Shown here piece after piece: positions 1-64,000 of a stretch of 64,000 nucleotides of DNA. The notes beneath the pieces are model-generated. The model did no database searches and was not told the origin of the DNA. It saw only the letters and a program-made list of their open reading frames with translations. The position numbers and the translations under genes are program-made. Within the stretch, counting starts at the first letter, position 1. The number at the start of each line of letters is the position of its first letter. Source of the DNA: Pseudomonas linyingensis (GTDB lineage: Bacteria > Pseudomonadota > Gammaproteobacteria > Pseudomonadales > Pseudomonadaceae); NCBI RefSeq assembly GCF_900109175.1, contig NZ_FNZE01000006.1, positions 186,001 to 250,000 of the forward strand, read 5' to 3'.

Positions 1-497
1 CTGTCGAAGGCATCGCCCTGGCTGGCCGCCCACAGCAGGGTGCTGTAGACCAGGCCGCAGGGCAGCCAGCCCCACAGGGCGCCAAGCAACAGGGCGCGAG
101 GGGCATTGTGCACCGGCAGCAGGCCACGGGCCAGCGGCTCGATACGCCGCCACAGGATCCGTCCGAGTCCTTCGATGCGGGTCAGGCCGCTCCACCAGCC
201 GGCCAGGTACAGCCCCATGGTGATCAGCAGCAGGCCGGCGATGCCGCGCAGCACGGTGGCCGCCGGGCCGCTGGCCACGGCCCATCCGGCGGCGCCGACC
301 AGCAGGCCGGCGACGGTGTAGGAGGCGATGCGGCCGAAGTTGTAGGCCAGCAGCAGCTGCAGACGGCGCTGGCGCTGCTCGGCGGGGATCGCCAGGGTCA
401 ACGCGCCCATCAGGCCGCCGCACATGCCGATACAGTGGCCGCCGCCGAGCAGGCCGAGAATCAGTGCCGAGGCCAGCAGGGGCAGCAGGTCAGTCAC
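1..497 (-). CDS. TauE/SafE-like membrane protein (partial, C-terminus off window)
   Basis: This is the N-terminal part of a polytopic inner-membrane protein of the sulfite exporter TauE/SafE superfamily; about 165 residues are visible and the rest lies beyond base 1. It starts at a GTG whose bases overlap the end of ccoS (stop at 490-492), so the two are translationally coupled. The N-terminus has a hydrophobic helix carrying GGGHCIGMCGG, a His/Cys motif typical of the short TauE/SafE-like proteins found next to cco assembly genes, followed by alternating hydrophobic segments and a WLPCGLVY motif. Being last in the ccoGHIS unit suggests a role in copper handling or maturation of cbb3 oxidase. 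That role is inferred from context; the substrate is not visible in the sequence. Confidence 0.8.
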   Translation of the reverse strand, partial: MTDLLPLLASALILGLLGGGHCIGMCGGLMGALTLAIPAEQRQRRLQLLLAYNFGRIASYTVAGLLVGAAGWAVASGPAATVLRGIAGLLLITMGLYLAGWWSGLTRIEGLGRILWRRIEPLARGLLPVHNAPRALLLGALWGWLPCGLVYSTLLWAASQGDAFD

Positions 498-723
498 GCG
501 GCGGTTCCCGGTCGGCTGGCTCCGGGGCGTCGCCGGCCGGTTTGCTGGCGCTGGCCTCGTCGATGCCGGCCTGGTGCTTGGGGTCTTCGTCGTCGAACAG
601 GATGCTGTGGGCCGGGCCGTCGAGGTCGTCATACTGGCCACTGTCCACGGCCCAGAAAAACATCCAGATGGCCAGGCCGACCAGCACCACGGCAACCGGG
701 ATCAGCAGGTAGAGTGCAGACAT
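490..723 (-). CDS. ccoS: cbb3-type cytochrome oxidase assembly protein CcoS
   Basis: A 77-residue protein with one N-terminal membrane helix (about residues 3-25), then the WAVDSGQYDDLDGPA signature of CcoS and an acidic cytoplasmic tail. CcoS is needed for cofactor (heme/copper) insertion into the catalytic subunit of cbb3 oxidases. It lies 14 nt downstream of ccoI and overlaps the following TauE/SafE-like gene, as in other ccoGHIS operons. The C-terminal tail rich in Pro, Glu and Asp is variable in the family. Confidence 0.95.
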   Translation of the reverse strand: MSALYLLIPVAVVLVGLAIWMFFWAVDSGQYDDLDGPAHSILFDDEDPKHQAGIDEASASKPAGDAPEPADREPPRD

Positions 724-737
724 CGCAAGACTCCGGG

Positions 738-3209
738 TCAGGTGCGGCTGGTGGCGGCCAGGTTTTCGGGAACATGGCCGATGGCGGTGGCCACCGGTTG
801 GCTGCTGCCGGTCACCCGGCTCAGGCGCAGGGCGTTGACCACCACCACCAGCGAACTGAGCGACATACCGATGGCGGCCCAGCCGGGGGTGATCCAGCCG
901 ATGGCGGCGAATGGCAGCACCAGGCCATTGTACAGGCCGGCCCAGGCCAGGTTCTCGACGATGATGCGGCGAGTGCGTTTGGCGACGTCGAACGCCTGCA
1001 CCAGGCTATCGAGGCGGTTGGACAACAGCACTGCGTCGGCGCTGGTCTTGGCCAGGTCGGTGGCGCTGCCCATGGCCACGCTGATATCGGCACCAGCCAA
1101 TACTGGCACGTCGTTGACGCCGTCACCGAGCATCAGCACATGCCGGCCCTGCTGGTGCAGCTGGTGCAGCACGGCCAGCTTGGCATCCGGGGGCAGGCCG
1201 CCGCGGGCGTCATCGATGCCCAGTTCGCTGGCCACGCTGGCGACCATCGGCGAGCTGTCGCCGGAGAGCAGCAGGACCTGCCAGCCACGCTGGTGAGCGG
1301 CGTCGACCAGCTGGTGGGCGTCATTGCGCAGGCAATCGTCGAGGCGAAACCAGGCGAGCGGGCCCTGCTCGTCGCCGAGCAGCAGCCACTGACCGGGTTC
1401 ATCGGGCATGGCCGGTGCCGGCTGGTCGCCGAGCTGGCAGACGAAGCCGGGCTCGCCGATGCGCAGGCGACGCCCGCCGACTTCGCCCTGCAGCCCCTTG
1501 CCAGGCTCGTTGTGCACGCCTTCGGCAGCCTGCGGGGCGCGGCCGAAGGCGCGGGCGATCGGGTGTTCCGAGCGGCTTTCCAGAGCGGCGGCTAGGCTCA
1601 GGCAGGTCTGGCTGTCCAGCGCGCCGAGCACGCGCACCTCGCGCAGGGTCAGGCGCCCTTCCGTGAGGGTGCCGGTCTTGTCGACGATCAGGGTGTCGAT
1701 CTGGTTGAGGCTTTCCAGCACATGGCCGCGGGTGACCAGCAGACCGAGCTTGTGCAGGCTGCCGGTGGCGGTGGTCAGCGCGGTCGGGGTGGCCAGCGAC
1801 AGCGCGCAGGGGCAGGTGGCGACCAGCAGGGCGAGGACGATCCAGAATGCCCGTTCGCTGTCGATCTGCCACCAGACCAGGCCGATCACCGCGGCGGTGA
1901 GCAGCACCACCACCAGGAACCACTGCGCCACGTGGTCGGCGAGCTGGGCCAGGCGCGGCTTGTCGGCCTGGGCGCGCTCGAGCAGGCGGACAATGGCGGA
2001 CAAGCGGGTGTCGTTGCCCAGCGCCTCGACCCGCACGGTCAGCGGGCCTTCGACGTTCAGGGTGCCGGCGGTGACCTGTTGGCCGGCGCTGCGTGGCTGC
2101 GGCAGGTATTCGCCGGTGAGCAGCGACTCGTCGATGCTCGACTGGCCGGCGAGGATCAGCGCGTCGGCCGGCACCACGGCGCCGGGCGGCACCAGCACCT
2201 GGTCGCCCAGCTGCAGTTCGTTGAGCAGGATGCGCTCGCTGTGGCCCTGTTCGTCCAGGCGCAGGCAGGAGGCCGGCAGCAGGTTGACCAGCTGGGCAGT
2301 GACCTGGGCGGTGCGCTCGCGGGCGCGGCGCTCCAGATAGCGTCCGGCGAGCAGGAACAGGGCGAACATACCCACGGCGTCGAAATACAACTCGCCCTGG
2401 CCGGTGATGGTCGACCACAGACCGGCGGCATAGGCGCCGCCGATGGCCAGTGATACCGAGACGTCCATGGTCAGGTGGCGGGTGCGCAGGTCGCGCAGGG
2501 CGCCGCGAAAGAACTGGCCGCAGCAGTAGAAGACGATGGGCGTGGTGAGGAACAGGCTGGTCCAGCGCAGGATGGCATCGAAACTGGCGCTGAGATCGAG
2601 GTTGAATTCCGGCCAGGTGGCCATGGTCGCCATCATCACCTGCATCCACAGCAGGCCGGCGACGCCGAGCTGGCGCATGGCCTTGCGGTTTTCCCGGTGC
2701 ATCTGCTCGGCTGCGGCATCCGCCTGGTAGGGATGGGCGGCATAGCCGATCCGGCGCAGCTCGGCGAGCAACTGGCTGAGCGGCAGGCTGGCATCGTTCC
2801 AGCGCACCTGCAGGCGGTGATTGGACAGGTTGAGGTTGGCCTCGCTGACGCCGGGCAGCTTCTTCAGGTGGTGCTCGATCAGCCAGCCACAGGCGGCGCA
2901 GCTGATGCCTTCGATCAGCAGGCAGGTTTCCGCCTGCTCGCCGGCATGGCTGACCAGCCCCTGCTGCACGTCCTCGCGGTCGTACAGCGCCAGCTCGTCG
3001 GCCAGGGCCTTGGGGAGGGCTTCGGGATTGGCGGCGGTTTCACTACGGTGGCGGTAGTAACCTTCCAGGCCGCCGGCGACGATGGCCTCGGCCACTGCCT
3101 GGCAGCCGGGACAGCACATGGCGCGTGCTTCGCCGAGCACCTGGGCGTGATACGGGCTGCCGTCGGGAACCGGCAGCCCGCAGTGGAAGCAGGGCAGGGG
3201 CGTGGCCAT
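738..3209 (-). CDS. ccoI: Copper-transporting P1B-type ATPase CcoI
   Basis: An 823-residue heavy-metal P-type ATPase of the FixI/CcoI branch, which exports copper to the periplasm for assembly of the cbb3 oxidase. The N-terminus has a Cys-rich segment (CxxC at 7-10 and CCPGC at 32-36) and one HMA domain with CAAC at 104-107. The core has TGE of the actuator domain at 365-367, the metal-site CPC in a membrane helix at 466-468, the phosphorylated Asp510 in DKTGT, and a GDGVND hinge near the C-terminus. Eight membrane helices are expected. It sits between ccoH and ccoS. The adjacent ccoGHS genes argue for the CcoI (assembly) role and against a CopA detoxification role. Confidence 0.95.
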   Translation of the reverse strand: MATPLPCFHCGLPVPDGSPYHAQVLGEARAMCCPGCQAVAEAIVAGGLEGYYRHRSETAANPEALPKALADELALYDREDVQQGLVSHAGEQAETCLLIEGISCAACGWLIEHHLKKLPGVSEANLNLSNHRLQVRWNDASLPLSQLLAELRRIGYAAHPYQADAAAEQMHRENRKAMRQLGVAGLLWMQVMMATMATWPEFNLDLSASFDAILRWTSLFLTTPIVFYCCGQFFRGALRDLRTRHLTMDVSVSLAIGGAYAAGLWSTITGQGELYFDAVGMFALFLLAGRYLERRARERTAQVTAQLVNLLPASCLRLDEQGHSERILLNELQLGDQVLVPPGAVVPADALILAGQSSIDESLLTGEYLPQPRSAGQQVTAGTLNVEGPLTVRVEALGNDTRLSAIVRLLERAQADKPRLAQLADHVAQWFLVVVLLTAAVIGLVWWQIDSERAFWIVLALLVATCPCALSLATPTALTTATGSLHKLGLLVTRGHVLESLNQIDTLIVDKTGTLTEGRLTLREVRVLGALDSQTCLSLAAALESRSEHPIARAFGRAPQAAEGVHNEPGKGLQGEVGGRRLRIGEPGFVCQLGDQPAPAMPDEPGQWLLLGDEQGPLAWFRLDDCLRNDAHQLVDAAHQRGWQVLLLSGDSSPMVASVASELGIDDARGGLPPDAKLAVLHQLHQQGRHVLMLGDGVNDVPVLAGADISVAMGSATDLAKTSADAVLLSNRLDSLVQAFDVAKRTRRIIVENLAWAGLYNGLVLPFAAIGWITPGWAAIGMSLSSLVVVVNALRLSRVTGSSQPVATAIGHVPENLAATSRT

Positions 3210-3217
3210 GACGCAGG

Positions 3218-3730
3218 TCAGGGCAGCAGCTGCACGGGGCGACGGTCCTCGAGAACGATCTCGTGGTACAGGCGCCAGTCTTCGCCGCCTTCCTTACCGA
3301 GCAGCTCGACGAAACGACGGCCGCTGACGGCGTCCTGCATCTGGCCGCGGTACAGCCCGGCCTCGCCGTCGGCCGGCTGGAGAATGATCCGGCGGTCACG
3401 CTCCGGCTGGGTTGGCGAGATCAGGTTGAGCACCAGTTGGCTCGGCTGGCTGATGCCGCTCAGGCGCAACTCGGCGGTGCCGGTGTGCTCGTCGAGAACG
3501 AGACTGGCCTGCATGCCGAGGCGCTTGGCCAGCTGCTCGCGCTTGAGCGAAGTGTTGATGCCCTTGCCGACGTCATAGTAGTTGTCGGCGACCAGGGTAT
3601 CGGCCGTGCGCACCGACAGGATCACCAGCGACACCCCCAGCACCACCGAGATGGCCAGAAGGGCGATGACGAACCAGGCCCAGAACTGCTTGTACCAGCG
3701 GCTGGTGATCTCGGGCTGTTGCATGTTCAC
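3218..3730 (-). CDS. ccoH: FixH family cbb3 oxidase assembly protein CcoH
   Basis: A 170-residue FixH-family protein with a short cytoplasmic N-terminus, one membrane helix (about residues 16-38: [19 protein letters not shown]) and a periplasmic beta-rich domain. CcoH associates with CcoP and CcoNO and stabilises the cbb3 complex. It starts 8 nt after the ccoG stop and ends 8 nt before the ccoI start, consistent with one transcript. The conserved [13 protein letters not shown] segment after the membrane helix is typical of the family. Confidence 0.92.
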
Positions 3731-3738
3731 TCTCTATA

Positions 3739-5157
3739 TCAGCGGACGCTTGGGCCGATGAAGCGGCTTTCGGCGTCGAAGGTTTTGCCGGGAATGTCGG
3801 CGGCCTGAATTGTAAAGAGAATCTCGTTGGTACTGGAAGGCAGTTGCTCCGGATCGATGGACAGCTCCAGCGGGACGGAGAGGATTTCGCCCGCCACTGC
3901 CTTGACCTCGCGACGCCCTTCGAAGACCAGACCGTCGAGGCCGGAGACGTCGATGGTGTAGACGTGGTCGCGCTGATCCTTGTTCATGATCTTCAGGGTG
4001 TAGACGTTCTCGATGCGGCCTTCCTCGTTCTCGCGGTAGAGCACGCGGTCCTTGATGACGTCGAGTTCGGCCAGCGGGCGCATGTACAGCGCGGTGGCGA
4101 AGGCGCCCGTCATGATCAGCAGGGCAATGGCGTAACCGATCAGACGCGGGCGGACGATATGGGTCTTGTGGCCGTTGAGGTTGTGCTCGGTGGTGTAGCC
4201 GACCAGACCCCTGGGGTAGTTCATCTTGTCCATGATGCTGTCGCAGGCGTCGACGCATGCGGCGCAGCCGATGCAGGCGATCTGCAGGCCGTTGCGGATG
4301 TCGATGCCGGTCGGGCAGACGTGCACGCACATCTTGCAGTCGATACAGTCGCCCAGACCCATGGCCTTGTAGTCGGCATCCTTCTTGCGCGGGCCGCGGC
4401 GCTCGCCACGCTTCTCGTTGTAGGAGACGATCAGGGTGTCCTTGTCGAACATCACGCTCTGGAAGCGCGAGTAGGGGCACATGTGGATGCACACCTGCTC
4501 GCGCAGCCAGCCGGCGTTGCCGTAGGTGGCCAGGGTGAAGAAGCCGACCCAGAACAGCGCCCAGCCATCGATGTTGAAGGTGAAGAGGTCGACCGTCAGT
4601 TGACGGATCGGGGTGAAGTAACCGACGAAGGTCAGTGCGGTTAGCAGGGCCACGCCCAGCCAGATGGAGTGCTTGGCGGCCTTGCGCAGGAATTTCTCGG
4701 TGCTCATCGGCTGCTTGTCGAGCTTCATGCGCTGGTTGCGGTCACCCTCGGTGACCTTCTCCGCCCACATGTACACCCAGGTCCATACGCTCTGCGGGCA
4801 GGTGTAGCCGCACCAGACGCGGCCGGCGAACACGGTGATGAAGAACAGGCCGAAGGCGCAGATGATCAGTAGCCAGGACAGCAACATAAAGTCCTGTGGC
4901 CAGAAGGTGGCGCCGAAGATGTAGAACTTGCGCTCCGGCAGGTTCCACCAGACGGCTTGGCGGTCACCCCAGTTGAGCCAGGCGGTGCCGAAGAACATCA
5001 GGAACAGAAAGGCACCGCTGACCAGACGGATATTGCGGAACAGTCCGGTGAAGGCCTTGGTGTAGATCTGCTCGCGCTTGGCGTAGAGATCGACACTTTC
5101 GCCTTTTTTGGCAGGGGAGGGAGGGGTTACATCCTGAACGGGGATCTTGTCGCTCAT
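3739..5157 (-). CDS. ccoG: cbb3 oxidase accessory iron-sulfur membrane protein CcoG
   Basis: A 472-residue RdxA/FixG-family protein. It has about five membrane helices, a conserved GRVWCGYTCPQ motif near residue 113, and a ferredoxin-like domain with two [4Fe-4S] cysteine sets (C271, C274, C277, C281 and C295, C298, C301, C305). The C-terminal part is an Ig-like periplasmic domain. CcoG is thought to reduce copper before CcoI-linked delivery to the oxidase. It heads the ccoGHIS unit, separated from ccoP by a 236-nt gap that contains a strong hairpin, so it is probably transcribed at least partly from its own promoter. Confidence 0.95.
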   Translation of the reverse strand: MSDKIPVQDVTPPSPAKKGESVDLYAKREQIYTKAFTGLFRNIRLVSGAFLFLMFFGTAWLNWGDRQAVWWNLPERKFYIFGATFWPQDFMLLSWLLIICAFGLFFITVFAGRVWCGYTCPQSVWTWVYMWAEKVTEGDRNQRMKLDKQPMSTEKFLRKAAKHSIWLGVALLTALTFVGYFTPIRQLTVDLFTFNIDGWALFWVGFFTLATYGNAGWLREQVCIHMCPYSRFQSVMFDKDTLIVSYNEKRGERRGPRKKDADYKAMGLGDCIDCKMCVHVCPTGIDIRNGLQIACIGCAACVDACDSIMDKMNYPRGLVGYTTEHNLNGHKTHIVRPRLIGYAIALLIMTGAFATALYMRPLAELDVIKDRVLYRENEEGRIENVYTLKIMNKDQRDHVYTIDVSGLDGLVFEGRREVKAVAGEILSVPLELSIDPEQLPSSTNEILFTIQAADIPGKTFDAESRFIGPSVR

Positions 5158-5340
5158 CGGTCGTCTCTACCACAGCTGGAGAAGTAGGCGCCCCCAACCA
5201 GTCGTAACCGATCGGGTTCATTTCACCTTCCCTGCAATGGTACGCCTAATGGATTGGGTGTGCATGCGACGGGTGGTCGCGCAATACCTCGTGGGGTATC
5301 TGGCGAGGGCAGGTTGTGTCGTTTCATGTCCCCACAAATG

Positions 5341-5377
5341 AGAACGCCGCTTTCCGGTAACCGGAAAGCGGCGTTCT
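5341..5377 (-). terminator. Perfect hairpin after ccoP
   Basis: Two perfectly complementary 18-nt arms (5341-5358 and 5360-5377) flank a single central base. It lies 16 nt beyond the ccoP stop and before ccoG. There is no long T-run on the minus strand, so it may act as a 3' stabiliser or a partial terminator that lowers ccoGHIS expression relative to ccoNOQP. Confidence 0.65.
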
Positions 5378-5393
5378 GGCCTGCAGCAAGGTT

Positions 5394-6308
5394 TTACTGC
5401 TGCGCAGCCTTCTGCGACAGGCTGTACACGTAGGCCGCCAGCAGGTGGACCTTGTCGTTGCCGAGCATGTCCTTCTGCGCCGGCATCTTGCCGTTACGAC
5501 CATAGCGCAGGGTCTGCTGGACCTGGGCGAAGCCCGAGCCATACAGCCAGGTGCGGTCGGTCAGGTTGGGGGCGCCCATGGCCTGCACGCCCTTGCCTTC
5601 CGGGCCATGGCAGACGGCGCAGTTGGTGGCGAAGGTCTTCTGGCCGACAGCGAGGTCGATGCCTTCCGGATTCTTCAGGCCGGACAGGCTGCGCACGTAG
5701 CCGGCGACGTTCTTGATGCCTTCCTCGCCGAGGATGTCCTTCCACGCCGGCATGGCGGCCTGACGGCCGCCCATGATGGTGGTCTTGATGGTGTCGGCTT
5801 CGCCGCCGTACAGCCAGTCGTGGTCGGTCAGGTTCGGGAAGCCGTAGGCACCCTTGGCGTCGGAGCCGTGGCAGACGGAGCAGTTGGAGGCGAACAGGCG
5901 GGCACCCATTTTCAGGGCCTGCTCGTCCTTGGCCACTTCGGCCACCGGCATGGCGGCGTACTTGGCGTACAGCGGACCGTACTGCTCGTCCGCGCGGGCC
6001 ATTTCCTTCTTCCACTGGTTGACGCCGGTCCAGCCTTCCTCGTAGCCCGGCAGGACGCCTTTCCAGTTGCCCAGGCCCGGGTAGAGCACCAGGTAGCCGA
6101 GGGCGAACACCACGGTGCCGATGAACAACATGAACCACCACTTGGGCAGCGGGTTGTCATACTCCTGGATGCCGTCGAAGGTGTGCCCCATCGTCTGGTC
6201 GGTGGTGTCCGGACGCTGGCCCTTGCGGGTCGCCAACAGCAGCCAGGTCAGCGCCACTATGGTGCCGAGGCTGAGTATGGTGACATACCAATTCCAAAAA
6301 CTGGTCAT
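5394..6308 (-). CDS. ccoP: cbb3-type cytochrome c oxidase diheme subunit CcoP
   Basis: A 304-residue diheme c-type subunit that passes electrons from periplasmic cytochromes to CcoO/CcoN. An N-terminal double membrane anchor (about residues 5-25 and 57-77) is followed by two cytochrome c domains with heme motifs CSVCH (143-147) and CAVCH (230-234). Distal Met ligands are available in the PAMPAW-like segment and in the later GKMPAQ segment. The start ATG overlaps the ccoQ stop by 4 nt. It is the last gene of ccoNOQP, followed by a strong hairpin. Confidence 0.97.
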
Positions 6309-6487
6309 TCGTGCTTACTCCTGGAAGCTTCTTCTTCACGCTTTTCGGACTTGGGCTCATCGGCGAAGGGCAGGTTGGCCGCTTCGTCAAAGCTCTTCTT
6401 GGAGCGGCCGAATACCCAGATCAGCAGCACCACGAAGGCGATAAATACGATGGCAGTACCCAATCCACGCAGAGTCCCGATATCCAT
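6305..6487 (-). CDS. ccoQ: cbb3-type oxidase small subunit CcoQ
   Basis: A 60-residue single-helix membrane protein (helix about residues 10-27) with an acidic and basic cytoplasmic tail. CcoQ stabilises the interaction of CcoP with the CcoNO core. It is located between ccoO (6 nt) and ccoP (4-nt overlap), which is its invariant position. The [19 protein letters not shown] region after the helix matches the family. Confidence 0.93.
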
Positions 6488-6493
6488 GGCGCG

Positions 6494-8547
<2,054 letters not shown>

Positions 8548-8623
8548 TTTCGAGGTTCCACGACTAATGGGCTTGATCGGAGAAAGATCAGCGTCAGGAT
8601 GGATAAAGCGCTCTGGATAGATG

Positions 8624-8637
8624 TTGATACAAATCAA
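8624..8637 (-). promoter_or_regulatory. ANR/FNR box upstream of ccoN
   Basis: TTGATACAAATCAA is a perfect match to the FNR/ANR consensus TTGAT-N4-ATCAA. It is centred about 83 nt upstream of the ccoN ATG, with a possible -10 (TATCCA on the minus strand, 8605-8600) at about the spacing of an activating box. It implies low-oxygen induction of ccoNOQP by ANR. It also lies only 27 nt before the start of the divergent hydrolase gene at 8665. Confidence 0.9.
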
Positions 8638-8664
8638 AGCCCTAGGGCGTGTGAGGTTTTTTGC

Positions 8665-9309
8665 ATGAGTTTTTCCGAACTTTTGTGGTCAGGGCCGGTC
8701 GCCGGGGAGCATGTACGGCTGATCCTGGCCCATGGCGCCGGTGCGCCGATGGACAGTCCGTTCATGAACGAGATGGCCGTGCGGCTGGCCGAGTGCGGCG
8801 TGCGTGTGGTGCGTTTCGAGTTCCCCTACATGGCCGACCGGCGCCGGGATGGCGGCAAGCGGCCGCCCAATCCGCAGGCGCGCCTGCTCTACTGCTGGCG
8901 CGAGGTCTGGCGTGAGGTGAATGCCCGTGAGCCGGGTAGCTGGGCCATCGGCGGCAAGTCGATGGGCGGACGGATGGCCAGCCTGCTGGCCGACGAATTG
9001 GCGCCGACCGCACTGGTCTGCCTGGGCTATCCGTTCCATGCCGCCGGCAAGCCGGAGAAGCCGCGGGTCGAGCATCTGGCCGCCTTGCGCACGCCGACCC
9101 TGATCGTGCAGGGCGAGCGCGATGCACTGGGAAACCGCGAGCGGGTCGCCGGCTACAGCCTTTCGCCGGCGATCCGGCTGCTGTGGCTGGAGTCGGCCGA
9201 TCACGACCTCAAGCCGCTCAAGGCCTCCGGTTTCACCCATGCCCAGCATCTGCAGCGCACGGCCGAGGCAGTCGCCGCCTTCCTTGGCGGCCCGGTGAGG
9301 CCAGCGTAG
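8665..9309 (+). CDS. Alpha/beta hydrolase of the KANL3/Tex30 (dienelactone hydrolase-like) family
   Basis: A 214-residue cytosolic alpha/beta hydrolase. The nucleophile elbow is GGKSMGGR with Ser as nucleophile, an oxyanion-type [14 protein letters not shown] loop follows strand 1, the acid is in [10 protein letters not shown], and a His lies in the ESADHDLKP loop near the end. These fit the KANL3/Tex30-like group (COG3571 type). The ATG at 8665 has GTGAGG 8 nt upstream; the longer upstream reading frame overlaps the ccoN promoter and is rejected. It is divergent from ccoN. The substrate is unknown. Confidence 0.82.
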
Positions 9310-9381
9310 GGGTGTCAGGCGGCTCGCTCGCTGCGCATGGCGCTCCCTATGCGGGAAAGTGACCGTGCCGCGTGGCTGGAC

Positions 9382-12054
<2,673 letters not shown>

Positions 12055-12139
12055 GCTGGTGTCCTCCAGTCGGGATGCGCGGCGGACGGCGCGGGCTGAT
12101 TCACAAGCCTAGTCCGTCCTCTCGCCGGCTGCCGTGCGG

Positions 12140-12168
12140 TTGGCCGCGCCGGCGCTTTGCGCGACAAT
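12140..12168 (+). promoter_or_regulatory. Possible sigma-70 promoter for tusA
   Basis: TTGGCC, a 17-nt spacer, then GACAAT. The start would be about 20 nt upstream of the tusA ATG. Both hexamers match the consensus at four of six positions, so the call is tentative. Confidence 0.35.
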
Positions 12169-12193
12169 GCCGGCCTGTCACGCGGAGTTCCCC

Positions 12194-12433
12194 ATGTCCC
12201 AGCAACCCGACGCCATTCTCGATGCCACCGGCCTCAACTGCCCCGAACCGGTGATGATGCTGCACAACAAGGTGCGCGACCTGCCAGCCGGCGGCCTGCT
12301 CAAGGTAATCGCCACCGACCCCTCGACCCGTCGCGACATCCCCAAGTTCTGCCTGTTCCTCGGCCACGAGCTGCTCGAGCAGCAGGAAGAGGCGGGTACC
12401 TACCTGTACTGGATTCGCAAGAAGGCCGACTGA
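12194..12433 (+). CDS. tusA: Sulfurtransferase TusA
   Basis: A 79-residue TusA/SirA-family protein. The conserved [12 protein letters not shown] motif carries the persulfide-forming Cys (residue 16) in the LNCPEP context. TusA relays sulfur from a cysteine desulfurase to the 2-thiouridine tRNA pathway and, in Pseudomonas, supports other sulfur transfers. It is divergent from acnA and convergent with the MATE gene. Full length for the family. Confidence 0.95.
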
Positions 12434-12455
12434 GGGCGGCTGCTGCGCGCTCCCG

Positions 12456-13841
12456 TTAGGACCGTACCGCGCTCCGCGCAATGCGCTGCAGGCGCACGCC
12501 GAGCAGCACGGCGGCGCAGGTCAGGCCAATCACCAGGCCCTGCCACAGTCCGGCCGGGCCGCTGGGCAGGCCGAGCAGCTCGCTGAGGCCCAGGCTGTAA
12601 CCGATCGGCAGGCCGATGCCCCAGTAGGCCAGCAGGGTGATCAGCATGGTCGCACGGGTGTCGTGGTAGCCACGCAGGGCACCGGCGGCGGTGACCTGGA
12701 TGGCGTCGGAGAACTGGAACAGCGCCGAGTACATCAGCAGCGCGCTGGCCACGGCGAGCACCTCGGTGTCCGGGGTGTACAGCCGGGCGATGTCCGCGCG
12801 CAGCAGCAACATGAGGCTCGCGGACAGGCAGGCATAGACCAGCGCCGTGGCCATCGCCACGCCGGCGGAGAAGCGCGCATCGCGCGGCGCCCCGCGTCCC
12901 AGCGCCTGGCCGACCCTTACCGTGGTGGCCATGGCCAGCGAGTACGGGATCATGAACACCATCGAGGAAAAGTTCAGCGCCACCTGATGCCCGGCCACCA
13001 CGCTGGCGCCCAGGCTGCCGATCAGCAGGGCGATCACCGAGAAGATGCTGGCCTCGGCGAAGATGGCGATGCCGATCGGCAGGCCGAGTGTCAGCAGCGT
13101 GCGGATCTCCGGCCACTGCGGCCATTCCAGGCGCTCGAACAGCTGGCTGGAGCGGTAGACCGGCGCCCAGTGTACCCACCACAGCATGGCGCCGAGCATG
13201 AACCACAGCACCAGGGCCGTGGCCCAGCCGCAGCCGACGCCGCCCATGGCCGGCAGGCCGAGCTTGCCGTAGATGAAGATGTAGTTGAGCGGGATGTTCA
13301 GCAGCAGGCCGAGCAGGCCGATAACCATGGTTGGCCGGGTGCTGCCCAGGCCGTCGCTGAAGCCACGCAGTACCTGATACAGCGCCAGGGCCGGAAAGCC
13401 GAGCGCCACGGCCTGCAGGTAGCCCATGGTCGTCGTACGCAGAGAGGCCTCCACCTGCATCAGCACCAGTATCGGCTCGGCGCAGAGCAGCAGCGCGGCG
13501 GCGATCAGGCCGATGGTCAGCGCCAGCCACAGCGCCTGGCGCACCAGCGGACCGATCAGGACGTAGGTCCCGGCCCCGACCTTGCGTGACACCTTGGCGG
13601 TGGTCGCCAGCAGGATGCCGCCCATCAGCAGCAGCATCGGAACCCAGATCGAGTTGCCCAGCGCCACGGCCGCCAGATCGCGCGGGCCGACCCGGCCGGC
13701 CATCACGGTATCGACAAAGCCCATGGCGGTGTTGGCCAGCTGGGCGACCATGATCGGGCCGGCGAGGGCGAGCAGCGCCTTGACTTCGTCCAGGCTGCGG
13801 CGGCTACGGGAGGGGGCGAGTGAAGCGAGCAGGGCGGACAT
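12456..13841 (-). CDS. MATE family multidrug efflux transporter (NorM/PmpM-like)
   Basis: A 461-residue protein with 12 hydrophobic segments in two homologous halves, typical of MATE exporters that use Na+ or H+ gradients to expel cationic drugs. Family features include [25 protein letters not shown] near the N-terminus and [15 protein letters not shown] at the start of the second half. The start is placed at the ATG at 13841, which has GAGGT just upstream; an in-frame start 14 codons earlier is possible. The sequence resembles the Pseudomonas PmpM/NorM group, but drug specificity cannot be read from it. Confidence 0.9.
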
Positions 13842-13968
13842 CGACAGACCTCGACAAACAGCTGACCAGTCTACGCCGTGCACCGAAATGGGGCCAGCTC
13901 AGGGCCGCGCCGATCGTGCCGATGGGGTAAAGTGGCGGCAACTTCCCGACCTTCCGACGGACACTCCC

Positions 13969-15111
13969 ATGCGCCTGCTGGCCGACGAAAACATCCCGCT
14001 GCTCGATCCCTTCTTCGCCTCCTTCGGCGAGATCCGCCGCCTGCCCGGCCGCGCCATCGACCGCGCCGCCGTGGCCGACGCCGATGTGCTGCTGGTGCGC
14101 TCGGTGACCCGCGTCGACAGGGCGCTGTTGGAGGGCTCGGCGGTGAAGTTCGTCGGCACCTGCACCATCGGCACCGATCATCTGGACCTGGCGTACTTCG
14201 CCGAGGCGGGTATCACCTGGTCCAGCGCCCCGGGCTGCAATGCCCGCGGCGTGGTCGAGTACGTGCTCGGCGCGCTGCTGGCCCTGGCTGAGCGTCATGG
14301 CACCGATCTGGCGGCGCGTACCTACGGCGTGGTCGGCGCCGGTCAGGTTGGCGGCCGGCTGGTCGAGCTGCTGCGTGGTCTGGGCTGGAACGTGCTGGTC
14401 TGTGATCCGCCGCGCCAGGCGCGCGAGGGCGGCGAATTCGTTGCTCTGGAGGAAATCATCCGCCGCTGCGACGTGATCAGCCTGCACACCCCGCTGACCC
14501 GCGACGGGGCCGATGCCACCTGGCATCTGCTCGACGCGGCGCGGCTGGCGCAACTCAAGCCCGGCTGCTGGCTGATCAACGCCAGCCGCGGCGCGGTAGT
14601 CGACAACGCCGCGCTCAAGGCCCACCTGCAGGGCGGTGCCGATCTTGAGGCGGTGCTGGATGTCTGGGAGGGCGAGCCGCAGGTGGATGCCGAGCTGGCG
14701 CCGCTGTGCCGTCTGTCCACCCCGCACATCGCCGGCTACAGCCTGGATGGCAAGCTGCGCGGTACCGAGCAGATCTATCAGGCCTTCTGCGCGTGGCGTG
14801 GCGAGGCGCCAGCGGTCAATCTGGCCCAGCTGCTGCCCCCGGCCTGGTTGAGCGAGCTGGTGCTGCACGAGCAGGCCGATCCGGTCTGGGCGCTGGCCAC
14901 GGTCTGCCGTGCCGTCTACGACCCGCGCCTGGACGATGCCGCCTTCCGGCGCAGCCTGCTCGGTGATGCCGAGGCACGCCGCACGGGCTTCGATGCCCTG
15001 CGCAAGCACTACCCGATGCGCCGCGAATTGCCTGAGCTGCGGGTACGGGTGACGGGGGAGGCCAAACAATTGCGCCGCCAGTTGGCGGCGCTGGGCGTAC
15101 AGCTGGTCTGA
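13969..15111 (+). CDS. pdxB: Erythronate-4-phosphate dehydrogenase PdxB
   Basis: A 380-residue D-2-hydroxyacid dehydrogenase of the PdxB type, which oxidises 4-phosphoerythronate in the DXP-dependent pyridoxal phosphate pathway. It has the Rossmann motif [10 protein letters not shown], the catalytic Arg in [11 protein letters not shown], and a C-terminal PdxB dimerisation domain absent from other members. The ATG at 13969 gives the usual family length, and the N-terminal [16 protein letters not shown] block is characteristic. It ends one base before the convergent small gene at 15112. Confidence 0.96.
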
Positions 15112-15294
15112 TCAGCCGAACAGGCGGCGGCGCGGCTGGGCATCGCGCTCCAGCTGGCGGCAGGCCTGCAGGATCATCTGCTCGGTGATCGGAATTTCCC
15201 GGCCCTGGGCGTCGATGATCGCGCCGAGGTTGAGGTGACGCAGCTTCCGTGCGATCTGGGTGGTGCTGGATTGCGGCTGTTGTTCGCGGTGCAT
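15112..15294 (-). CDS. Small conserved protein of unknown function
   Basis: A 60-residue, Arg/Gln-rich predicted cytosolic protein, not recognised as a named family. It has no signal peptide, membrane segment or cysteines. The middle section (LNLGAIIDAQGREIPITEQMI) has a coding-like amphipathic pattern, the tail ends in RRRLFG, and its frame is upstream of cysH's terminator. The stop abuts the pdxB stop. A small gene at this place next to cysH occurs in other Pseudomonas as far as I recall, which supports it being real. An RBS-like GAGAGAC lies upstream. No function is proposed. Confidence 0.6.
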   Translation of the reverse strand: MHREQQPQSSTTQIARKLRHLNLGAIIDAQGREIPITEQMILQACRQLERDAQPRRRLFG

Positions 15295-15390
15295 GGCGGT
15301 CTCTCCTGATCTGCCGATGCCAGGCAGTCTAGGCCGCTCAGATTAAACAGTGGTTACAGCCGCGGTGGATATGCAGGCCGCCAAGGGCAG

Positions 15391-15420
15391 AAAGCCCGGC
15401 CGTTGCGGCGGCCGGGCTTT
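15391..15420 (-). terminator. Intrinsic terminator after cysH
   Basis: A perfect 12-bp GC-rich stem (15391-15402 with 15409-15420) and a 6-nt loop, with AAA/TTT at the base. It lies about 50 nt past the cysH stop and may act in both directions. Confidence 0.75.
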
Positions 15421-15470
15421 GCGGAGCCAGCGGCCAACGCCCCATGCGGCACGACCTTGGCTCTTGCCGA

Positions 15471-16208
15471 TCAGGAGTCCTTGGCGATCAGGTTGCCGGC
15501 GTGCAGCCCGCACTCCTTGTGGGTGGCCTCTTCCCACCACCAGCGGCCTTCGCGCTCGTGCTGGTTGGGCAGCACCGGGCGGGTGCAGGGTTCGCAGCCG
15601 ATGCTGATGAAGCCCTGCTCGTGCAGCGGGTTGTAGGGGATCTCCAGCATGCGGATGTAGCCCCACACCTCGGCGCTGCTCATGTTGGCCAGCGGGTTGA
15701 ACTTGTACAGCGGCTTGTCGGGCGTGGAGAAGGCGCCGTCCACTTCAAGCACGGCGACCTGACTGCGCGTGCCGGGGCTCTGGTCGCGGCGCTGGCCGGT
15801 GGCCCAGGCGGCGACGCCGGCCAGCTTGCGCTTGAGCGGCTCGATCTTGCGGATGCCGCAGCACTCGCCATGGCCATCCTTGTAGAAGCTGAACAGGCCC
15901 TTCTCGCGCACCAGCGGTTCGAGCAGGCGCGGATCCGGGGACAGCACCTCGATGGAGATGCCGTAGTGCTCGCGCACCTGCTCGATGAAGCGGTAGGTCT
16001 GCGCGTGCAGGCGGCCGGTATCCAGGCTGAATACCTTGACGTTCTTGTTCAGCTTCCAGGCCATGTCCACCAGCACCACGTCCTCGGCGCCGCTGAAGGA
16101 GATCCACAGGTCGTCGCCGAAATGCTCGAAGGCGAGCTTGAGCACTTCCTGCGGGGATTTGTCGGCGTAGGCGGCCGCCAGGGCGGCAACATCGAAAGTC
16201 TGGCTCAT
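15471..16208 (-). CDS. cysH: Adenylyl-sulfate (APS) reductase CysH
   Basis: A 245-residue assimilatory sulfate reductase converting adenylyl sulfate to sulfite. The catalytic Cys233 lies in the ECGLH motif at the C-terminus. Four further cysteines (C116-C117 and C205, C208) form the CC...CxxC set that binds a [4Fe-4S] cluster. This marks the APS-type enzyme of Pseudomonas and plants rather than the PAPS-type of E. coli, which lacks these cysteines. The nucleotide-binding loop is [10 protein letters not shown]. It is divergent from thrH; the 235-nt gap between them should hold its sulfur-responsive (CysB) control, though I cannot define a site. Confidence 0.96.
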
Positions 16209-16443
16209 CGGGGTGTCCGGTCGATTCGGGGCTAATGCGTTGCTGCGATGGTAACAGCAAGGTGTTTATGCGCTGAAATAACCAAATTGTGCTGGAGTGC
16301 TAACCATTGGGAATATGAGGTCGTCGCGGTTCGTCGCGTGCACCCGGCTTTTTCGGCGCCCAGGGGCGCGCCGCGTTGCGCCTCGCCGGTCAACTCGCTA
16401 GAGTGCCGCCTCAATTTCTGCCTGTTCAATCGAGGAGTGCCCT

Positions 16444-17061
16444 GTGGAAATCGCCTGTCTTGATCTCGAGGGTGTGCTGGTCCCGGAAATCTGGATCGCC
16501 TTTGCCGAAAAAACCGGAATCGACGCGCTCAAGGCGACTACCCGCGACATTCCCGACTACGACGTGCTGATGAAGCAGCGTCTGCGCATCCTGGACGAGC
16601 ACGGCCTGAAGCTGCGCGACATCCAGGAAGTGATCGCCACCCTGCAGCCGCTGGAAGGCGCGGTGGAGTTCGTCGACTGGCTGCGCGAGCGCTTCCAGGT
16701 GGTGATCCTCTCCGACACCTTCTACGAGTTCTCCCAGCCGCTGATGCGCCAACTCGGTTTCCCGACCCTGCTGTGCCACAAGCTGATCACCGACGAGACC
16801 GATCGTGTGGTGGACTACCAGCTGCGCCAGAAGGATCCCAAGCGTCAGTCGGTCATCGCCCTGAAGAGCCTGTACTACCGGGTGATCGCCGCCGGCGACT
16901 CGTACAACGACACCACCATGCTCAGCGAAGCCCACTCCGGCATCCTGTTCCATGCGCCGGACAACGTGATCCGCGAGTTCCCGCAGTTCCCGGCGGTGCA
17001 CACCTACGAGGATCTCAAGCGCGAGTTCCTCAAGGCCTCGGTGCGCGAGCTGAGCCTGTAA
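16444..17061 (+). CDS. thrH: Bifunctional phosphoserine phosphatase/homoserine phosphotransferase ThrH
   Basis: A 205-residue HAD-superfamily enzyme. The motif I DLEGVL (Asp7, Glu9) has Glu where most phosphatases have Asp, as in ThrH. Motif II is LSDTF, and motif IV GDSYNDTTM is complete. ThrH dephosphorylates phosphoserine and can transfer the phosphate to homoserine, linking serine and threonine synthesis. It is typical of Pseudomonas and related groups. A terminator follows 18 nt after the stop. Confidence 0.95.
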   Translation: MEIACLDLEGVLVPEIWIAFAEKTGIDALKATTRDIPDYDVLMKQRLRILDEHGLKLRDIQEVIATLQPLEGAVEFVDWLRERFQVVILSDTFYEFSQPLMRQLGFPTLLCHKLITDETDRVVDYQLRQKDPKRQSVIALKSLYYRVIAAGDSYNDTTMLSEAHSGILFHAPDNVIREFPQFPAVHTYEDLKREFLKASVRELSL

Positions 17062-17078
17062 GCCTCAGCTGTACCGTG

Positions 17079-17110
17079 ACAAGACCCGCCCCGTGCGGGT
17101 CTTGTCGTTT
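17079..17110 (+). terminator. Intrinsic terminator after thrH
   Basis: An 11-bp perfect stem (17079-17089 with 17095-17105) and a 5-nt loop, followed by CGTTT. It separates thrH from the convergent pabB. Confidence 0.8.
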
Positions 17111-17117
17111 CTGGCGC

Positions 17118-18470
17118 CTAGAAACCGGAAAGTCGCTCCAGGGTCTGCAGCAGCACGCGCACCTTGGTCTTCGACTCCTCGTACTCGGCCTGCCACTCGG
17201 AGTCCATGACGATGCCGCCGCCACCCCAGCAGCTGGCCTGGCCATGCTGCAGCAATACGGTGCGGATACAGATCGAACTGTCCATCTCGCCGCGGCTGTC
17301 GATGTGCAGCAGCGAGCCGCAGTAGATCGAGCGCCGGGTCGGCTCCAGTTCGTCGATGATCTGCATGGCGCGGATCTTCGGCGCGCCGGTGATCGAGCCG
17401 CCGGGGAAGCTGCCGGCCAGCAGGTCGAAGACGTCCAGATCGGGAGCCAGCTCGCCGGTCACTGCGCTGACCAGGTGGTGCACGTTGGGATAGCTCTCCA
17501 GTGCGAACAGTTCCGGTACCCGCACCGAGCCGATGCGACAGCTGCGGCCGAGGTCGTTGCGCAGCAGGTCGACGATCATCAGGTTTTCCGCGCGATCCTT
17601 GCGGCTGGCCAGCAGCTCGGCGGCCAGTTCCTTGTCCTCGGCGACGTCGCGGCCGCGCGGCCGGGTGCCCTTGATCGGCCGGGTCTCGACCTGCCCCTGG
17701 TGCACGCTGAGAAAGCGCTCCGGCGACAGGCTGAGGATCGCGCCGTCGTCCAGGGTTAAATAGCCGGCGAAGGGAGTCGGGCAGGCGTCGCGCAGGGCGC
17801 AGTAGGCCGCCCACGGGTCGCCCTGCCAGGACGTCTGGAAGCGCTGGGCAAAGTTCACCTGGTAGCAGTCGCCGGCGCGAATGTAGGCCTGGATGCGTTC
17901 GATGGCGGCCCGATACTGGCCGGCGTCGAGGTCGGCGGCAAAGGGCGTCAGCAGACGGAACTCGCCGGGCGTGGCGGGCGTGCCGTGCGCCTCGAACAAG
18001 GCGATTAGCTCGCCACGGCGCTGCTCGGGCAGGCTGGGGTGGAACACCAGCTGCGAGGTCTGGCGCTGGTGATCGCTGACCAGTGCCCAGGCATACAGAC
18101 CGAAGGTGGCCTCGGGCAGTTGCAGGTCAGCGACCGCCTGCGCGGGCAGGCGCTCCAGGCGGCGGCCGAAGTCATAGCCGAGGTAGCCGAGCAGGCCGCC
18201 GGTGAACGGCAGCTCGCAGTGCTCCGGCGCCTCGGCGCGGCCCAGGCCGGCGAGAGCCGTTCGGCAGCGGGCGAGGAATGCCCGGCCGTTCTCGTTGGCG
18301 GCCGGTTGCAAGTGTTGCTCGGGCCAGGCGCTGAACAGGTCGAAGCGGCCGCGATCGGCGCCTGGTCGACCGCCGTCCAGCAGACAGGCGCCGGGAGCGG
18401 CCCGCACGAGGGCGAAGCGCGCGCGGGGATCGGCGTGGTAGGGCAGGAGGTGAACGCAGCAGGTGGGCAT
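17118..18470 (-). CDS. pabB: Aminodeoxychorismate synthase component I PabB
   Basis: A 450-residue chorismate-utilising enzyme that adds ammonia to chorismate in p-aminobenzoate/folate synthesis, with a separate PabA glutaminase. Visible are the N-terminal FTGGLLGYLGYDFGR segment and the chorismate-binding domain with PIKGTRPRG, containing the Lys used as nucleophile in PabB. The ENLMIVDLLRNDLGR and SFPGGSITGAPK blocks follow. The PIKGT motif distinguishes it from anthranilate synthase TrpE. The ATG at 18470 gives normal length. Confidence 0.95.
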   Translation of the reverse strand: MPTCCVHLLPYHADPRARFALVRAAPGACLLDGGRPGADRGRFDLFSAWPEQHLQPAANENGRAFLARCRTALAGLGRAEAPEHCELPFTGGLLGYLGYDFGRRLERLPAQAVADLQLPEATFGLYAWALVSDHQRQTSQLVFHPSLPEQRRGELIALFEAHGTPATPGEFRLLTPFAADLDAGQYRAAIERIQAYIRAGDCYQVNFAQRFQTSWQGDPWAAYCALRDACPTPFAGYLTLDDGAILSLSPERFLSVHQGQVETRPIKGTRPRGRDVAEDKELAAELLASRKDRAENLMIVDLLRNDLGRSCRIGSVRVPELFALESYPNVHHLVSAVTGELAPDLDVFDLLAGSFPGGSITGAPKIRAMQIIDELEPTRRSIYCGSLLHIDSRGEMDSSICIRTVLLQHGQASCWGGGGIVMDSEWQAEYEESKTKVRVLLQTLERLSGF

Positions 18471-18542
18471 GGCTAGGCTCGAACGATCGCAAGCCGGGAT
18501 TCTAACGCAGGGGCGGGGCAGGATGCGTGGGGTTGTGGAGAA

Positions 18543-18565
18543 GCGGGCGCCTGGTAGGCGCCCGC
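18543..18565 (-). terminator. Intrinsic terminator after the ATP-grasp gene
   Basis: A perfect 10-bp GC-rich stem with a GGT loop, 6 nt past the stop of the ATP-grasp gene. It marks the end of the three-gene cassette transcribed on the minus strand. Confidence 0.75.
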
Positions 18566-18571
18566 AGTGGA

Positions 18572-19558
18572 TCAGAGCTCGACCGGCTTGATATGGCCGA
18601 ACAGCTCCTGGGAGAAGCGCACGCGCTGCTCCGGGGTTTCCTCGATGCCCTTGGCCTTCAGTTCGGCCAGGCGTTCTTCCACGGCATGGGCGCGATGGGT
18701 CAGGCCGCAGTCGTTGGCGATCTGGATGTTCAGGCCCGGGCGGGCGTTGAGCTCCAGGATCAGCGGTCCCTTCTCCTGGTCGAGCACCATGTCGACACCG
18801 ATGTAACCCAGACCGCACAGCTCGTAGCAGCCGGCAGCCAGCTTCATGAAGCCGTCCCAGTTGGGCAGCTGCACGCCGTCCACCGCGTTGGTGGTGTCCG
18901 GGTGCTTGGTGATCTTGTTGTTCAGCCAGGTGCCGCGCAGGGTGATGCCGGTGGCCAGGTCGACACCGACGCCGATGGCGCCCTGGTGCAGGTTGGCCTT
19001 GCCGTTGGACTGGCGGGTCGGCAGGCGCAGCATGGCCATCACCGGGTAGCCCATCAGCACGATGATGCGGATGTCCGGCACGCCCTCGTAGCTGATGCTC
19101 TTGAAGATCGGGTCGGGGGTGACCCGGTATTCGATCAGCGCGCGGTCGCGGCCGCCGCCCAGCGAGTACAGGCCGGAGAGGATGCTGGACAGCTGCTGTT
19201 CGATCTCGTCGCGGCTGACGATCTTGCCGGAGACGGTCTTGAAGCGGCCCTCGAAGCGGTCGGCGATCACCAGGATGCCGTCGCCGCCGGCGCCCTGCGC
19301 CGGCTTGATCACGAAATCGTTGTGTCCGGCGATGATCTCGTCGAACTTCTCGATCTCCTTCTCGGTGGAGATGATGCCGTACATCTCCGGCACGTGAATG
19401 CCGGCGGTGATGGCGCGCTCCTTGGTGAGGATCTTGTCGTCCACCACCGGATACAGACTGCGCTTGTTGTACTTCAGCACGTAGTCCGCGTTGCGCCGGT
19501 TGATGCCCATGATGCCCTTGGCGTGCAGGGCCTTCCAGGTTTTGATCAGACCGAACAT
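18572..19558 (-). CDS. ATP-grasp alpha-L-glutamate ligase-like protein (RimK-related)
   Basis: A 328-residue ATP-grasp enzyme of the RimK-related ligase branch. Nucleotide-binding features are VIKPAQGAGGDGILV (lysine and glycine-rich loop), an acid pair in DMVLDQEKGPLILELNARPG, and the NARPGLNIQ Mg-binding loop. Such enzymes form an amide bond between a carboxylate and an amine, commonly adding glutamate or another amino acid to a peptide or metabolite; the substrate here is unknown. It has no signal peptide, so it works in the cytosol. It is third in a tight cassette with the seven-helix transglutaminase-like protein (4 nt upstream) and the aspartic-protease-like protein. Confidence 0.9.
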   Translation of the reverse strand: MFGLIKTWKALHAKGIMGINRRNADYVLKYNKRSLYPVVDDKILTKERAITAGIHVPEMYGIISTEKEIEKFDEIIAGHNDFVIKPAQGAGGDGILVIADRFEGRFKTVSGKIVSRDEIEQQLSSILSGLYSLGGGRDRALIEYRVTPDPIFKSISYEGVPDIRIIVLMGYPVMAMLRLPTRQSNGKANLHQGAIGVGVDLATGITLRGTWLNNKITKHPDTTNAVDGVQLPNWDGFMKLAAGCYELCGLGYIGVDMVLDQEKGPLILELNARPGLNIQIANDCGLTHRAHAVEERLAELKAKGIEETPEQRVRFSQELFGHIKPVEL

Positions 19559-19562
19559 GGCA

Positions 19563-21089
19563 TCAATCCTTGAGGAAGGCTTTGAAGCGGAACAGCTCGG
19601 TCAGGCGGTAGCCGCGGTAGCGACCCATCGCCAGCATGAAGCCCACCAGAATCAGCAGCACGGCCGGGAAGGTGAAGATGAAGTAGGTCAGCTCCGGAAC
19701 GCTCATCAGCAGGTGCGCCAGGGTGGCGGCGATCAGGGTGCCGACGGCGACCTTGAAGGCATGGCCGCCGCCGCGCTCTTCCCAGGTGATCGACAGGCGT
19801 TCGATGGTCATGGTCAGAATCACCATCGGGAATAGCGCCACCGACAGGCCGCGCTCGAGGCCGAGCTTGTGGCTGAACAGGCTGATCACCGCGATCAGCA
19901 CCACCACGAAGGTCAGCACCACCGACAGGCGTGGCAGCATCTGCAGCTTGAGGTGCTCGAGGTAGGAGCGCAGCGACAGGCCCAGCGCGGTGATGATGGT
20001 GAACAGCATGATGCCGAAGCCCAGCTGGGTCTCGCGGAAGGCGAGGGCGATCAGTACCGGGGTGAAGGTGCCGAGGGTCTGCAGGCCGCCGAGGTTGCGC
20101 AGGATCAGGATCACCAGCACGCCGATCGGGATCATGATCATGATCTGGTAGGTCTGCTGGGTCTGCAGCGGCAGGCCGTAGAGCGAGTATTCGAGGAAGC
20201 CCGAATCGGCCGAGGCGTCGGACTGCTTGGCCAGGCGGATGGCGTTCAGCTCGCTGGTGTTGAGGGTGAAGCTGACCTGCGGCTGCTTGCCGCCGTCGAC
20301 CTTGACCAGTTCGCCGTCACCCAGCCACCAGATAAGGCGGTCGCGCGGCAGGCCCTGCTGGCCATTGTCGGGGTTGAAGTACAGCCAGTTCTCGCCATTG
20401 AAGCTGCGCAGCCACAGCTCGGGGCTCTGGGGCTGGTCGGCGATCAGGCGGATGGTGTTGACCCGCTCCAGCGGCACGTGGGCGATGGACAGCAGCAGGT
20501 CGATCACCCGAGCGCGATTGGTGACCGAGGTGTCGCCGGCCAGCAGCAGCTTGACGTTGTCGTCGTTGAGGTTGTTGACGCGCTTGATGGTCTCGCTGAT
20601 GAAGGTCTCGACGTCGGCCGAATGCTGGCGGATGGGCGCCAGCAGGGCCTCGGCGGCGATCTGCTCGGGGCCGGCGATCGGCAGGCTCTCGCGGTAGATC
20701 GGCCCTTTATCCAGGGGCTTTTCCGCGGCAAAGCGCTGGGTCAGCACCATGCGGTAGTAAAGAGTCTGCGGGCCGCTGGCGCGGCGGGCGGACCAGGTCA
20801 CGCGGCGGTTGCCGTCGACATTATTGACGCTGACGCCGTAGTTGTTGGAGATGAAGCTCTCGTTGAGACTGACGAAGTCCTGAACCAGCGGCGGTACGAA
20901 CATCTGCACCTTGACCGGATCGCGCGGGTTGGCCTGGAAGTCGACCTTGGCGTCGATGTTCCAGACGTTGTCGGTTTCCGCCTCGGTGACCGGGATGCCG
21001 AGAACGAAAATCTGGTAGGCGGTGATCGCCACGCCCAGACTCACCAATATGGCGATGAGGACTTTCAGGTGCAAAGTGAGGGAGCGCAT
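19563..21089 (-). CDS. Inactive transglutaminase fused to seven transmembrane helices
   Basis: A 508-residue membrane protein. An N-terminal helix (about residues 8-31) is followed by a periplasmic region of some 270 residues containing an inactive transglutaminase-like domain, then seven hydrophobic helices in the last 210 residues. I see no Cys in the domain, in line with the inactive label used for this family. The pairing of this architecture with an ATP-grasp ligase and a pepsin-like protease is a known conserved neighbourhood in proteobacteria. It could bind or present a peptide or glycan substrate across the membrane, but that is inference. It starts 5 nt after the protease stop. Confidence 0.88.
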   Translation of the reverse strand: MRSLTLHLKVLIAILVSLGVAITAYQIFVLGIPVTEAETDNVWNIDAKVDFQANPRDPVKVQMFVPPLVQDFVSLNESFISNNYGVSVNNVDGNRRVTWSARRASGPQTLYYRMVLTQRFAAEKPLDKGPIYRESLPIAGPEQIAAEALLAPIRQHSADVETFISETIKRVNNLNDDNVKLLLAGDTSVTNRARVIDLLLSIAHVPLERVNTIRLIADQPQSPELWLRSFNGENWLYFNPDNGQQGLPRDRLIWWLGDGELVKVDGGKQPQVSFTLNTSELNAIRLAKQSDASADSGFLEYSLYGLPLQTQQTYQIMIMIPIGVLVILILRNLGGLQTLGTFTPVLIALAFRETQLGFGIMLFTIITALGLSLRSYLEHLKLQMLPRLSVVLTFVVVLIAVISLFSHKLGLERGLSVALFPMVILTMTIERLSITWEERGGGHAFKVAVGTLIAATLAHLLMSVPELTYFIFTFPAVLLILVGFMLAMGRYRGYRLTELFRFKAFLKD

Positions 21090-21094
21090 CGAGG

Positions 21095-21625
21095 TTACTC
21101 GTCCGAGTGTGCAGCGTTGGAACAGCCGGGCTTGCCGGCCGCGTATTTGAGACTGGGGTCGACCAGGGCACCGAAGCGTTTGAGGGCCTCGGAGCCGATC
21201 AGGAGCGGGTATTGGAACGCACTGCGGTCGGTCAGGTTCACTTCGATGGTGCGTAGCGTGTTGCCCATGCAGACATCCAGTTCGATCACCGGCCGCGCAG
21301 TATAGGTTTTGCCTTCGTCAGGGTCGAAATCGCCGGCTCGCCGCTTGATCTTGCTGATCCGCGCCAACGGTTTCTCGATCGGTGCGGTGTCGTCGCTGCC
21401 GATGTTGAAGCGGACCCAGGTATCACCGTTGCGCTTGAAACGCTTGATGTTGCGGGCGCCAAGCGAGGCGGTCTTGGCGCCGGTGTCGAGTTTGGCAGCC
21501 AGAACGTCGTCGAGTTCCGGAAGGCTGGCATATTCGTTGAGGCCGTAAACGTTTTTTTCGGCAGCAAGGCTAAGGCCGCAGGGCATCAGCAGGCTGAGTA
21601 GCAAGACAAGGGGCTTGAGTCTCAT
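21095..21625 (-). CDS. Periplasmic RimB/COG4067-type aspartic-protease-fold protein
   Basis: A 176-residue protein with a cleavable signal peptide (about residues 1-21, ending near LSLAA) and a single retropepsin-like domain. The DTGAKTASL motif (Asp47) matches the catalytic Asp-Thr-Gly of aspartic proteases, and a hydrophobic LLIGSEAL segment follows about 100 residues later, as in retropepsins that act as dimers. The family was originally named ATP-dependent zinc protease (RimB-like), a label the sequence does not support. It is the first gene of the cassette, so protease, membrane and ligase proteins are coexpressed. Confidence 0.88.
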   Translation of the reverse strand: MRLKPLVLLLSLLMPCGLSLAAEKNVYGLNEYASLPELDDVLAAKLDTGAKTASLGARNIKRFKRNGDTWVRFNIGSDDTAPIEKPLARISKIKRRAGDFDPDEGKTYTARPVIELDVCMGNTLRTIEVNLTDRSAFQYPLLIGSEALKRFGALVDPSLKYAAGKPGCSNAAHSDE

Positions 21626-21810
21626 AGGTCCTGGGTGATGAAGCGTGATGGGGCCATGGAGGCGAGGGCAGCGGTTGGCTGCCGTTCAAATGGCGGCATT
21701 CTAGCATGCAGCCGATAGCCCGGCGACAGTCGCGGCGGGGGCTTGGCGCCGGGATTTGGGGCGGCGCGTGGAGCTAGCAAGAATCATGGCCGCCCGACAG
21801 CCTTTCGGGC

Positions 21811-21826
21811 CGATTGTCGACAATCG
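21811..21826. promoter_or_regulatory. Palindromic operator candidate 1 for the GntR regulator
   Basis: CGATTGTCGACAATCG is a perfect 16-bp palindrome with core TGTCGACA. It lies about 12 nt upstream of the -35 of the promoter below. A second copy of the core lies 75 bp downstream. The core resembles operators of GntR/FCD-family regulators. Confidence 0.7.
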
Positions 21827-21837
21827 TCTAAGGGGGT

Positions 21838-21866
21838 TTGACATTAATCGAGCACTGCCCTAGTTT
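21838..21866 (+). promoter_or_regulatory. Sigma-70 promoter of the prp cluster
   Basis: A perfect TTGACA at 21838-21843, a 17-nt spacer and TAGTTT at 21861-21866. The predicted start is near 21873. The two TGTCGACA sites bracket it, one upstream of the -35 and one just after the start. Confidence 0.65.
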
Positions 21867-21889
21867 TTTACCCATCAAACCCTGAGATG

Positions 21890-21897
21890 TGTCGACA
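21890..21897. promoter_or_regulatory. Operator candidate 2 (TGTCGACA), overlapping the gene start
   Basis: A second copy of TGTCGACA, followed by ATTA, just downstream of the predicted transcription start and across the possible GTG start of the regulator. Centre-to-centre spacing from copy 1 is 75 bp. The position suits autorepression. Confidence 0.65.
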
Positions 21898-21900
21898 ATT

Positions 21901-22623
21901 ATGATGGACGCGCTAGCAGAAGCTCCCATTGTGGACGATGAGTCCGGCACCCTTTCGGATCATGTGTTCCGGCGCATCCAGTCGGCCATCGTGCGTGGCG
22001 ACATCGCTCCGGGCAGCAAGATCTCCGAGCCCGAGCTGGCGCGCGCCTACGGCATCAGTCGCGGCCCGCTGCGCGAGGCGATCCGCCGCCTGGAGGGGCA
22101 GCGCCTGCTGGTCAGGGTGCCACATGCCGGTGCGCGCGTGGTATCGCTCAGCGAGGCCGAACTGATCGAGCTGTACGAGATTCGCGAGTCGTTGGAAGGC
22201 ATGGCCTGCCGCCTGGCGGCCGAGCGCATGTCCCTGGACGAGATCGACGAGCTGCGCCAGGTGCTGGAAACCCACCAGCGCGACGAGGCGTTCCGGGCGG
22301 GTATCGGCTATTACCAGCAGGAAGGCGACTTCGACTTCCACTATCGCATCATCCAGGGCAGCGGCAACCAGACGCTCAGCAACCTGCTGTGCAACGAGCT
22401 GTACCAGCTGGTGCGTATGTACCGCATCCAGTTCTCCACCACCCCGAACCGGCCGCGCCAGGCCTTCGTCGAGCACCACCGCATTCTCGATGCCATCGCC
22501 GACCGTGACGGCGAACTGGCCGAGCTGCTGATGCGCCGCCACATCGCGGCCTCCAAGCGTAACGTCGCGCGTCACTTCCAGGACGCGACCCACAAGAACA
22601 CCCCGCAACGAGGTAAGTCATGA
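21901..22623 (+). CDS. prpR: GntR family (FCD domain) regulator of the methylcitrate genes
   Basis: A repressor-type regulator of about 240 residues. An N-terminal winged helix ([25 protein letters not shown]) is followed by an all-helical FCD effector domain with metal/ligand residues in the [15 protein letters not shown] and FHYRI segments. Start choice is uncertain: ATG at 21901 or 21904, or GTG at 21889, the last having CCTGAG close upstream but lying within the second operator. The stop overlaps the prpB ATG (ATGA), so the regulator is cotranscribed with the genes it controls. Its likely effector is a methylcitrate-cycle intermediate. The symbol is used by context; this protein is GntR-type and unrelated to the sigma-54 activator PrpR of enterics. 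Confidence 0.88.
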
Positions 22624-23531
22624 GCCACAAGACCCCCGGCCAGAAGTTCCGTGAAGCCGTCGCCAGCGAGTCCCCGCTGCAGATCGCTGGTGCGATCACC
22701 GCCTATGCCGCGCGCATGGCCGAAGCCACCGGCTTCAAGGCGCTGTACATCTCCGGCGGCGGCGTGGCGGCCAACTCGCTGGGCATCCCCGATCTTGGCA
22801 TCAGCACCATGGAAGACGTGCTGATCGATGCCCGCCGCATCACCGACGCCACCACCCTGCCGCTGCTGGTCGACATCGACACCGGCTGGGGCGGCGCCTT
22901 CAACATCGCCCGCACCATCCGCTCGTTCGAGAAGGCCGGCGTGGCTGCCGTGCACATCGAGGACCAGGTCGGCACCAAGCGCTGTGGCCATCGTCCGGGC
23001 AAGGAAGTGGTCAGCACCGAGGAGATGGTCGACCGCATCAAGGCCGCCGTCGATGCCCGTCGCGACGACAGCTTCGTGATCATGGCGCGTACCGACGCCC
23101 TGGCCGGTGAGGGCCTGCAGGCTGCCATCGACCGCGCCTGCGCCTACGTCGAGGCGGGTGCCGACATGATCTTCCCCGAGGCGATGACCGAGCTGGCGAT
23201 GTACAAGGAGTTCCGCAAGGCGGTCGGCGTGCCGATCCTCGCCAACATCACCGAGTTCGGCCACACCCCGCTGTTCACCCGCGACGAGCTGGCTTCGGTG
23301 GACGTGGACATGATCCTGTACTGCTGCGGCGCCTACCGGGCGATGAACGCCGCCGCGCTCAAGGTCTATCAGGCCATCCGTGAGCAGGGCACCCAGAAGG
23401 ACGTGGTGCCGATCATGCAGACCCGCGCCGAGCTGTACGACTTCCTCGGCTACCACGACTACGAGCAGAAACTCGACCAGCTGTTCGCCCAGAAGGGTCA
23501 GGGCAAGCTGGGTCCGAAGCGCGACTGCTGA
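22620..23531 (+). CDS. prpB: 2-methylisocitrate lyase PrpB
   Basis: A 303-residue member of the isocitrate lyase/PEP mutase superfamily. It cleaves 2-methylisocitrate to succinate and pyruvate, the last step of the methylcitrate cycle. The signature KRCGH in the catalytic loop ([13 protein letters not shown]) and the DIDTGWGG metal-binding segment are intact. The start overlaps the regulator stop by 4 nt. Length fits the family (about 295 residues). Confidence 0.96.
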
Positions 23532-23547
23532 AACCGTTGGGAAATTC

Positions 23548-23567
23548 GAGCCTTGAGCGTGAGGCTC
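23548..23567 (+). other. Small hairpin in the prpB-prpC gap
   Basis: GAGCCT pairs with AGGCTC across an 8-nt loop in the 88-nt gap. There is no T-run. It may influence mRNA processing, but a chance occurrence is possible. Confidence 0.3.
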
Positions 23568-23619
23568 CCGTTTGAAGCTGCTGTATCCGCCAAGAAATTC
23601 AATAAAGAGGAACACAACA

Positions 23620-24747
23620 ATGGCTGAAGCAAAAGTTCTGAGTGGTGCCGGGCTGCGTGGCCAGATTGCCGGACAGACTGCCCTGTCCACCGTAGGCAAG
23701 GAAGGCGCCGGTCTGACCTATCGCGGCTATGATGTCCGCGAGCTCGCCAAGGACTGTCTGTTCGAGGAAGTCGCCTACCTGCTGCTCTACGGCGAACTGC
23801 CCACTGCCGCCCAGCTGGATGCCTACCTGCAGCGCCTGCAGGGCCTGCGTGACCTGCCGCAGGCACTCAAAGAAGTGCTCGAGCGCATTCCGGCCGACGC
23901 CCATCCGATGGACGTGATGCGCACCGGCTGCTCGATGCTCGGCAACCTGGAGCCGGAGCACAGCTTCGACGAGCAACGCGACATCACCGACCGCCTGGTC
24001 GCCGCCTTCCCGGCGATCATGTGCTACTGGTACCGCTTCAGCCATCAGGGTGTGCGCATTGACTGCGTCACCGGCGAAGCCGACCTGGGCGGCCACTTCC
24101 TCGCCCTGCTGCACGACAAGAAGCCCAGCGAACTGCACCGCAAGGTGATGAATGTGTCGCTGATCCTCTATGCCGAGCACGAGTTCAACGCCTCGACCTT
24201 CGCCGGTCGCGTGTGCGCCTCGACCCTGTCCGACCTGTACTCGTGCGTTACCGCCTCCATCGGCACCCTGCGTGGTCCGCTGCACGGCGGCGCCAACGAG
24301 GCGGCGATGGAGATGATCGAGAAGTTCTCCTCGCCGGAGGAGGCCACTGCCGGCACGCTGGCCATGCTGGCGCGCAAGGACAAGATCATGGGCTTCGGCC
24401 ACGCGATCTACAGCGTGTCCGACCCCCGCAACGAGGTGATCAAGGTCTGGTCGAAGCAGCTCGCCGACGAAGTGGGCGATACCGTGATCTTCCCGGTGTC
24501 CGTGGCCATCGACACCGTCATGTGGGAACAGAAGAAGCTGTTCCCCAACGCCGACTTCTACCACGCCTCGGCCTACCGCTTCATGGGCATCCCGACCAAG
24601 CTGTTCACCCCGATCTTCGTCTGCTCGCGGGTCACCGGCTGGGCCGCCCACGTGTTCGAGCAGCGTGCCAACAACCGCATCATCCGCCCGAGTGCCGAGT
24701 ACATCGGCGTCGAGCCGCGCGCCGTGCCGCCGCTGGCGCAGCGCTGA
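23620..24747 (+). CDS. prpC: 2-methylcitrate synthase PrpC
   Basis: A 375-residue citrate synthase-family enzyme condensing propionyl-CoA with oxaloacetate. The RGPLHGGANEAAMEM motif and the GFGHAIYSVSDPR segment hold catalytic His residues, and a late Asp lies in the substrate loop. The ATG at 23620 follows AAAGAGG with normal spacing and gives family length; the reading frame extends 16 codons upstream without a better start. It is shorter than TCA-cycle GltA (about 430 residues), consistent with PrpC. Confidence 0.96.
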   Translation: MAEAKVLSGAGLRGQIAGQTALSTVGKEGAGLTYRGYDVRELAKDCLFEEVAYLLLYGELPTAAQLDAYLQRLQGLRDLPQALKEVLERIPADAHPMDVMRTGCSMLGNLEPEHSFDEQRDITDRLVAAFPAIMCYWYRFSHQGVRIDCVTGEADLGGHFLALLHDKKPSELHRKVMNVSLILYAEHEFNASTFAGRVCASTLSDLYSCVTASIGTLRGPLHGGANEAAMEMIEKFSSPEEATAGTLAMLARKDKIMGFGHAIYSVSDPRNEVIKVWSKQLADEVGDTVIFPVSVAIDTVMWEQKKLFPNADFYHASAYRFMGIPTKLFTPIFVCSRVTGWAAHVFEQRANNRIIRPSAEYIGVEPRAVPPLAQR

Positions 24748-24757
24748 TCTGGAACGG

Positions 24758-24780
24758 GAGAGCCCCTACAAGGGGCTCTC
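24758..24780 (+). terminator. Hairpin in the prpC-acnD gap
   Basis: A perfect 10-bp stem GAGAGCCCCT with AGGGGCTCTC and a 3-nt loop, 11 nt past prpC. No T-run follows, so it probably acts as a processing or stabilising element or a weak terminator within the operon. Confidence 0.5.
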
Positions 24781-24825
24781 CTGCCGGTTCCTCAAACGAT
24801 CGTTATCCGCGTGAGTCTCCGCCCC

Positions 24826-27429
<2,604 letters not shown>

Positions 27430-27437
27430 CCCCGCGG

Positions 27438-27477
27438 CTGCCCGCCGCCCTGTGCCGTAGGGCAGGGCGGCGGGCAG
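27438..27477 (+). terminator. Long hairpin between acnD and prpF
   Basis: A perfect 15-bp GC-rich stem (27438-27452 with 27463-27477) and a 10-nt loop, 9 nt past acnD. T-rich sequence (ATTTTCTTT, 27487-27494) follows, 9 nt after the stem. It may be a partial terminator or processing site. Confidence 0.55.
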
Positions 27478-27497
27478 TCCCGCGCATTTTCTTTCCT

Positions 27498-27517
27498 GTG
27501 CTGCCGTACGGCAGCAC
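27498..27517. repeat. Perfect 20-bp palindrome upstream of prpF
   Basis: GTGCTGCCGT followed directly by its reverse complement, ending 24 nt before the prpF ATG. With no loop it looks more like a protein-binding site than an RNA hairpin, and is unlike the TGTCGACA sites. Its RNA form could also sit just before the GAGGA ribosome-binding sequence. Confidence 0.5.
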
Positions 27518-27540
27518 GGTTTCATGAGGACAAGACTCCC

Positions 27541-28719
27541 ATGGCTCATCTACCCCAGATCAAGGTTCCGGCCACCTATATCCGTGGCGGCACCAGCAAG
27601 GGTGTGTTCTTCCGTCTGCAGGACCTGCCGCAAGCCTGCCAGGTGCCGGGCGCGGCGCGTGACCAGCTGCTGCTGCGCGTGATCGGCAGCCCCGATCCGT
27701 ACGGCCAGCAGATCGACGGCATGGGTGGTGCGACTTCCAGTACCTCCAAGACCGTGATCGTCGCCAAGAGCGAGCAGCCTGATCACGATGTCGACTACCT
27801 GTTCGGTCAGGTGGCGATCAACAAGGCGTTCGTCGACTGGTCCGGCAACTGCGGCAACCTGACCGCTGCGGTCGGCGCCTTCGCCATCGCTGGCGGTCTG
27901 GTCGATGCCGCGCGCATTCCGCACAACGGCATCTGCACCGTGCGCATCTGGCAGAAGAACATCGGCAAGACCATCATCGCCCACGTACCGATCACCAACG
28001 GTGAGGTGCAGGAAACCGGCGATTTCGAGCTGGATGGTGTGACCTTCCCGGCCGCAGAGGTGGTGATCGAGTTCATGGACCCGGCCGACGGCGAAGGCTC
28101 GATGTTCCCCACCGGCAATGTGGTGGACGAGCTGGAAGTGCCGGGCGTCGGCACCTTCAAGGCCACTCTGATCAACTCCGGCATTCCGACCATCTTCGTC
28201 AATGCCGCCGATATCGGCTACACCGGTACCGAGCTGCAGAAGGACATCAACAGCGATGCCGAGGCGCTGGCGCGCTTCGAGACCATGCGTGCCTACGGCG
28301 CGGTGAAGATGGGCCTGATCGCGGATATTTCCGAAGCGGTCGTCCGTCAGCACACGCCGAAGATCGCCTTCGTGGTGCCGGCCACCGACTACGTGTCCTC
28401 CAGCGGCAAGACCGTGGCGGCCAGCGACATCGACGTCTGCGTGCGCGCCCTGTCGATGGGCAAGCTGCATCACGCCATGATGGGCACCGCCTCGGTGGCC
28501 ATCGCCACGGCGGCGGCGGTGCCGGGCACCCTGGTCAACCTGGCGGCCGGTGGCGGCCAGCGCGAAGCGGTGACCTTCGGCCATCCGTCTGGCACCCTGC
28601 GGGTCGGTGCGGCGGCTGAGATCGTCAACGGTGAGTGGACGGTAACCAAGGCGGTGATGAGCCGCAGCGCCCGCGTGCTGATGGAAGGCTGGGTACGTGT
28701 GCCGGGCGATACCTTCTGA
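27541..28719 (+). CDS. prpF: 2-methylaconitate cis-trans isomerase PrpF
   Basis: A 392-residue PrpF-family isomerase that turns trans- into cis-2-methylaconitate, the step needed after AcnD. The N-terminal PATYIRGGTSKGVFF block with its catalytic Lys region, the conserved GGATSSTSKT segment and the DWSGNCGNLTAAVGAF segment are present. The diaminopimelate epimerase-like fold has two halves of similar size. GAGGA lies upstream of the ATG. It follows acnD by 111 nt with strong inverted repeats in between. Confidence 0.94.
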   Translation: MAHLPQIKVPATYIRGGTSKGVFFRLQDLPQACQVPGAARDQLLLRVIGSPDPYGQQIDGMGGATSSTSKTVIVAKSEQPDHDVDYLFGQVAINKAFVDWSGNCGNLTAAVGAFAIAGGLVDAARIPHNGICTVRIWQKNIGKTIIAHVPITNGEVQETGDFELDGVTFPAAEVVIEFMDPADGEGSMFPTGNVVDELEVPGVGTFKATLINSGIPTIFVNAADIGYTGTELQKDINSDAEALARFETMRAYGAVKMGLIADISEAVVRQHTPKIAFVVPATDYVSSSGKTVAASDIDVCVRALSMGKLHHAMMGTASVAIATAAAVPGTLVNLAAGGGQREAVTFGHPSGTLRVGAAAEIVNGEWTVTKAVMSRSARVLMEGWVRVPGDTF

Positions 28720-28806
28720 GGTGTGCTACTGCTGAATCCTGAGTTGCCTCTGGTTCCCCGGACGCCCTCCCAGCGAAACGCTCGTTGCCAGGATGCGTAC
28801 GGGGTT

Positions 28807-28829
28807 ATCAGCCAGGGGGCTGATTTTTC
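28807..28829 (+). terminator. Intrinsic terminator between prpF and prpD
   Basis: ATCAGCC pairs with GGCTGAT across a 4-nt loop and is followed immediately by TTTTCT. The 7-bp stem plus T-run is a good Rho-independent signal. It implies that prpD, which starts 30 nt later, receives only part of the operon transcript. Confidence 0.65.
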
Positions 28830-28859
28830 TCCGCCCCCGCCGAAGGAGGACGCACCAAG

Positions 28860-30344
28860 ATGTCTGCCACCTTTGATCTGAACATTCGCCCCGACTACGA
28901 CCAGGTCCTGCAGGACATTGCCGACTACGTACTGAGCTATCGGATCGAGTCTGCCGAGGCGCTGGACACTGCCCGTAACTGCCTGATGGATACTCTCGGC
29001 TGCGGTCTGCTGGCCTTGCGCTTTCCCGAGTGCAGCAAGCACCTCGGCCCGCTCGTCGAGGGCACCGTTGTGCCCAATGGCGCGCGCGTGCCGGGCACGA
29101 GTTTCCGTCTCGATCCGGTCAAAGCGGCCTGGGACATCGGCGCCAGCGTGCGCTGGCTGGACTACAACGACACCTGGCTGGCGGCCGAGTGGGGCCATCC
29201 GTCCGACAATCTCGGCGGCATCCTTGCCGTGGCCGACCATCTTGCGCAGCAGTGCGTGTCCCGGGGCGAGGCCCCGCTGACCATGCGCACCGTGCTGGAA
29301 GCGATGATCATGGCCCACGAGATCCAGGGTGTGATTGCGCTGGAAAACTCCTTCAACCGTGTCGGCCTCGACCACGTGCTGCTGGTCAAGGTGGCTTCCA
29401 CCGCCGTCTGCGCCAAGCTGATGGGCGCCAACCGCGAGCAGCTGCTGTCCGCCCTGTCGCACGCCTTCGTCGACGGCCAGGCACTGCGTACCTACCGTCA
29501 CGCGCCGAATGCCGGCTCGCGCAAGTCCTGGGCTGCCGGCGATGCCTCCAGTCGAGGCGTACGCCTGGCCGACATCGCCATTCGTGGCGAGATGGGTATC
29601 CCGGGCGTGCTGACCGCGCCGCAGTGGGGTTTCTACGATGTGCTGTTCAGCCACACCAACAAGGATCTGGCCCTCAAGCCGGCAGGCAAGCGCCAGTTCA
29701 GCTTCCCGCAGGGCTTCGGCACCTACGTGATGGAGAACGTGCTGTTCAAAATCAGCTTTCCGGCCGAATTCCATGCGCAGACCGCCTGTGAAGCGGCGGT
29801 CAGGCTGCACCCGCAGGTCAAGGATCGCTTGCACGACATCGACCGGATCGTCATCACCACCCACGAGTCGGCGATCCGCATCATCTCCAAGGTTGGCCCG
29901 CTGGCCAACCCGGCCGATCGCGACCACTGCATCCAGTACATGACTGCCGTGCCGCTGGCTTTCGGCAATCTGGTCGCCGAGCACTACGAGGATGACTTCC
30001 ACGCCGCCCATCCGCTCATCGACGAGCTGCGCGACAAGATGGTGATCGTCGAGGACGAGCACTACACCCGCGAGTACCTGGAGGCCGACAAGCGCTCCAT
30101 CGCCAACGCCGTGCAGGTATTCTTCAAGGATGGTTCGAGCACCGAGCAGGTGGCGGTCGAGTACCCGATAGGCCATCGTCGCCGCCGCCTAGAGGGCATC
30201 CCGCTGCTGGAGGAGAAGTTCAAGGCCAACCTGGCGACCCGCTTCCCGGCGCAGCGCTGCGCCCGGATCTTCGCGCTGTGCAAGGACCAGGCTGCCCTCG
30301 AGGCCACTGCGGTCAACCGCTTCATGGATCTGTGGGTGATCTGA
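28860..30344 (+). CDS. prpD: 2-methylcitrate dehydratase PrpD
   Basis: A 494-residue MmgE/PrpD-family dehydratase that converts 2-methylcitrate to 2-methylaconitate without an Fe/S cluster. Family blocks include [20 protein letters not shown], the [22 protein letters not shown] active-site segment and [13 protein letters not shown] good RBS (GAAGGAGG) is present 10 nt upstream. It is redundant with the AcnD/PrpF pair encoded just upstream. The 140-nt gap with a terminator separates it from prpF. Confidence 0.95.
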
Positions 30345-30349
30345 TGGGC

Positions 30350-30381
30350 AAGACAAAAACAGACCCGGAGTTTTCCGGGTC
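30350..30381 (-). terminator. Intrinsic terminator after ppsR
   Basis: GACCCGGA pairs with TCCGGGTC around GTTT (30362-30381 region), and on the minus strand the stem is followed by TGTTTTTGTCTT. It terminates ppsR and lies just after the convergent prpD. Confidence 0.8.
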
Positions 30382-30410
30382 CCTTGTGAGGGGGCGTGCG
30401 AACGGGGCTG

Positions 30411-31229
30411 TTACTTGAGACGCCGCTCGACACCCTTTTCCACCAGGATCTTGGCGGCGATCTCTTCCACGGAGAAGTGCGTGGAGTTGATGAAGGGGAT
30501 GTTCTCGCGGCGGAACAGGTTTTCCACCTCGCGCACCTCGAACTCGCACTGGGCGTAGCTGGCGTAGCGGCTGTTGGGCTTGCGCTCGTTGCGGATCGCC
30601 GCCAGGCGGTCAGGATCGATGGTCAGGCCGAACAGCTTGCTCTTGTGTTCCTTGAGCGCGGCAGACAGTTGCAGGCGCTCCATGTCGTCTTCGGTCAGCG
30701 GGTAGTTGGCGGCACGGATGCCGTACTGCAGGGCCATGTACAGGCAGGTCGGGGTCTTGCCGCAGCGCGACACGCCGACCAGGATCAGGTCGGCCTTGCC
30801 GTAGTAGTGGGTGCGCGCGCCGTCGTCGTTGTCGAGGGCGAAGTGCACCGAGTCGATGCGCTCCATGTAGTTGGGGTTGTGGGCGATCGAGTGCGACTTG
30901 CCCACGGTGTAGGAGGAGTGCGAGGCCAGTTCCTGTTCCAGTGGCGACAGGAAGGTCGAGAAGATGTCGACCATGAAGCCGTTGCAGTGCGAGAGCACCT
31001 CGCGAATGTCGCGGTTGACGATGGTGTCGAAGATGATCGGCCGCACCCCGTCTGCCTCGGCAGCTGCATTGATTTGTTGTACCATGGCCTGCGCTTTTTC
31101 CGCCGTATCGATGTATGGTCGGGTCAGTTTGTGGAAGTTGATGTTTTCAAACTGCGCCAGCAGACTCTGGCCAAGCGTCTCGGCGGTGATACCGGTGCCG
31201 TCGGAAATGAAGAAAGCGGTGCGTTTCAT
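30411..31229 (-). CDS. ppsR: PEP synthase regulatory protein PpsR (kinase/pyrophosphorylase)
   Basis: A 272-residue DUF299-family protein. It has the P-loop-like [11 protein letters not shown] and acts as an ADP-dependent kinase that inactivates PEP synthase and a phosphorylase that reactivates it. The N-terminal [15 protein letters not shown] motif is characteristic. It is divergent from ppsA, its target, with a 166-nt spacer. Length fits the family. Confidence 0.94.
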
Positions 31230-31250
31230 GGGCGCCCTGGTCTAGAAGAT

Positions 31251-31263
31251 GGGAATCATTCCC
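31251..31263. promoter_or_regulatory. Palindrome GGGAATCATTCCC between ppsR and ppsA
   Basis: A 13-bp perfect odd palindrome (GGGAAT-C-ATTCCC) 22 nt upstream of the ppsR start and 132 nt upstream of the ppsA start. The position suits a repressor of ppsR or a site acting on both genes. I do not recognise the binding protein. Confidence 0.4.
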
Positions 31264-31380
31264 GACAATTATGGAGTGGCTGTGTTTGGCCCTCCGCCGT
31301 CTTGACGGCATTTTTACTTATTTTCCCGGGCCCGGCCACAAGCACGGGTTCGAATGAAAAGCGGTTTCTGCACACACCTT

Positions 31381-31387
31381 AGGGGAG
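31381..31387 (+). promoter_or_regulatory. Ribosome binding site fixing the ppsA start
   Basis: AGGGGAG lies 8 nt upstream of TTG at 31396. The alternative upstream ATG at 31354 has no such site and would place this motif inside the coding region. Confidence 0.75.
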
Positions 31388-31395
31388 AAGTCACC

Positions 31396-33765
<2,370 letters not shown>

Positions 33766-33789
33766 CAGTCGTTCTGAGCAGGTAACAAG

Positions 33790-33815
33790 AGGGCGGGGCA
33801 ATCCCGCCCTTTTTT
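33790..33815 (+). terminator. Intrinsic terminator after ppsA
   Basis: An 8-bp stem AGGGCGGG with CCCGCCCT and a 5-nt loop, followed by TTTTTG. Placed 24 nt after the ppsA stop. Confidence 0.9.
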
Positions 33816-33839
33816 GTGTGTAATAGAAAAAAGAACAGC

Positions 33840-34799
33840 ATGCAGAGCAGCAGCAAACTCTTTCCCGTCGCCCTGATCAGCGCCGAGTTGCGCGGCGACC
33901 TGACCGAAGACGTCTATCTCCTCAAGCCCAACAACAGTCCCGACCCGTCGGTCGAGCTGGCCCTGACTCGTCTGGGTCGGGCCGGGCATGACGGTGCGCG
34001 CGGTGTGCCGGTGGTGCTGCTGCATGGCAGCTTCGCCAACCGGCGCGTCTGGTACACCACGGGTGGGCAGGGTCTGGGTGCCTGGCTGGCGCGCGCGGGT
34101 TTCGACGTCTGGCTGGCGGAAATGCGCGGTCATGGCCTGTCGCCGCGCAATCGGCTGTACCGCGACAACCGGGTGGCCGACTATGCGCGCTACGATCTGC
34201 CGGCGATTGCCGCTTTCGTCGGCGAGCAGTGTGCCGCTCCGGCGCACTGGCTGGGACACGCGCAGGGCGGGCTGGTCTTGGCGGCGGCGCTGGGTGGCGG
34301 GTACCTGGCAGCGGCGCAGCTGGCCTCGCTGACCCTGTGCGGCAGCCAGATCAGTCGCTTGCACGGGGTGCTCGAGCTGCCACCACTGATCTGGGCGGCG
34401 CGCCTGCTGCTGCGCCGGCGCGAGCAGGTGGTTGCCGGCTGGGTGGGTCCGGGGGAGGGCTACGAGGAGGAGCCGGCGGGGATGGTGCGCGAAAACCTGC
34501 GCTGGTTCGGCCGCTTCGGCGAGGGGCGCCAGGACTGGGCGGCGGGCCTGGTCGAGGTGACGATTCCGGTGTTGGCGCTGGCCGGTGCGGCGGACCGCAG
34601 CGCTCCGCCCGCGGCCTGCCGTCAGTTGCTCGAGCGCTTTGGCTCGCCGCTGCGCGAGTATCTCTGCCTGGGGCGCGCTGAAGGCTTTGCCGAGGATTAT
34701 GGGCGGGCCGCCATGCTGCTGGGAGGCAACGCCCACAACGAGGTCTGGCCGCTGCTGGAGTACTGGTTGCGCCATCAGCGGCTGCCGGAGCGGCGTTGA
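33840..34799 (+). CDS. Alpha/beta fold hydrolase (esterase/lipase-like)
   Basis: A 319-residue alpha/beta hydrolase. The oxyanion loop is VVLLHGSFANRRVWY near residue 60, and the elbow motif is GHAQGG. In it the usual Ser nucleophile is replaced by Gln (G-H-A-Q-G-G), so classical esterase activity is doubtful. The cap region (YEEEPAGMVRENLRWFGRFG) is typical of the AB-hydrolase 1 family. The late acid is in LALAGAADRSAPP; a late His is not obvious. The ATG at 33840 follows a weak AAGAA. It stands between ppsA and rraA, as related genes do in other Pseudomonas, and its substrate is unknown. Confidence 0.78.
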   Translation: MQSSSKLFPVALISAELRGDLTEDVYLLKPNNSPDPSVELALTRLGRAGHDGARGVPVVLLHGSFANRRVWYTTGGQGLGAWLARAGFDVWLAEMRGHGLSPRNRLYRDNRVADYARYDLPAIAAFVGEQCAAPAHWLGHAQGGLVLAAALGGGYLAAAQLASLTLCGSQISRLHGVLELPPLIWAARLLLRRREQVVAGWVGPGEGYEEEPAGMVRENLRWFGRFGEGRQDWAAGLVEVTIPVLALAGAADRSAPPAACRQLLERFGSPLREYLCLGRAEGFAEDYGRAAMLLGGNAHNEVWPLLEYWLRHQRLPERR

Positions 34800-35020
34800 A
34801 CAGGCCATCCCATACGTTTGCCTAGTTTCCACTCCGTGCAGATCTGGCTAGGATCGACAGGACGATGGCCTGCTCGCTGTGGCCGGGAGCGCCGCGTCAC
34901 GGCATGGCCTGCCAGCGGGTGAGTGGTCGTGCCATCAATGCTGTCCGTTCGCCGCTGCTGCGGCTGTCGCCGGACTACGGCGACCGCATCAGCGTCGATC
35001 TCTAACGCAAGGAACCTGAC

Positions 35021-35506
35021 ATGCAATACGTGACCCCCGATCTGTGCGATGCCTACCCCTATGTCGACGTTGTCGAGCCGATGTTCAGCAACTTCGGCGG
35101 CCGCGACTCCTTCGGTGGCCAGATCGTCACCATCAAGTGCTTCGAGGACAACTCGCTGGTCAAGGACCAGGTCGAGCTGGATGGTCGTGGCAAGGTGCTG
35201 GTGGTCGATGGTGGCGGCTCGCTGCGGCGTGCCCTGCTCGGCGACATGCTGGCCGAGAAGGCGGCGAAGAACGGCTGGGAAGGCATTGTGGTGTACGGCT
35301 GCGTCCGTGACGTGGACGTGCTCGCGCAGACCGATCTCGGCGTGCAGGCCCTGGCCGCCCATCCGATGAAGACCGAAAAGCGCGGTATCGGCGACCTCAA
35401 CGTCGAAGTCACCTTCGCTGGCGTGACCTTCACGCCGGGCCACTACATCTATGCCGACAACAACGGCATCATCGTTGCCCACGAAGAGCTGAAGATGCCC
35501 GAGTAA
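35021..35506 (+). CDS. rraA: RraA family protein (RNase E activity regulator/HMG aldolase fold)
   Basis: A 161-residue RraA/MenG-family protein. In enterics, RraA binds RNase E and slows RNA decay; homologues in Pseudomonas can act as 4-hydroxy-4-methyl-2-oxoglutarate aldolases. The [19 protein letters not shown] segment holds the Arg-Asp pair used by the aldolases, so either activity is possible. The [17 protein letters not shown]-terminus is conserved. A 221-nt gap before it has no gene that I can support. Confidence 0.9.
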
Positions 35507-35571
35507 CCGGGTGCGGTCTCCTTCGGCCTGCAGTGCGCGTGCCGGAGGGCGCCGGTGCGGCTGGAGAGGCC

Positions 35572-36570
35572 ATGCAGTCTTACGAGGGAAGCAACGAGCG
35601 CGGGCTGGTCTACGGTTTCGTGCTGGACGGCGAGGGTGGTGCGCGCAGGATCCAGCGCAACGAGCTGGAGGTGCTCGACCTGCGTCCGCAGGAAAGCCTC
35701 TGGCTGCACTGGGACCGCAGCGTGCCGCAGGCGCAGCAGTGGTTGCGCGAATCCAGCGGTTTGAACGAGTTCGCCTGCGATCTGCTGCTGGAGGAGGCGA
35801 CCCGGCCGCGACTGGTGCCGCTGGGTCGGGAGCGCCTGTTGCTTTTTCTGCGCGGGGTCAACCTCAACCCCGGTGCTGCGCCGGAAGACATGGTGGCGCT
35901 GCGGATCTATGCCGATGCCCGCCAGGTCATTTCCCTGCGCATGCGCCCGGTCAAGGCGGCGGGGGCCTTGTGCGACGCCTTCGAGAGCGGCGAAGGGCCG
36001 AAGACGGTCTCGGAAGTGATGCTGTTTCTCGCCGAGGCGCTGACCGATGGCGTGGATCTGCTGGTCGCAGGTGTTGCCGAGCAGATCGACGATCTCGAGG
36101 ATGCCCTCGAGCAGAATGAAAAGAAGATGCCCGACCGCCAGTTGCTGCTGACCCTGCGTCGGCAGGCGGCGAGTCTGCGTCGCTACCTGGCCCCGCAACG
36201 GGAGATCTATGCGCAACTGGTGCGCACCCCGCTGCCCTGGTTCGTCACCGATGACACCGACTACTGGAACGAGCTGCACAATCGGCTGACCCGTCACCTC
36301 GAGGAACTCGATCTGGTGCGCGAGCGGGTAAGCCTGCTGCAGGAGGCCGAGCATCGGCGGGTCACCGAGCGGATGAATCGCACCATGTACATGCTCGGCA
36401 TCGTCACCGGCTTCTTCATGCCGATGAGCTTCGTGACCGGCTTGCTTGGCATCAATGTCGGCGGTATTCCAGGCTCCGAGCATCCGTATGGCTTCGTGGT
36501 CGCCTGTGTATTGATCGGCGGTATGGCGGCGTTCCAGTGGTGGTTGTTTCGCCGGTTGCGCTGGCTCTGA
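35572..36570 (+). CDS. cmaX: CorA/ZntB-family divalent cation transporter CmaX
   Basis: A 332-residue CorA-superfamily inner-membrane protein. A large cytoplasmic domain precedes two C-terminal helices. The signature between them reads GINVGGIPG. CorA Mg channels have GMN here, and GIN is found in the zinc-transporting ZntB branch. The ATG at 35572 follows GGAGAGG. It precedes crfX-cmpX-sigX-oprF, the usual order in Pseudomonas. The cation is not determined. Confidence 0.88.
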   Translation: MQSYEGSNERGLVYGFVLDGEGGARRIQRNELEVLDLRPQESLWLHWDRSVPQAQQWLRESSGLNEFACDLLLEEATRPRLVPLGRERLLLFLRGVNLNPGAAPEDMVALRIYADARQVISLRMRPVKAAGALCDAFESGEGPKTVSEVMLFLAEALTDGVDLLVAGVAEQIDDLEDALEQNEKKMPDRQLLLTLRRQAASLRRYLAPQREIYAQLVRTPLPWFVTDDTDYWNELHNRLTRHLEELDLVRERVSLLQEAEHRRVTERMNRTMYMLGIVTGFFMPMSFVTGLLGINVGGIPGSEHPYGFVVACVLIGGMAAFQWWLFRRLRWL

Positions 36571-36627
36571 TGTGACCCGCTCAGTGGCCGTGGCGTCTTG
36601 AACTGACACACCGCAAGAGGTCGACAC

Positions 36628-36876
36628 ATGCACGATCCCTTCGAAGAATCCCTGCGTGATCTGCTCAGGGGCGCCCCGGCCGAGTCGGCTGACAGCGCCC
36701 GACTGGATCGCGTGCTCAAGGCCGCCAATCGTCAGACCGGCGCCGGCGATCTGTTCGCTCTGCTGGGGCACTGGTTCGAGGCGCTGATGATCGGCCTCGA
36801 TAGCGGCACCGCACGCAAGGTGCCGGCCACCCGTCGACTGCATCCCGCTGCGCAGCAAGCGCATAAGGCTGAATGA
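36628..36876 (+). CDS. crfX: CrfX family small protein
   Basis: An 82-residue protein with an acidic N-terminus (HDPFEESLRDLLRGAP) and a short hydrophobic stretch (about residues 42-55: LFALLGHWFEALMI) that could associate with the membrane. The gene sits 3 nt before cmpX, in the place where Pseudomonas genomes carry crfX. Function unknown; regulation with the SigX-linked envelope genes is likely from context. AAGAGG lies upstream of the ATG. Confidence 0.85.
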   Translation: MHDPFEESLRDLLRGAPAESADSARLDRVLKAANRQTGAGDLFALLGHWFEALMIGLDSGTARKVPATRRLHPAAQQAHKAE

Positions 36877-36879
36877 AAC

Positions 36880-37704
36880 ATGGAATTCGATATCTGGACG
36901 CAAAGCCTGCTGAGCGCCATGAGCACCCTGTGGAGCAAGCTGGCCGGTTTCATCCCCAATCTGCTGGGCGCGCTGGTGGTGGCGCTGCTCGGTTTCATCG
37001 TCGCCAAGCTGCTCGATGCGCTGTTCTCCAAGCTGCTGGCCAAGATCGGCCTGGACCGGCTGATGGCGGGGGCGGGGCTGACCAAGCTGCTCGAGCGGGG
37101 TGGAGTTCGTGCGCCCGTGTCCACGTTGGTCGGCAAGATCATCTACTGGTTCGTGCTGCTGGTGTTCCTGGTGTCGGCCGCCGAGTCGCTTGGTCTGCAG
37201 CGGGTTTCGGCGACGCTCGACCTGTTCGCGCTCTATCTGCCCAAGGTGTTTGGCGCTGCGCTGGTCCTGTTGGCCGGCGTGCTGCTGGCGCAACTGGCTG
37301 GCCGGCTGGTGCGCGGCGCGGCGGATGGGGTCGGGCTCGAGTACGGCAGCAGCCTCGGGCGGATCGCTCAGGGGCTGGTGATCATCATCAGTATCTCAGT
37401 GGCCATCGGCCAGCTGGAGGTGAAGACCGACCTGCTGAATATCGTGATTGCCATCGTGCTGGCCTCGGTCGGACTGGCGCTGGCGCTGGCGCTGGGCCTG
37501 GGCAGTCGCGAGGTGGTCGGGCAGATCATTGCCGGCATCTACCTGCGCGAGCTGTACGAAGTCGGCCAGCAGATTCGTGTTGGCGATGTTGAGGGGGTGA
37601 TCGAAGAGATCGGTACAGTCAAGACCATCTTGCTGACCGACGACGGTAAGCTGGTTACGCTGTGTAATCGCCTGCTGCTGACGCGACGGGTTGTCAGTCG
37701 CTGA
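36880..37704 (+). CDS. cmpX: CmpX, small-conductance mechanosensitive channel-like membrane protein
   Basis: A 274-residue protein with about five hydrophobic helices (roughly 20-45, 86-105, 120-140, 160-180, 187-205) followed by an MscS-like beta domain (LYEVGQQIRVGDVEGVIEEIGTV). CmpX influences SigX activity and membrane homeostasis in Pseudomonas. It starts 3 nt after crfX and lies upstream of sigX, separated by a 102-nt gap with an inverted repeat. Confidence 0.9.
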   Translation: MEFDIWTQSLLSAMSTLWSKLAGFIPNLLGALVVALLGFIVAKLLDALFSKLLAKIGLDRLMAGAGLTKLLERGGVRAPVSTLVGKIIYWFVLLVFLVSAAESLGLQRVSATLDLFALYLPKVFGAALVLLAGVLLAQLAGRLVRGAADGVGLEYGSSLGRIAQGLVIIISISVAIGQLEVKTDLLNIVIAIVLASVGLALALALGLGSREVVGQIIAGIYLRELYEVGQQIRVGDVEGVIEEIGTVKTILLTDDGKLVTLCNRLLLTRRVVSR

Positions 37705-37753
37705 GGCGGGGCTTTTCCCCTCCATTTCTGCTAGATTAAGCGGTCATCCCGGC

Positions 37754-37772
37754 ACCTGCGCCAGGCGCAGGT
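37754..37772. promoter_or_regulatory. Inverted repeat upstream of sigX
   Basis: ACCTGCGCC, A, GGCGCAGGT: a 9-bp perfect inverted repeat about 35 nt before the sigX TTG. It may be a weak cmpX terminator, a 5' leader hairpin or an operator. Confidence 0.4.
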
Positions 37773-37806
37773 TGTCCTTATCCGATCCGCAGCCGGTCTG
37801 CCTCGC

Positions 37807-38397
37807 TTGAACAAGCCCCACTCCCTGTACCAGCGCTACGACGCCCACGAGCTCACCGATGAGGAGCTCGTGCAGCATGCTCGTGTGGAGCTGTTTCATG
37901 TCACTCGCGCCTACGAAGAACTCATGCGCCGCTACCAGCGCACATTGTTCAATGTATGCGCGCGTTATCTGGGCAACGACCGCGACGCCGATGATGTGTG
38001 TCAGGAAGTCATGCTCAAGGTCCTCTACGGGCTGAAAAACTTCGAGGGTAAGTCGAAGTTCAAGACCTGGCTGTACAGCATCACCTACAACGAATGCATC
38101 ACCCAGTACCGCAAGGAACGGCGCAAGCGGCGCCTGCTGGATGCGCTCAGTCTCGACCCCCAGGAGGAAGCCTCCGAAGAGAAGACGCCGAAGACGGAGG
38201 AGCGGGGCGGCCTTGACCGCTGGCTGGTGCATGTCAATCCGATTGACCGGGAAATTCTGGTTTTGCGCTTTGTGGCCGAGCTCGAATTCCAGGAGATCGC
38301 CGACATCATGCACATGGGCTTGAGTGCCACCAAGATGCGCTACAAGCGCGCTCTTGATCGGCTGCGCGAGAAGTTTGCCGATACAACTGTGGAATGA
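37807..38397 (+). CDS. sigX: ECF sigma factor SigX
   Basis: A 196-residue ECF sigma factor that directs genes for fatty acid/membrane homeostasis and oprF. Region 2 (YQRTLFNVCARYLGNDRDAD and DVCQEVMLKVLYGLKNFEG) and region 4 (PIDREILVLRFVAELEFQEIADIMHMGLSATKMRYKRA split over about 35 residues) are both present; no anti-sigma gene is adjacent. It starts with TTG at 37807 (MNKPHSLYQRYD), with no strong RBS visible. The cmpX-sigX-oprF order is diagnostic of Pseudomonas. Confidence 0.95.
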   Translation: MNKPHSLYQRYDAHELTDEELVQHARVELFHVTRAYEELMRRYQRTLFNVCARYLGNDRDADDVCQEVMLKVLYGLKNFEGKSKFKTWLYSITYNECITQYRKERRKRRLLDALSLDPQEEASEEKTPKTEERGGLDRWLVHVNPIDREILVLRFVAELEFQEIADIMHMGLSATKMRYKRALDRLREKFADTTVE

Positions 38398-38502
38398 GTC
38401 GCGGAGAAAATTCTATGGTTTGGCAGGCGCGTGTTAAACTTAAGACCTAGCTGCGTGTCATATCAGGGCAGCTAACAAATTTTCTCGCTGGGGATTTAAC
38501 GG

Positions 38503-39489
38503 ATGAAACTGAAAAACACTTTGAGTGTAGTCATTGGCTCTCTGGTTGCCGCTTCTTCCATTGGTGCGTTGGCCCAAGGCCAGGGCGCAGTCGAGGTGGA
38601 AGCTTTCGGCAAGCACTACCTGAGCGATAGCCAGCGCGGCTTCGAAGACGAAGGCGAGCTCTACGGTGCCGGTATCGGTTACTTCCTGACCGACGACGTT
38701 TCCCTCAATCTGTCGCATGGTGTCTACAGCGACGTGACCTCCGACGATCCGGTTGCTGGTGGCGGCCACAAGGACATCAAGGGCAGCCTGAGCTCCCTCG
38801 ATGCGGTCTATCACTTCGGTACCCCGGGTGTGGGCCTGCGTCCCTACCTTTCCGCTGGCGCCGCTCACCAGAGCATCGGTCAGCCTGATCGCAGCGGTCG
38901 CAACAACAGCACCTTCGCCAACCTCGGTGCGGGCGTGAAGTACTACTTCACCGAGAATGTCTTCGCCAAGGCTGGCATCGATGGCATGCACAACATCGAC
39001 CAGGGCGACTCCGAGTGGATGGCGGGCGTGGGCGTCGGTCTGAACTTCGGTGGTGGCCAGGCTCCGGCTCCGGCTCCGGTCGCAGCAGCTCCGGTCGAAG
39101 AGCCGGCTCCGGTGGCTGAAGAGCCGGTTCCGGAAGTCGTGCGCGTCGAGCTGGATGTGAAGTTCGACTTCGACAAGTCCAAGGTGAAGGAAGAAAGCTA
39201 CGCCGACATCCAGAGCCTGGCTGAGTTCATGAACCAGTACCCGCAGACCTCCACCACCGTTGAAGGTCACACCGACTCCGTCGGCACCGATGCCTACAAC
39301 CAGAAGCTGTCCGAGCGTCGCGCCGCTGCCGTGCGTGACGTGCTGGTCAACCAGTACGGTGTTGCCGATGCTCGCGTCAGCTCGGTAGGTTACGGTGAGT
39401 CCCGTCCGGTGGCTGACAACGCTACCGACGCTGGTCGCGCAGTGAACCGTCGCGTGGAAGCGGAAGTGGAAGCTCAGGTCCAGCAGTAA
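38503..39489 (+). CDS. oprF: Major outer membrane porin OprF (OmpA family), cysteine-free variant
   Basis: A 328-residue protein. A signal peptide (about residues 1-24) precedes an eight-strand beta-barrel (about 27-184) and an Ala/Pro/Glu-rich linker (about 186-210). The C-terminal OmpA domain binds peptidoglycan (HTDSVGTDAYNQKLSERRA). The linker lacks the cysteine-rich, Asp-repeat segment of P. aeruginosa OprF, and the whole protein has no Cys; P. fluorescens-type OprFs are similar. It lies 105 nt after sigX, whose product is known to activate it, and ends in a strong bidirectional terminator. Confidence 0.96.
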   Translation: MKLKNTLSVVIGSLVAASSIGALAQGQGAVEVEAFGKHYLSDSQRGFEDEGELYGAGIGYFLTDDVSLNLSHGVYSDVTSDDPVAGGGHKDIKGSLSSLDAVYHFGTPGVGLRPYLSAGAAHQSIGQPDRSGRNNSTFANLGAGVKYYFTENVFAKAGIDGMHNIDQGDSEWMAGVGVGLNFGGGQAPAPAPVAAAPVEEPAPVAEEPVPEVVRVELDVKFDFDKSKVKEESYADIQSLAEFMNQYPQTSTTVEGHTDSVGTDAYNQKLSERRAAAVRDVLVNQYGVADARVSSVGYGESRPVADNATDAGRAVNRRVEAEVEAQVQQ

Positions 39490-39507
39490 TCGGCTAGATC
39501 GGCTTCG

Positions 39508-39538
39508 AAAAAAAACCCGGCTTAGGCCGGGTTTTTTT
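39508..39538. terminator. Bidirectional terminator between oprF and folD
   Basis: A run of A, the stem CCCGGC with GCCGGG and a 4-nt loop, then a run of T. The symmetric tracts let it serve both convergent genes. Confidence 0.92.
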
Positions 39539-39595
39539 ATTTTTGCTTCTTCGGCTGGCGCTCCGTTGCAGGGGCGCCAGTCGCGTGGAAGAGTG

Positions 39596-40450
39596 TCAGT
39601 CGTGCAGCTGCTCTGCGGCGTAAAGGGTGTTTTCCAGCAGGCAGGCGCGGGTCATCGGGCCGACCCCGCCCGGTACCGGGGTGATCCAGCTGGCGCGTTC
39701 GGCGGCGGGAGCGAATTCGACGTCGCCGACGAGGCGGCCATCGGCCTGGCGGTTGATGCCGACGTCGATGACGATGGCGCCTTCCTTGATCCACTCGCCC
39801 TTGACCAGCCCGGGCTTGCCGACGGCCACCACCACTATGTCGGCCTGGCTCAGGTGGCTGGGCAGGTCGCGGGTAAAGCGGTGGGTCACGGTGGTGGTGC
39901 AGCCGGCCAGCAGCAGTTCGAGCGCCATCGGGCGGCCGACGATGTTGGAGGCGCCGACGACCACGGCATGCAGACCGTGCAGGTCGACTCCGGTGCTGTG
40001 CAGCAGGGTCATGATGCCTTTTGGTGTGCAGGGCTGCAGAACCGGCATGCGCTGGGCCAGGCGGCCGATGTTGAACGGGTGGAAACCATCGACATCCTTG
40101 TCTGGGTGGATGCGCTCGAGCAGTTGCGAGGCATCCAGGTGCGCGGGCAGCGGCAGTTGCACCAGAATGCCGTCAATGGCCGGATCGGCGTTGAGTCGGT
40201 CGATCAGGTTGAGCAGTTCTTCCTGGGAGGTGCTGGCGTCGAGGTCGTGGGCCTGGGAAAGGAAGCCGACTTCCTCGCAGTCCTTGCGCTTGTGGGCGAC
40301 GTAAACCTGGGAGGCTGGATCGCTGCCGACCAGAATGACGGCCAGCCCGGGAATGCGCAGGCCTTGCTGGCGGCGCTCGGCTACGCGCTGGGCGATCTGT
40401 TGGCGGAGGCGGGCGGCGATGGCTTTACCGTCGATCAGTTGTGCGGTCAT
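39596..40450 (-). CDS. folD: Methylenetetrahydrofolate dehydrogenase/cyclohydrolase FolD
   Basis: A 284-residue bifunctional enzyme that interconverts methylene- and formyl-tetrahydrofolate. Family signatures include the [15 protein letters not shown] segment with catalytic Lys and the [23 protein letters not shown] segment. The NADP-binding [14 protein letters not shown] block is also present. The start is the ATG at 40450; the frame runs 41 codons further upstream without a suitable start. It stands alone, convergent with oprF. Confidence 0.95.
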
Positions 40451-40560
40451 GACGCTTGGAGAACCGTGAGAGTCAGTTAAAAAGGTGGGGCATTCTCGCA
40501 CGGGGCGGCGGTCGGGCAAAGGCAGCCGGCGCGCAAATCCGGCGGCCTTACCTATGTGCT

Positions 40561-40610
40561 TGAAAATTTTCAAAAAAATCGTTGACGGGAAGAAGACTCA
40601 TGGATAACAT
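40561..40610 (+). promoter_or_regulatory. Promoter with UP element for the tRNA cluster
   Basis: An A/T-rich tract (40561-40580) precedes TTGACG at 40582-40587, then a 17-nt spacer and TAACAT at 40605-40610. A GC-rich discriminator (GTGCCCCGC) follows. This is the layout of strong, stringently controlled stable-RNA promoters; the first tRNA starts about 115 nt on. Confidence 0.65.
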
Positions 40611-40724
40611 GTGCCCCGCTTGACGAGCAAAGCCCCAAACGAAAGCAAAGGCAAGCTCGGTGATTAGCCACCTCGAGGAGAGATAAAGCTCTTCGAATCC
40701 GGCTAGTGGGTTGCAGCCACAAAC

Positions 40725-40801
40725 GCGCCCGTAGCTCAGCTGGATAGAGCATCCGCCTTCTAAGCGGATGGTCGCAGGTTCGAGTCCTGCCGGGCGCGCC
40801 A
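40725..40801 (+). tRNA. tRNA-Arg (anticodon TCT)
   Basis: A 77-nt cloverleaf. The acceptor GCGCCCG pairs with CGGGCGC, the anticodon loop CTTCTAA gives TCT (reads AGA), the T-loop is GGTTCGAGTCC, and CCA is encoded. Confidence 0.96.
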
Positions 40802-40833
40802 ATGAGGCTGTCTGGCACAAGTGATGCAATATG

Positions 40834-40909
40834 GTGGGCGTAGCTCAGTTGGTAGAGCACAGGATTGTGGCTCCTGGTGTCGTGGGTTCGATTCCCATCG
40901 TCCACCCCA
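40834..40909 (+). tRNA. tRNA-His (anticodon GTG)
   Basis: A 76-nt cloverleaf. The acceptor GTGGGCG pairs with CGTCCAC, the anticodon is GTG, the T-loop is GGTTCGATTCC, and CCA is encoded. The base at 40833 is G, matching the extra G-1 of tRNA-His, which pairs with the discriminator C. Confidence 0.96.
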
Positions 40910-40917
40910 TATTCCGA

Positions 40918-40944
40918 AACGCCAGGCCTAGCCTGGCGTTTTCG
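40918..40944 (+). terminator. Terminator-like hairpin after tRNA-His
   Basis: AACGCCAGGC with GCCTGGCGTT around a 3-nt loop, followed by TTCGTTT. It lies between tRNA-His and tRNA-Leu, so either Leu depends on read-through or this is a processing hairpin. Confidence 0.65.
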
Positions 40945-40960
40945 TTTCTGCTCCAATAGC

Positions 40961-41045
40961 GCGGACGTGGTGGAATTGGTAGACACGCTGGATTTAGGTT
41001 CCAGTGCCGCAAGGTGTGAGAGTTCGAGTCTCTCCGTCCGCACCA
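40961..41045 (+). tRNA. tRNA-Leu (anticodon TAG)
   Basis: An 85-nt class II tRNA with a long variable arm. The acceptor GCGGACG pairs with CGTCCGC, the anticodon loop TTTAGGT gives TAG (reads CUA and relatives), and CCA is encoded. It lies 210 nt before tig. Confidence 0.96.
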
Positions 41046-41093
41046 TCATTCGGTCGCTGCATCCGTATTCGGGTGTCCAGGCCAGCATCGCCG

Positions 41094-41112
41094 AGGCGCT
41101 CCCGTAGCGCCT
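41094..41112 (+). other. Hairpin in the tRNA-Leu to tig gap
   Basis: AGGCGCT and AGCGCCT form a 7-bp stem with a 5-nt loop. There is no T-run; it may be a leader hairpin or a 3' processing element of the tRNA transcript. Confidence 0.4.
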
Positions 41113-41255
41113 TAGGGATGTCGCCTCCCAGTCGTTTCCTGGTCTGTGCCTTTTCTGTTGCCCGCCGGGTGACTTCTGTGTGATCACCTAATAGAATGCA
41201 TGCCCTATTTATGGGGCCGGCAGGGCCGGCTTTGTCTGTGCAACGAGGATCATCC

Positions 41256-42566
41256 ATGCAAGTTTCTGTTGAAGCCACCTCCGCTCTCGAGCGTCGCATG
41301 ACCGTTGGCGTGCCCGTCGAGCGCATCGAGACCGAAGTCAACAAGCGTCTGCAGCAGACCGCCCGTCGCGCCAAGATCGCAGGTTTCCGTCCCGGCAAGG
41401 TGCCGATGAGCATCATTCGCCAGCGCTACGAGGACTCCGCTCGTCAGGAAGCTCTGGGCGACCTGATCCAGGCCACCTTCTATGAGGCCGTGGTGCAGGA
41501 GAAGCTGAATCCGGCTGGCGCACCGTCCGTCGAGCCGAAGGCCTTTGAAAAAGGCCAAGCGCTCGAGTATGTCGCCACCTTCGAAGTGTTCCCCGAGTTC
41601 CAGGTTGCCGGTTTCGAGACCATCGCTGTCGAGCGTCTGCAGGCTGACGTGACCGATGCCGACGTCGATAACATGCTCGAGATCCTGCGCAAGCAGAACA
41701 CCCGTTTCGAGGCTGTCGAGCGCGAAGCACAGAATGGCGATCAGCTGAACCTCGACTTCGTCGGCAAGATCGATGGCGAAGCCTTCGCTGGTGGCAGTGC
41801 CCAGGGTACCCTGCTGGTGCTGGGTTCCGGTCGCATGATCCCGGGCTTCGAAGAGGGGCTGGTCGGTGCCAAGGCCGGTGAAGAGCGCGTGCTGAACGTG
41901 ACCTTCCCCGAGGACTACCAGAACCTGGATCTGGCCGGCAAGGCTGCCGAGTTCACCGTTACCGTCAACGCGGTTGCTGAGCCGAAGCTGCCGGAGCTGA
42001 ACGAAGAGTTCTTCGCCCAGTTCGGCGTCAAGGAAGGCGGCGTCGACGGCTTCCGCGCCGAAGTGCGCAAGAACATGGAGCGCGAGCTGCGCCAGGCCAT
42101 CAAGTCCAAGGTCAAGAACCAGGTGATGGAAGGTCTGCTGGCGGCCAACCCGGTCGAGGTGCCGAAGGCGCTGATCGGTAACGAGGTCAACCGTCTGCGT
42201 GTGCAGGCTGTGCAGCAGTTCGGTGGCAACATCAACCCCGAGCAACTGCCGGCCGAGCTGTTCGAAGAGCAGGCCAAGCGCCGCGTGGTGCTGGGTCTGA
42301 TCGTCGCTGAAGTGGTCAAGCTGTTCGAAGTCAAGCCGGACGAAGCCCGCGTGCGCGAGCTGATCGAGGAAATGGCTTCCGCGTATCAGGAGCCGGAGCA
42401 GGTCGTGGCCTGGTACTACAAGAACGCCCAGCAGCTGGACGAGGTTCGCTCGGTTGTTCTGGAGGAACAAGTCGTGGATACTGTCCTGCAAAAGGCCAAT
42501 GTCACCGACAAGCAGGTCTCCTACGAGGATGCGGTGAAGCCGGCGGAAGCTCCGAAAGCCGAGTAA
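41256..42566 (+). CDS. tig: Trigger factor
   Basis: A 436-residue ribosome-associated chaperone. The N-terminal domain has the [10 protein letters not shown] ribosome-binding motif. The central FKBP-type prolyl isomerase domain includes [17 protein letters not shown], and a helical C-terminal domain follows. The ATG at 41256 follows CGAGGA; upstream in-frame starts are not supported. It is first in the tig-clpP-clpX-lon block, which couples folding with degradation of new chains. Confidence 0.97.
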
Positions 42567-42591
42567 AGCCCACTGCACTTGTAGAGTCCTC

Positions 42592-42619
42592 CATAAGCCA
42601 GCCTCAGAGCTGGCTTATG
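42592..42619 (+). terminator. Hairpin after tig
   Basis: An 11-bp perfect stem (CATAAGCCAGC with GCTGGCTTATG) and a 6-nt loop in the 91-nt tig-clpP gap. CGTCTCT follows, with no strong T-run, so termination is probably partial. Confidence 0.6.
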
Positions 42620-42657
42620 CGTCTCTAGGACACGATTGATATAGGGAGTGAGCCAGA

Positions 42658-43296
42658 ATGTTCCGCAATTCTTTTGAGTCGCAGTTCGATGTGCAGGCCG
42701 CCGGCGGCCTGGTACCCATGGTGATCGAGCAGTCGGCGCGCGGCGAGCGTGCCTACGACATCTACTCGCGCCTGCTCAAGGAGCGGGTGATTTTTCTGGT
42801 CGGCCAGGTCGAGGACTACATGGCCAACCTGGTGGTGGCCCAGATGCTGTTCCTCGAGGCCGAGAACCCGGACAAGGATATCCATCTCTATATCAACTCG
42901 CCGGGCGGCTCGGTGACTGCGGGCATGTCTATCTACGACACCATGCAGTTCATCAAGCCGGACGTCTCGACCATCTGCATCGGTCAGGCCTGCAGCATGG
43001 GCTCCCTGCTGCTGACGGCGGGTGCCGCCGGCAAGCGCTACTGCCTGCCGCACTCGCGGGTGATGATCCACCAGCCGCTGGGTGGCTTCCAGGGCCAGGC
43101 TTCGGATATCGAGATCCATGCCCGCGAGATTCTCACCATTCGTGATCGCCTGAATCGCATCCTGTCGACGCACACCGGCCAGCCGATGGACGTGATCGCC
43201 CGCGACACCGATCGCGACAACTTCATGAGTGGCGAGGACGCGGTCAAGTACGGCTTGATCGACCAGGTGCTGAACAAGCGCCAGCTGCCCGTCTGA
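42658..43296 (+). CDS. clpP: ATP-dependent Clp protease proteolytic subunit ClpP
   Basis: A 212-residue serine protease that forms the ClpP barrel. The catalytic Ser is in GQACSMGSL, the His in VMIHQPLGG, and the Asp in the [11 protein letters not shown] segment. Processing of a short N-terminal propeptide is usual in the family. It lies upstream of clpX but has a strong hairpin in between. Full length. Confidence 0.97.
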
Positions 43297-43336
43297 CAAC
43301 CCCTGCATGCCCCAGGCCGGGATGTTACCGGCCGTT

Positions 43337-43360
43337 TCGCGGGCTTGAAAAAGCCCGCGA
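43337..43360 (+). terminator. Hairpin between clpP and clpX
   Basis: TCGCGGGCTT, GAAA, AAGCCCGCGA: a perfect 10-bp stem capped by a GNRA-type tetraloop. The following sequence is TTGTCTCC. The stem overlaps the -35 of the heat-shock-type promoter of clpX. Confidence 0.65.
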
Positions 43361-43372
43361 TTGTCTCCATCT
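43344..43372 (+). promoter_or_regulatory. Sigma-32-like promoter for clpX
   Basis: CTTGAAA, a 14-nt spacer and CTCCATCT match the heat-shock consensus CTTGAAA-N13-15-CCCCATNT with one mismatch in the -10. The -35 lies in the hairpin above. The predicted start is near 43378, 27 nt before the clpX ATG. Confidence 0.7.
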
Positions 43373-43404
43373 TGTGTTCATGCCTACCGGATTGGATTGA
43401 TCGA

Positions 43405-44685
43405 ATGACAGACACCCGCAACGGCGAGGACACCGGCAAACTGCTTTACTGTTCCTTCTGCGGCAAGAGCCAGCACGAAGTACGCAAGCTGATCGCTGGT
43501 CCCTCGGTCTTTATCTGCGACGAGTGCGTCGACCTGTGCAACGACATCATCCGTGAGGAGGTGCAGGAGGCCCAGGCTGAGAGCAACGCCAACAAGTTGC
43601 CGGCGCCCAAGGAAATCAGCAGCATCCTCGATCAGTACGTGATCGGTCAGGAGCGTGCGAAAAAGGTTCTGGCGGTTGCGGTGTACAACCACTACAAGCG
43701 TCTCAGCCAGAAAGAGAAGAAGGACGATGTCGAGCTGGGCAAGAGCAACATCCTGCTGATCGGGCCGACCGGCTCGGGCAAGACCCTGCTCGCCGAGACT
43801 CTCGCGCGCCTGCTCAACGTGCCATTCACGATCGCCGATGCGACCACGCTGACCGAAGCCGGCTATGTGGGCGAGGACGTGGAAAACATCATCCAGAAGC
43901 TGCTGCAGAAGTGCGACTACGATGTGGAGAAGGCCCAGATGGGTATCGTCTACATCGACGAGATCGACAAGATCTCGCGCAAGTCGGATAACCCTTCGAT
44001 CACCCGCGACGTCTCGGGTGAGGGGGTGCAGCAGGCCCTGCTCAAGCTGATCGAGGGCACCGTCGCCTCGGTACCGCCGCAGGGTGGGCGCAAGCATCCG
44101 CAGCAGGAATTCCTGCAGGTCGATACGCGCAATATCCTGTTCATCTGTGGTGGTGCCTTTGCCGGTCTGGAGAAGGTCATCCAGAGCCGTTCGACCAAGG
44201 GCGGCATCGGCTTCAACGCCGAGGTGCGCAGCAAGGATACCGGCAAGAAGGTCGGTGAGGCGCTGCGCGAGGTGGAGCCGGACGATCTGGTCAAGTTCGG
44301 TCTGATTCCCGAGTTCGTCGGTCGCCTGCCGGTGATCGCCACGCTCGAGGAGCTGGACGAGAAGGCCCTGATGGAGATCCTCACCGAGCCTAAGAACGCA
44401 CTGACCAAGCAGTACGCGCGCCTGTTCGAGATGGAAGGCGTCGAGCTGGAATTCCGCACCGATGCCCTGCATGCCGTGGCACGCAAGGCCCTGGAGCGCA
44501 AGACCGGTGCCCGTGGTCTGCGTTCGATCCTCGAAGGGATCCTGCTGGACACCATGTACGAGATCCCCTCGGCCACCGACGTCAGCAAGGTGGTCATCGA
44601 CGAGAGCGTGATCGAAGGGACCTCCAAGCCGCTGCTGATTTACGAGAGCAGCGAGCTACCTGCCAAGGCCGCGCCAGAGGCGTGA
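43405..44685 (+). CDS. clpX: ATP-dependent Clp protease ATP-binding subunit ClpX
   Basis: A 426-residue AAA+ unfoldase partner of ClpP. The N-terminal zinc domain has the CSFC and CDEC cysteine pairs. The Walker A is GPTGSGKT and Walker B YIDEID. The pore loop GYVGED is present. The IGF loop that docks on ClpP lies in GGIGFNAEV. The start is the ATG at 43405 (MTDTRNGED). It can be read with clpP and also from its own heat-shock-type promoter. Confidence 0.97.
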
Positions 44686-44693
44686 GCATCCAG

Positions 44694-44720
44694 AGGGGCC
44701 TGCGGGCCCCTTTGTTGTTT
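44694..44720 (+). terminator. Intrinsic terminator after clpX
   Basis: AGGGGCC with GGCCCCT around TGCG, followed by TTGTTGTTT, 9 nt past the clpX stop. Confidence 0.85.
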
Positions 44721-44736
44721 CTGTGCGGTGCAAAAG

Positions 44737-44765
44737 CTTGTTTTTTCCGCGCTGCCCCCCCATCT
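44737..44765 (+). promoter_or_regulatory. Sigma-32-like promoter for lon
   Basis: CTTGTTT, a 14-nt spacer and CCCCATCT fit the heat-shock consensus, with a perfect -10 and a -35 that keeps CTTG. It lies just after the clpX terminator, about 59 nt before the lon ATG. Lon is a classic heat-shock protein. Confidence 0.75.
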
Positions 44766-44823
44766 TGGATTCATGTCCAACGCCCGGGTGTCTCTGTTGT
44801 CGGGCCTACAAAGAGTTGAAAGC

Positions 44824-47220
44824 ATGAACGCAATCATCGAGTTGCCCCTTCTGCCGCTACGTGATGTGGTGGTCTATCCGCACATGGTCATCCCGCTGTT
44901 CGTCGGGCGTGAAAAGTCCATCGAGGCGCTTGAGGCGGCGATGAGCGCAGACAAGCAGATTCTGCTGCTGGCCCAGAAGAACCCGGCGGACGATGATCCC
45001 GCCCCGCAAGCGCTGTACCAGGTGGGCACCGTGGCCAGCGTGCTGCAGTTGCTCAAGCTGCCGGATGGCACGGTCAAGGTGCTGGTCGAGGGTGGCCAGC
45101 GCGGTGCGGTTGAGCGTTTCATCGATGGTGAAACCCATGCGCGCGCCGAAGTGCACCTGGTCGAGGAGGGCGACCTTGCCGAGCGCGAGTCGGAAGTCTT
45201 CTGCCGCAGTCTGCTGAGTCAGTTCGAGCAGTATGTGCAGCTGGGCAAGAAGGTGCCCGCCGAAGTGCTGAGCTCGCTGAGCGGTATCGACGATCCGGCG
45301 CGCCTGGTTGATACCATGGCGGCGCACATGGCGCTGCGCATCGAGCAGAAGCAGGAAATCCTCGAGATTACCGACCTGACCAGCCGGATCGAGCATGTGC
45401 TCGGTCTGCTGGATGCCGAAATCGACCTGCTGCAGGTCGAGAAACGCATCCGTGGCCGGGTCAAGAAGCAGATGGAGCGCAGCCAGCGCGAGTACTACCT
45501 GAACGAGCAGATGAAGGCTATCCAGAAGGAGCTCGGCGAGGGCGAGGAGGGCCACAGCGAGGTCGACGAGCTGAAGAAGCGCATCGACAACGCCGGCATG
45601 AGCAAGGAGGCCCTGCAGAAGGCCAATGCCGAGCTGAACAAGCTCAAGCAGATGTCGCCGATGTCGGCCGAGGCCACAGTGGTGCGCTCCTACATCGAAT
45701 GGCTCACCAACGTGCCGTGGCAGGCCGAGAGCAAGGTGCGTCTCGACCTCAAGCGTGCCGAAGAGATTCTCGACGCCGACCACTATGGTCTGGAAGAGGT
45801 CAAGGAACGCATCCTTGAGTTCCTCGCCGTGCAGAAGCGCGTGAAGAAGCTCAAGGGGCCGGTGCTGTGCCTGGTCGGCCCGCCGGGGGTGGGCAAGACC
45901 TCGCTGGCCGAGTCGATCGCCCGGGCGACCAACCGCAAGTACGTACGCATGGCGCTCGGTGGCGTGCGTGACGAAGCCGAGATTCGCGGTCACCGCCGTA
46001 CCTACATCGGCTCCATGCCCGGTCGCCTGATCCAGAAGATGACCAAGGTCGGCGTGCGCAACCCATTGTTCCTGCTCGACGAGATCGACAAGCTGGGCAG
46101 CGACATGCGTGGTGATCCCGCCTCGGCGCTGCTCGAGGTGCTCGATCCGGAGCAAAATCACAACTTCAACGATCACTATCTGGAAGTCGACTACGATCTG
46201 TCCAACGTGATGTTCCTGTGCACGGCGAACTCGATGAACATCCCGGCGCCGCTGCTCGACCGCATGGAGGTCATCCGTCTGCCGGGTTACACCGAGGCGG
46301 AAAAGATCAACATCGCCACCAAGTACCTGGTGACCAAGCAGGCCGAGGCCAACGGCCTGAAGAAGGGCGAACTGAGCTTCGAGGAAGAAGCGCTGCGCGA
46401 CATCATCCGCTTCTACACCCGCGAGGCCGGGGTGCGTAACCTGGAGCGGCAGATTGCCAAGGTCTGCCGCAAGGCGGTCAAGGACGGCGCCGGCGCGAAG
46501 CGCATCGCGATCACCGTCACCAGCGACAGCCTCGAGCATTACCTGGGCGTGAAGAAATTCCGCTACGGCCAGGCCGAGCAGCAGGATCAGGTCGGCCAGG
46601 TAACCGGCCTGGCCTGGACCCAGGTGGGTGGCGAGCTGCTGACCATCGAGGCTGCGGTGGTGCCCGGCAAGGGCTTGCTGATCAAGACCGGCTCGCTCGG
46701 CGACGTGATGGGTGAGTCGATCACTGCAGCGCTGACCGTAGTGCGCAGCCGGGCCAAGAGTCTGGGAATTGCGCCGGACTTCCACGAAAAGCGCGACATC
46801 CACATCCATGTGCCGGAGGGCGCCACGCCCAAGGACGGTCCGAGCGCAGGCATCGGCATGTGCACTGCGCTGGTCTCCGCGGTGACCGGTATTCCGGTGC
46901 GTGCCGATGTGGCTATGACCGGGGAAATCACCCTGCGCGGGCAAGTGCTGGCCATCGGTGGTCTCAAGGAAAAACTCCTGGCGGCCCACCGCGGCGGTAT
47001 TACCACCGTGATCATTCCCGAGGAAAATGTGCGGGATCTCAAGGAAATCCCGGAGAACATCAAACAAGATCTGCAAATCAAACCGGTCAAATGGATTGAC
47101 GAGGTCCTGCAGATTGCGTTGCAATACAAGCCTGAGCCCTTGCCTGACGCGGCTCCCGAGCGTACAGGGGCGGATGACAAGCGCGATGCCGAAGCCAACG
47201 AGCGAATCAGCACGCACTAG
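44824..47220 (+). CDS. lon: ATP-dependent protease Lon
   Basis: A 798-residue homo-oligomeric AAA+ protease. The N-terminal substrate domain is followed by Walker A GPPGVGKT and Walker B LLDEIDK. The catalytic Ser is in [11 protein letters not shown] and the Lys in [14 protein letters not shown]. The ATG at 44824 ([14 protein letters not shown]) gives family length; the upstream in-frame ATG at 44728 would lie across the promoter. In Pseudomonas, Lon affects quorum sensing, motility and stress survival. Confidence 0.97.
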
Positions 47221-47233
47221 CCGGTAGGCTTTC

Positions 47234-47263
47234 TTGACACTCTTTTCGGGCGCTTGATATAAA
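47234..47263 (+). promoter_or_regulatory. Sigma-70 promoter of hupB
   Basis: TTGACA, an 18-nt spacer and TATAAA, about 100 nt before the hupB start. Near-consensus strength fits an abundant nucleoid protein. Confidence 0.7.
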
Positions 47264-47365
47264 GCGCCTCCTCGTATGTCGGCAAGCCCAACTGCAGACC
47301 TGATATTTGTTGCACCAAAATCCAGATACGAAAATCGAACTCAACAGGAATAAAGGGGACTTAGA

Positions 47366-47638
47366 GTGAACAAGTCGGAACTGATCGATGCCATCGCCGC
47401 ATCTGCTGATATCCCGAAAGCTGTTGCCGGCCGTGCGCTGGATGCTGTAATCGACTCCATCACCGGTGCCCTGAAAGAAGGTGACTCGGTCGTGCTGGTT
47501 GGTTTTGGTACCTTCGCCGTGAAAGAGCGTGCTGCCCGTACCGGTCGCAACCCGCAGACCGGCAAGCCGATCGAGATCGAAGCGGCCAAGATCCCCGGCT
47601 TCAAGGCTGGTAAAGCCCTCAAAGATGCCGTCAACTAA
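47366..47638 (+). CDS. hupB: DNA-binding protein HU-beta
   Basis: A 90-residue HU/IHF-family nucleoid protein. The DNA-binding arm motif [21 protein letters not shown] is present in full, split here as [11 protein letters not shown] and RTGRNPQTG. It starts with GTG at 47366 after AAAGGGGA. In Pseudomonas and enterics hupB lies between lon and ppiD, as here. Confidence 0.96.
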
Positions 47639-47686
47639 GCGTCTTTCTGGCAAGTTTCCCCGGGTCGCCATGGGTGACCCGGCAGC

Positions 47687-47763
47687 GGAGCGGTAGTTCA
47701 GTCGGTTAGAATACCGGCCTGTCACGCCGGGGGTCGCGGGTTCGAGTCCCGTCCGCTCCGCCA
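47687..47763 (+). tRNA. tRNA-Asp (anticodon GTC)
   Basis: A 77-nt cloverleaf. The acceptor GGAGCGG pairs with CCGCTCC, the anticodon loop CTGTCAC gives GTC, the T-loop is GGTTCGAGTCC, and CCA is encoded. It lies between hupB and ppiD. Confidence 0.96.
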
Positions 47764-47772
47764 GTTATCGAG

Positions 47773-47805
47773 AAGGCGCATCCTCGGATGCGCCTTTCTT
47801 TTATC
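47773..47805 (+). terminator. Intrinsic terminator after tRNA-Asp
   Basis: AAGGCGCATC and GATGCGCCTT around a 4-nt loop, followed by TCTTTTATCTT. Confidence 0.85.
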
Positions 47806-47869
47806 TTCACTGCCATAACCCACGCCGGATGCCTGCCTGGGCAGGGTGCCGGCCGCGTTTGGGGGCTGC

Positions 47870-49744
47870 ATGCTTCAAAATATCAGGGACAACTCGCAGG
47901 GCTGGATCGCCAAGACCATCATTGGCGTGATCATCGTGCTCATGGCGTTGACCGGCTTCGATGCGATCATGAGCGCCGCGAACAACAACCAGGACGCCGC
48001 CGAAGTCAACGGCGAGAGCGTCAGCAAAGATGAACTGAACCGCGCCGTGGACATGCAGCGCCGCCAGCTGGCCCAGCAACTGGGCAGCCAGTTCGATGCG
48101 TCGCTGCTGGACGACAAGTTGCTGCGCGAGGGTGCTCTGAAGGCCCTGATCGATCGCAAGCTGCTGTTGCAGAGCGCCGGCGATGCGGGTTTCGGCTTTT
48201 CCCAGCAGGCCCTCGACCAGCTGATCCTGCTCACCCCCGAGTTCCAGCAGGATGGCAAGTTCGATCCCGACCGCTTCGATCAGGTGATCCGTCAGATGGG
48301 CTACAGCCGCCAGCAGTTCCGCACGCTGCTGGAGCAGGAAATGCTCATTGGCCAGCTGCGTGCCGGTCTGGCAGGCAGCGGCTTTGTCACCGATCAGGAA
48401 GTCCGCAGCTTTGCCGCCCTCGAACGGCAGACCCGCGATTTCGCCACCTTGGCGATCAAGGCTCGACCGGAGCAGATCGAAGTCTCCGAGCAGCAGGTCA
48501 AGGCCTACTACGACGAGCATGCCAGCGAGTTCATGACCCCCGAGCAGGTGCTGATCGAGTACATCGAGCTGAAGAAGGATGTCTTCTTCGACCAGGTCGA
48601 GGTCTCCGACGAGGAGATCCAGGCGGCGTACGAGAAGGAAATTGCCAATCTCGGTGAGCAGCGCCGGGCTTCGCACATCCTTCTGGAAACCGGCGACAAG
48701 CTGAGCGACGAGCAGGCCAAGGCCAAGCTCGAAGAGCTGCGCCAGCGCATCGAAAAGGGTGAGGACTTCGCGGCCCTGGCCAAGGAGTTCTCCAGCGACC
48801 TCGGCTCGTCCGCCAATGGCGGCGACCTCGGTTTCGCCGCGGCGGGCGTCTACGATCCGGCGTTCGAGGCGGCCCTGTTCGCCCTCAAGGTCGGCGAGCT
48901 GTCGGCTCCGGTGAAAAGCGAGTTCGGCTGGCACCTGATCCGCCTGGACGACGTGCAGGCGGCCGAAGTGCCCACGCTGGCGAGCCTGCGCCCGCAGCTC
49001 GAGCATGACCTCAAGGCCCAGCAGGTCGAGCAGCGCTTCGTCGAGGTGAGCAAGCAGCTGGAGGACGCCGCCTTCGAATCCGCCGACCTGGCCCAGCCGG
49101 CCCAGGAGCTGGGTCTCGAGGTCAAGCAGGCTGCACCGTTCGGCCGTGAGGGTGGCGAAGGCATCGCGGCCAATCGCCAGGTGCTGCAGGCTGCCTTCAG
49201 TCCCGAAGTGCTGACCGACGGCGCCAACAGCAGCGTCCTCGAGCTGGATCCTGACACCGTGGTGGTACTGCGGGTCAAGGAGCATCGCAAGCCTGAGCAG
49301 CAGCCTCTGGAGCAACTGGCCGAGCGCCTGCGTGAACGCATCCGTCAGGAGCAGGCTGCCGCAGCGGCGAAAGTGCGCGGCGAGGCGTTGCTGGCCGATC
49401 TGCGTGCGGGCAAGACCCCGGTGATCCAGGCCGAGTCGGGCGAAGCCTGGCAGGTGACCGAGGCGGCCTCGCGCAGCCAGGAGAATGTCGATCCGCAGGT
49501 TCTGCAGGCACTGTTCCGCATGCCGCGGCCGGCGGCTGCCGACAAGCCGGGCTTTGCCGGACTGTCGCTGGGCAATGGCGACTATCTGGTCCTGCGCCTG
49601 AATGGCGTGAGCAGCAGCGAGGCTGAGCTGTCGGCAGAAGAGCTGGCGATGTATCGCCGCTTCCTGGCCTCGCGCAGCGGCCAGCAGGACTTCCTGGCCT
49701 TCCAGCGTCAGCTGCAAGCCGAGGCGCAGATCGAGCGATTCTGA
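47870..49744 (+). CDS. ppiD: Periplasmic folding chaperone/peptidyl-prolyl isomerase PpiD
   Basis: A 624-residue SurA/PpiD-family protein anchored by one N-terminal helix (about residues 11-31) with the rest in the periplasm. A SurA-like N-domain surrounds one parvulin (PpiC) domain in the middle (ASHILLETGDKLSDEQAKAK and following). PpiD works near the SecYEG exit on newly exported proteins. The ATG at 47870 follows GGGGG; the ORF upstream has no better start. It is terminated by a clear hairpin. Confidence 0.93.
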   Translation: MLQNIRDNSQGWIAKTIIGVIIVLMALTGFDAIMSAANNNQDAAEVNGESVSKDELNRAVDMQRRQLAQQLGSQFDASLLDDKLLREGALKALIDRKLLLQSAGDAGFGFSQQALDQLILLTPEFQQDGKFDPDRFDQVIRQMGYSRQQFRTLLEQEMLIGQLRAGLAGSGFVTDQEVRSFAALERQTRDFATLAIKARPEQIEVSEQQVKAYYDEHASEFMTPEQVLIEYIELKKDVFFDQVEVSDEEIQAAYEKEIANLGEQRRASHILLETGDKLSDEQAKAKLEELRQRIEKGEDFAALAKEFSSDLGSSANGGDLGFAAAGVYDPAFEAALFALKVGELSAPVKSEFGWHLIRLDDVQAAEVPTLASLRPQLEHDLKAQQVEQRFVEVSKQLEDAAFESADLAQPAQELGLEVKQAAPFGREGGEGIAANRQVLQAAFSPEVLTDGANSSVLELDPDTVVVLRVKEHRKPEQQPLEQLAERLRERIRQEQAAAAAKVRGEALLADLRAGKTPVIQAESGEAWQVTEAASRSQENVDPQVLQALFRMPRPAAADKPGFAGLSLGNGDYLVLRLNGVSSSEAELSAEELAMYRRFLASRSGQQDFLAFQRQLQAEAQIERF

Positions 49745-49770
49745 TCGCTTCCACGCAGCAATGACACCGC

Positions 49771-49800
49771 CAACGCCTCCATCTGGGGGCGTTGTGCTTT
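49771..49800 (+). terminator. Intrinsic terminator after ppiD
   Basis: A 10-bp stem (one G-T wobble) with a 4-nt loop, ending at GGGGGCGTTG, followed by TGCTTT. It lies 26 nt past the ppiD stop. Confidence 0.8.
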
Positions 49801-49901
49801 GCGGCGCGCAGCTTTATGGGGCTGTTTGTGCGGGTGCGCTACGGCGCAGTAGGACGGGGGAGAGGTGAAGCGCGGGAGTGGCCGGACGGCCGGGGAGGGA
49901 A

Positions 49902-49927
49902 ACCGACCCGCACGGCGGCGGGTCGGT
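49902..49927 (-). terminator. Hairpin after fabI
   Basis: A perfect 10-bp stem (ACCGACCCGC with GCGGGTCGGT) and a 6-nt loop, 9 nt beyond the fabI stop. It is placed to terminate fabI transcripts. Confidence 0.75.
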
Positions 49928-49936
49928 GTGGGCCGC

Positions 49937-50731
49937 TTAGTCTTCCAGCGAGCCCATGGCGGTGGTATTGAAGCCACCGTCGACGTACATGATTTCACCG
50001 CTGATGCCCGAGGCCAGGTCGGAGCACAGGAAGGCACCGGCGTTGCCGACTTCGTCGATGGTGACGTTGCGGCGCAGCGGAGTCTGGCGCTCGTTGGCGG
50101 CCAGCATCTTGCGGAAGCTGGCGATGCCGGAGGCGGCCAGGGTGCGGATCGGGCCGGCGGAGATGCAGTTGACGCGGGTGCCTTCCGGGCCGAGGCTGCC
50201 GGCCAGGTAGCGCACGCCGGCCTCCAGGCTGGCCTTGGCCATGCCCATGACGTTGTAGTTGGGCATGGTGCGCTCGGCACCCAGGTAGGACAGGGTCAGC
50301 AGGCTGCCATTGCGACCCTTCATCATCTCGCGGCCGGCCTTGGCCAGGGCGACGAAGCTGTAGGCGCTGATGTCGTGAGCGATCTTGAAGCCTTCACGAG
50401 TGGTGACTTCGGTAAAGTCGCCGTTCAGCTGGTCGCCCGGAGCGAAGCCGACCGAGTGGACGATGCAGTCCAGACCATCCCACTTCTTGGCCAGTTCCTC
50501 GAACACGCGGGCGATGTCGTCATCGTTGGCCACGTCGCAAGGGAAGCACAGGTCGGCGCTGGAGCCCCAGCCTGCGGCGAACTCTTCGACGCGGCCCTTG
50601 AGCTTGTCGTTCTGGTAGGTGAAGGCCAGTTCCGCACCCTCGCGGTGCATCGCGGCGGCGATGCCGGAGGCGATGGACAGCTTGCTGGCGACGCCGACGA
50701 TCAGCACGCGCTTACCGGTGAGAAAACCCAT
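49937..50731 (-). CDS. fabI: Enoyl-[acyl-carrier-protein] reductase FabI
   Basis: A 264-residue SDR enzyme reducing enoyl-ACP with NAD(P)H in the last step of each fatty acid elongation cycle. The catalytic Tyr-X6-Lys is in [13 protein letters not shown], and the cofactor-binding [14 protein letters not shown] motif is at the N-terminus. The FabI family is the target of triclosan. FabV and FabL are the alternative types, and this one is clearly FabI. It stands next to the npp importer genes on the same strand. Confidence 0.96.
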
Positions 50732-50751
50732 TGTGTACTTCCTCTTTCTGG

Positions 50752-52359
<1,608 letters not shown>

Positions 52360-52363
52360 GGCC

Positions 52364-53383
52364 TCACTTCCTCGGGTCGAAGGCATCGCGCGCGGCCTCG
52401 CCGATGAATACCAGCAGGGTCAGCATCAGCGCCAGCACGGCGAAGGCGCTGATGCCCAGCCACGGCGCCTGCAGGTTGGACTTGCCCTGGGCGACCAGTT
52501 CGCCCAGCGACGGCGAGCCGGGCGGCAGGCCGAAACCGAGGAAGTCCAGCGCGGTGAGGGTGCCGATGGCCCCGGTGAGAATGAACGGCATGAAGGTCAT
52601 GGTCGAGACCATGGCGTTGGGCAGGATATGCCGGTACATGATCGCGCCGTTGCCCATGCCTAGGGCGCGGGCGGCGCGCACGTACTCGAGATTGCGCCCG
52701 CGCAGGAACTCGGCGCGCACCACGTCGACCAGGCTCATCCACGAGAACAGCAGCATGATGCCCAGCAGCCACCAGAAGTTCGGTTCGACAAAGCTGGCGA
52801 GGATGATCAGCAGGTAGAGCACCGGCAGGCCCGACCAGATCTCCAGGAAGCGCTGGCCGACCAGGTCGACCCAGCCGCCGTAGAAGCCCTGCAGGGCGCC
52901 GGCGGCGACGCCGATGATCGAGCTGAGCAGGGTCAGGGTCAGGGCGAACAGCACCGAGATGCGAAAGCCGTAGATGACCCGCGCCAGCACGTCGCGGCCC
53001 TGGTCGTCGGTGCCCAACCAGTTGTCCGCCGAGGGCGGCGCGGGGGCCGGCACCTTGAGTTCGTAGTTGATGCTGTCGTAGCTGTAGGGAATCGGCGGCC
53101 AGAGCATCCAGCCGTTCTTCGATTCGATCAGCTCGCGCATATACGGGCTCTTGTAGTCGGCCTCCAGGGGGAACTCGCCGCCGAAGGCGGTTTCCGGGTA
53201 GCGCGTGACCACCGGCACGTACAACTGGCCATCGAAGCTGACCAGCAGCGGCTTGTCGTTGGCGATCAGTTCTGCGCCGAGGCTGAGGACGAACAGACCG
53301 AGGAACAGCCACAGCGCGTACCAGCCGCGCTTGTGCGCCTTGAACAGCGCGAAGCGGCGCTGGTTGATGGGCGAGAGGGCCAT
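52364..53383 (-). CDS. nppC: ABC transporter permease NppC (YejE-like)
   Basis: A 339-residue binding-protein-dependent permease of the OppC/DppC class. One N-terminal helix (about residues 21-40) precedes a periplasmic domain, then a membrane block with the EAA loop (EYVRAARALGMGNGAIMYRHILPNA in two halves). It ends in a short basic tail. It starts at the ATG at 53383, 2 nt after the nppB stop, and is 4 nt from the ATPase gene, so translation is coupled. Confidence 0.92.
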   Translation of the reverse strand: MALSPINQRRFALFKAHKRGWYALWLFLGLFVLSLGAELIANDKPLLVSFDGQLYVPVVTRYPETAFGGEFPLEADYKSPYMRELIESKNGWMLWPPIPYSYDSINYELKVPAPAPPSADNWLGTDDQGRDVLARVIYGFRISVLFALTLTLLSSIIGVAAGALQGFYGGWVDLVGQRFLEIWSGLPVLYLLIILASFVEPNFWWLLGIMLLFSWMSLVDVVRAEFLRGRNLEYVRAARALGMGNGAIMYRHILPNAMVSTMTFMPFILTGAIGTLTALDFLGFGLPPGSPSLGELVAQGKSNLQAPWLGISAFAVLALMLTLLVFIGEAARDAFDPRK

Positions 53384-53385
53384 GC

Positions 53386-54471
53386 TCAGCCCTCCCGGCT
53401 TTCGAAGTGGATGCGCGGATCGACCAGGGTGTAGGTGAGGTCGCCGATCAGTTTCACGATCAGTCCCAGCAGGGTGAAGATGAACAGGGTGCCGAACACC
53501 ACCGGATAGTCGCGGTTGATCGCCGATTCGAAGCTCATCAGGCCGAGGCCGTCGAGGGAGAAGATCACCTCGATCAGCAGGGAGCCGGTGAAGAACAGGC
53601 CGATGAACGCCGAGGGAAAGCCGGCGATGATGATCAGCATGGCGTTGCGGAATACGTGGCCGTAGAGCACGCGGTTCTCCGACAAGCCCTTGGCGCGGGC
53701 GGTGACCACATACTGCTTGCCGATCTCGTCGAGGAAGCTGTTCTTGGTCAGCAGGGTCAGGGTGGCGAAGTTGCCGATCACCAAGGCAGTCACCGGCAGC
53801 GCCAGGTGCCAGAAGTAGTCGGTGATCTTGCCCCACAGGCTCAGTTCGTCGAAGTTGTTCGAGGTCAGCCCGCGCAGGGGGAACCAGTCGAAGTAGCTAC
53901 CGCCGGCGAACAGTACGATCAGGAGGATGGCGAACAGGAAGGCGGGGATGGCGTAGCCGACGATGATCGCGGTGCTGGTCCATACGTCGAAGGTGCTGCC
54001 GTGCCGCATGGCCTTGGCGATGCCCAGCGGGATCGACACCAGGTACATGATCAGCGTGCTCCACAGGCCGAGCGAGATGGACACCGGCATCTTCTCGATG
54101 ATCAGCTCGGTGACCGTAGCGTCGCGGAAGAAGCTCTGCCCGAAGTCGAAGTGCAGGTAGTTCTTGATCATGATCCAGAAGCGCTCGCTGGCCGGCTTGT
54201 CGAAGCCGTACATGCGCTCGATCTCCTTGACCAGTTCGGGATCCAGACCCTGGGCACCACGATAGGCATTGCCGGCCGCGGCGACCTCGGCCCCGCCGCC
54301 GGCGATGCGCCCGGTGGCGCCGCCAGCGGCGGCATCGAAGCCTTCGAGCTTGGCGATCATCTGCTCCACCGGACCACCGGGGGCGGCCTGGATGATGATG
54401 AAGTTGATCAGCAGGATGCCGAACAGGGTCGGCACGATCAGCAGCAGGCGGCGGAAGATGTAGGCCAGCAT
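53386..54471 (-). CDS. nppB: ABC transporter permease NppB (YejB-like)
   Basis: A 361-residue permease of the OppB/DppB class, with an N-terminal helix, a large periplasmic insertion (about residues 40-120) and five further helices. The EAA loop is in [20 protein letters not shown]. It pairs with NppC to form the channel. The stop of nppA2 is directly before its start (1-nt gap). Confidence 0.92.
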
Positions 54472-56301
54472 TCAGCGTGACTCCCCGGCCGCGACCGGCG
54501 CGCCGGCATCCGGCCTGGCCCACCAGGTGTACAGGCCGATGTCGTACAGCGGCGCCACCGGCGGATGCTCGAGGCGGTCCCAGCGCGCCACCCGCCAGGT
54601 CTTGATATGCCAGTTGGGGATCACGTAGTGGCCCCACAGCAGCACGCGGTCCAGCGCGCGGGTGTGGTCGATCAGGCTCTGCCGGCTGTCGGCCTTGATC
54701 AGGCCTTCGACCAGGGCGTCGATGGCCGGGTCCTTGAGGCCGATCAGGTTGCGGCTGCCGGGGTTGTCGGCGCTGCTGGAGTGCCAATATTCTCGCTGCT
54801 CGTTGCCTGGCGAGCTGGACTGGCTGAAACCGCCGACGATCAGGTCGAAGTCCCGCGAGCGCAGGCGGTTGATGTACTGCGAGACGTCGGCGCGGCGGAT
54901 CTGCAGCTCGATGCCGAGGCTGGCCAGGTTGCGCTTGAACGGCAGCAGCACGCGCTCGAACTCGATCTGGGCGAGGAGGAACTCGATCACCACCGGCTTG
55001 CCCTCGCGATCCAGCATGCGGTCCTGCTCCAGGCGCCAGCCGGCCTGTTGCAGTAGCTCGAAGGCACGCCGGCGCTGCTCGCGGATCACCCCGCTGCCGT
55101 CGCTCTTCGGCGGCTGGTATTGCTCGCTGAACACCTGGGCCGGCAGCTGTGCGCGCCAGGGTTCGAGCAGCTTCAGCTCGGCGGGCGAGGGCAGGCCGCT
55201 GGCGGCCAGCTCGGAGTTCTCGAAGTAGCTGCCGGTGCGCACGTAGGCGCCGTGGAATAGCTGGCGGTTGGTCCACTCGAAGTCGAACAGCAGGCCCAGC
55301 GCTTCGCGTACGCGGGCATCCTGGAACTGCGGGCGGCGCAGGTTGAAGATGAAGCCCTGCATGCCGGCCGGATTGTGGTTGGCGATCTCCTCCTTGATCA
55401 GCCGGCCGTCCTTGACCGCCGGCGAGTCGTAGGCGGTGGCCCAGTTCTTCGCGCTGCTTTCCACCCAGAAGTCGAATTGCCCGGCCTTGAGGGCTTCGAG
55501 GGCCACGGTGTTGTCGCGGTAGTAGTCGACCGTCAGGCTGTCGAAGTTGTACTGGCCGCGGTTGACCGGCAGGTCCTTGCCCCACCAGTCCTTGACCCGC
55601 TCGTAGCGGATGCTGCGCCCGGCCTGTACTTCGGCGACCTGGTAGGGGCCGCTGCCCAGCGGTGGCTCCAGGCTGGTGCGGGCGAACTCGCGACCCTCCC
55701 AGGCGTGCTTGGGCAACACCGGCAGCTGGCCGACGATCAGCGGCAGCTCGCGGTTGCCCGCCTGGCGGAAGTCGAAGCGCACCGTGCGCTCGCCCTCGGC
55801 CATGGCCTTCTCGACGTCGGCGTAGTAGGCGCGGTACTGCGGGGCGCCGTCTTTCATCAGGGTGTCGAAGGTGAATACTACGTCGGCGGCGGTCACCGGC
55901 TGTCCATCGTGGAAGCGCGCCTCGGGGCGCAGGGTGAAGCGCACCCAGCGGTTGTCCGCAGCCTTCTCGATCTTCTCGGCCAGCAGGCCGTACTCGGTGA
56001 ACGGCTCGTCGAGGCTGCGTCGGGTCAGGGTGTCGTAGACCAGACCGATCTCGTCGGCGGCGACGCCCTTGTTGATGAACGGGTTGAGGCTGTCGAAGCC
56101 GCCGAAGCCGGCCTGGCGCAGGGTGCCGCCCTTGGGCGCGTCCGGGTTGACGTAGGCGAAGTGCTGGAAGTTGGCCGGGTACTTCGGCGCCTCGTCGTAC
56201 AGGGTCAGCGCATGTTTGGCGGCGGCCGCGGCATTCAGGGCCACACCGAACAGCAGGGCGCAGCCGGCGAGCAGGCGGGTGCGGCGCAGGAAGACGGTCA
56301 T
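54472..56301 (-). CDS. nppA2: Periplasmic peptide-binding protein NppA2 (YejA-like)
   Basis: A 609-residue SBP of the Opp/Dpp (cluster C) family with a signal peptide ending near residue 28 (NAAAAAKHALTLY). The core includes NPDAPKGGTLRQ and FTLRPEARFHDGQPVT. It is preceded by a second, similar protein of exactly the same length with which it overlaps by 4 nt. Two binding proteins for one permease are known for the Npp system. Sequence alone does not show which ligand each takes. Confidence 0.88.
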   Translation of the reverse strand: MTVFLRRTRLLAGCALLFGVALNAAAAAKHALTLYDEAPKYPANFQHFAYVNPDAPKGGTLRQAGFGGFDSLNPFINKGVAADEIGLVYDTLTRRSLDEPFTEYGLLAEKIEKAADNRWVRFTLRPEARFHDGQPVTAADVVFTFDTLMKDGAPQYRAYYADVEKAMAEGERTVRFDFRQAGNRELPLIVGQLPVLPKHAWEGREFARTSLEPPLGSGPYQVAEVQAGRSIRYERVKDWWGKDLPVNRGQYNFDSLTVDYYRDNTVALEALKAGQFDFWVESSAKNWATAYDSPAVKDGRLIKEEIANHNPAGMQGFIFNLRRPQFQDARVREALGLLFDFEWTNRQLFHGAYVRTGSYFENSELAASGLPSPAELKLLEPWRAQLPAQVFSEQYQPPKSDGSGVIREQRRRAFELLQQAGWRLEQDRMLDREGKPVVIEFLLAQIEFERVLLPFKRNLASLGIELQIRRADVSQYINRLRSRDFDLIVGGFSQSSSPGNEQREYWHSSSADNPGSRNLIGLKDPAIDALVEGLIKADSRQSLIDHTRALDRVLLWGHYVIPNWHIKTWRVARWDRLEHPPVAPLYDIGLYTWWARPDAGAPVAAGESR

Positions 56302-58127
56302 CGGGAAGCCTCCGGGGTCTTGAGCCACCAGGCGCGCAGGCCGAGGGTGTAGGGCGGTGTGCTGAGGTGGTCGAAACGGTTGCGCCAGGCGACCCGGTGG
56401 TGGTCGCTGTACCAGTTGGGGATGCTGTAGTGCTGGGAGAGCAGCACCCGGTCGAGGGCGCGGGTGGCGGCCACCTGCTGGTTGCGGGTCTGCGCGGCGA
56501 GCAGCTTGTCGAGCAGCGCGTCGACCACCGGGTGGCTGATCCCGGCGTAGTTCTTGCTGCCGCGCACGTGGACCTGGCTGGAGTGGAAGTATTGCCACTG
56601 CTCAAGGCCGGGGCTCAGCGTCTGCGGCAGGGTCATCAGCACCATGTCGTAGTCGAAGCCGTCGATGCGCTGCTTGTACTGGGCACGATCGACGGTGCGC
56701 AGGCTGGCCTCCACGCCGATGCGCGCGAGGTTGTCGCGGTAGGGCTGGAGGATGCGCTCGAGGCTCGGGTTGACCAGCAGGATCTCGAAGCGCAGCGGCT
56801 GGCCGCGACTGTTGAGCAGGCGACCGCCGGAGGATTTCCAGCCGGCCTGGGCGAGCAGGTCGAGGGCGCGGCGCAGGGTTTCGCGCGGCAGGCCGCTGCC
56901 GTCGGTCTGCGGCATCTGCGGCGCCTTGCTGAACAGTTCGCTCGGCAGCTGCTCGCGGAAGGGGGAAAGCAGCAGCCACTCCTCGCCCTGCGGGATGTCG
57001 CGGGCGGCGAACTCGCTGTTGGGGTAGTAGCTGGTCGCCCGGCTGTAGGCGTTGTTGAACAGCGTGCGGTTGCTCCACTCGAAATCGAACAGCAGGCCCA
57101 TGGCCTCGCGCACCCGGGCGTCGGCGAAATGGGCGCGGCGGCTGTTCATGAACAGCGCCTGGGTCTGGGTCGGGATCTGGTGGGGGATCTCGGCCTTGAC
57201 GATGTCGCCGCGCTCTACGGCCGGGATGTTGTAGCCGTTGGCCCAGTTCTTCGCCTGGTTCTCGATGTAGAAGTCGAACTCACCGGCCTTGAAGGCCTCG
57301 AAGGCGACATGGTTGTCGCGGTAGAACTCCACCTCGACGCGGTCGAAATTGTACTTGCCGCGGTTGACCGGCAGGTCCTTGCCCCACCAGTTCTTCACCC
57401 GTTCGAACACCACACGACGCCCCGGTACCACCTGGGTGATGCGGTACGGGCCGCTGCCCAGCGGCGGCTCGTAGCTGGTGGCCTTGAAGTCGCGCTTGCT
57501 CCAGTAGTGCTGCGGCAGCACCGGCAGCTCGCCGAGGCGCAGGATCAGCAGCGGATTGCCGCTGCGCTTGAACACGAAGCGCACCCGGTGGCGGTTGAGA
57601 ATGTCGACTCGCTGGACTTCCTGGAGGGCGGTGCGGTAGTGCGGATGGCCGTCGCGGCTGAGCAGGCGGTAGGAGAAGGCCACGTCGTAGGCGGTGATCG
57701 GCTTGTCGTCGTGGAAGCGCGCCTCGGGGCGCAGATTGAACACCACCCAGCTGCGGTCCTTGCTGTACTCCACCGAGGAGGCGATCAGGCCGTAGCTGGA
57801 GGTCGGCTCGTCACCCGACGGATCGTAGGCGCCGGTGCCGGCCATCAGCGGGGCATTCAGTTCGGAGACGCCGTACTGCAGGAAGTTGCCGGTACCGGCC
57901 GGGCTGGTGCCCTTGAGGGTGTAGGGGTTGAGGGTGTCGAAGGTGCCGGAGGCCATCAATCGCACGCTGCCGCCCTTGGGCGCGTCGGGGTTGACCCAGT
58001 CGAAATGGCTGAAGTTGGCCGGGTACTTGAGCGAACCGAATTGGGCGTAGCCGTGGCGTTCCGTGATGGCGGCGCCAGCGGGCAGGCAGGCAGCCAGACC
58101 GAGCAGCAGGGCGAGGAGACGACTCAT
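56298..58127 (-). CDS. nppA1: Periplasmic peptide-binding protein NppA1 (YejA-like)
   Basis: A 609-residue cluster C substrate-binding protein, first gene of the importer operon. The signal peptide (about residues 1-20, ending AGAAITERH) precedes a mature protein with FSHFDWVNPDAPKGGSVRL and KPITAYDVAFSYRLLSRDG blocks. It is a tandem paralogue of the next gene. The stop overlaps the nppA2 ATG (ATGA). Peptide uptake is its likely role. Confidence 0.88.
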   Translation of the reverse strand: MSRLLALLLGLAACLPAGAAITERHGYAQFGSLKYPANFSHFDWVNPDAPKGGSVRLMASGTFDTLNPYTLKGTSPAGTGNFLQYGVSELNAPLMAGTGAYDPSGDEPTSSYGLIASSVEYSKDRSWVVFNLRPEARFHDDKPITAYDVAFSYRLLSRDGHPHYRTALQEVQRVDILNRHRVRFVFKRSGNPLLILRLGELPVLPQHYWSKRDFKATSYEPPLGSGPYRITQVVPGRRVVFERVKNWWGKDLPVNRGKYNFDRVEVEFYRDNHVAFEAFKAGEFDFYIENQAKNWANGYNIPAVERGDIVKAEIPHQIPTQTQALFMNSRRAHFADARVREAMGLLFDFEWSNRTLFNNAYSRATSYYPNSEFAARDIPQGEEWLLLSPFREQLPSELFSKAPQMPQTDGSGLPRETLRRALDLLAQAGWKSSGGRLLNSRGQPLRFEILLVNPSLERILQPYRDNLARIGVEASLRTVDRAQYKQRIDGFDYDMVLMTLPQTLSPGLEQWQYFHSSQVHVRGSKNYAGISHPVVDALLDKLLAAQTRNQQVAATRALDRVLLSQHYSIPNWYSDHHRVAWRNRFDHLSTPPYTLGLRAWWLKTPEASR

Positions 58128-58230
58128 CAGACGAGGGTCCGGTCCGTGGCAGTGTTGTAGGTTGAGAAAGCTACAGTAACAGCTTGTATCGGCTGGAAAA
58201 AGGGTGGCTCCGGGCCGCCCCGGGGAACAC

Positions 58231-59826
58231 TCAGCGGCGCTTGAGATGGAGGGTCAGCGTTTGGCCGGCCTTGAGCGTGCGGCCGAGGGAGGGATTCCAC
58301 TGCTTGAGGTGCTGGGTGCGCACGGCAAAGCGCTGGGCAATCGCGGACAGCGAGTCGCCACGGCGCACCTTGTAGTAGGTGACCGCCGAACGCTGGCCAG
58401 TCGTCTTGACCTGGGAGCTGCCGGCGCTGTGCAGGGTCAGCACCTGGCCGGCCCGCAGGGACTTGCCCTTGAGGCCGTTCCAGCGTTGCAGGTCGGCGAG
58501 GGTGACGTTGTGGCGCTTGGCGATCTCCCACAGGCTGTCGCCGCGGCGTACCCGGTAGCTGCGTGTCTTGGCTGCAGGGGGGCTGGCCTTGGCGGCCAGT
58601 GTCGGCTGGCTGCGTTCATACAACGGTCCCGGCGGCGTGACTCCCCCCGGCGTCTGGGGAATCAGCAGGGTTTGCCCGACGCGCACGCGATTGCCGGACA
58701 GACGGTTGATGTCGCGCAGGGTGTTGACCGTGACGTGATGGCGGTTGGCGATGCCGTGCAGGCTGTCGCCGCTGCGTACCTGGTAGCGCTGCCATTGCAC
58801 CAGGCTGTCCGGTGACAGGCGGGCGAGGCTTTCGCTCAGCCCCTCGGCCTTGTCCACCGGCACCAGCAGGTGGCGCGGGCCATCGAGGGTGATGCCGCGC
58901 TTGAAGGCCGGGTTTAGCTGGTACAGCTCGTCCTCGTCGACATCGCTCAGGGCGGCGACCCGCGCCAGGTCGAGCTGGTGGCGGATGGTGACCTTCTCGA
59001 AGTAAGGCTGGTTGGCGATTGGCGCCAGGCTCACGCCGTAGCTGGCGGGGGTGAGGATGATCTGCGATACGGCCAGCAGCTTGGGCACGTAGTCTTGGGT
59101 TTCCCTGGGCAGTGGCAGGTTCCAGTAGTCGGTCGGCAGGCCGCGGCGCTGGTTGCTCTCGATGGCGCGGCTGACGGTTCCCTCGCCGGCATTGTAGGAG
59201 GCCAGGGCGAGCAGCCAGTCGCCGTTGAACATGTCGTGCAGGCGCTTGAGGTAGCTGATCGCCGCGCTGGTCGAGGCCATGATGTCGCGGCGGCCGTCGT
59301 ACCAGTTGGTCTGGCGCAGGTTGAAGTGACGGCCGGTGGAGGGAATGAACTGCCAGAGCCCGGCAGCATTGGCGTGGGAGTAGGCCAGCGGGTTGTAGGA
59401 GCTTTCGATCATCGGCAGCAGGGCCAGCTCCAGCGGCATGTTGTTTTCTTCGAGGCGTTCGACGATGTAGTGGATGTACGGGCCGCTGCGCTCGGCAATC
59501 TGCTGGATCGAGCCCGGTCGGCTGGCGAAGCCGAAGCGCTGGCGCTCGATGCGCGGGTTGGTGCCGATCTGGTCCTGCAACTGGTAGCCGGCGCGGATGC
59601 GCTCCCAGATGTCCTCGTGTTGCTCCTCTTCTTCTGCGGCCTGGCGCAGATCCTTGCTCCACTCGATCTGCTTGCCGATGCTGACGGCGCGCTCGGTATC
59701 ACTGTCGGGCTCGTTGCCGCCGCGGCTCTGGCAACCGGCCACGACCAGCAGGAGGCTGACCAGCACCAGGCGCAAGGCGCGGGTCAGGACATCTGGAACG
59801 TGGCTCGGAAGCGTTGGTGGTGGCAT
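58231..59826 (-). CDS. mltD: Membrane-bound lytic transglycosylase D (MltD) with three LysM domains
   Basis: A 531-residue lipoprotein. A lipobox VVAGC at about residues 28-32 ends the signal peptide. The SLT domain has its catalytic Glu in MIESSYNP, followed by AAGLWQFIPSTGRHFNL. Three LysM repeats (about 345-390, 415-460, 482-528) bind peptidoglycan. It cleaves the glycan backbone with formation of 1,6-anhydro-muropeptides. The ATG at 59826 is chosen because the longer frame's first 21 residues do not fit a signal peptide. It lies upstream of the npp genes and downstream of gloB, both on the same strand. Confidence 0.92.
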   Translation of the reverse strand: MPPPTLPSHVPDVLTRALRLVLVSLLLVVAGCQSRGGNEPDSDTERAVSIGKQIEWSKDLRQAAEEEEQHEDIWERIRAGYQLQDQIGTNPRIERQRFGFASRPGSIQQIAERSGPYIHYIVERLEENNMPLELALLPMIESSYNPLAYSHANAAGLWQFIPSTGRHFNLRQTNWYDGRRDIMASTSAAISYLKRLHDMFNGDWLLALASYNAGEGTVSRAIESNQRRGLPTDYWNLPLPRETQDYVPKLLAVSQIILTPASYGVSLAPIANQPYFEKVTIRHQLDLARVAALSDVDEDELYQLNPAFKRGITLDGPRHLLVPVDKAEGLSESLARLSPDSLVQWQRYQVRSGDSLHGIANRHHVTVNTLRDINRLSGNRVRVGQTLLIPQTPGGVTPPGPLYERSQPTLAAKASPPAAKTRSYRVRRGDSLWEIAKRHNVTLADLQRWNGLKGKSLRAGQVLTLHSAGSSQVKTTGQRSAVTYYKVRRGDSLSAIAQRFAVRTQHLKQWNPSLGRTLKAGQTLTLHLKRR

Positions 59827-59910
59827 CGGCGAGGGACTTTCCCAGATAAAAAGTCGGGCGATTCTAGGAACCGCCCCCGAGGTGGTCAAGTTTTCGCCAG
59901 CGGTCGATTG

Positions 59911-60693
59911 TTACCGGAAATTGTCCTTCCAGCTGCGCAGCGCCGCAAACACCGCGCTGGGCGACGCCAGAGGGTGTTGCGCATGGATCTCGCTATTTGC
60001 CCGGACTGTAGTCTCGGTCACGCGCAGGAAGGGGTTGGTCGCCAGCTCCAGCGCCAGGGTGGAGGGCAGGGTTGGCAGCTGTTGCTCACGCAGTGCCGCC
60101 ACTTCGGCAGCGCGCCGTTGCAGGGCCGGATTGTCCGGCTCCACGGTCAGGGCGAAGCGCAGGTTGCTCTGGGTATATTCGTGGGTGCAGTAGACGCTGG
60201 TCGACGCCGGCAGGCTGGCCAGACGTTGCAGCGAGGCGTGCATCTGCGCGGCGGTGCCCTCGAACAGACGGCCGCAGCCGGCGGAGAACAGGGTGTCGCC
60301 GCAGAACAGCAGCGGCTGGCCGTCATCCTCGGCGAACAGGGCGACATGCCCGGCGGTGTGCCCGGGAACGTGGAATACCTGCCAGTCGAGGTCGAGAATG
60401 CGGACCCGCTGGCCGTCCTCGAGGGCGACATCGCGCCCCGCAATCGCCTCCAGCGCCGGGCCGAGCACCCGTGCCCCGCTGTGCTCCTTGAGGGCGAGCA
60501 CGCCGCCGGTGTGGTCGTTGTGGTGGTGGGTGACCAGGATGTCGGTGAGCTGCCAACCGGGATGCTCGTCCAGCCAGGCCAGTACCGGAGCGCTGTCGCC
60601 GGGGTCGACCACCGCGCAGTGTCGGCGCGTGGCATCCTGCAGCAGCCAGATATAATTGTCGGAGAAGGCGGGCAGGGCGGTGATCTGTATCAT
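59911..60693 (-). CDS. gloB: Hydroxyacylglutathione hydrolase GloB (glyoxalase II)
   Basis: A 260-residue metallo-beta-lactamase-fold hydrolase that splits S-lactoylglutathione to lactate and glutathione in methylglyoxal detoxification. The metal site is [10 protein letters not shown] at residues 55-64, with further His and Asp residues in the [10 protein letters not shown] and [12 protein letters not shown] motifs. The start is the ATG at 60693 ([13 protein letters not shown]), which gives family length. It is divergent from the methyltransferase gene at 60771. Confidence 0.95.
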
Positions 60694-60770
60694 GAGCAGG
60701 CAAGCCGTTATGCTGAGTCGATCCGGCATCTTAGGTCGCCAGACGTGCCTGGCGCCAGACGGGAGGAAGC

Positions 60771-61535
60771 ATGAACGAGCCGCCCTGCGCCACCATCGCC
60801 AGCGACTGGCTGACCCTGCAGCGGGAGGCCGAGGCCTGGTTCGCCGGCCCGTTGGGTCGATTGCTGCTGGCCAGTCAGCAGGCCTTGCTCGAGCAACAGC
60901 TCGGCAGTCACTTCGGCAGCTTTCTGCTGCACTACGGCTTCTCGGCCGGCGAGCTGCCCCCGCAGCGCCAGATCACCCATTACATCCGTCTTGGTCCGCC
61001 GTTGCCGGGTGTAGAGATCGTCTGCGAGGAGGGCGCCTGGCCGGTGCTCGAGCATGCCGCGGACGTGGTGGTGCTGCAGCATGCCCTGGACTTCGCCGTC
61101 TCGCCGCACCAGTTGCTGCGCGAGGCGGCACGCTGCGTGCGCCCCGGCGGGCATCTGCTGGTGGTGGGTATCCACCCCTGGAGTCTCTGGGGGCTGCGCC
61201 ATTTCCTGCCCGGCGATGCCCTGGCCGGCGCGCGCTGCATTGCGCCTAACCGTCTGGCCGATTGGCTGCACCTGCTCGGCTTTGCGCTGGAGAAACGCCG
61301 GTTCGGATGCTATTGTCCGCCGCTTTCCTCATCGCGCTGGCAGGCGCGTTTGCGCGGCGTCGAGTCGTGGGCCGAGAGCCTGCAGCTGCCCGGCGGCGGC
61401 GTCTACCTGCTGGCCGCCCGCAAGCTGATGGCTGGCCTGCGCCCGCTGCCGCAATCCCGGCGTGCCGCAGTTGCGCCGCTGCGTCCGGTTTCCGTGGCCA
61501 AGGTCGGCCGTCATCCAGGCAAGAAAGAGTCATGA
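60771..61535 (+). CDS. Class I SAM-dependent methyltransferase (substrate unknown)
   Basis: A 254-residue Methyltransf_11-type protein. The central [38 protein letters not shown] blocks (shown here in part: [15 protein letters not shown]) match class I methyltransferases, but motif I (the glycine-rich SAM loop) is not obvious. It may be an atypical or inactive member. The stop overlaps the rnhA ATG by 4 nt, so the two are coupled, and the same linkage occurs in other Pseudomonas. Function unknown. Confidence 0.8.
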
Positions 61536-61987
61536 CTGACAGTGTCGAGATCTATACCGATGGCGCCTGCAAGGGCAATCCCGGCCCCGGCGGCTGGGGC
61601 GCGCTGCTGATCTACAAGGGCGTCGAGCGCGAGCTTTGGGGGGGCGAGTCGCCGACCACCAACAATCGCATGGAGCTGACCGCGGCCATCCGCGCCCTGG
61701 CAACCCTCAACCGGCATTGCCGGGTGCAGCTGACCACCGACTCCGAATATGTCATGAAGGGCATCAAGGAGTGGCTGCCGAACTGGAAGAAGCGTGGCTG
61801 GAAGACCGCCAGTCGCCAGCCGGTCAAGAACGCCGATCTGTGGCAGGAGCTGGACAGCCAGGTCAGCCGCCACGAGGTGCACTGGCACTGGGTACGCGGG
61901 CATAACGGTCACCCGGGCAACGAGCGGGCCGACCAGTTGGCCAACCGCGGCGTGCTCGAGGTCAACGGTGCCCGCCAGGGCGCGTGA
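61532..61987 (+). CDS. rnhA: Ribonuclease HI
   Basis: A 151-residue RNase HI that degrades RNA in RNA-DNA hybrids. Catalytic residues are in [26 protein letters not shown] and TTDSEYV, with a later Asp in [12 protein letters not shown]. The ATG at 61532 overlaps the methyltransferase stop. Length fits the family. It is 48 nt upstream of dnaQ, forming the rnhA-dnaQ pair. Confidence 0.96.
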
Positions 61988-62035
61988 TGGCCGCGGCACT
62001 TCTTCAATCCCTCCATTGGCAAGCAGGTCTTTTTC

Positions 62036-62797
62036 ATGCGATTCGTCGTCCTTGACACCGAAACCACCGGCCTCGAGGCCCGCGAAGGGCATCGCATCAT
62101 CGAGATTGGCTGCGTCGAGCTGATCGGTCGACGCCTGACCGGGCGGCATTTCCACGTCTATATCAACCCCGAGCGTGAGGTCGACGAGGGGGCGATGGCG
62201 GTGCACGGCATCAGCAACGAGTTCCTCGCCGACAAGCCGCGCTTTCGCGAGGTGGTCGACGAGTTCTTCGAGTTCATCAAGGGCGCCGAGCTGATCATCC
62301 ACAACGCGGCGTTCGACATCGGTTTCATCAATCACGAATTCGCCCGTCTGAAGGACCGTCCGCAGCTGGGCGAGGTGCTCGACCATTGCAGCGTGCTGGA
62401 CACCCTGCTGATGGCGCGCGAACGTCATCCGGGCCAGCGCAACAACCTCGACGCCCTGTGCAAGCGCTACGGTGTGGACAACTCGGGGCGCGACCTGCAC
62501 GGCGCGCTGCTCGATGCCGAGATTCTTGCCGACGTCTACCTGGCGATGACCGGCGGGCAGACCAGCCTGTCGCTGGCTGGGCAGAGCAGCGACGGCGAGG
62601 GCGGCAACGGGCCGCAGGTTTCGGAGATCCGCCGTCTGCCGGCCGATCGTCCGCGCACTCCGGTGATCCGCGCCAGCCAGGCCGAGCTGGAGCAGCACGC
62701 GGCACGGCTGGCGGCGGTGGCCAAGTCCTGCGGCGCGCCGGCACTCTGGCAGCAGCTCGAGCAGGCTGCCGAAGGTGAGGCGCCGATCCTGCACTGA
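62036..62797 (+). CDS. dnaQ: DNA polymerase III epsilon subunit (3'-5' exonuclease)
   Basis: A 253-residue proofreading exonuclease of the DEDDh type. Exo I is VLDTETTGLE, Exo II includes HNAAFDIGFIN, and Exo III is HGALLDAEILADVY. The QTSLSL motif that follows the exonuclease domain is a beta-clamp-binding motif (E. coli QTSMAF). It is in the usual place after rnhA. Confidence 0.96.
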   Translation: MRFVVLDTETTGLEAREGHRIIEIGCVELIGRRLTGRHFHVYINPEREVDEGAMAVHGISNEFLADKPRFREVVDEFFEFIKGAELIIHNAAFDIGFINHEFARLKDRPQLGEVLDHCSVLDTLLMARERHPGQRNNLDALCKRYGVDNSGRDLHGALLDAEILADVYLAMTGGQTSLSLAGQSSDGEGGNGPQVSEIRRLPADRPRTPVIRASQAELEQHAARLAAVAKSCGAPALWQQLEQAAEGEAPILH

Positions 62798-62880
62798 GTG
62801 CCGCGGTTTCGCCGGCCTGCCGCAGCTACTACCCTGAAAGCATCGGCAGGCGCTGCCTGCCCGCTGCGGGGGGCTGGGGC

Positions 62881-64000
62881 ATGTACAAGGATCTGAAGTT
62901 TCCGGTACTGATTGTCCATCGCGATATCAAGGCCGACAGCGTGGCCGGCGAGCGCGTGCGCGGCATCATGGCCGAACTGGAGCAGGAGGGTTTCCCCATC
63001 CTGGTCACCGCCAGCGCCCGCGAGGGGCGCATCGTCGCCTCCTCGCAACATGGCCTGGCCTGCATCCTGGTCGCCGCCGAAGGCGCCGGCGAAAATCCGC
63101 GCCTGCTGCAGGACATGGTCGAGCTGATCCGCGCGGCGCGGGTGCGCGCCCCGCAGCTGCCGATCTTCGCCCTCGGCGAGCAGGTCACCATCGAAAACGC
63201 GCCCGCCGAGGCAATGGCCGAACTCAACCAGCTGCGCGGCATCCTCTACCTGTTCGAGGACACCGTGCCGTTTCTCGCCCGTCAGGTGGCGCGGGCGGCG
63301 CGCGGTTATCTCGATGCCCTGCTGCCGCCGTTCTTCCGCGCGCTGGTGCAGCACACCGCCGACTCCCACTATTCCTGGCATACCCCGGGGCACGGGGGCG
63401 GCGTGGCGCATCGCAAGAGCCCGGTGGGGCAGGCGTTCCACCAGTTCTTCGGCGAGAACACCCTGCGCTCCGATCTGTCGGTATCGGTGCCCGAACTGGG
63501 CTCGCTGCTCGACCACACCGGCCCGCTGGCTGAGGCCGAGCTCCGCGCCGCGCGCAACTTCGGCGCCGACCACACCTTCTTCGTGATCAATGGCACCTCG
63601 ACGGCGAACAAGATCGTCTGGCAGGCGATGGTCGGTCGCGACGATCTGGTGCTGGTGGATCGCAACTGCCACAAGTCGGTGGTGCATGCGCTGATCATCA
63701 CCGGCGCCATCCCGCTGTACCTCAATCCGGCGCGCAACGAGCTGGGCATCATCGGACCGATTCCCCTCGAGGAGTTCAGTCGCGAGTCGATCGCCGCGAA
63801 AATCGCCGCCTGTCCGCTGGCGGCGGGGCGCGAGGCGAAGGTCAAGCTGGCCGTGGTGACCAACTCGACCTACGACGGCCTGTGCTACAACGCCGAGCTG
63901 ATCAAGCGGGCGCTGGGCGACAGCGTCGAGGTGCTGCACTTCGACGAGGCCTGGTATGCCTATGCCGCCTTCCACGACTTCTATGCCGGGCGCTACGCCA
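62881..64000 (+). CDS. ldcA: Lysine/ornithine/arginine-type PLP decarboxylase (partial, C-terminus off window)
   Basis: The first 373 residues of a large PLP-dependent decarboxylase (usual family length about 750) running off the end. The N-terminal receiver-like wing domain is followed by the start of the fold I core (SWHTPGHGGG, then FFVINGTSTANKIVWQ and DRNCHKSVVHALI). The catalytic lysine lies beyond base 64000. The pattern matches LdcA-like enzymes of Pseudomonas; the preferred amino acid cannot be read from the visible part. The ATG at 62881 follows GGGGGG. Confidence 0.85.
   Translation, partial: MYKDLKFPVLIVHRDIKADSVAGERVRGIMAELEQEGFPILVTASAREGRIVASSQHGLACILVAAEGAGENPRLLQDMVELIRAARVRAPQLPIFALGEQVTIENAPAEAMAELNQLRGILYLFEDTVPFLARQVARAARGYLDALLPPFFRALVQHTADSHYSWHTPGHGGGVAHRKSPVGQAFHQFFGENTLRSDLSVSVPELGSLLDHTGPLAEAELRAARNFGADHTFFVINGTSTANKIVWQAMVGRDDLVLVDRNCHKSVVHALIITGAIPLYLNPARNELGIIGPIPLEEFSRESIAAKIAACPLAAGREAKVKLAVVTNSTYDGLCYNAELIKRALGDSVEVLHFDEAWYAYAAFHDFYAGRYA

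Follow-up and report, generated by a model that had tools for sequence, protein, structure and literature searches.

An rloABC operon in Pseudomonas linyingensis and relatives with a live-looking RloB and candidate envelope neighbours

What system is formed by three tightly spaced genes for an aspartic protease, a transglutaminase-like membrane protein and an ATP-grasp ligase, and on what product does it act? This question is raised by a locus in Pseudomonas linyingensis, in a window that comprises the whole 64,000-nucleotide stretch of DNA analysed. An earlier note, made from the letters alone, had described three genes with gaps of 4-5 nt, and indeed the three ORFs follow one another in the order rloA-rloB-rloC, all on the minus strand and with ATG starts, at distances of 5 nt (rloA-rloB) and 4 nt (rloB-rloC).

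The gene rloA (21095..21625, minus strand) encodes a secreted retropepsin-like aspartic peptidase of 176 aa that matches PF05618 (141.8 bits) and NF052262 (305.8 bits, cut-off 280). The protein carries a hydrophobic N-terminal segment at residues 1-22 (21560..21625, minus strand), signal-peptide-like by hydropathy alone, the DTGA motif with D47 in DTG, and the Cys pair Cys119 and Cys168, all features of secreted retropepsins and in line with the exported aspartic-protease-like protein proposed before. A clear hydrophobic N-terminus is found in 49 of 55 RloAs and is absent in 6, while R111 and R134 are invariant in 55/55; these residues presumably correspond to R114 and R137 of the published work. 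The gene rloB (19563..21089, minus strand; 508 aa) encodes a membrane protein in which a dead transglutaminase is joined to a cluster of helices and which scores 1040.7 bits against NF052267 (cut-off 900). The Transglut_i_TM domain (PF14400, 164.3 bits) spans residues 25-184 (20538..21017, minus strand) and the 7TM_transglut domain (PF14402, 325.2 bits) residues 260-505 (19575..20312, minus strand), in which hydropathy places a hydrophobic cluster at residues 311-491 in addition to one N-terminal segment; the number seven is that of the Pfam family description, not a count on RloB. The catalytic Cys-His-Asp triad is absent, the Cys/His/Asp positions, which lie within and just past the PF14400 domain, being V/E/N in the alignment row of P. 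linyingensis (L002). The inactive transglutaminase fused to membrane helices seen in the first reading is thereby confirmed.

The gene rloC (18572..19558, minus strand; 328 aa) encodes a protein with matches to PF14397 (328 bits) and TIGR02291 (556.1 bits, cut-off 314.2) and with no hydrophobic segment by hydropathy, supporting the earlier description as a cytosolic ATP-grasp ligase. Residues K46, K85, E143, D256, E269, N271 and R273 are invariant across 24 aligned rows and are presumably the catalytic residues, as in ATP-grasp enzymes generally. Among solved structures, the RloC profile matched RimK best (5zct and 4iwx), followed by alpha-L-glutamate ligases (7qys and 7qyr), cyanophycin synthases and then TTLL polyglutamylases. 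RloC, an ATP-grasp ligase and distant kin of RimK, resembles it only weakly, the matches covering short stretches with a best E of 6.6e-10. Beyond the 3' end of rloC lies a 10-bp G+C-rich hairpin (18543..18565, minus strand) of about -23 to -25 kcal/mol, a possible terminator. The hairpin part of the terminator claimed for the end of the cassette stands; it is followed by TTCTCC with no T-run and is absent from the listing of the terminator scan. Because the NCBIfam scores exceed their cut-offs, profile matching identifies the three-gene locus of P. linyingensis as the rloABC operon.

The orthologous operon of P. aeruginosa was named rloABC in mBio in 2025 and was studied through mutants, crystal structures and cleavage assays (PMC12239564), and the view of the locus as an under-described system therefore no longer holds. 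According to that paper, P. aeruginosa has three secreted, redundant RloAs, and the triple RloA mutant shows no growth in low salt, has short, wide cells, is a poor biofilm former and is beta-lactam-sensitive. When rloB or rloC is lost as well in P. aeruginosa PA14, growth is rescued fully and the other phenotypes partly, which places rloB and rloC ahead of the damage that arises in the absence of RloA (PMC12239564). In vitro, RloA cuts Glu runs of 8 or 10, leaves those of 6 or fewer uncut, and also cuts protein-attached polyglutamate, including RpsF with eight Glu (PMC12239564). Its function requires catalysis, RloA with mutated Glu-binding arginines works neither in vitro nor in vivo, and no genome-encoded substrate is reported to have been found (PMC12239564). 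RloB is regarded by the authors as an inactive transglutaminase, with 96% of matches from Proteobacteria (PMC12239564). PA1766, PA1767 and PA1768 appear with 2, 4 and 1 transposon insertions, respectively, in a suppressor table from work on flagellar mutants and their exopolysaccharide (PMC7314104), and disruption of an inactive-transglutaminase gene in Shewanella is reported to lead to more vesicles (PMC12096838). The layout suggested in the earlier note, with a substrate of cytosolic origin that is handled at the membrane and trimmed outside, agrees with the genetics published for P. aeruginosa (PMC12239564), and the substrate that it called amidated is better worded as a polyglutamate-like chain.

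The P. linyingensis operon shares with P. aeruginosa rloABC the gene order, the protein families, the NCBIfam models, the dead transglutaminase and the secreted DTGA protease, and differs in having one extra secreted RloA-type paralog in the genome (L003, below every NCBIfam cut-off) versus two in PA14, RloA2 and RloA3 (PMC12239564). It is an ordinary ortholog of the known system. An RloA paralog next to a glutamate-synthase-like gene (L169) was treated as a chance arrangement, because among 14 family members it occurs only in the P. linyingensis genome in the PF05618 places listed.

The association of the three genes was examined in a sample of 299 genomes of the phylum. Of these, 54 have PF14402, which represents RloB, and strong TIGR02291 matches were confined to the same 54 genomes (49 over the cut-off and 5 at 250-292 bits), adjoining rloB in every one; matches in the other sampled genomes did not exceed 56 bits. 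The PF05618 family overall is present in 110/299 genomes; in 48/54 the gene immediately upstream of rloB belongs to this family, the six others being G169, G060, G096, G156, G087 and G128. All three genes are present in 14/14 sampled genomes of the window's own family. The rloB-rloC pairing is more than chance, and the rare co-occurrence or unrelated partners that would have spoken against a cassette were not what this sample returned.

A retropepsin paired with an ATP-grasp ligase is also found in RimB-RimK, the system of S6 polyglutamylation, and RimB substrates are cut by RloA in vitro (PMC12239564). The rlo system differs from RimB-RimK in the signal-like N-terminus of RloA, in RloB, which has no RimB-RimK counterpart, and in RloC, among whose matches at E<=1 the PF18030 preATP-grasp domain does not occur (141.4 bits in the L041 RimK). 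Moreover, RloA scores only 77.9 bits against the RimB model NF052261 (cut-off 200), which gives 262.8 bits for L001, where the same genome has a separate rimB-rimK pair. PgsBCA and CapBCA are poly-gamma-glutamate synthases and resemble the rlo system in idea only, as a ligase, a membrane protein and a hydrolase for a glutamate polymer; in contrast, RloC is an ATP-grasp protein, and homology between RloB and CapC was not found. A profile comparison and a scan of 48 RloBs were run because the RloB helix motif resembled that of CapC. The hhalign probability of the RloB helices against CapC was 1.8% and 3.9%, with a CapC profile that is thin (4 repeats from 2 genomes); one of 20 RloB-side column shuffles against CapC reached 20.4, the observed value being 20.6. 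PF14102, the CapC family, was absent among 25 of the 26 families listed for the 48 RloBs at E<=10. These comparisons do not support RloB as a CapC/PgsC-type subunit, its CapC-like helix motif notwithstanding, although with so thin a CapC profile a distant link may have been missed.

More distant relatives were collected by a scan of species genomes with a query alignment headed by a divergent live-type RloB; the best 80 of at least 579 matches were kept as the named set and aligned with the earlier RloBs. A first crude Cys motif test missed L068, L072 and L075, and triads were therefore read from the alignment. As a result, 17 named loci among these best 80 of at least 579 matches were found to keep the Cys-His pair, with Asp as the third triad residue in 13 (L059-L067, L072-L075) and Cys in 4 (L068-L071). 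By their records, these loci come from Pseudomonadota, Myxococcota, Chlorobiota, Bacteroidota, Acidobacteriota, Zixiibacteriota and Omnitrophota, and 14/17 have MAG in the record title. Transglut_core scores 55.8 bits in L034 and, at E<=10, matches 25/48 RloBs, dead ones included. In the phylum sample, which is less biased than the named set, triads were read in 43 of the 54 genomes with RloB, 38 being dead, 3 live and 2 without the domain; the other 11 all belong to the window's family.

Among testable loci of the best 80 of at least 579 matches, rloA lies upstream in 0/14 Cys-His-kept versus 54/60 dead loci, and in those 54 always directly upstream. Loci at contig edges had been dropped (L068, L069 and L070, live; L102, L111 and L125, dead), with no rloA visible in any. 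Genome-wide, no PF05618 match was found in 11 of the genomes with the 17 Cys-His-kept loci, and single matches, each beside rimK, occur in G299, G305, G310, G313 and G314. G300, also with a live RloB, has two; judged by eye, one looks secreted and is unlinked, and the other, which sits at the end of a contig, has an N-terminus of cytosolic appearance. For the nine dead named loci without neighbouring rloA, a secreted-looking copy exists elsewhere in G319 (L106) and G324 (L111), and no secreted retropepsin was recognised genome-wide for the other seven (L077, L100, L102, L108, L118, L125 and L130), of which L102 and L125 are contig-edge loci.

In a tree of 90 rows built from the helix domain and RloC by a quick search, with several long branches and a midpoint root for drawing only, the 18 rows of the live group and the 60 rows of the rloA group lie on opposite sides of one branch (SH-aLRT 95), with 12/90 rows outside both groups. 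Counted across the whole set of rows, at least 3 changes are needed for the triad, 5 for rloA and 4 for the TPR gene described below. The Cys-His/rloA split is clean, yet it is one switch rather than repeated events. Its Fisher value of 8.5e-11 is not strong statistics, because the split falls on one branch, a test of independent pairs, of which there are only 2 to 3, is powerless (p 1), and the best 80 of at least 579 matches came from a live-type query. On this midpoint-rooted drawing, the direction of the switch is an inference, and the live form of RloB may be older than the dead form.

The live loci also differ in their neighbours. Of the live named loci, 16 extend for 500 bases or more past rloC, and in 10 of these the next gene encodes a TPR protein, compared with 0 of 95 other rows, among which some genomes occur twice (best 80 of at least 579 matches for the named loci). 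These TPR proteins also match PF24575 TPR_Slam; in L059 and L063 the contig ends inside the TPR gene, and L068, L069 and L072-L075 have no TPR gene after rloC. A barrel profile from two seeds (L034 and L042) matches the gene after the TPR gene in L060 and L061 and a cut end in L064; its match in L062 comes from the same genome as seed L034, further matches are L167 and L168, and none was obtained in L065, L067, L070 and L073. Of the barrel candidates that were checked against Pfam, that of L060 alone passed a cut-off (PF11854). L067 and L073 encode a signal-like protein of about 380 aa at the barrel position. A second, far lineage (f42, 5/79 genomes) has a shortened RloB, in which Pfam found no transglutaminase domain in the two proteins scanned. 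A predicted barrel with C-terminal Phe lies directly upstream of this RloB in 5/5 loci, with rloC downstream, and a profile seeded with the barrels of L037 and L041 matches L164-L166. The RloBs without a transglutaminase domain (L037, L041 and L164-L166) have no secreted rloA alongside; one of these five f42 loci, L041, adjoins a rimB-rimK pair, whose RimB scores 115 bits (cut-off 200).

The barrels of both lineages are predicted from sequence features to be located in the outer membrane. Export modules that combine TPR proteins and outer-membrane barrels include AlgK/AlgE, PelB, PgaA and Slam. The TPR protein and predicted barrel in some rloBC relatives may be analogous to these modules, whereas the P. 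linyingensis operon has neither a TPR protein nor other such parts. The live-looking, envelope-linked relatives look like a new form of the rlo system; in the literature searched we recognised no paper on the live form or the TPR/barrel neighbours, some of which the 2009 amidoligase survey may describe.

Taken together, the reading that we prefer, at a probability of roughly 50%, is that a polyglutamate-like chain is assembled by RloC, reaches the periplasm by way of RloB and is cut by RloA or by an RloB domain that is still alive. RloC would join glutamates, or build a Glu-rich acidic chain, in the cytosol, and the helix domain of RloB would carry or present this chain through the inner membrane. 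RloA would then cut chains of at least eight Glu in the periplasm, a cleavage published in vitro for the P. aeruginosa protein (PMC12239564). When RloA is missing, uncut product would accumulate and be harmful in low salt, probably as a polyanion that upsets the periplasm, and loss of rloB or rloC would rescue because the product is then removed. In distant relatives, the transglutaminase-like domain of RloB itself may cut, transfer or attach the chain, which may reach the cell surface in the live form; in the Pseudomonas line, with its dead domain, a secreted retropepsin would substitute, by one switch on the unrooted tree. More tentatively, the system may span the whole envelope, with a cytosolic ligase, RloB for transfer together with a live cutting or attaching domain, and the TPR protein and barrel for delivery to the surface. 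On this wider and rather doubtful reading, rloABC would be a reduced branch in which the domain died once, a RimB-type retropepsin replaced it and the outer parts were lost.

It is also possible, though less likely, that RloC glutamylates a carrier, such as a membrane protein, a lipid or a cell-wall precursor, which RloB presents and RloA untags, in parallel with RimK-RimB on S6. The cleavage of protein-attached polyglutamate by RloA in vitro and phenotypes that point at the cell wall are consistent with such tagging (PMC12239564), as are the nearest solved relatives of RloC, which are tagging or chain-making glutamate ligases. However, an unsystematic look beside the listed loci recognised no conserved fourth gene that might encode a carrier.

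Sensors are often built as membrane proteins with a dead enzyme domain, and by this general precedent the dead domain of RloB might be a periplasmic peptide sensor tuned by RloC and RloA, with no polymer made. Such signalling is improbable, as it accords poorly with the kept catalytic residues of RloC, with the Cys-His pair retained in the RloB of some relatives and with the finding that RloA works only if catalytic (PMC12239564). Similarly, Pfam places RloC under the name 'Sugar-transfer associated ATP-grasp' (PF14397), and its match to glutamate ligases is weak, both of which would fit a ligase whose substrate is a different amino acid or a lipid that bears sugar, the Glu preference of RloA being incidental. 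This we consider quite unlikely, given that mutants in the Glu-binding arginines inactivate RloA (PMC12239564) and that the corresponding arginines are invariant throughout the RloAs aligned here.

In summary, survival in low salt, cell shape, biofilm formation and sensitivity to beta-lactams all depend on the rlo operon in Pseudomonas (PMC12239564). Its relatives supply RloBs whose active site is apparently live, as well as operons that contain candidate envelope parts, and may therefore be the easier place to look for the product. If an unrelated protease did take over the step of a dead domain, this would explain why RloB and RloA belong together. If the trans-envelope reading is true, these loci would represent a type of polypeptide export distinct from the sugar exporters known so far, present in at least seven phyla.

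Two further loci of the window genome, both on contig 42, carry related protease genes. At L169 (3973-6242), a second secreted RloA-type protease adjoins a glutamate-synthase-like gene (PF01645, 273.9 bits), a pairing not seen among the matches listed for the 13 relatives compared. L001 is a separate rimB-rimK pair, whose RimB scores 262.8 bits, above the NCBIfam cut-off of 200.

In relatives, the gene directly upstream of rloB varies. A large protein is encoded there at loci L060, L061 and L071, with TPR repeats confirmed in L060 and L071, while a short PepSY-like membrane protein is encoded there at L059, L062, L042 and L167. The third position of the RloB transglutaminase triad is also variable, and Cys replaces Asp in four rloB genes (L068, L069, L070 and L071), from records of Myxococcota, Acidobacteriota and Zixiibacteriota.

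At L041 (4674-8922), rimB and rimK share a single row with a predicted outer-membrane barrel, an RloB in shortened form, and rloC; L037 has the barrel, RloB and rloC as well but lacks rimB-rimK. The name RloC is also borne by an unrelated anticodon nuclease (PMC2610378), and text searches on RloC therefore mix both proteins. In L054 (genome G052) and L055 (genome G056), PF14102 matches twice within one long open frame, as two CapC-like repeats, and both genomes belong to family f36, which also houses some of the loci with a live RloB, that is, with the Cys-His pair kept.
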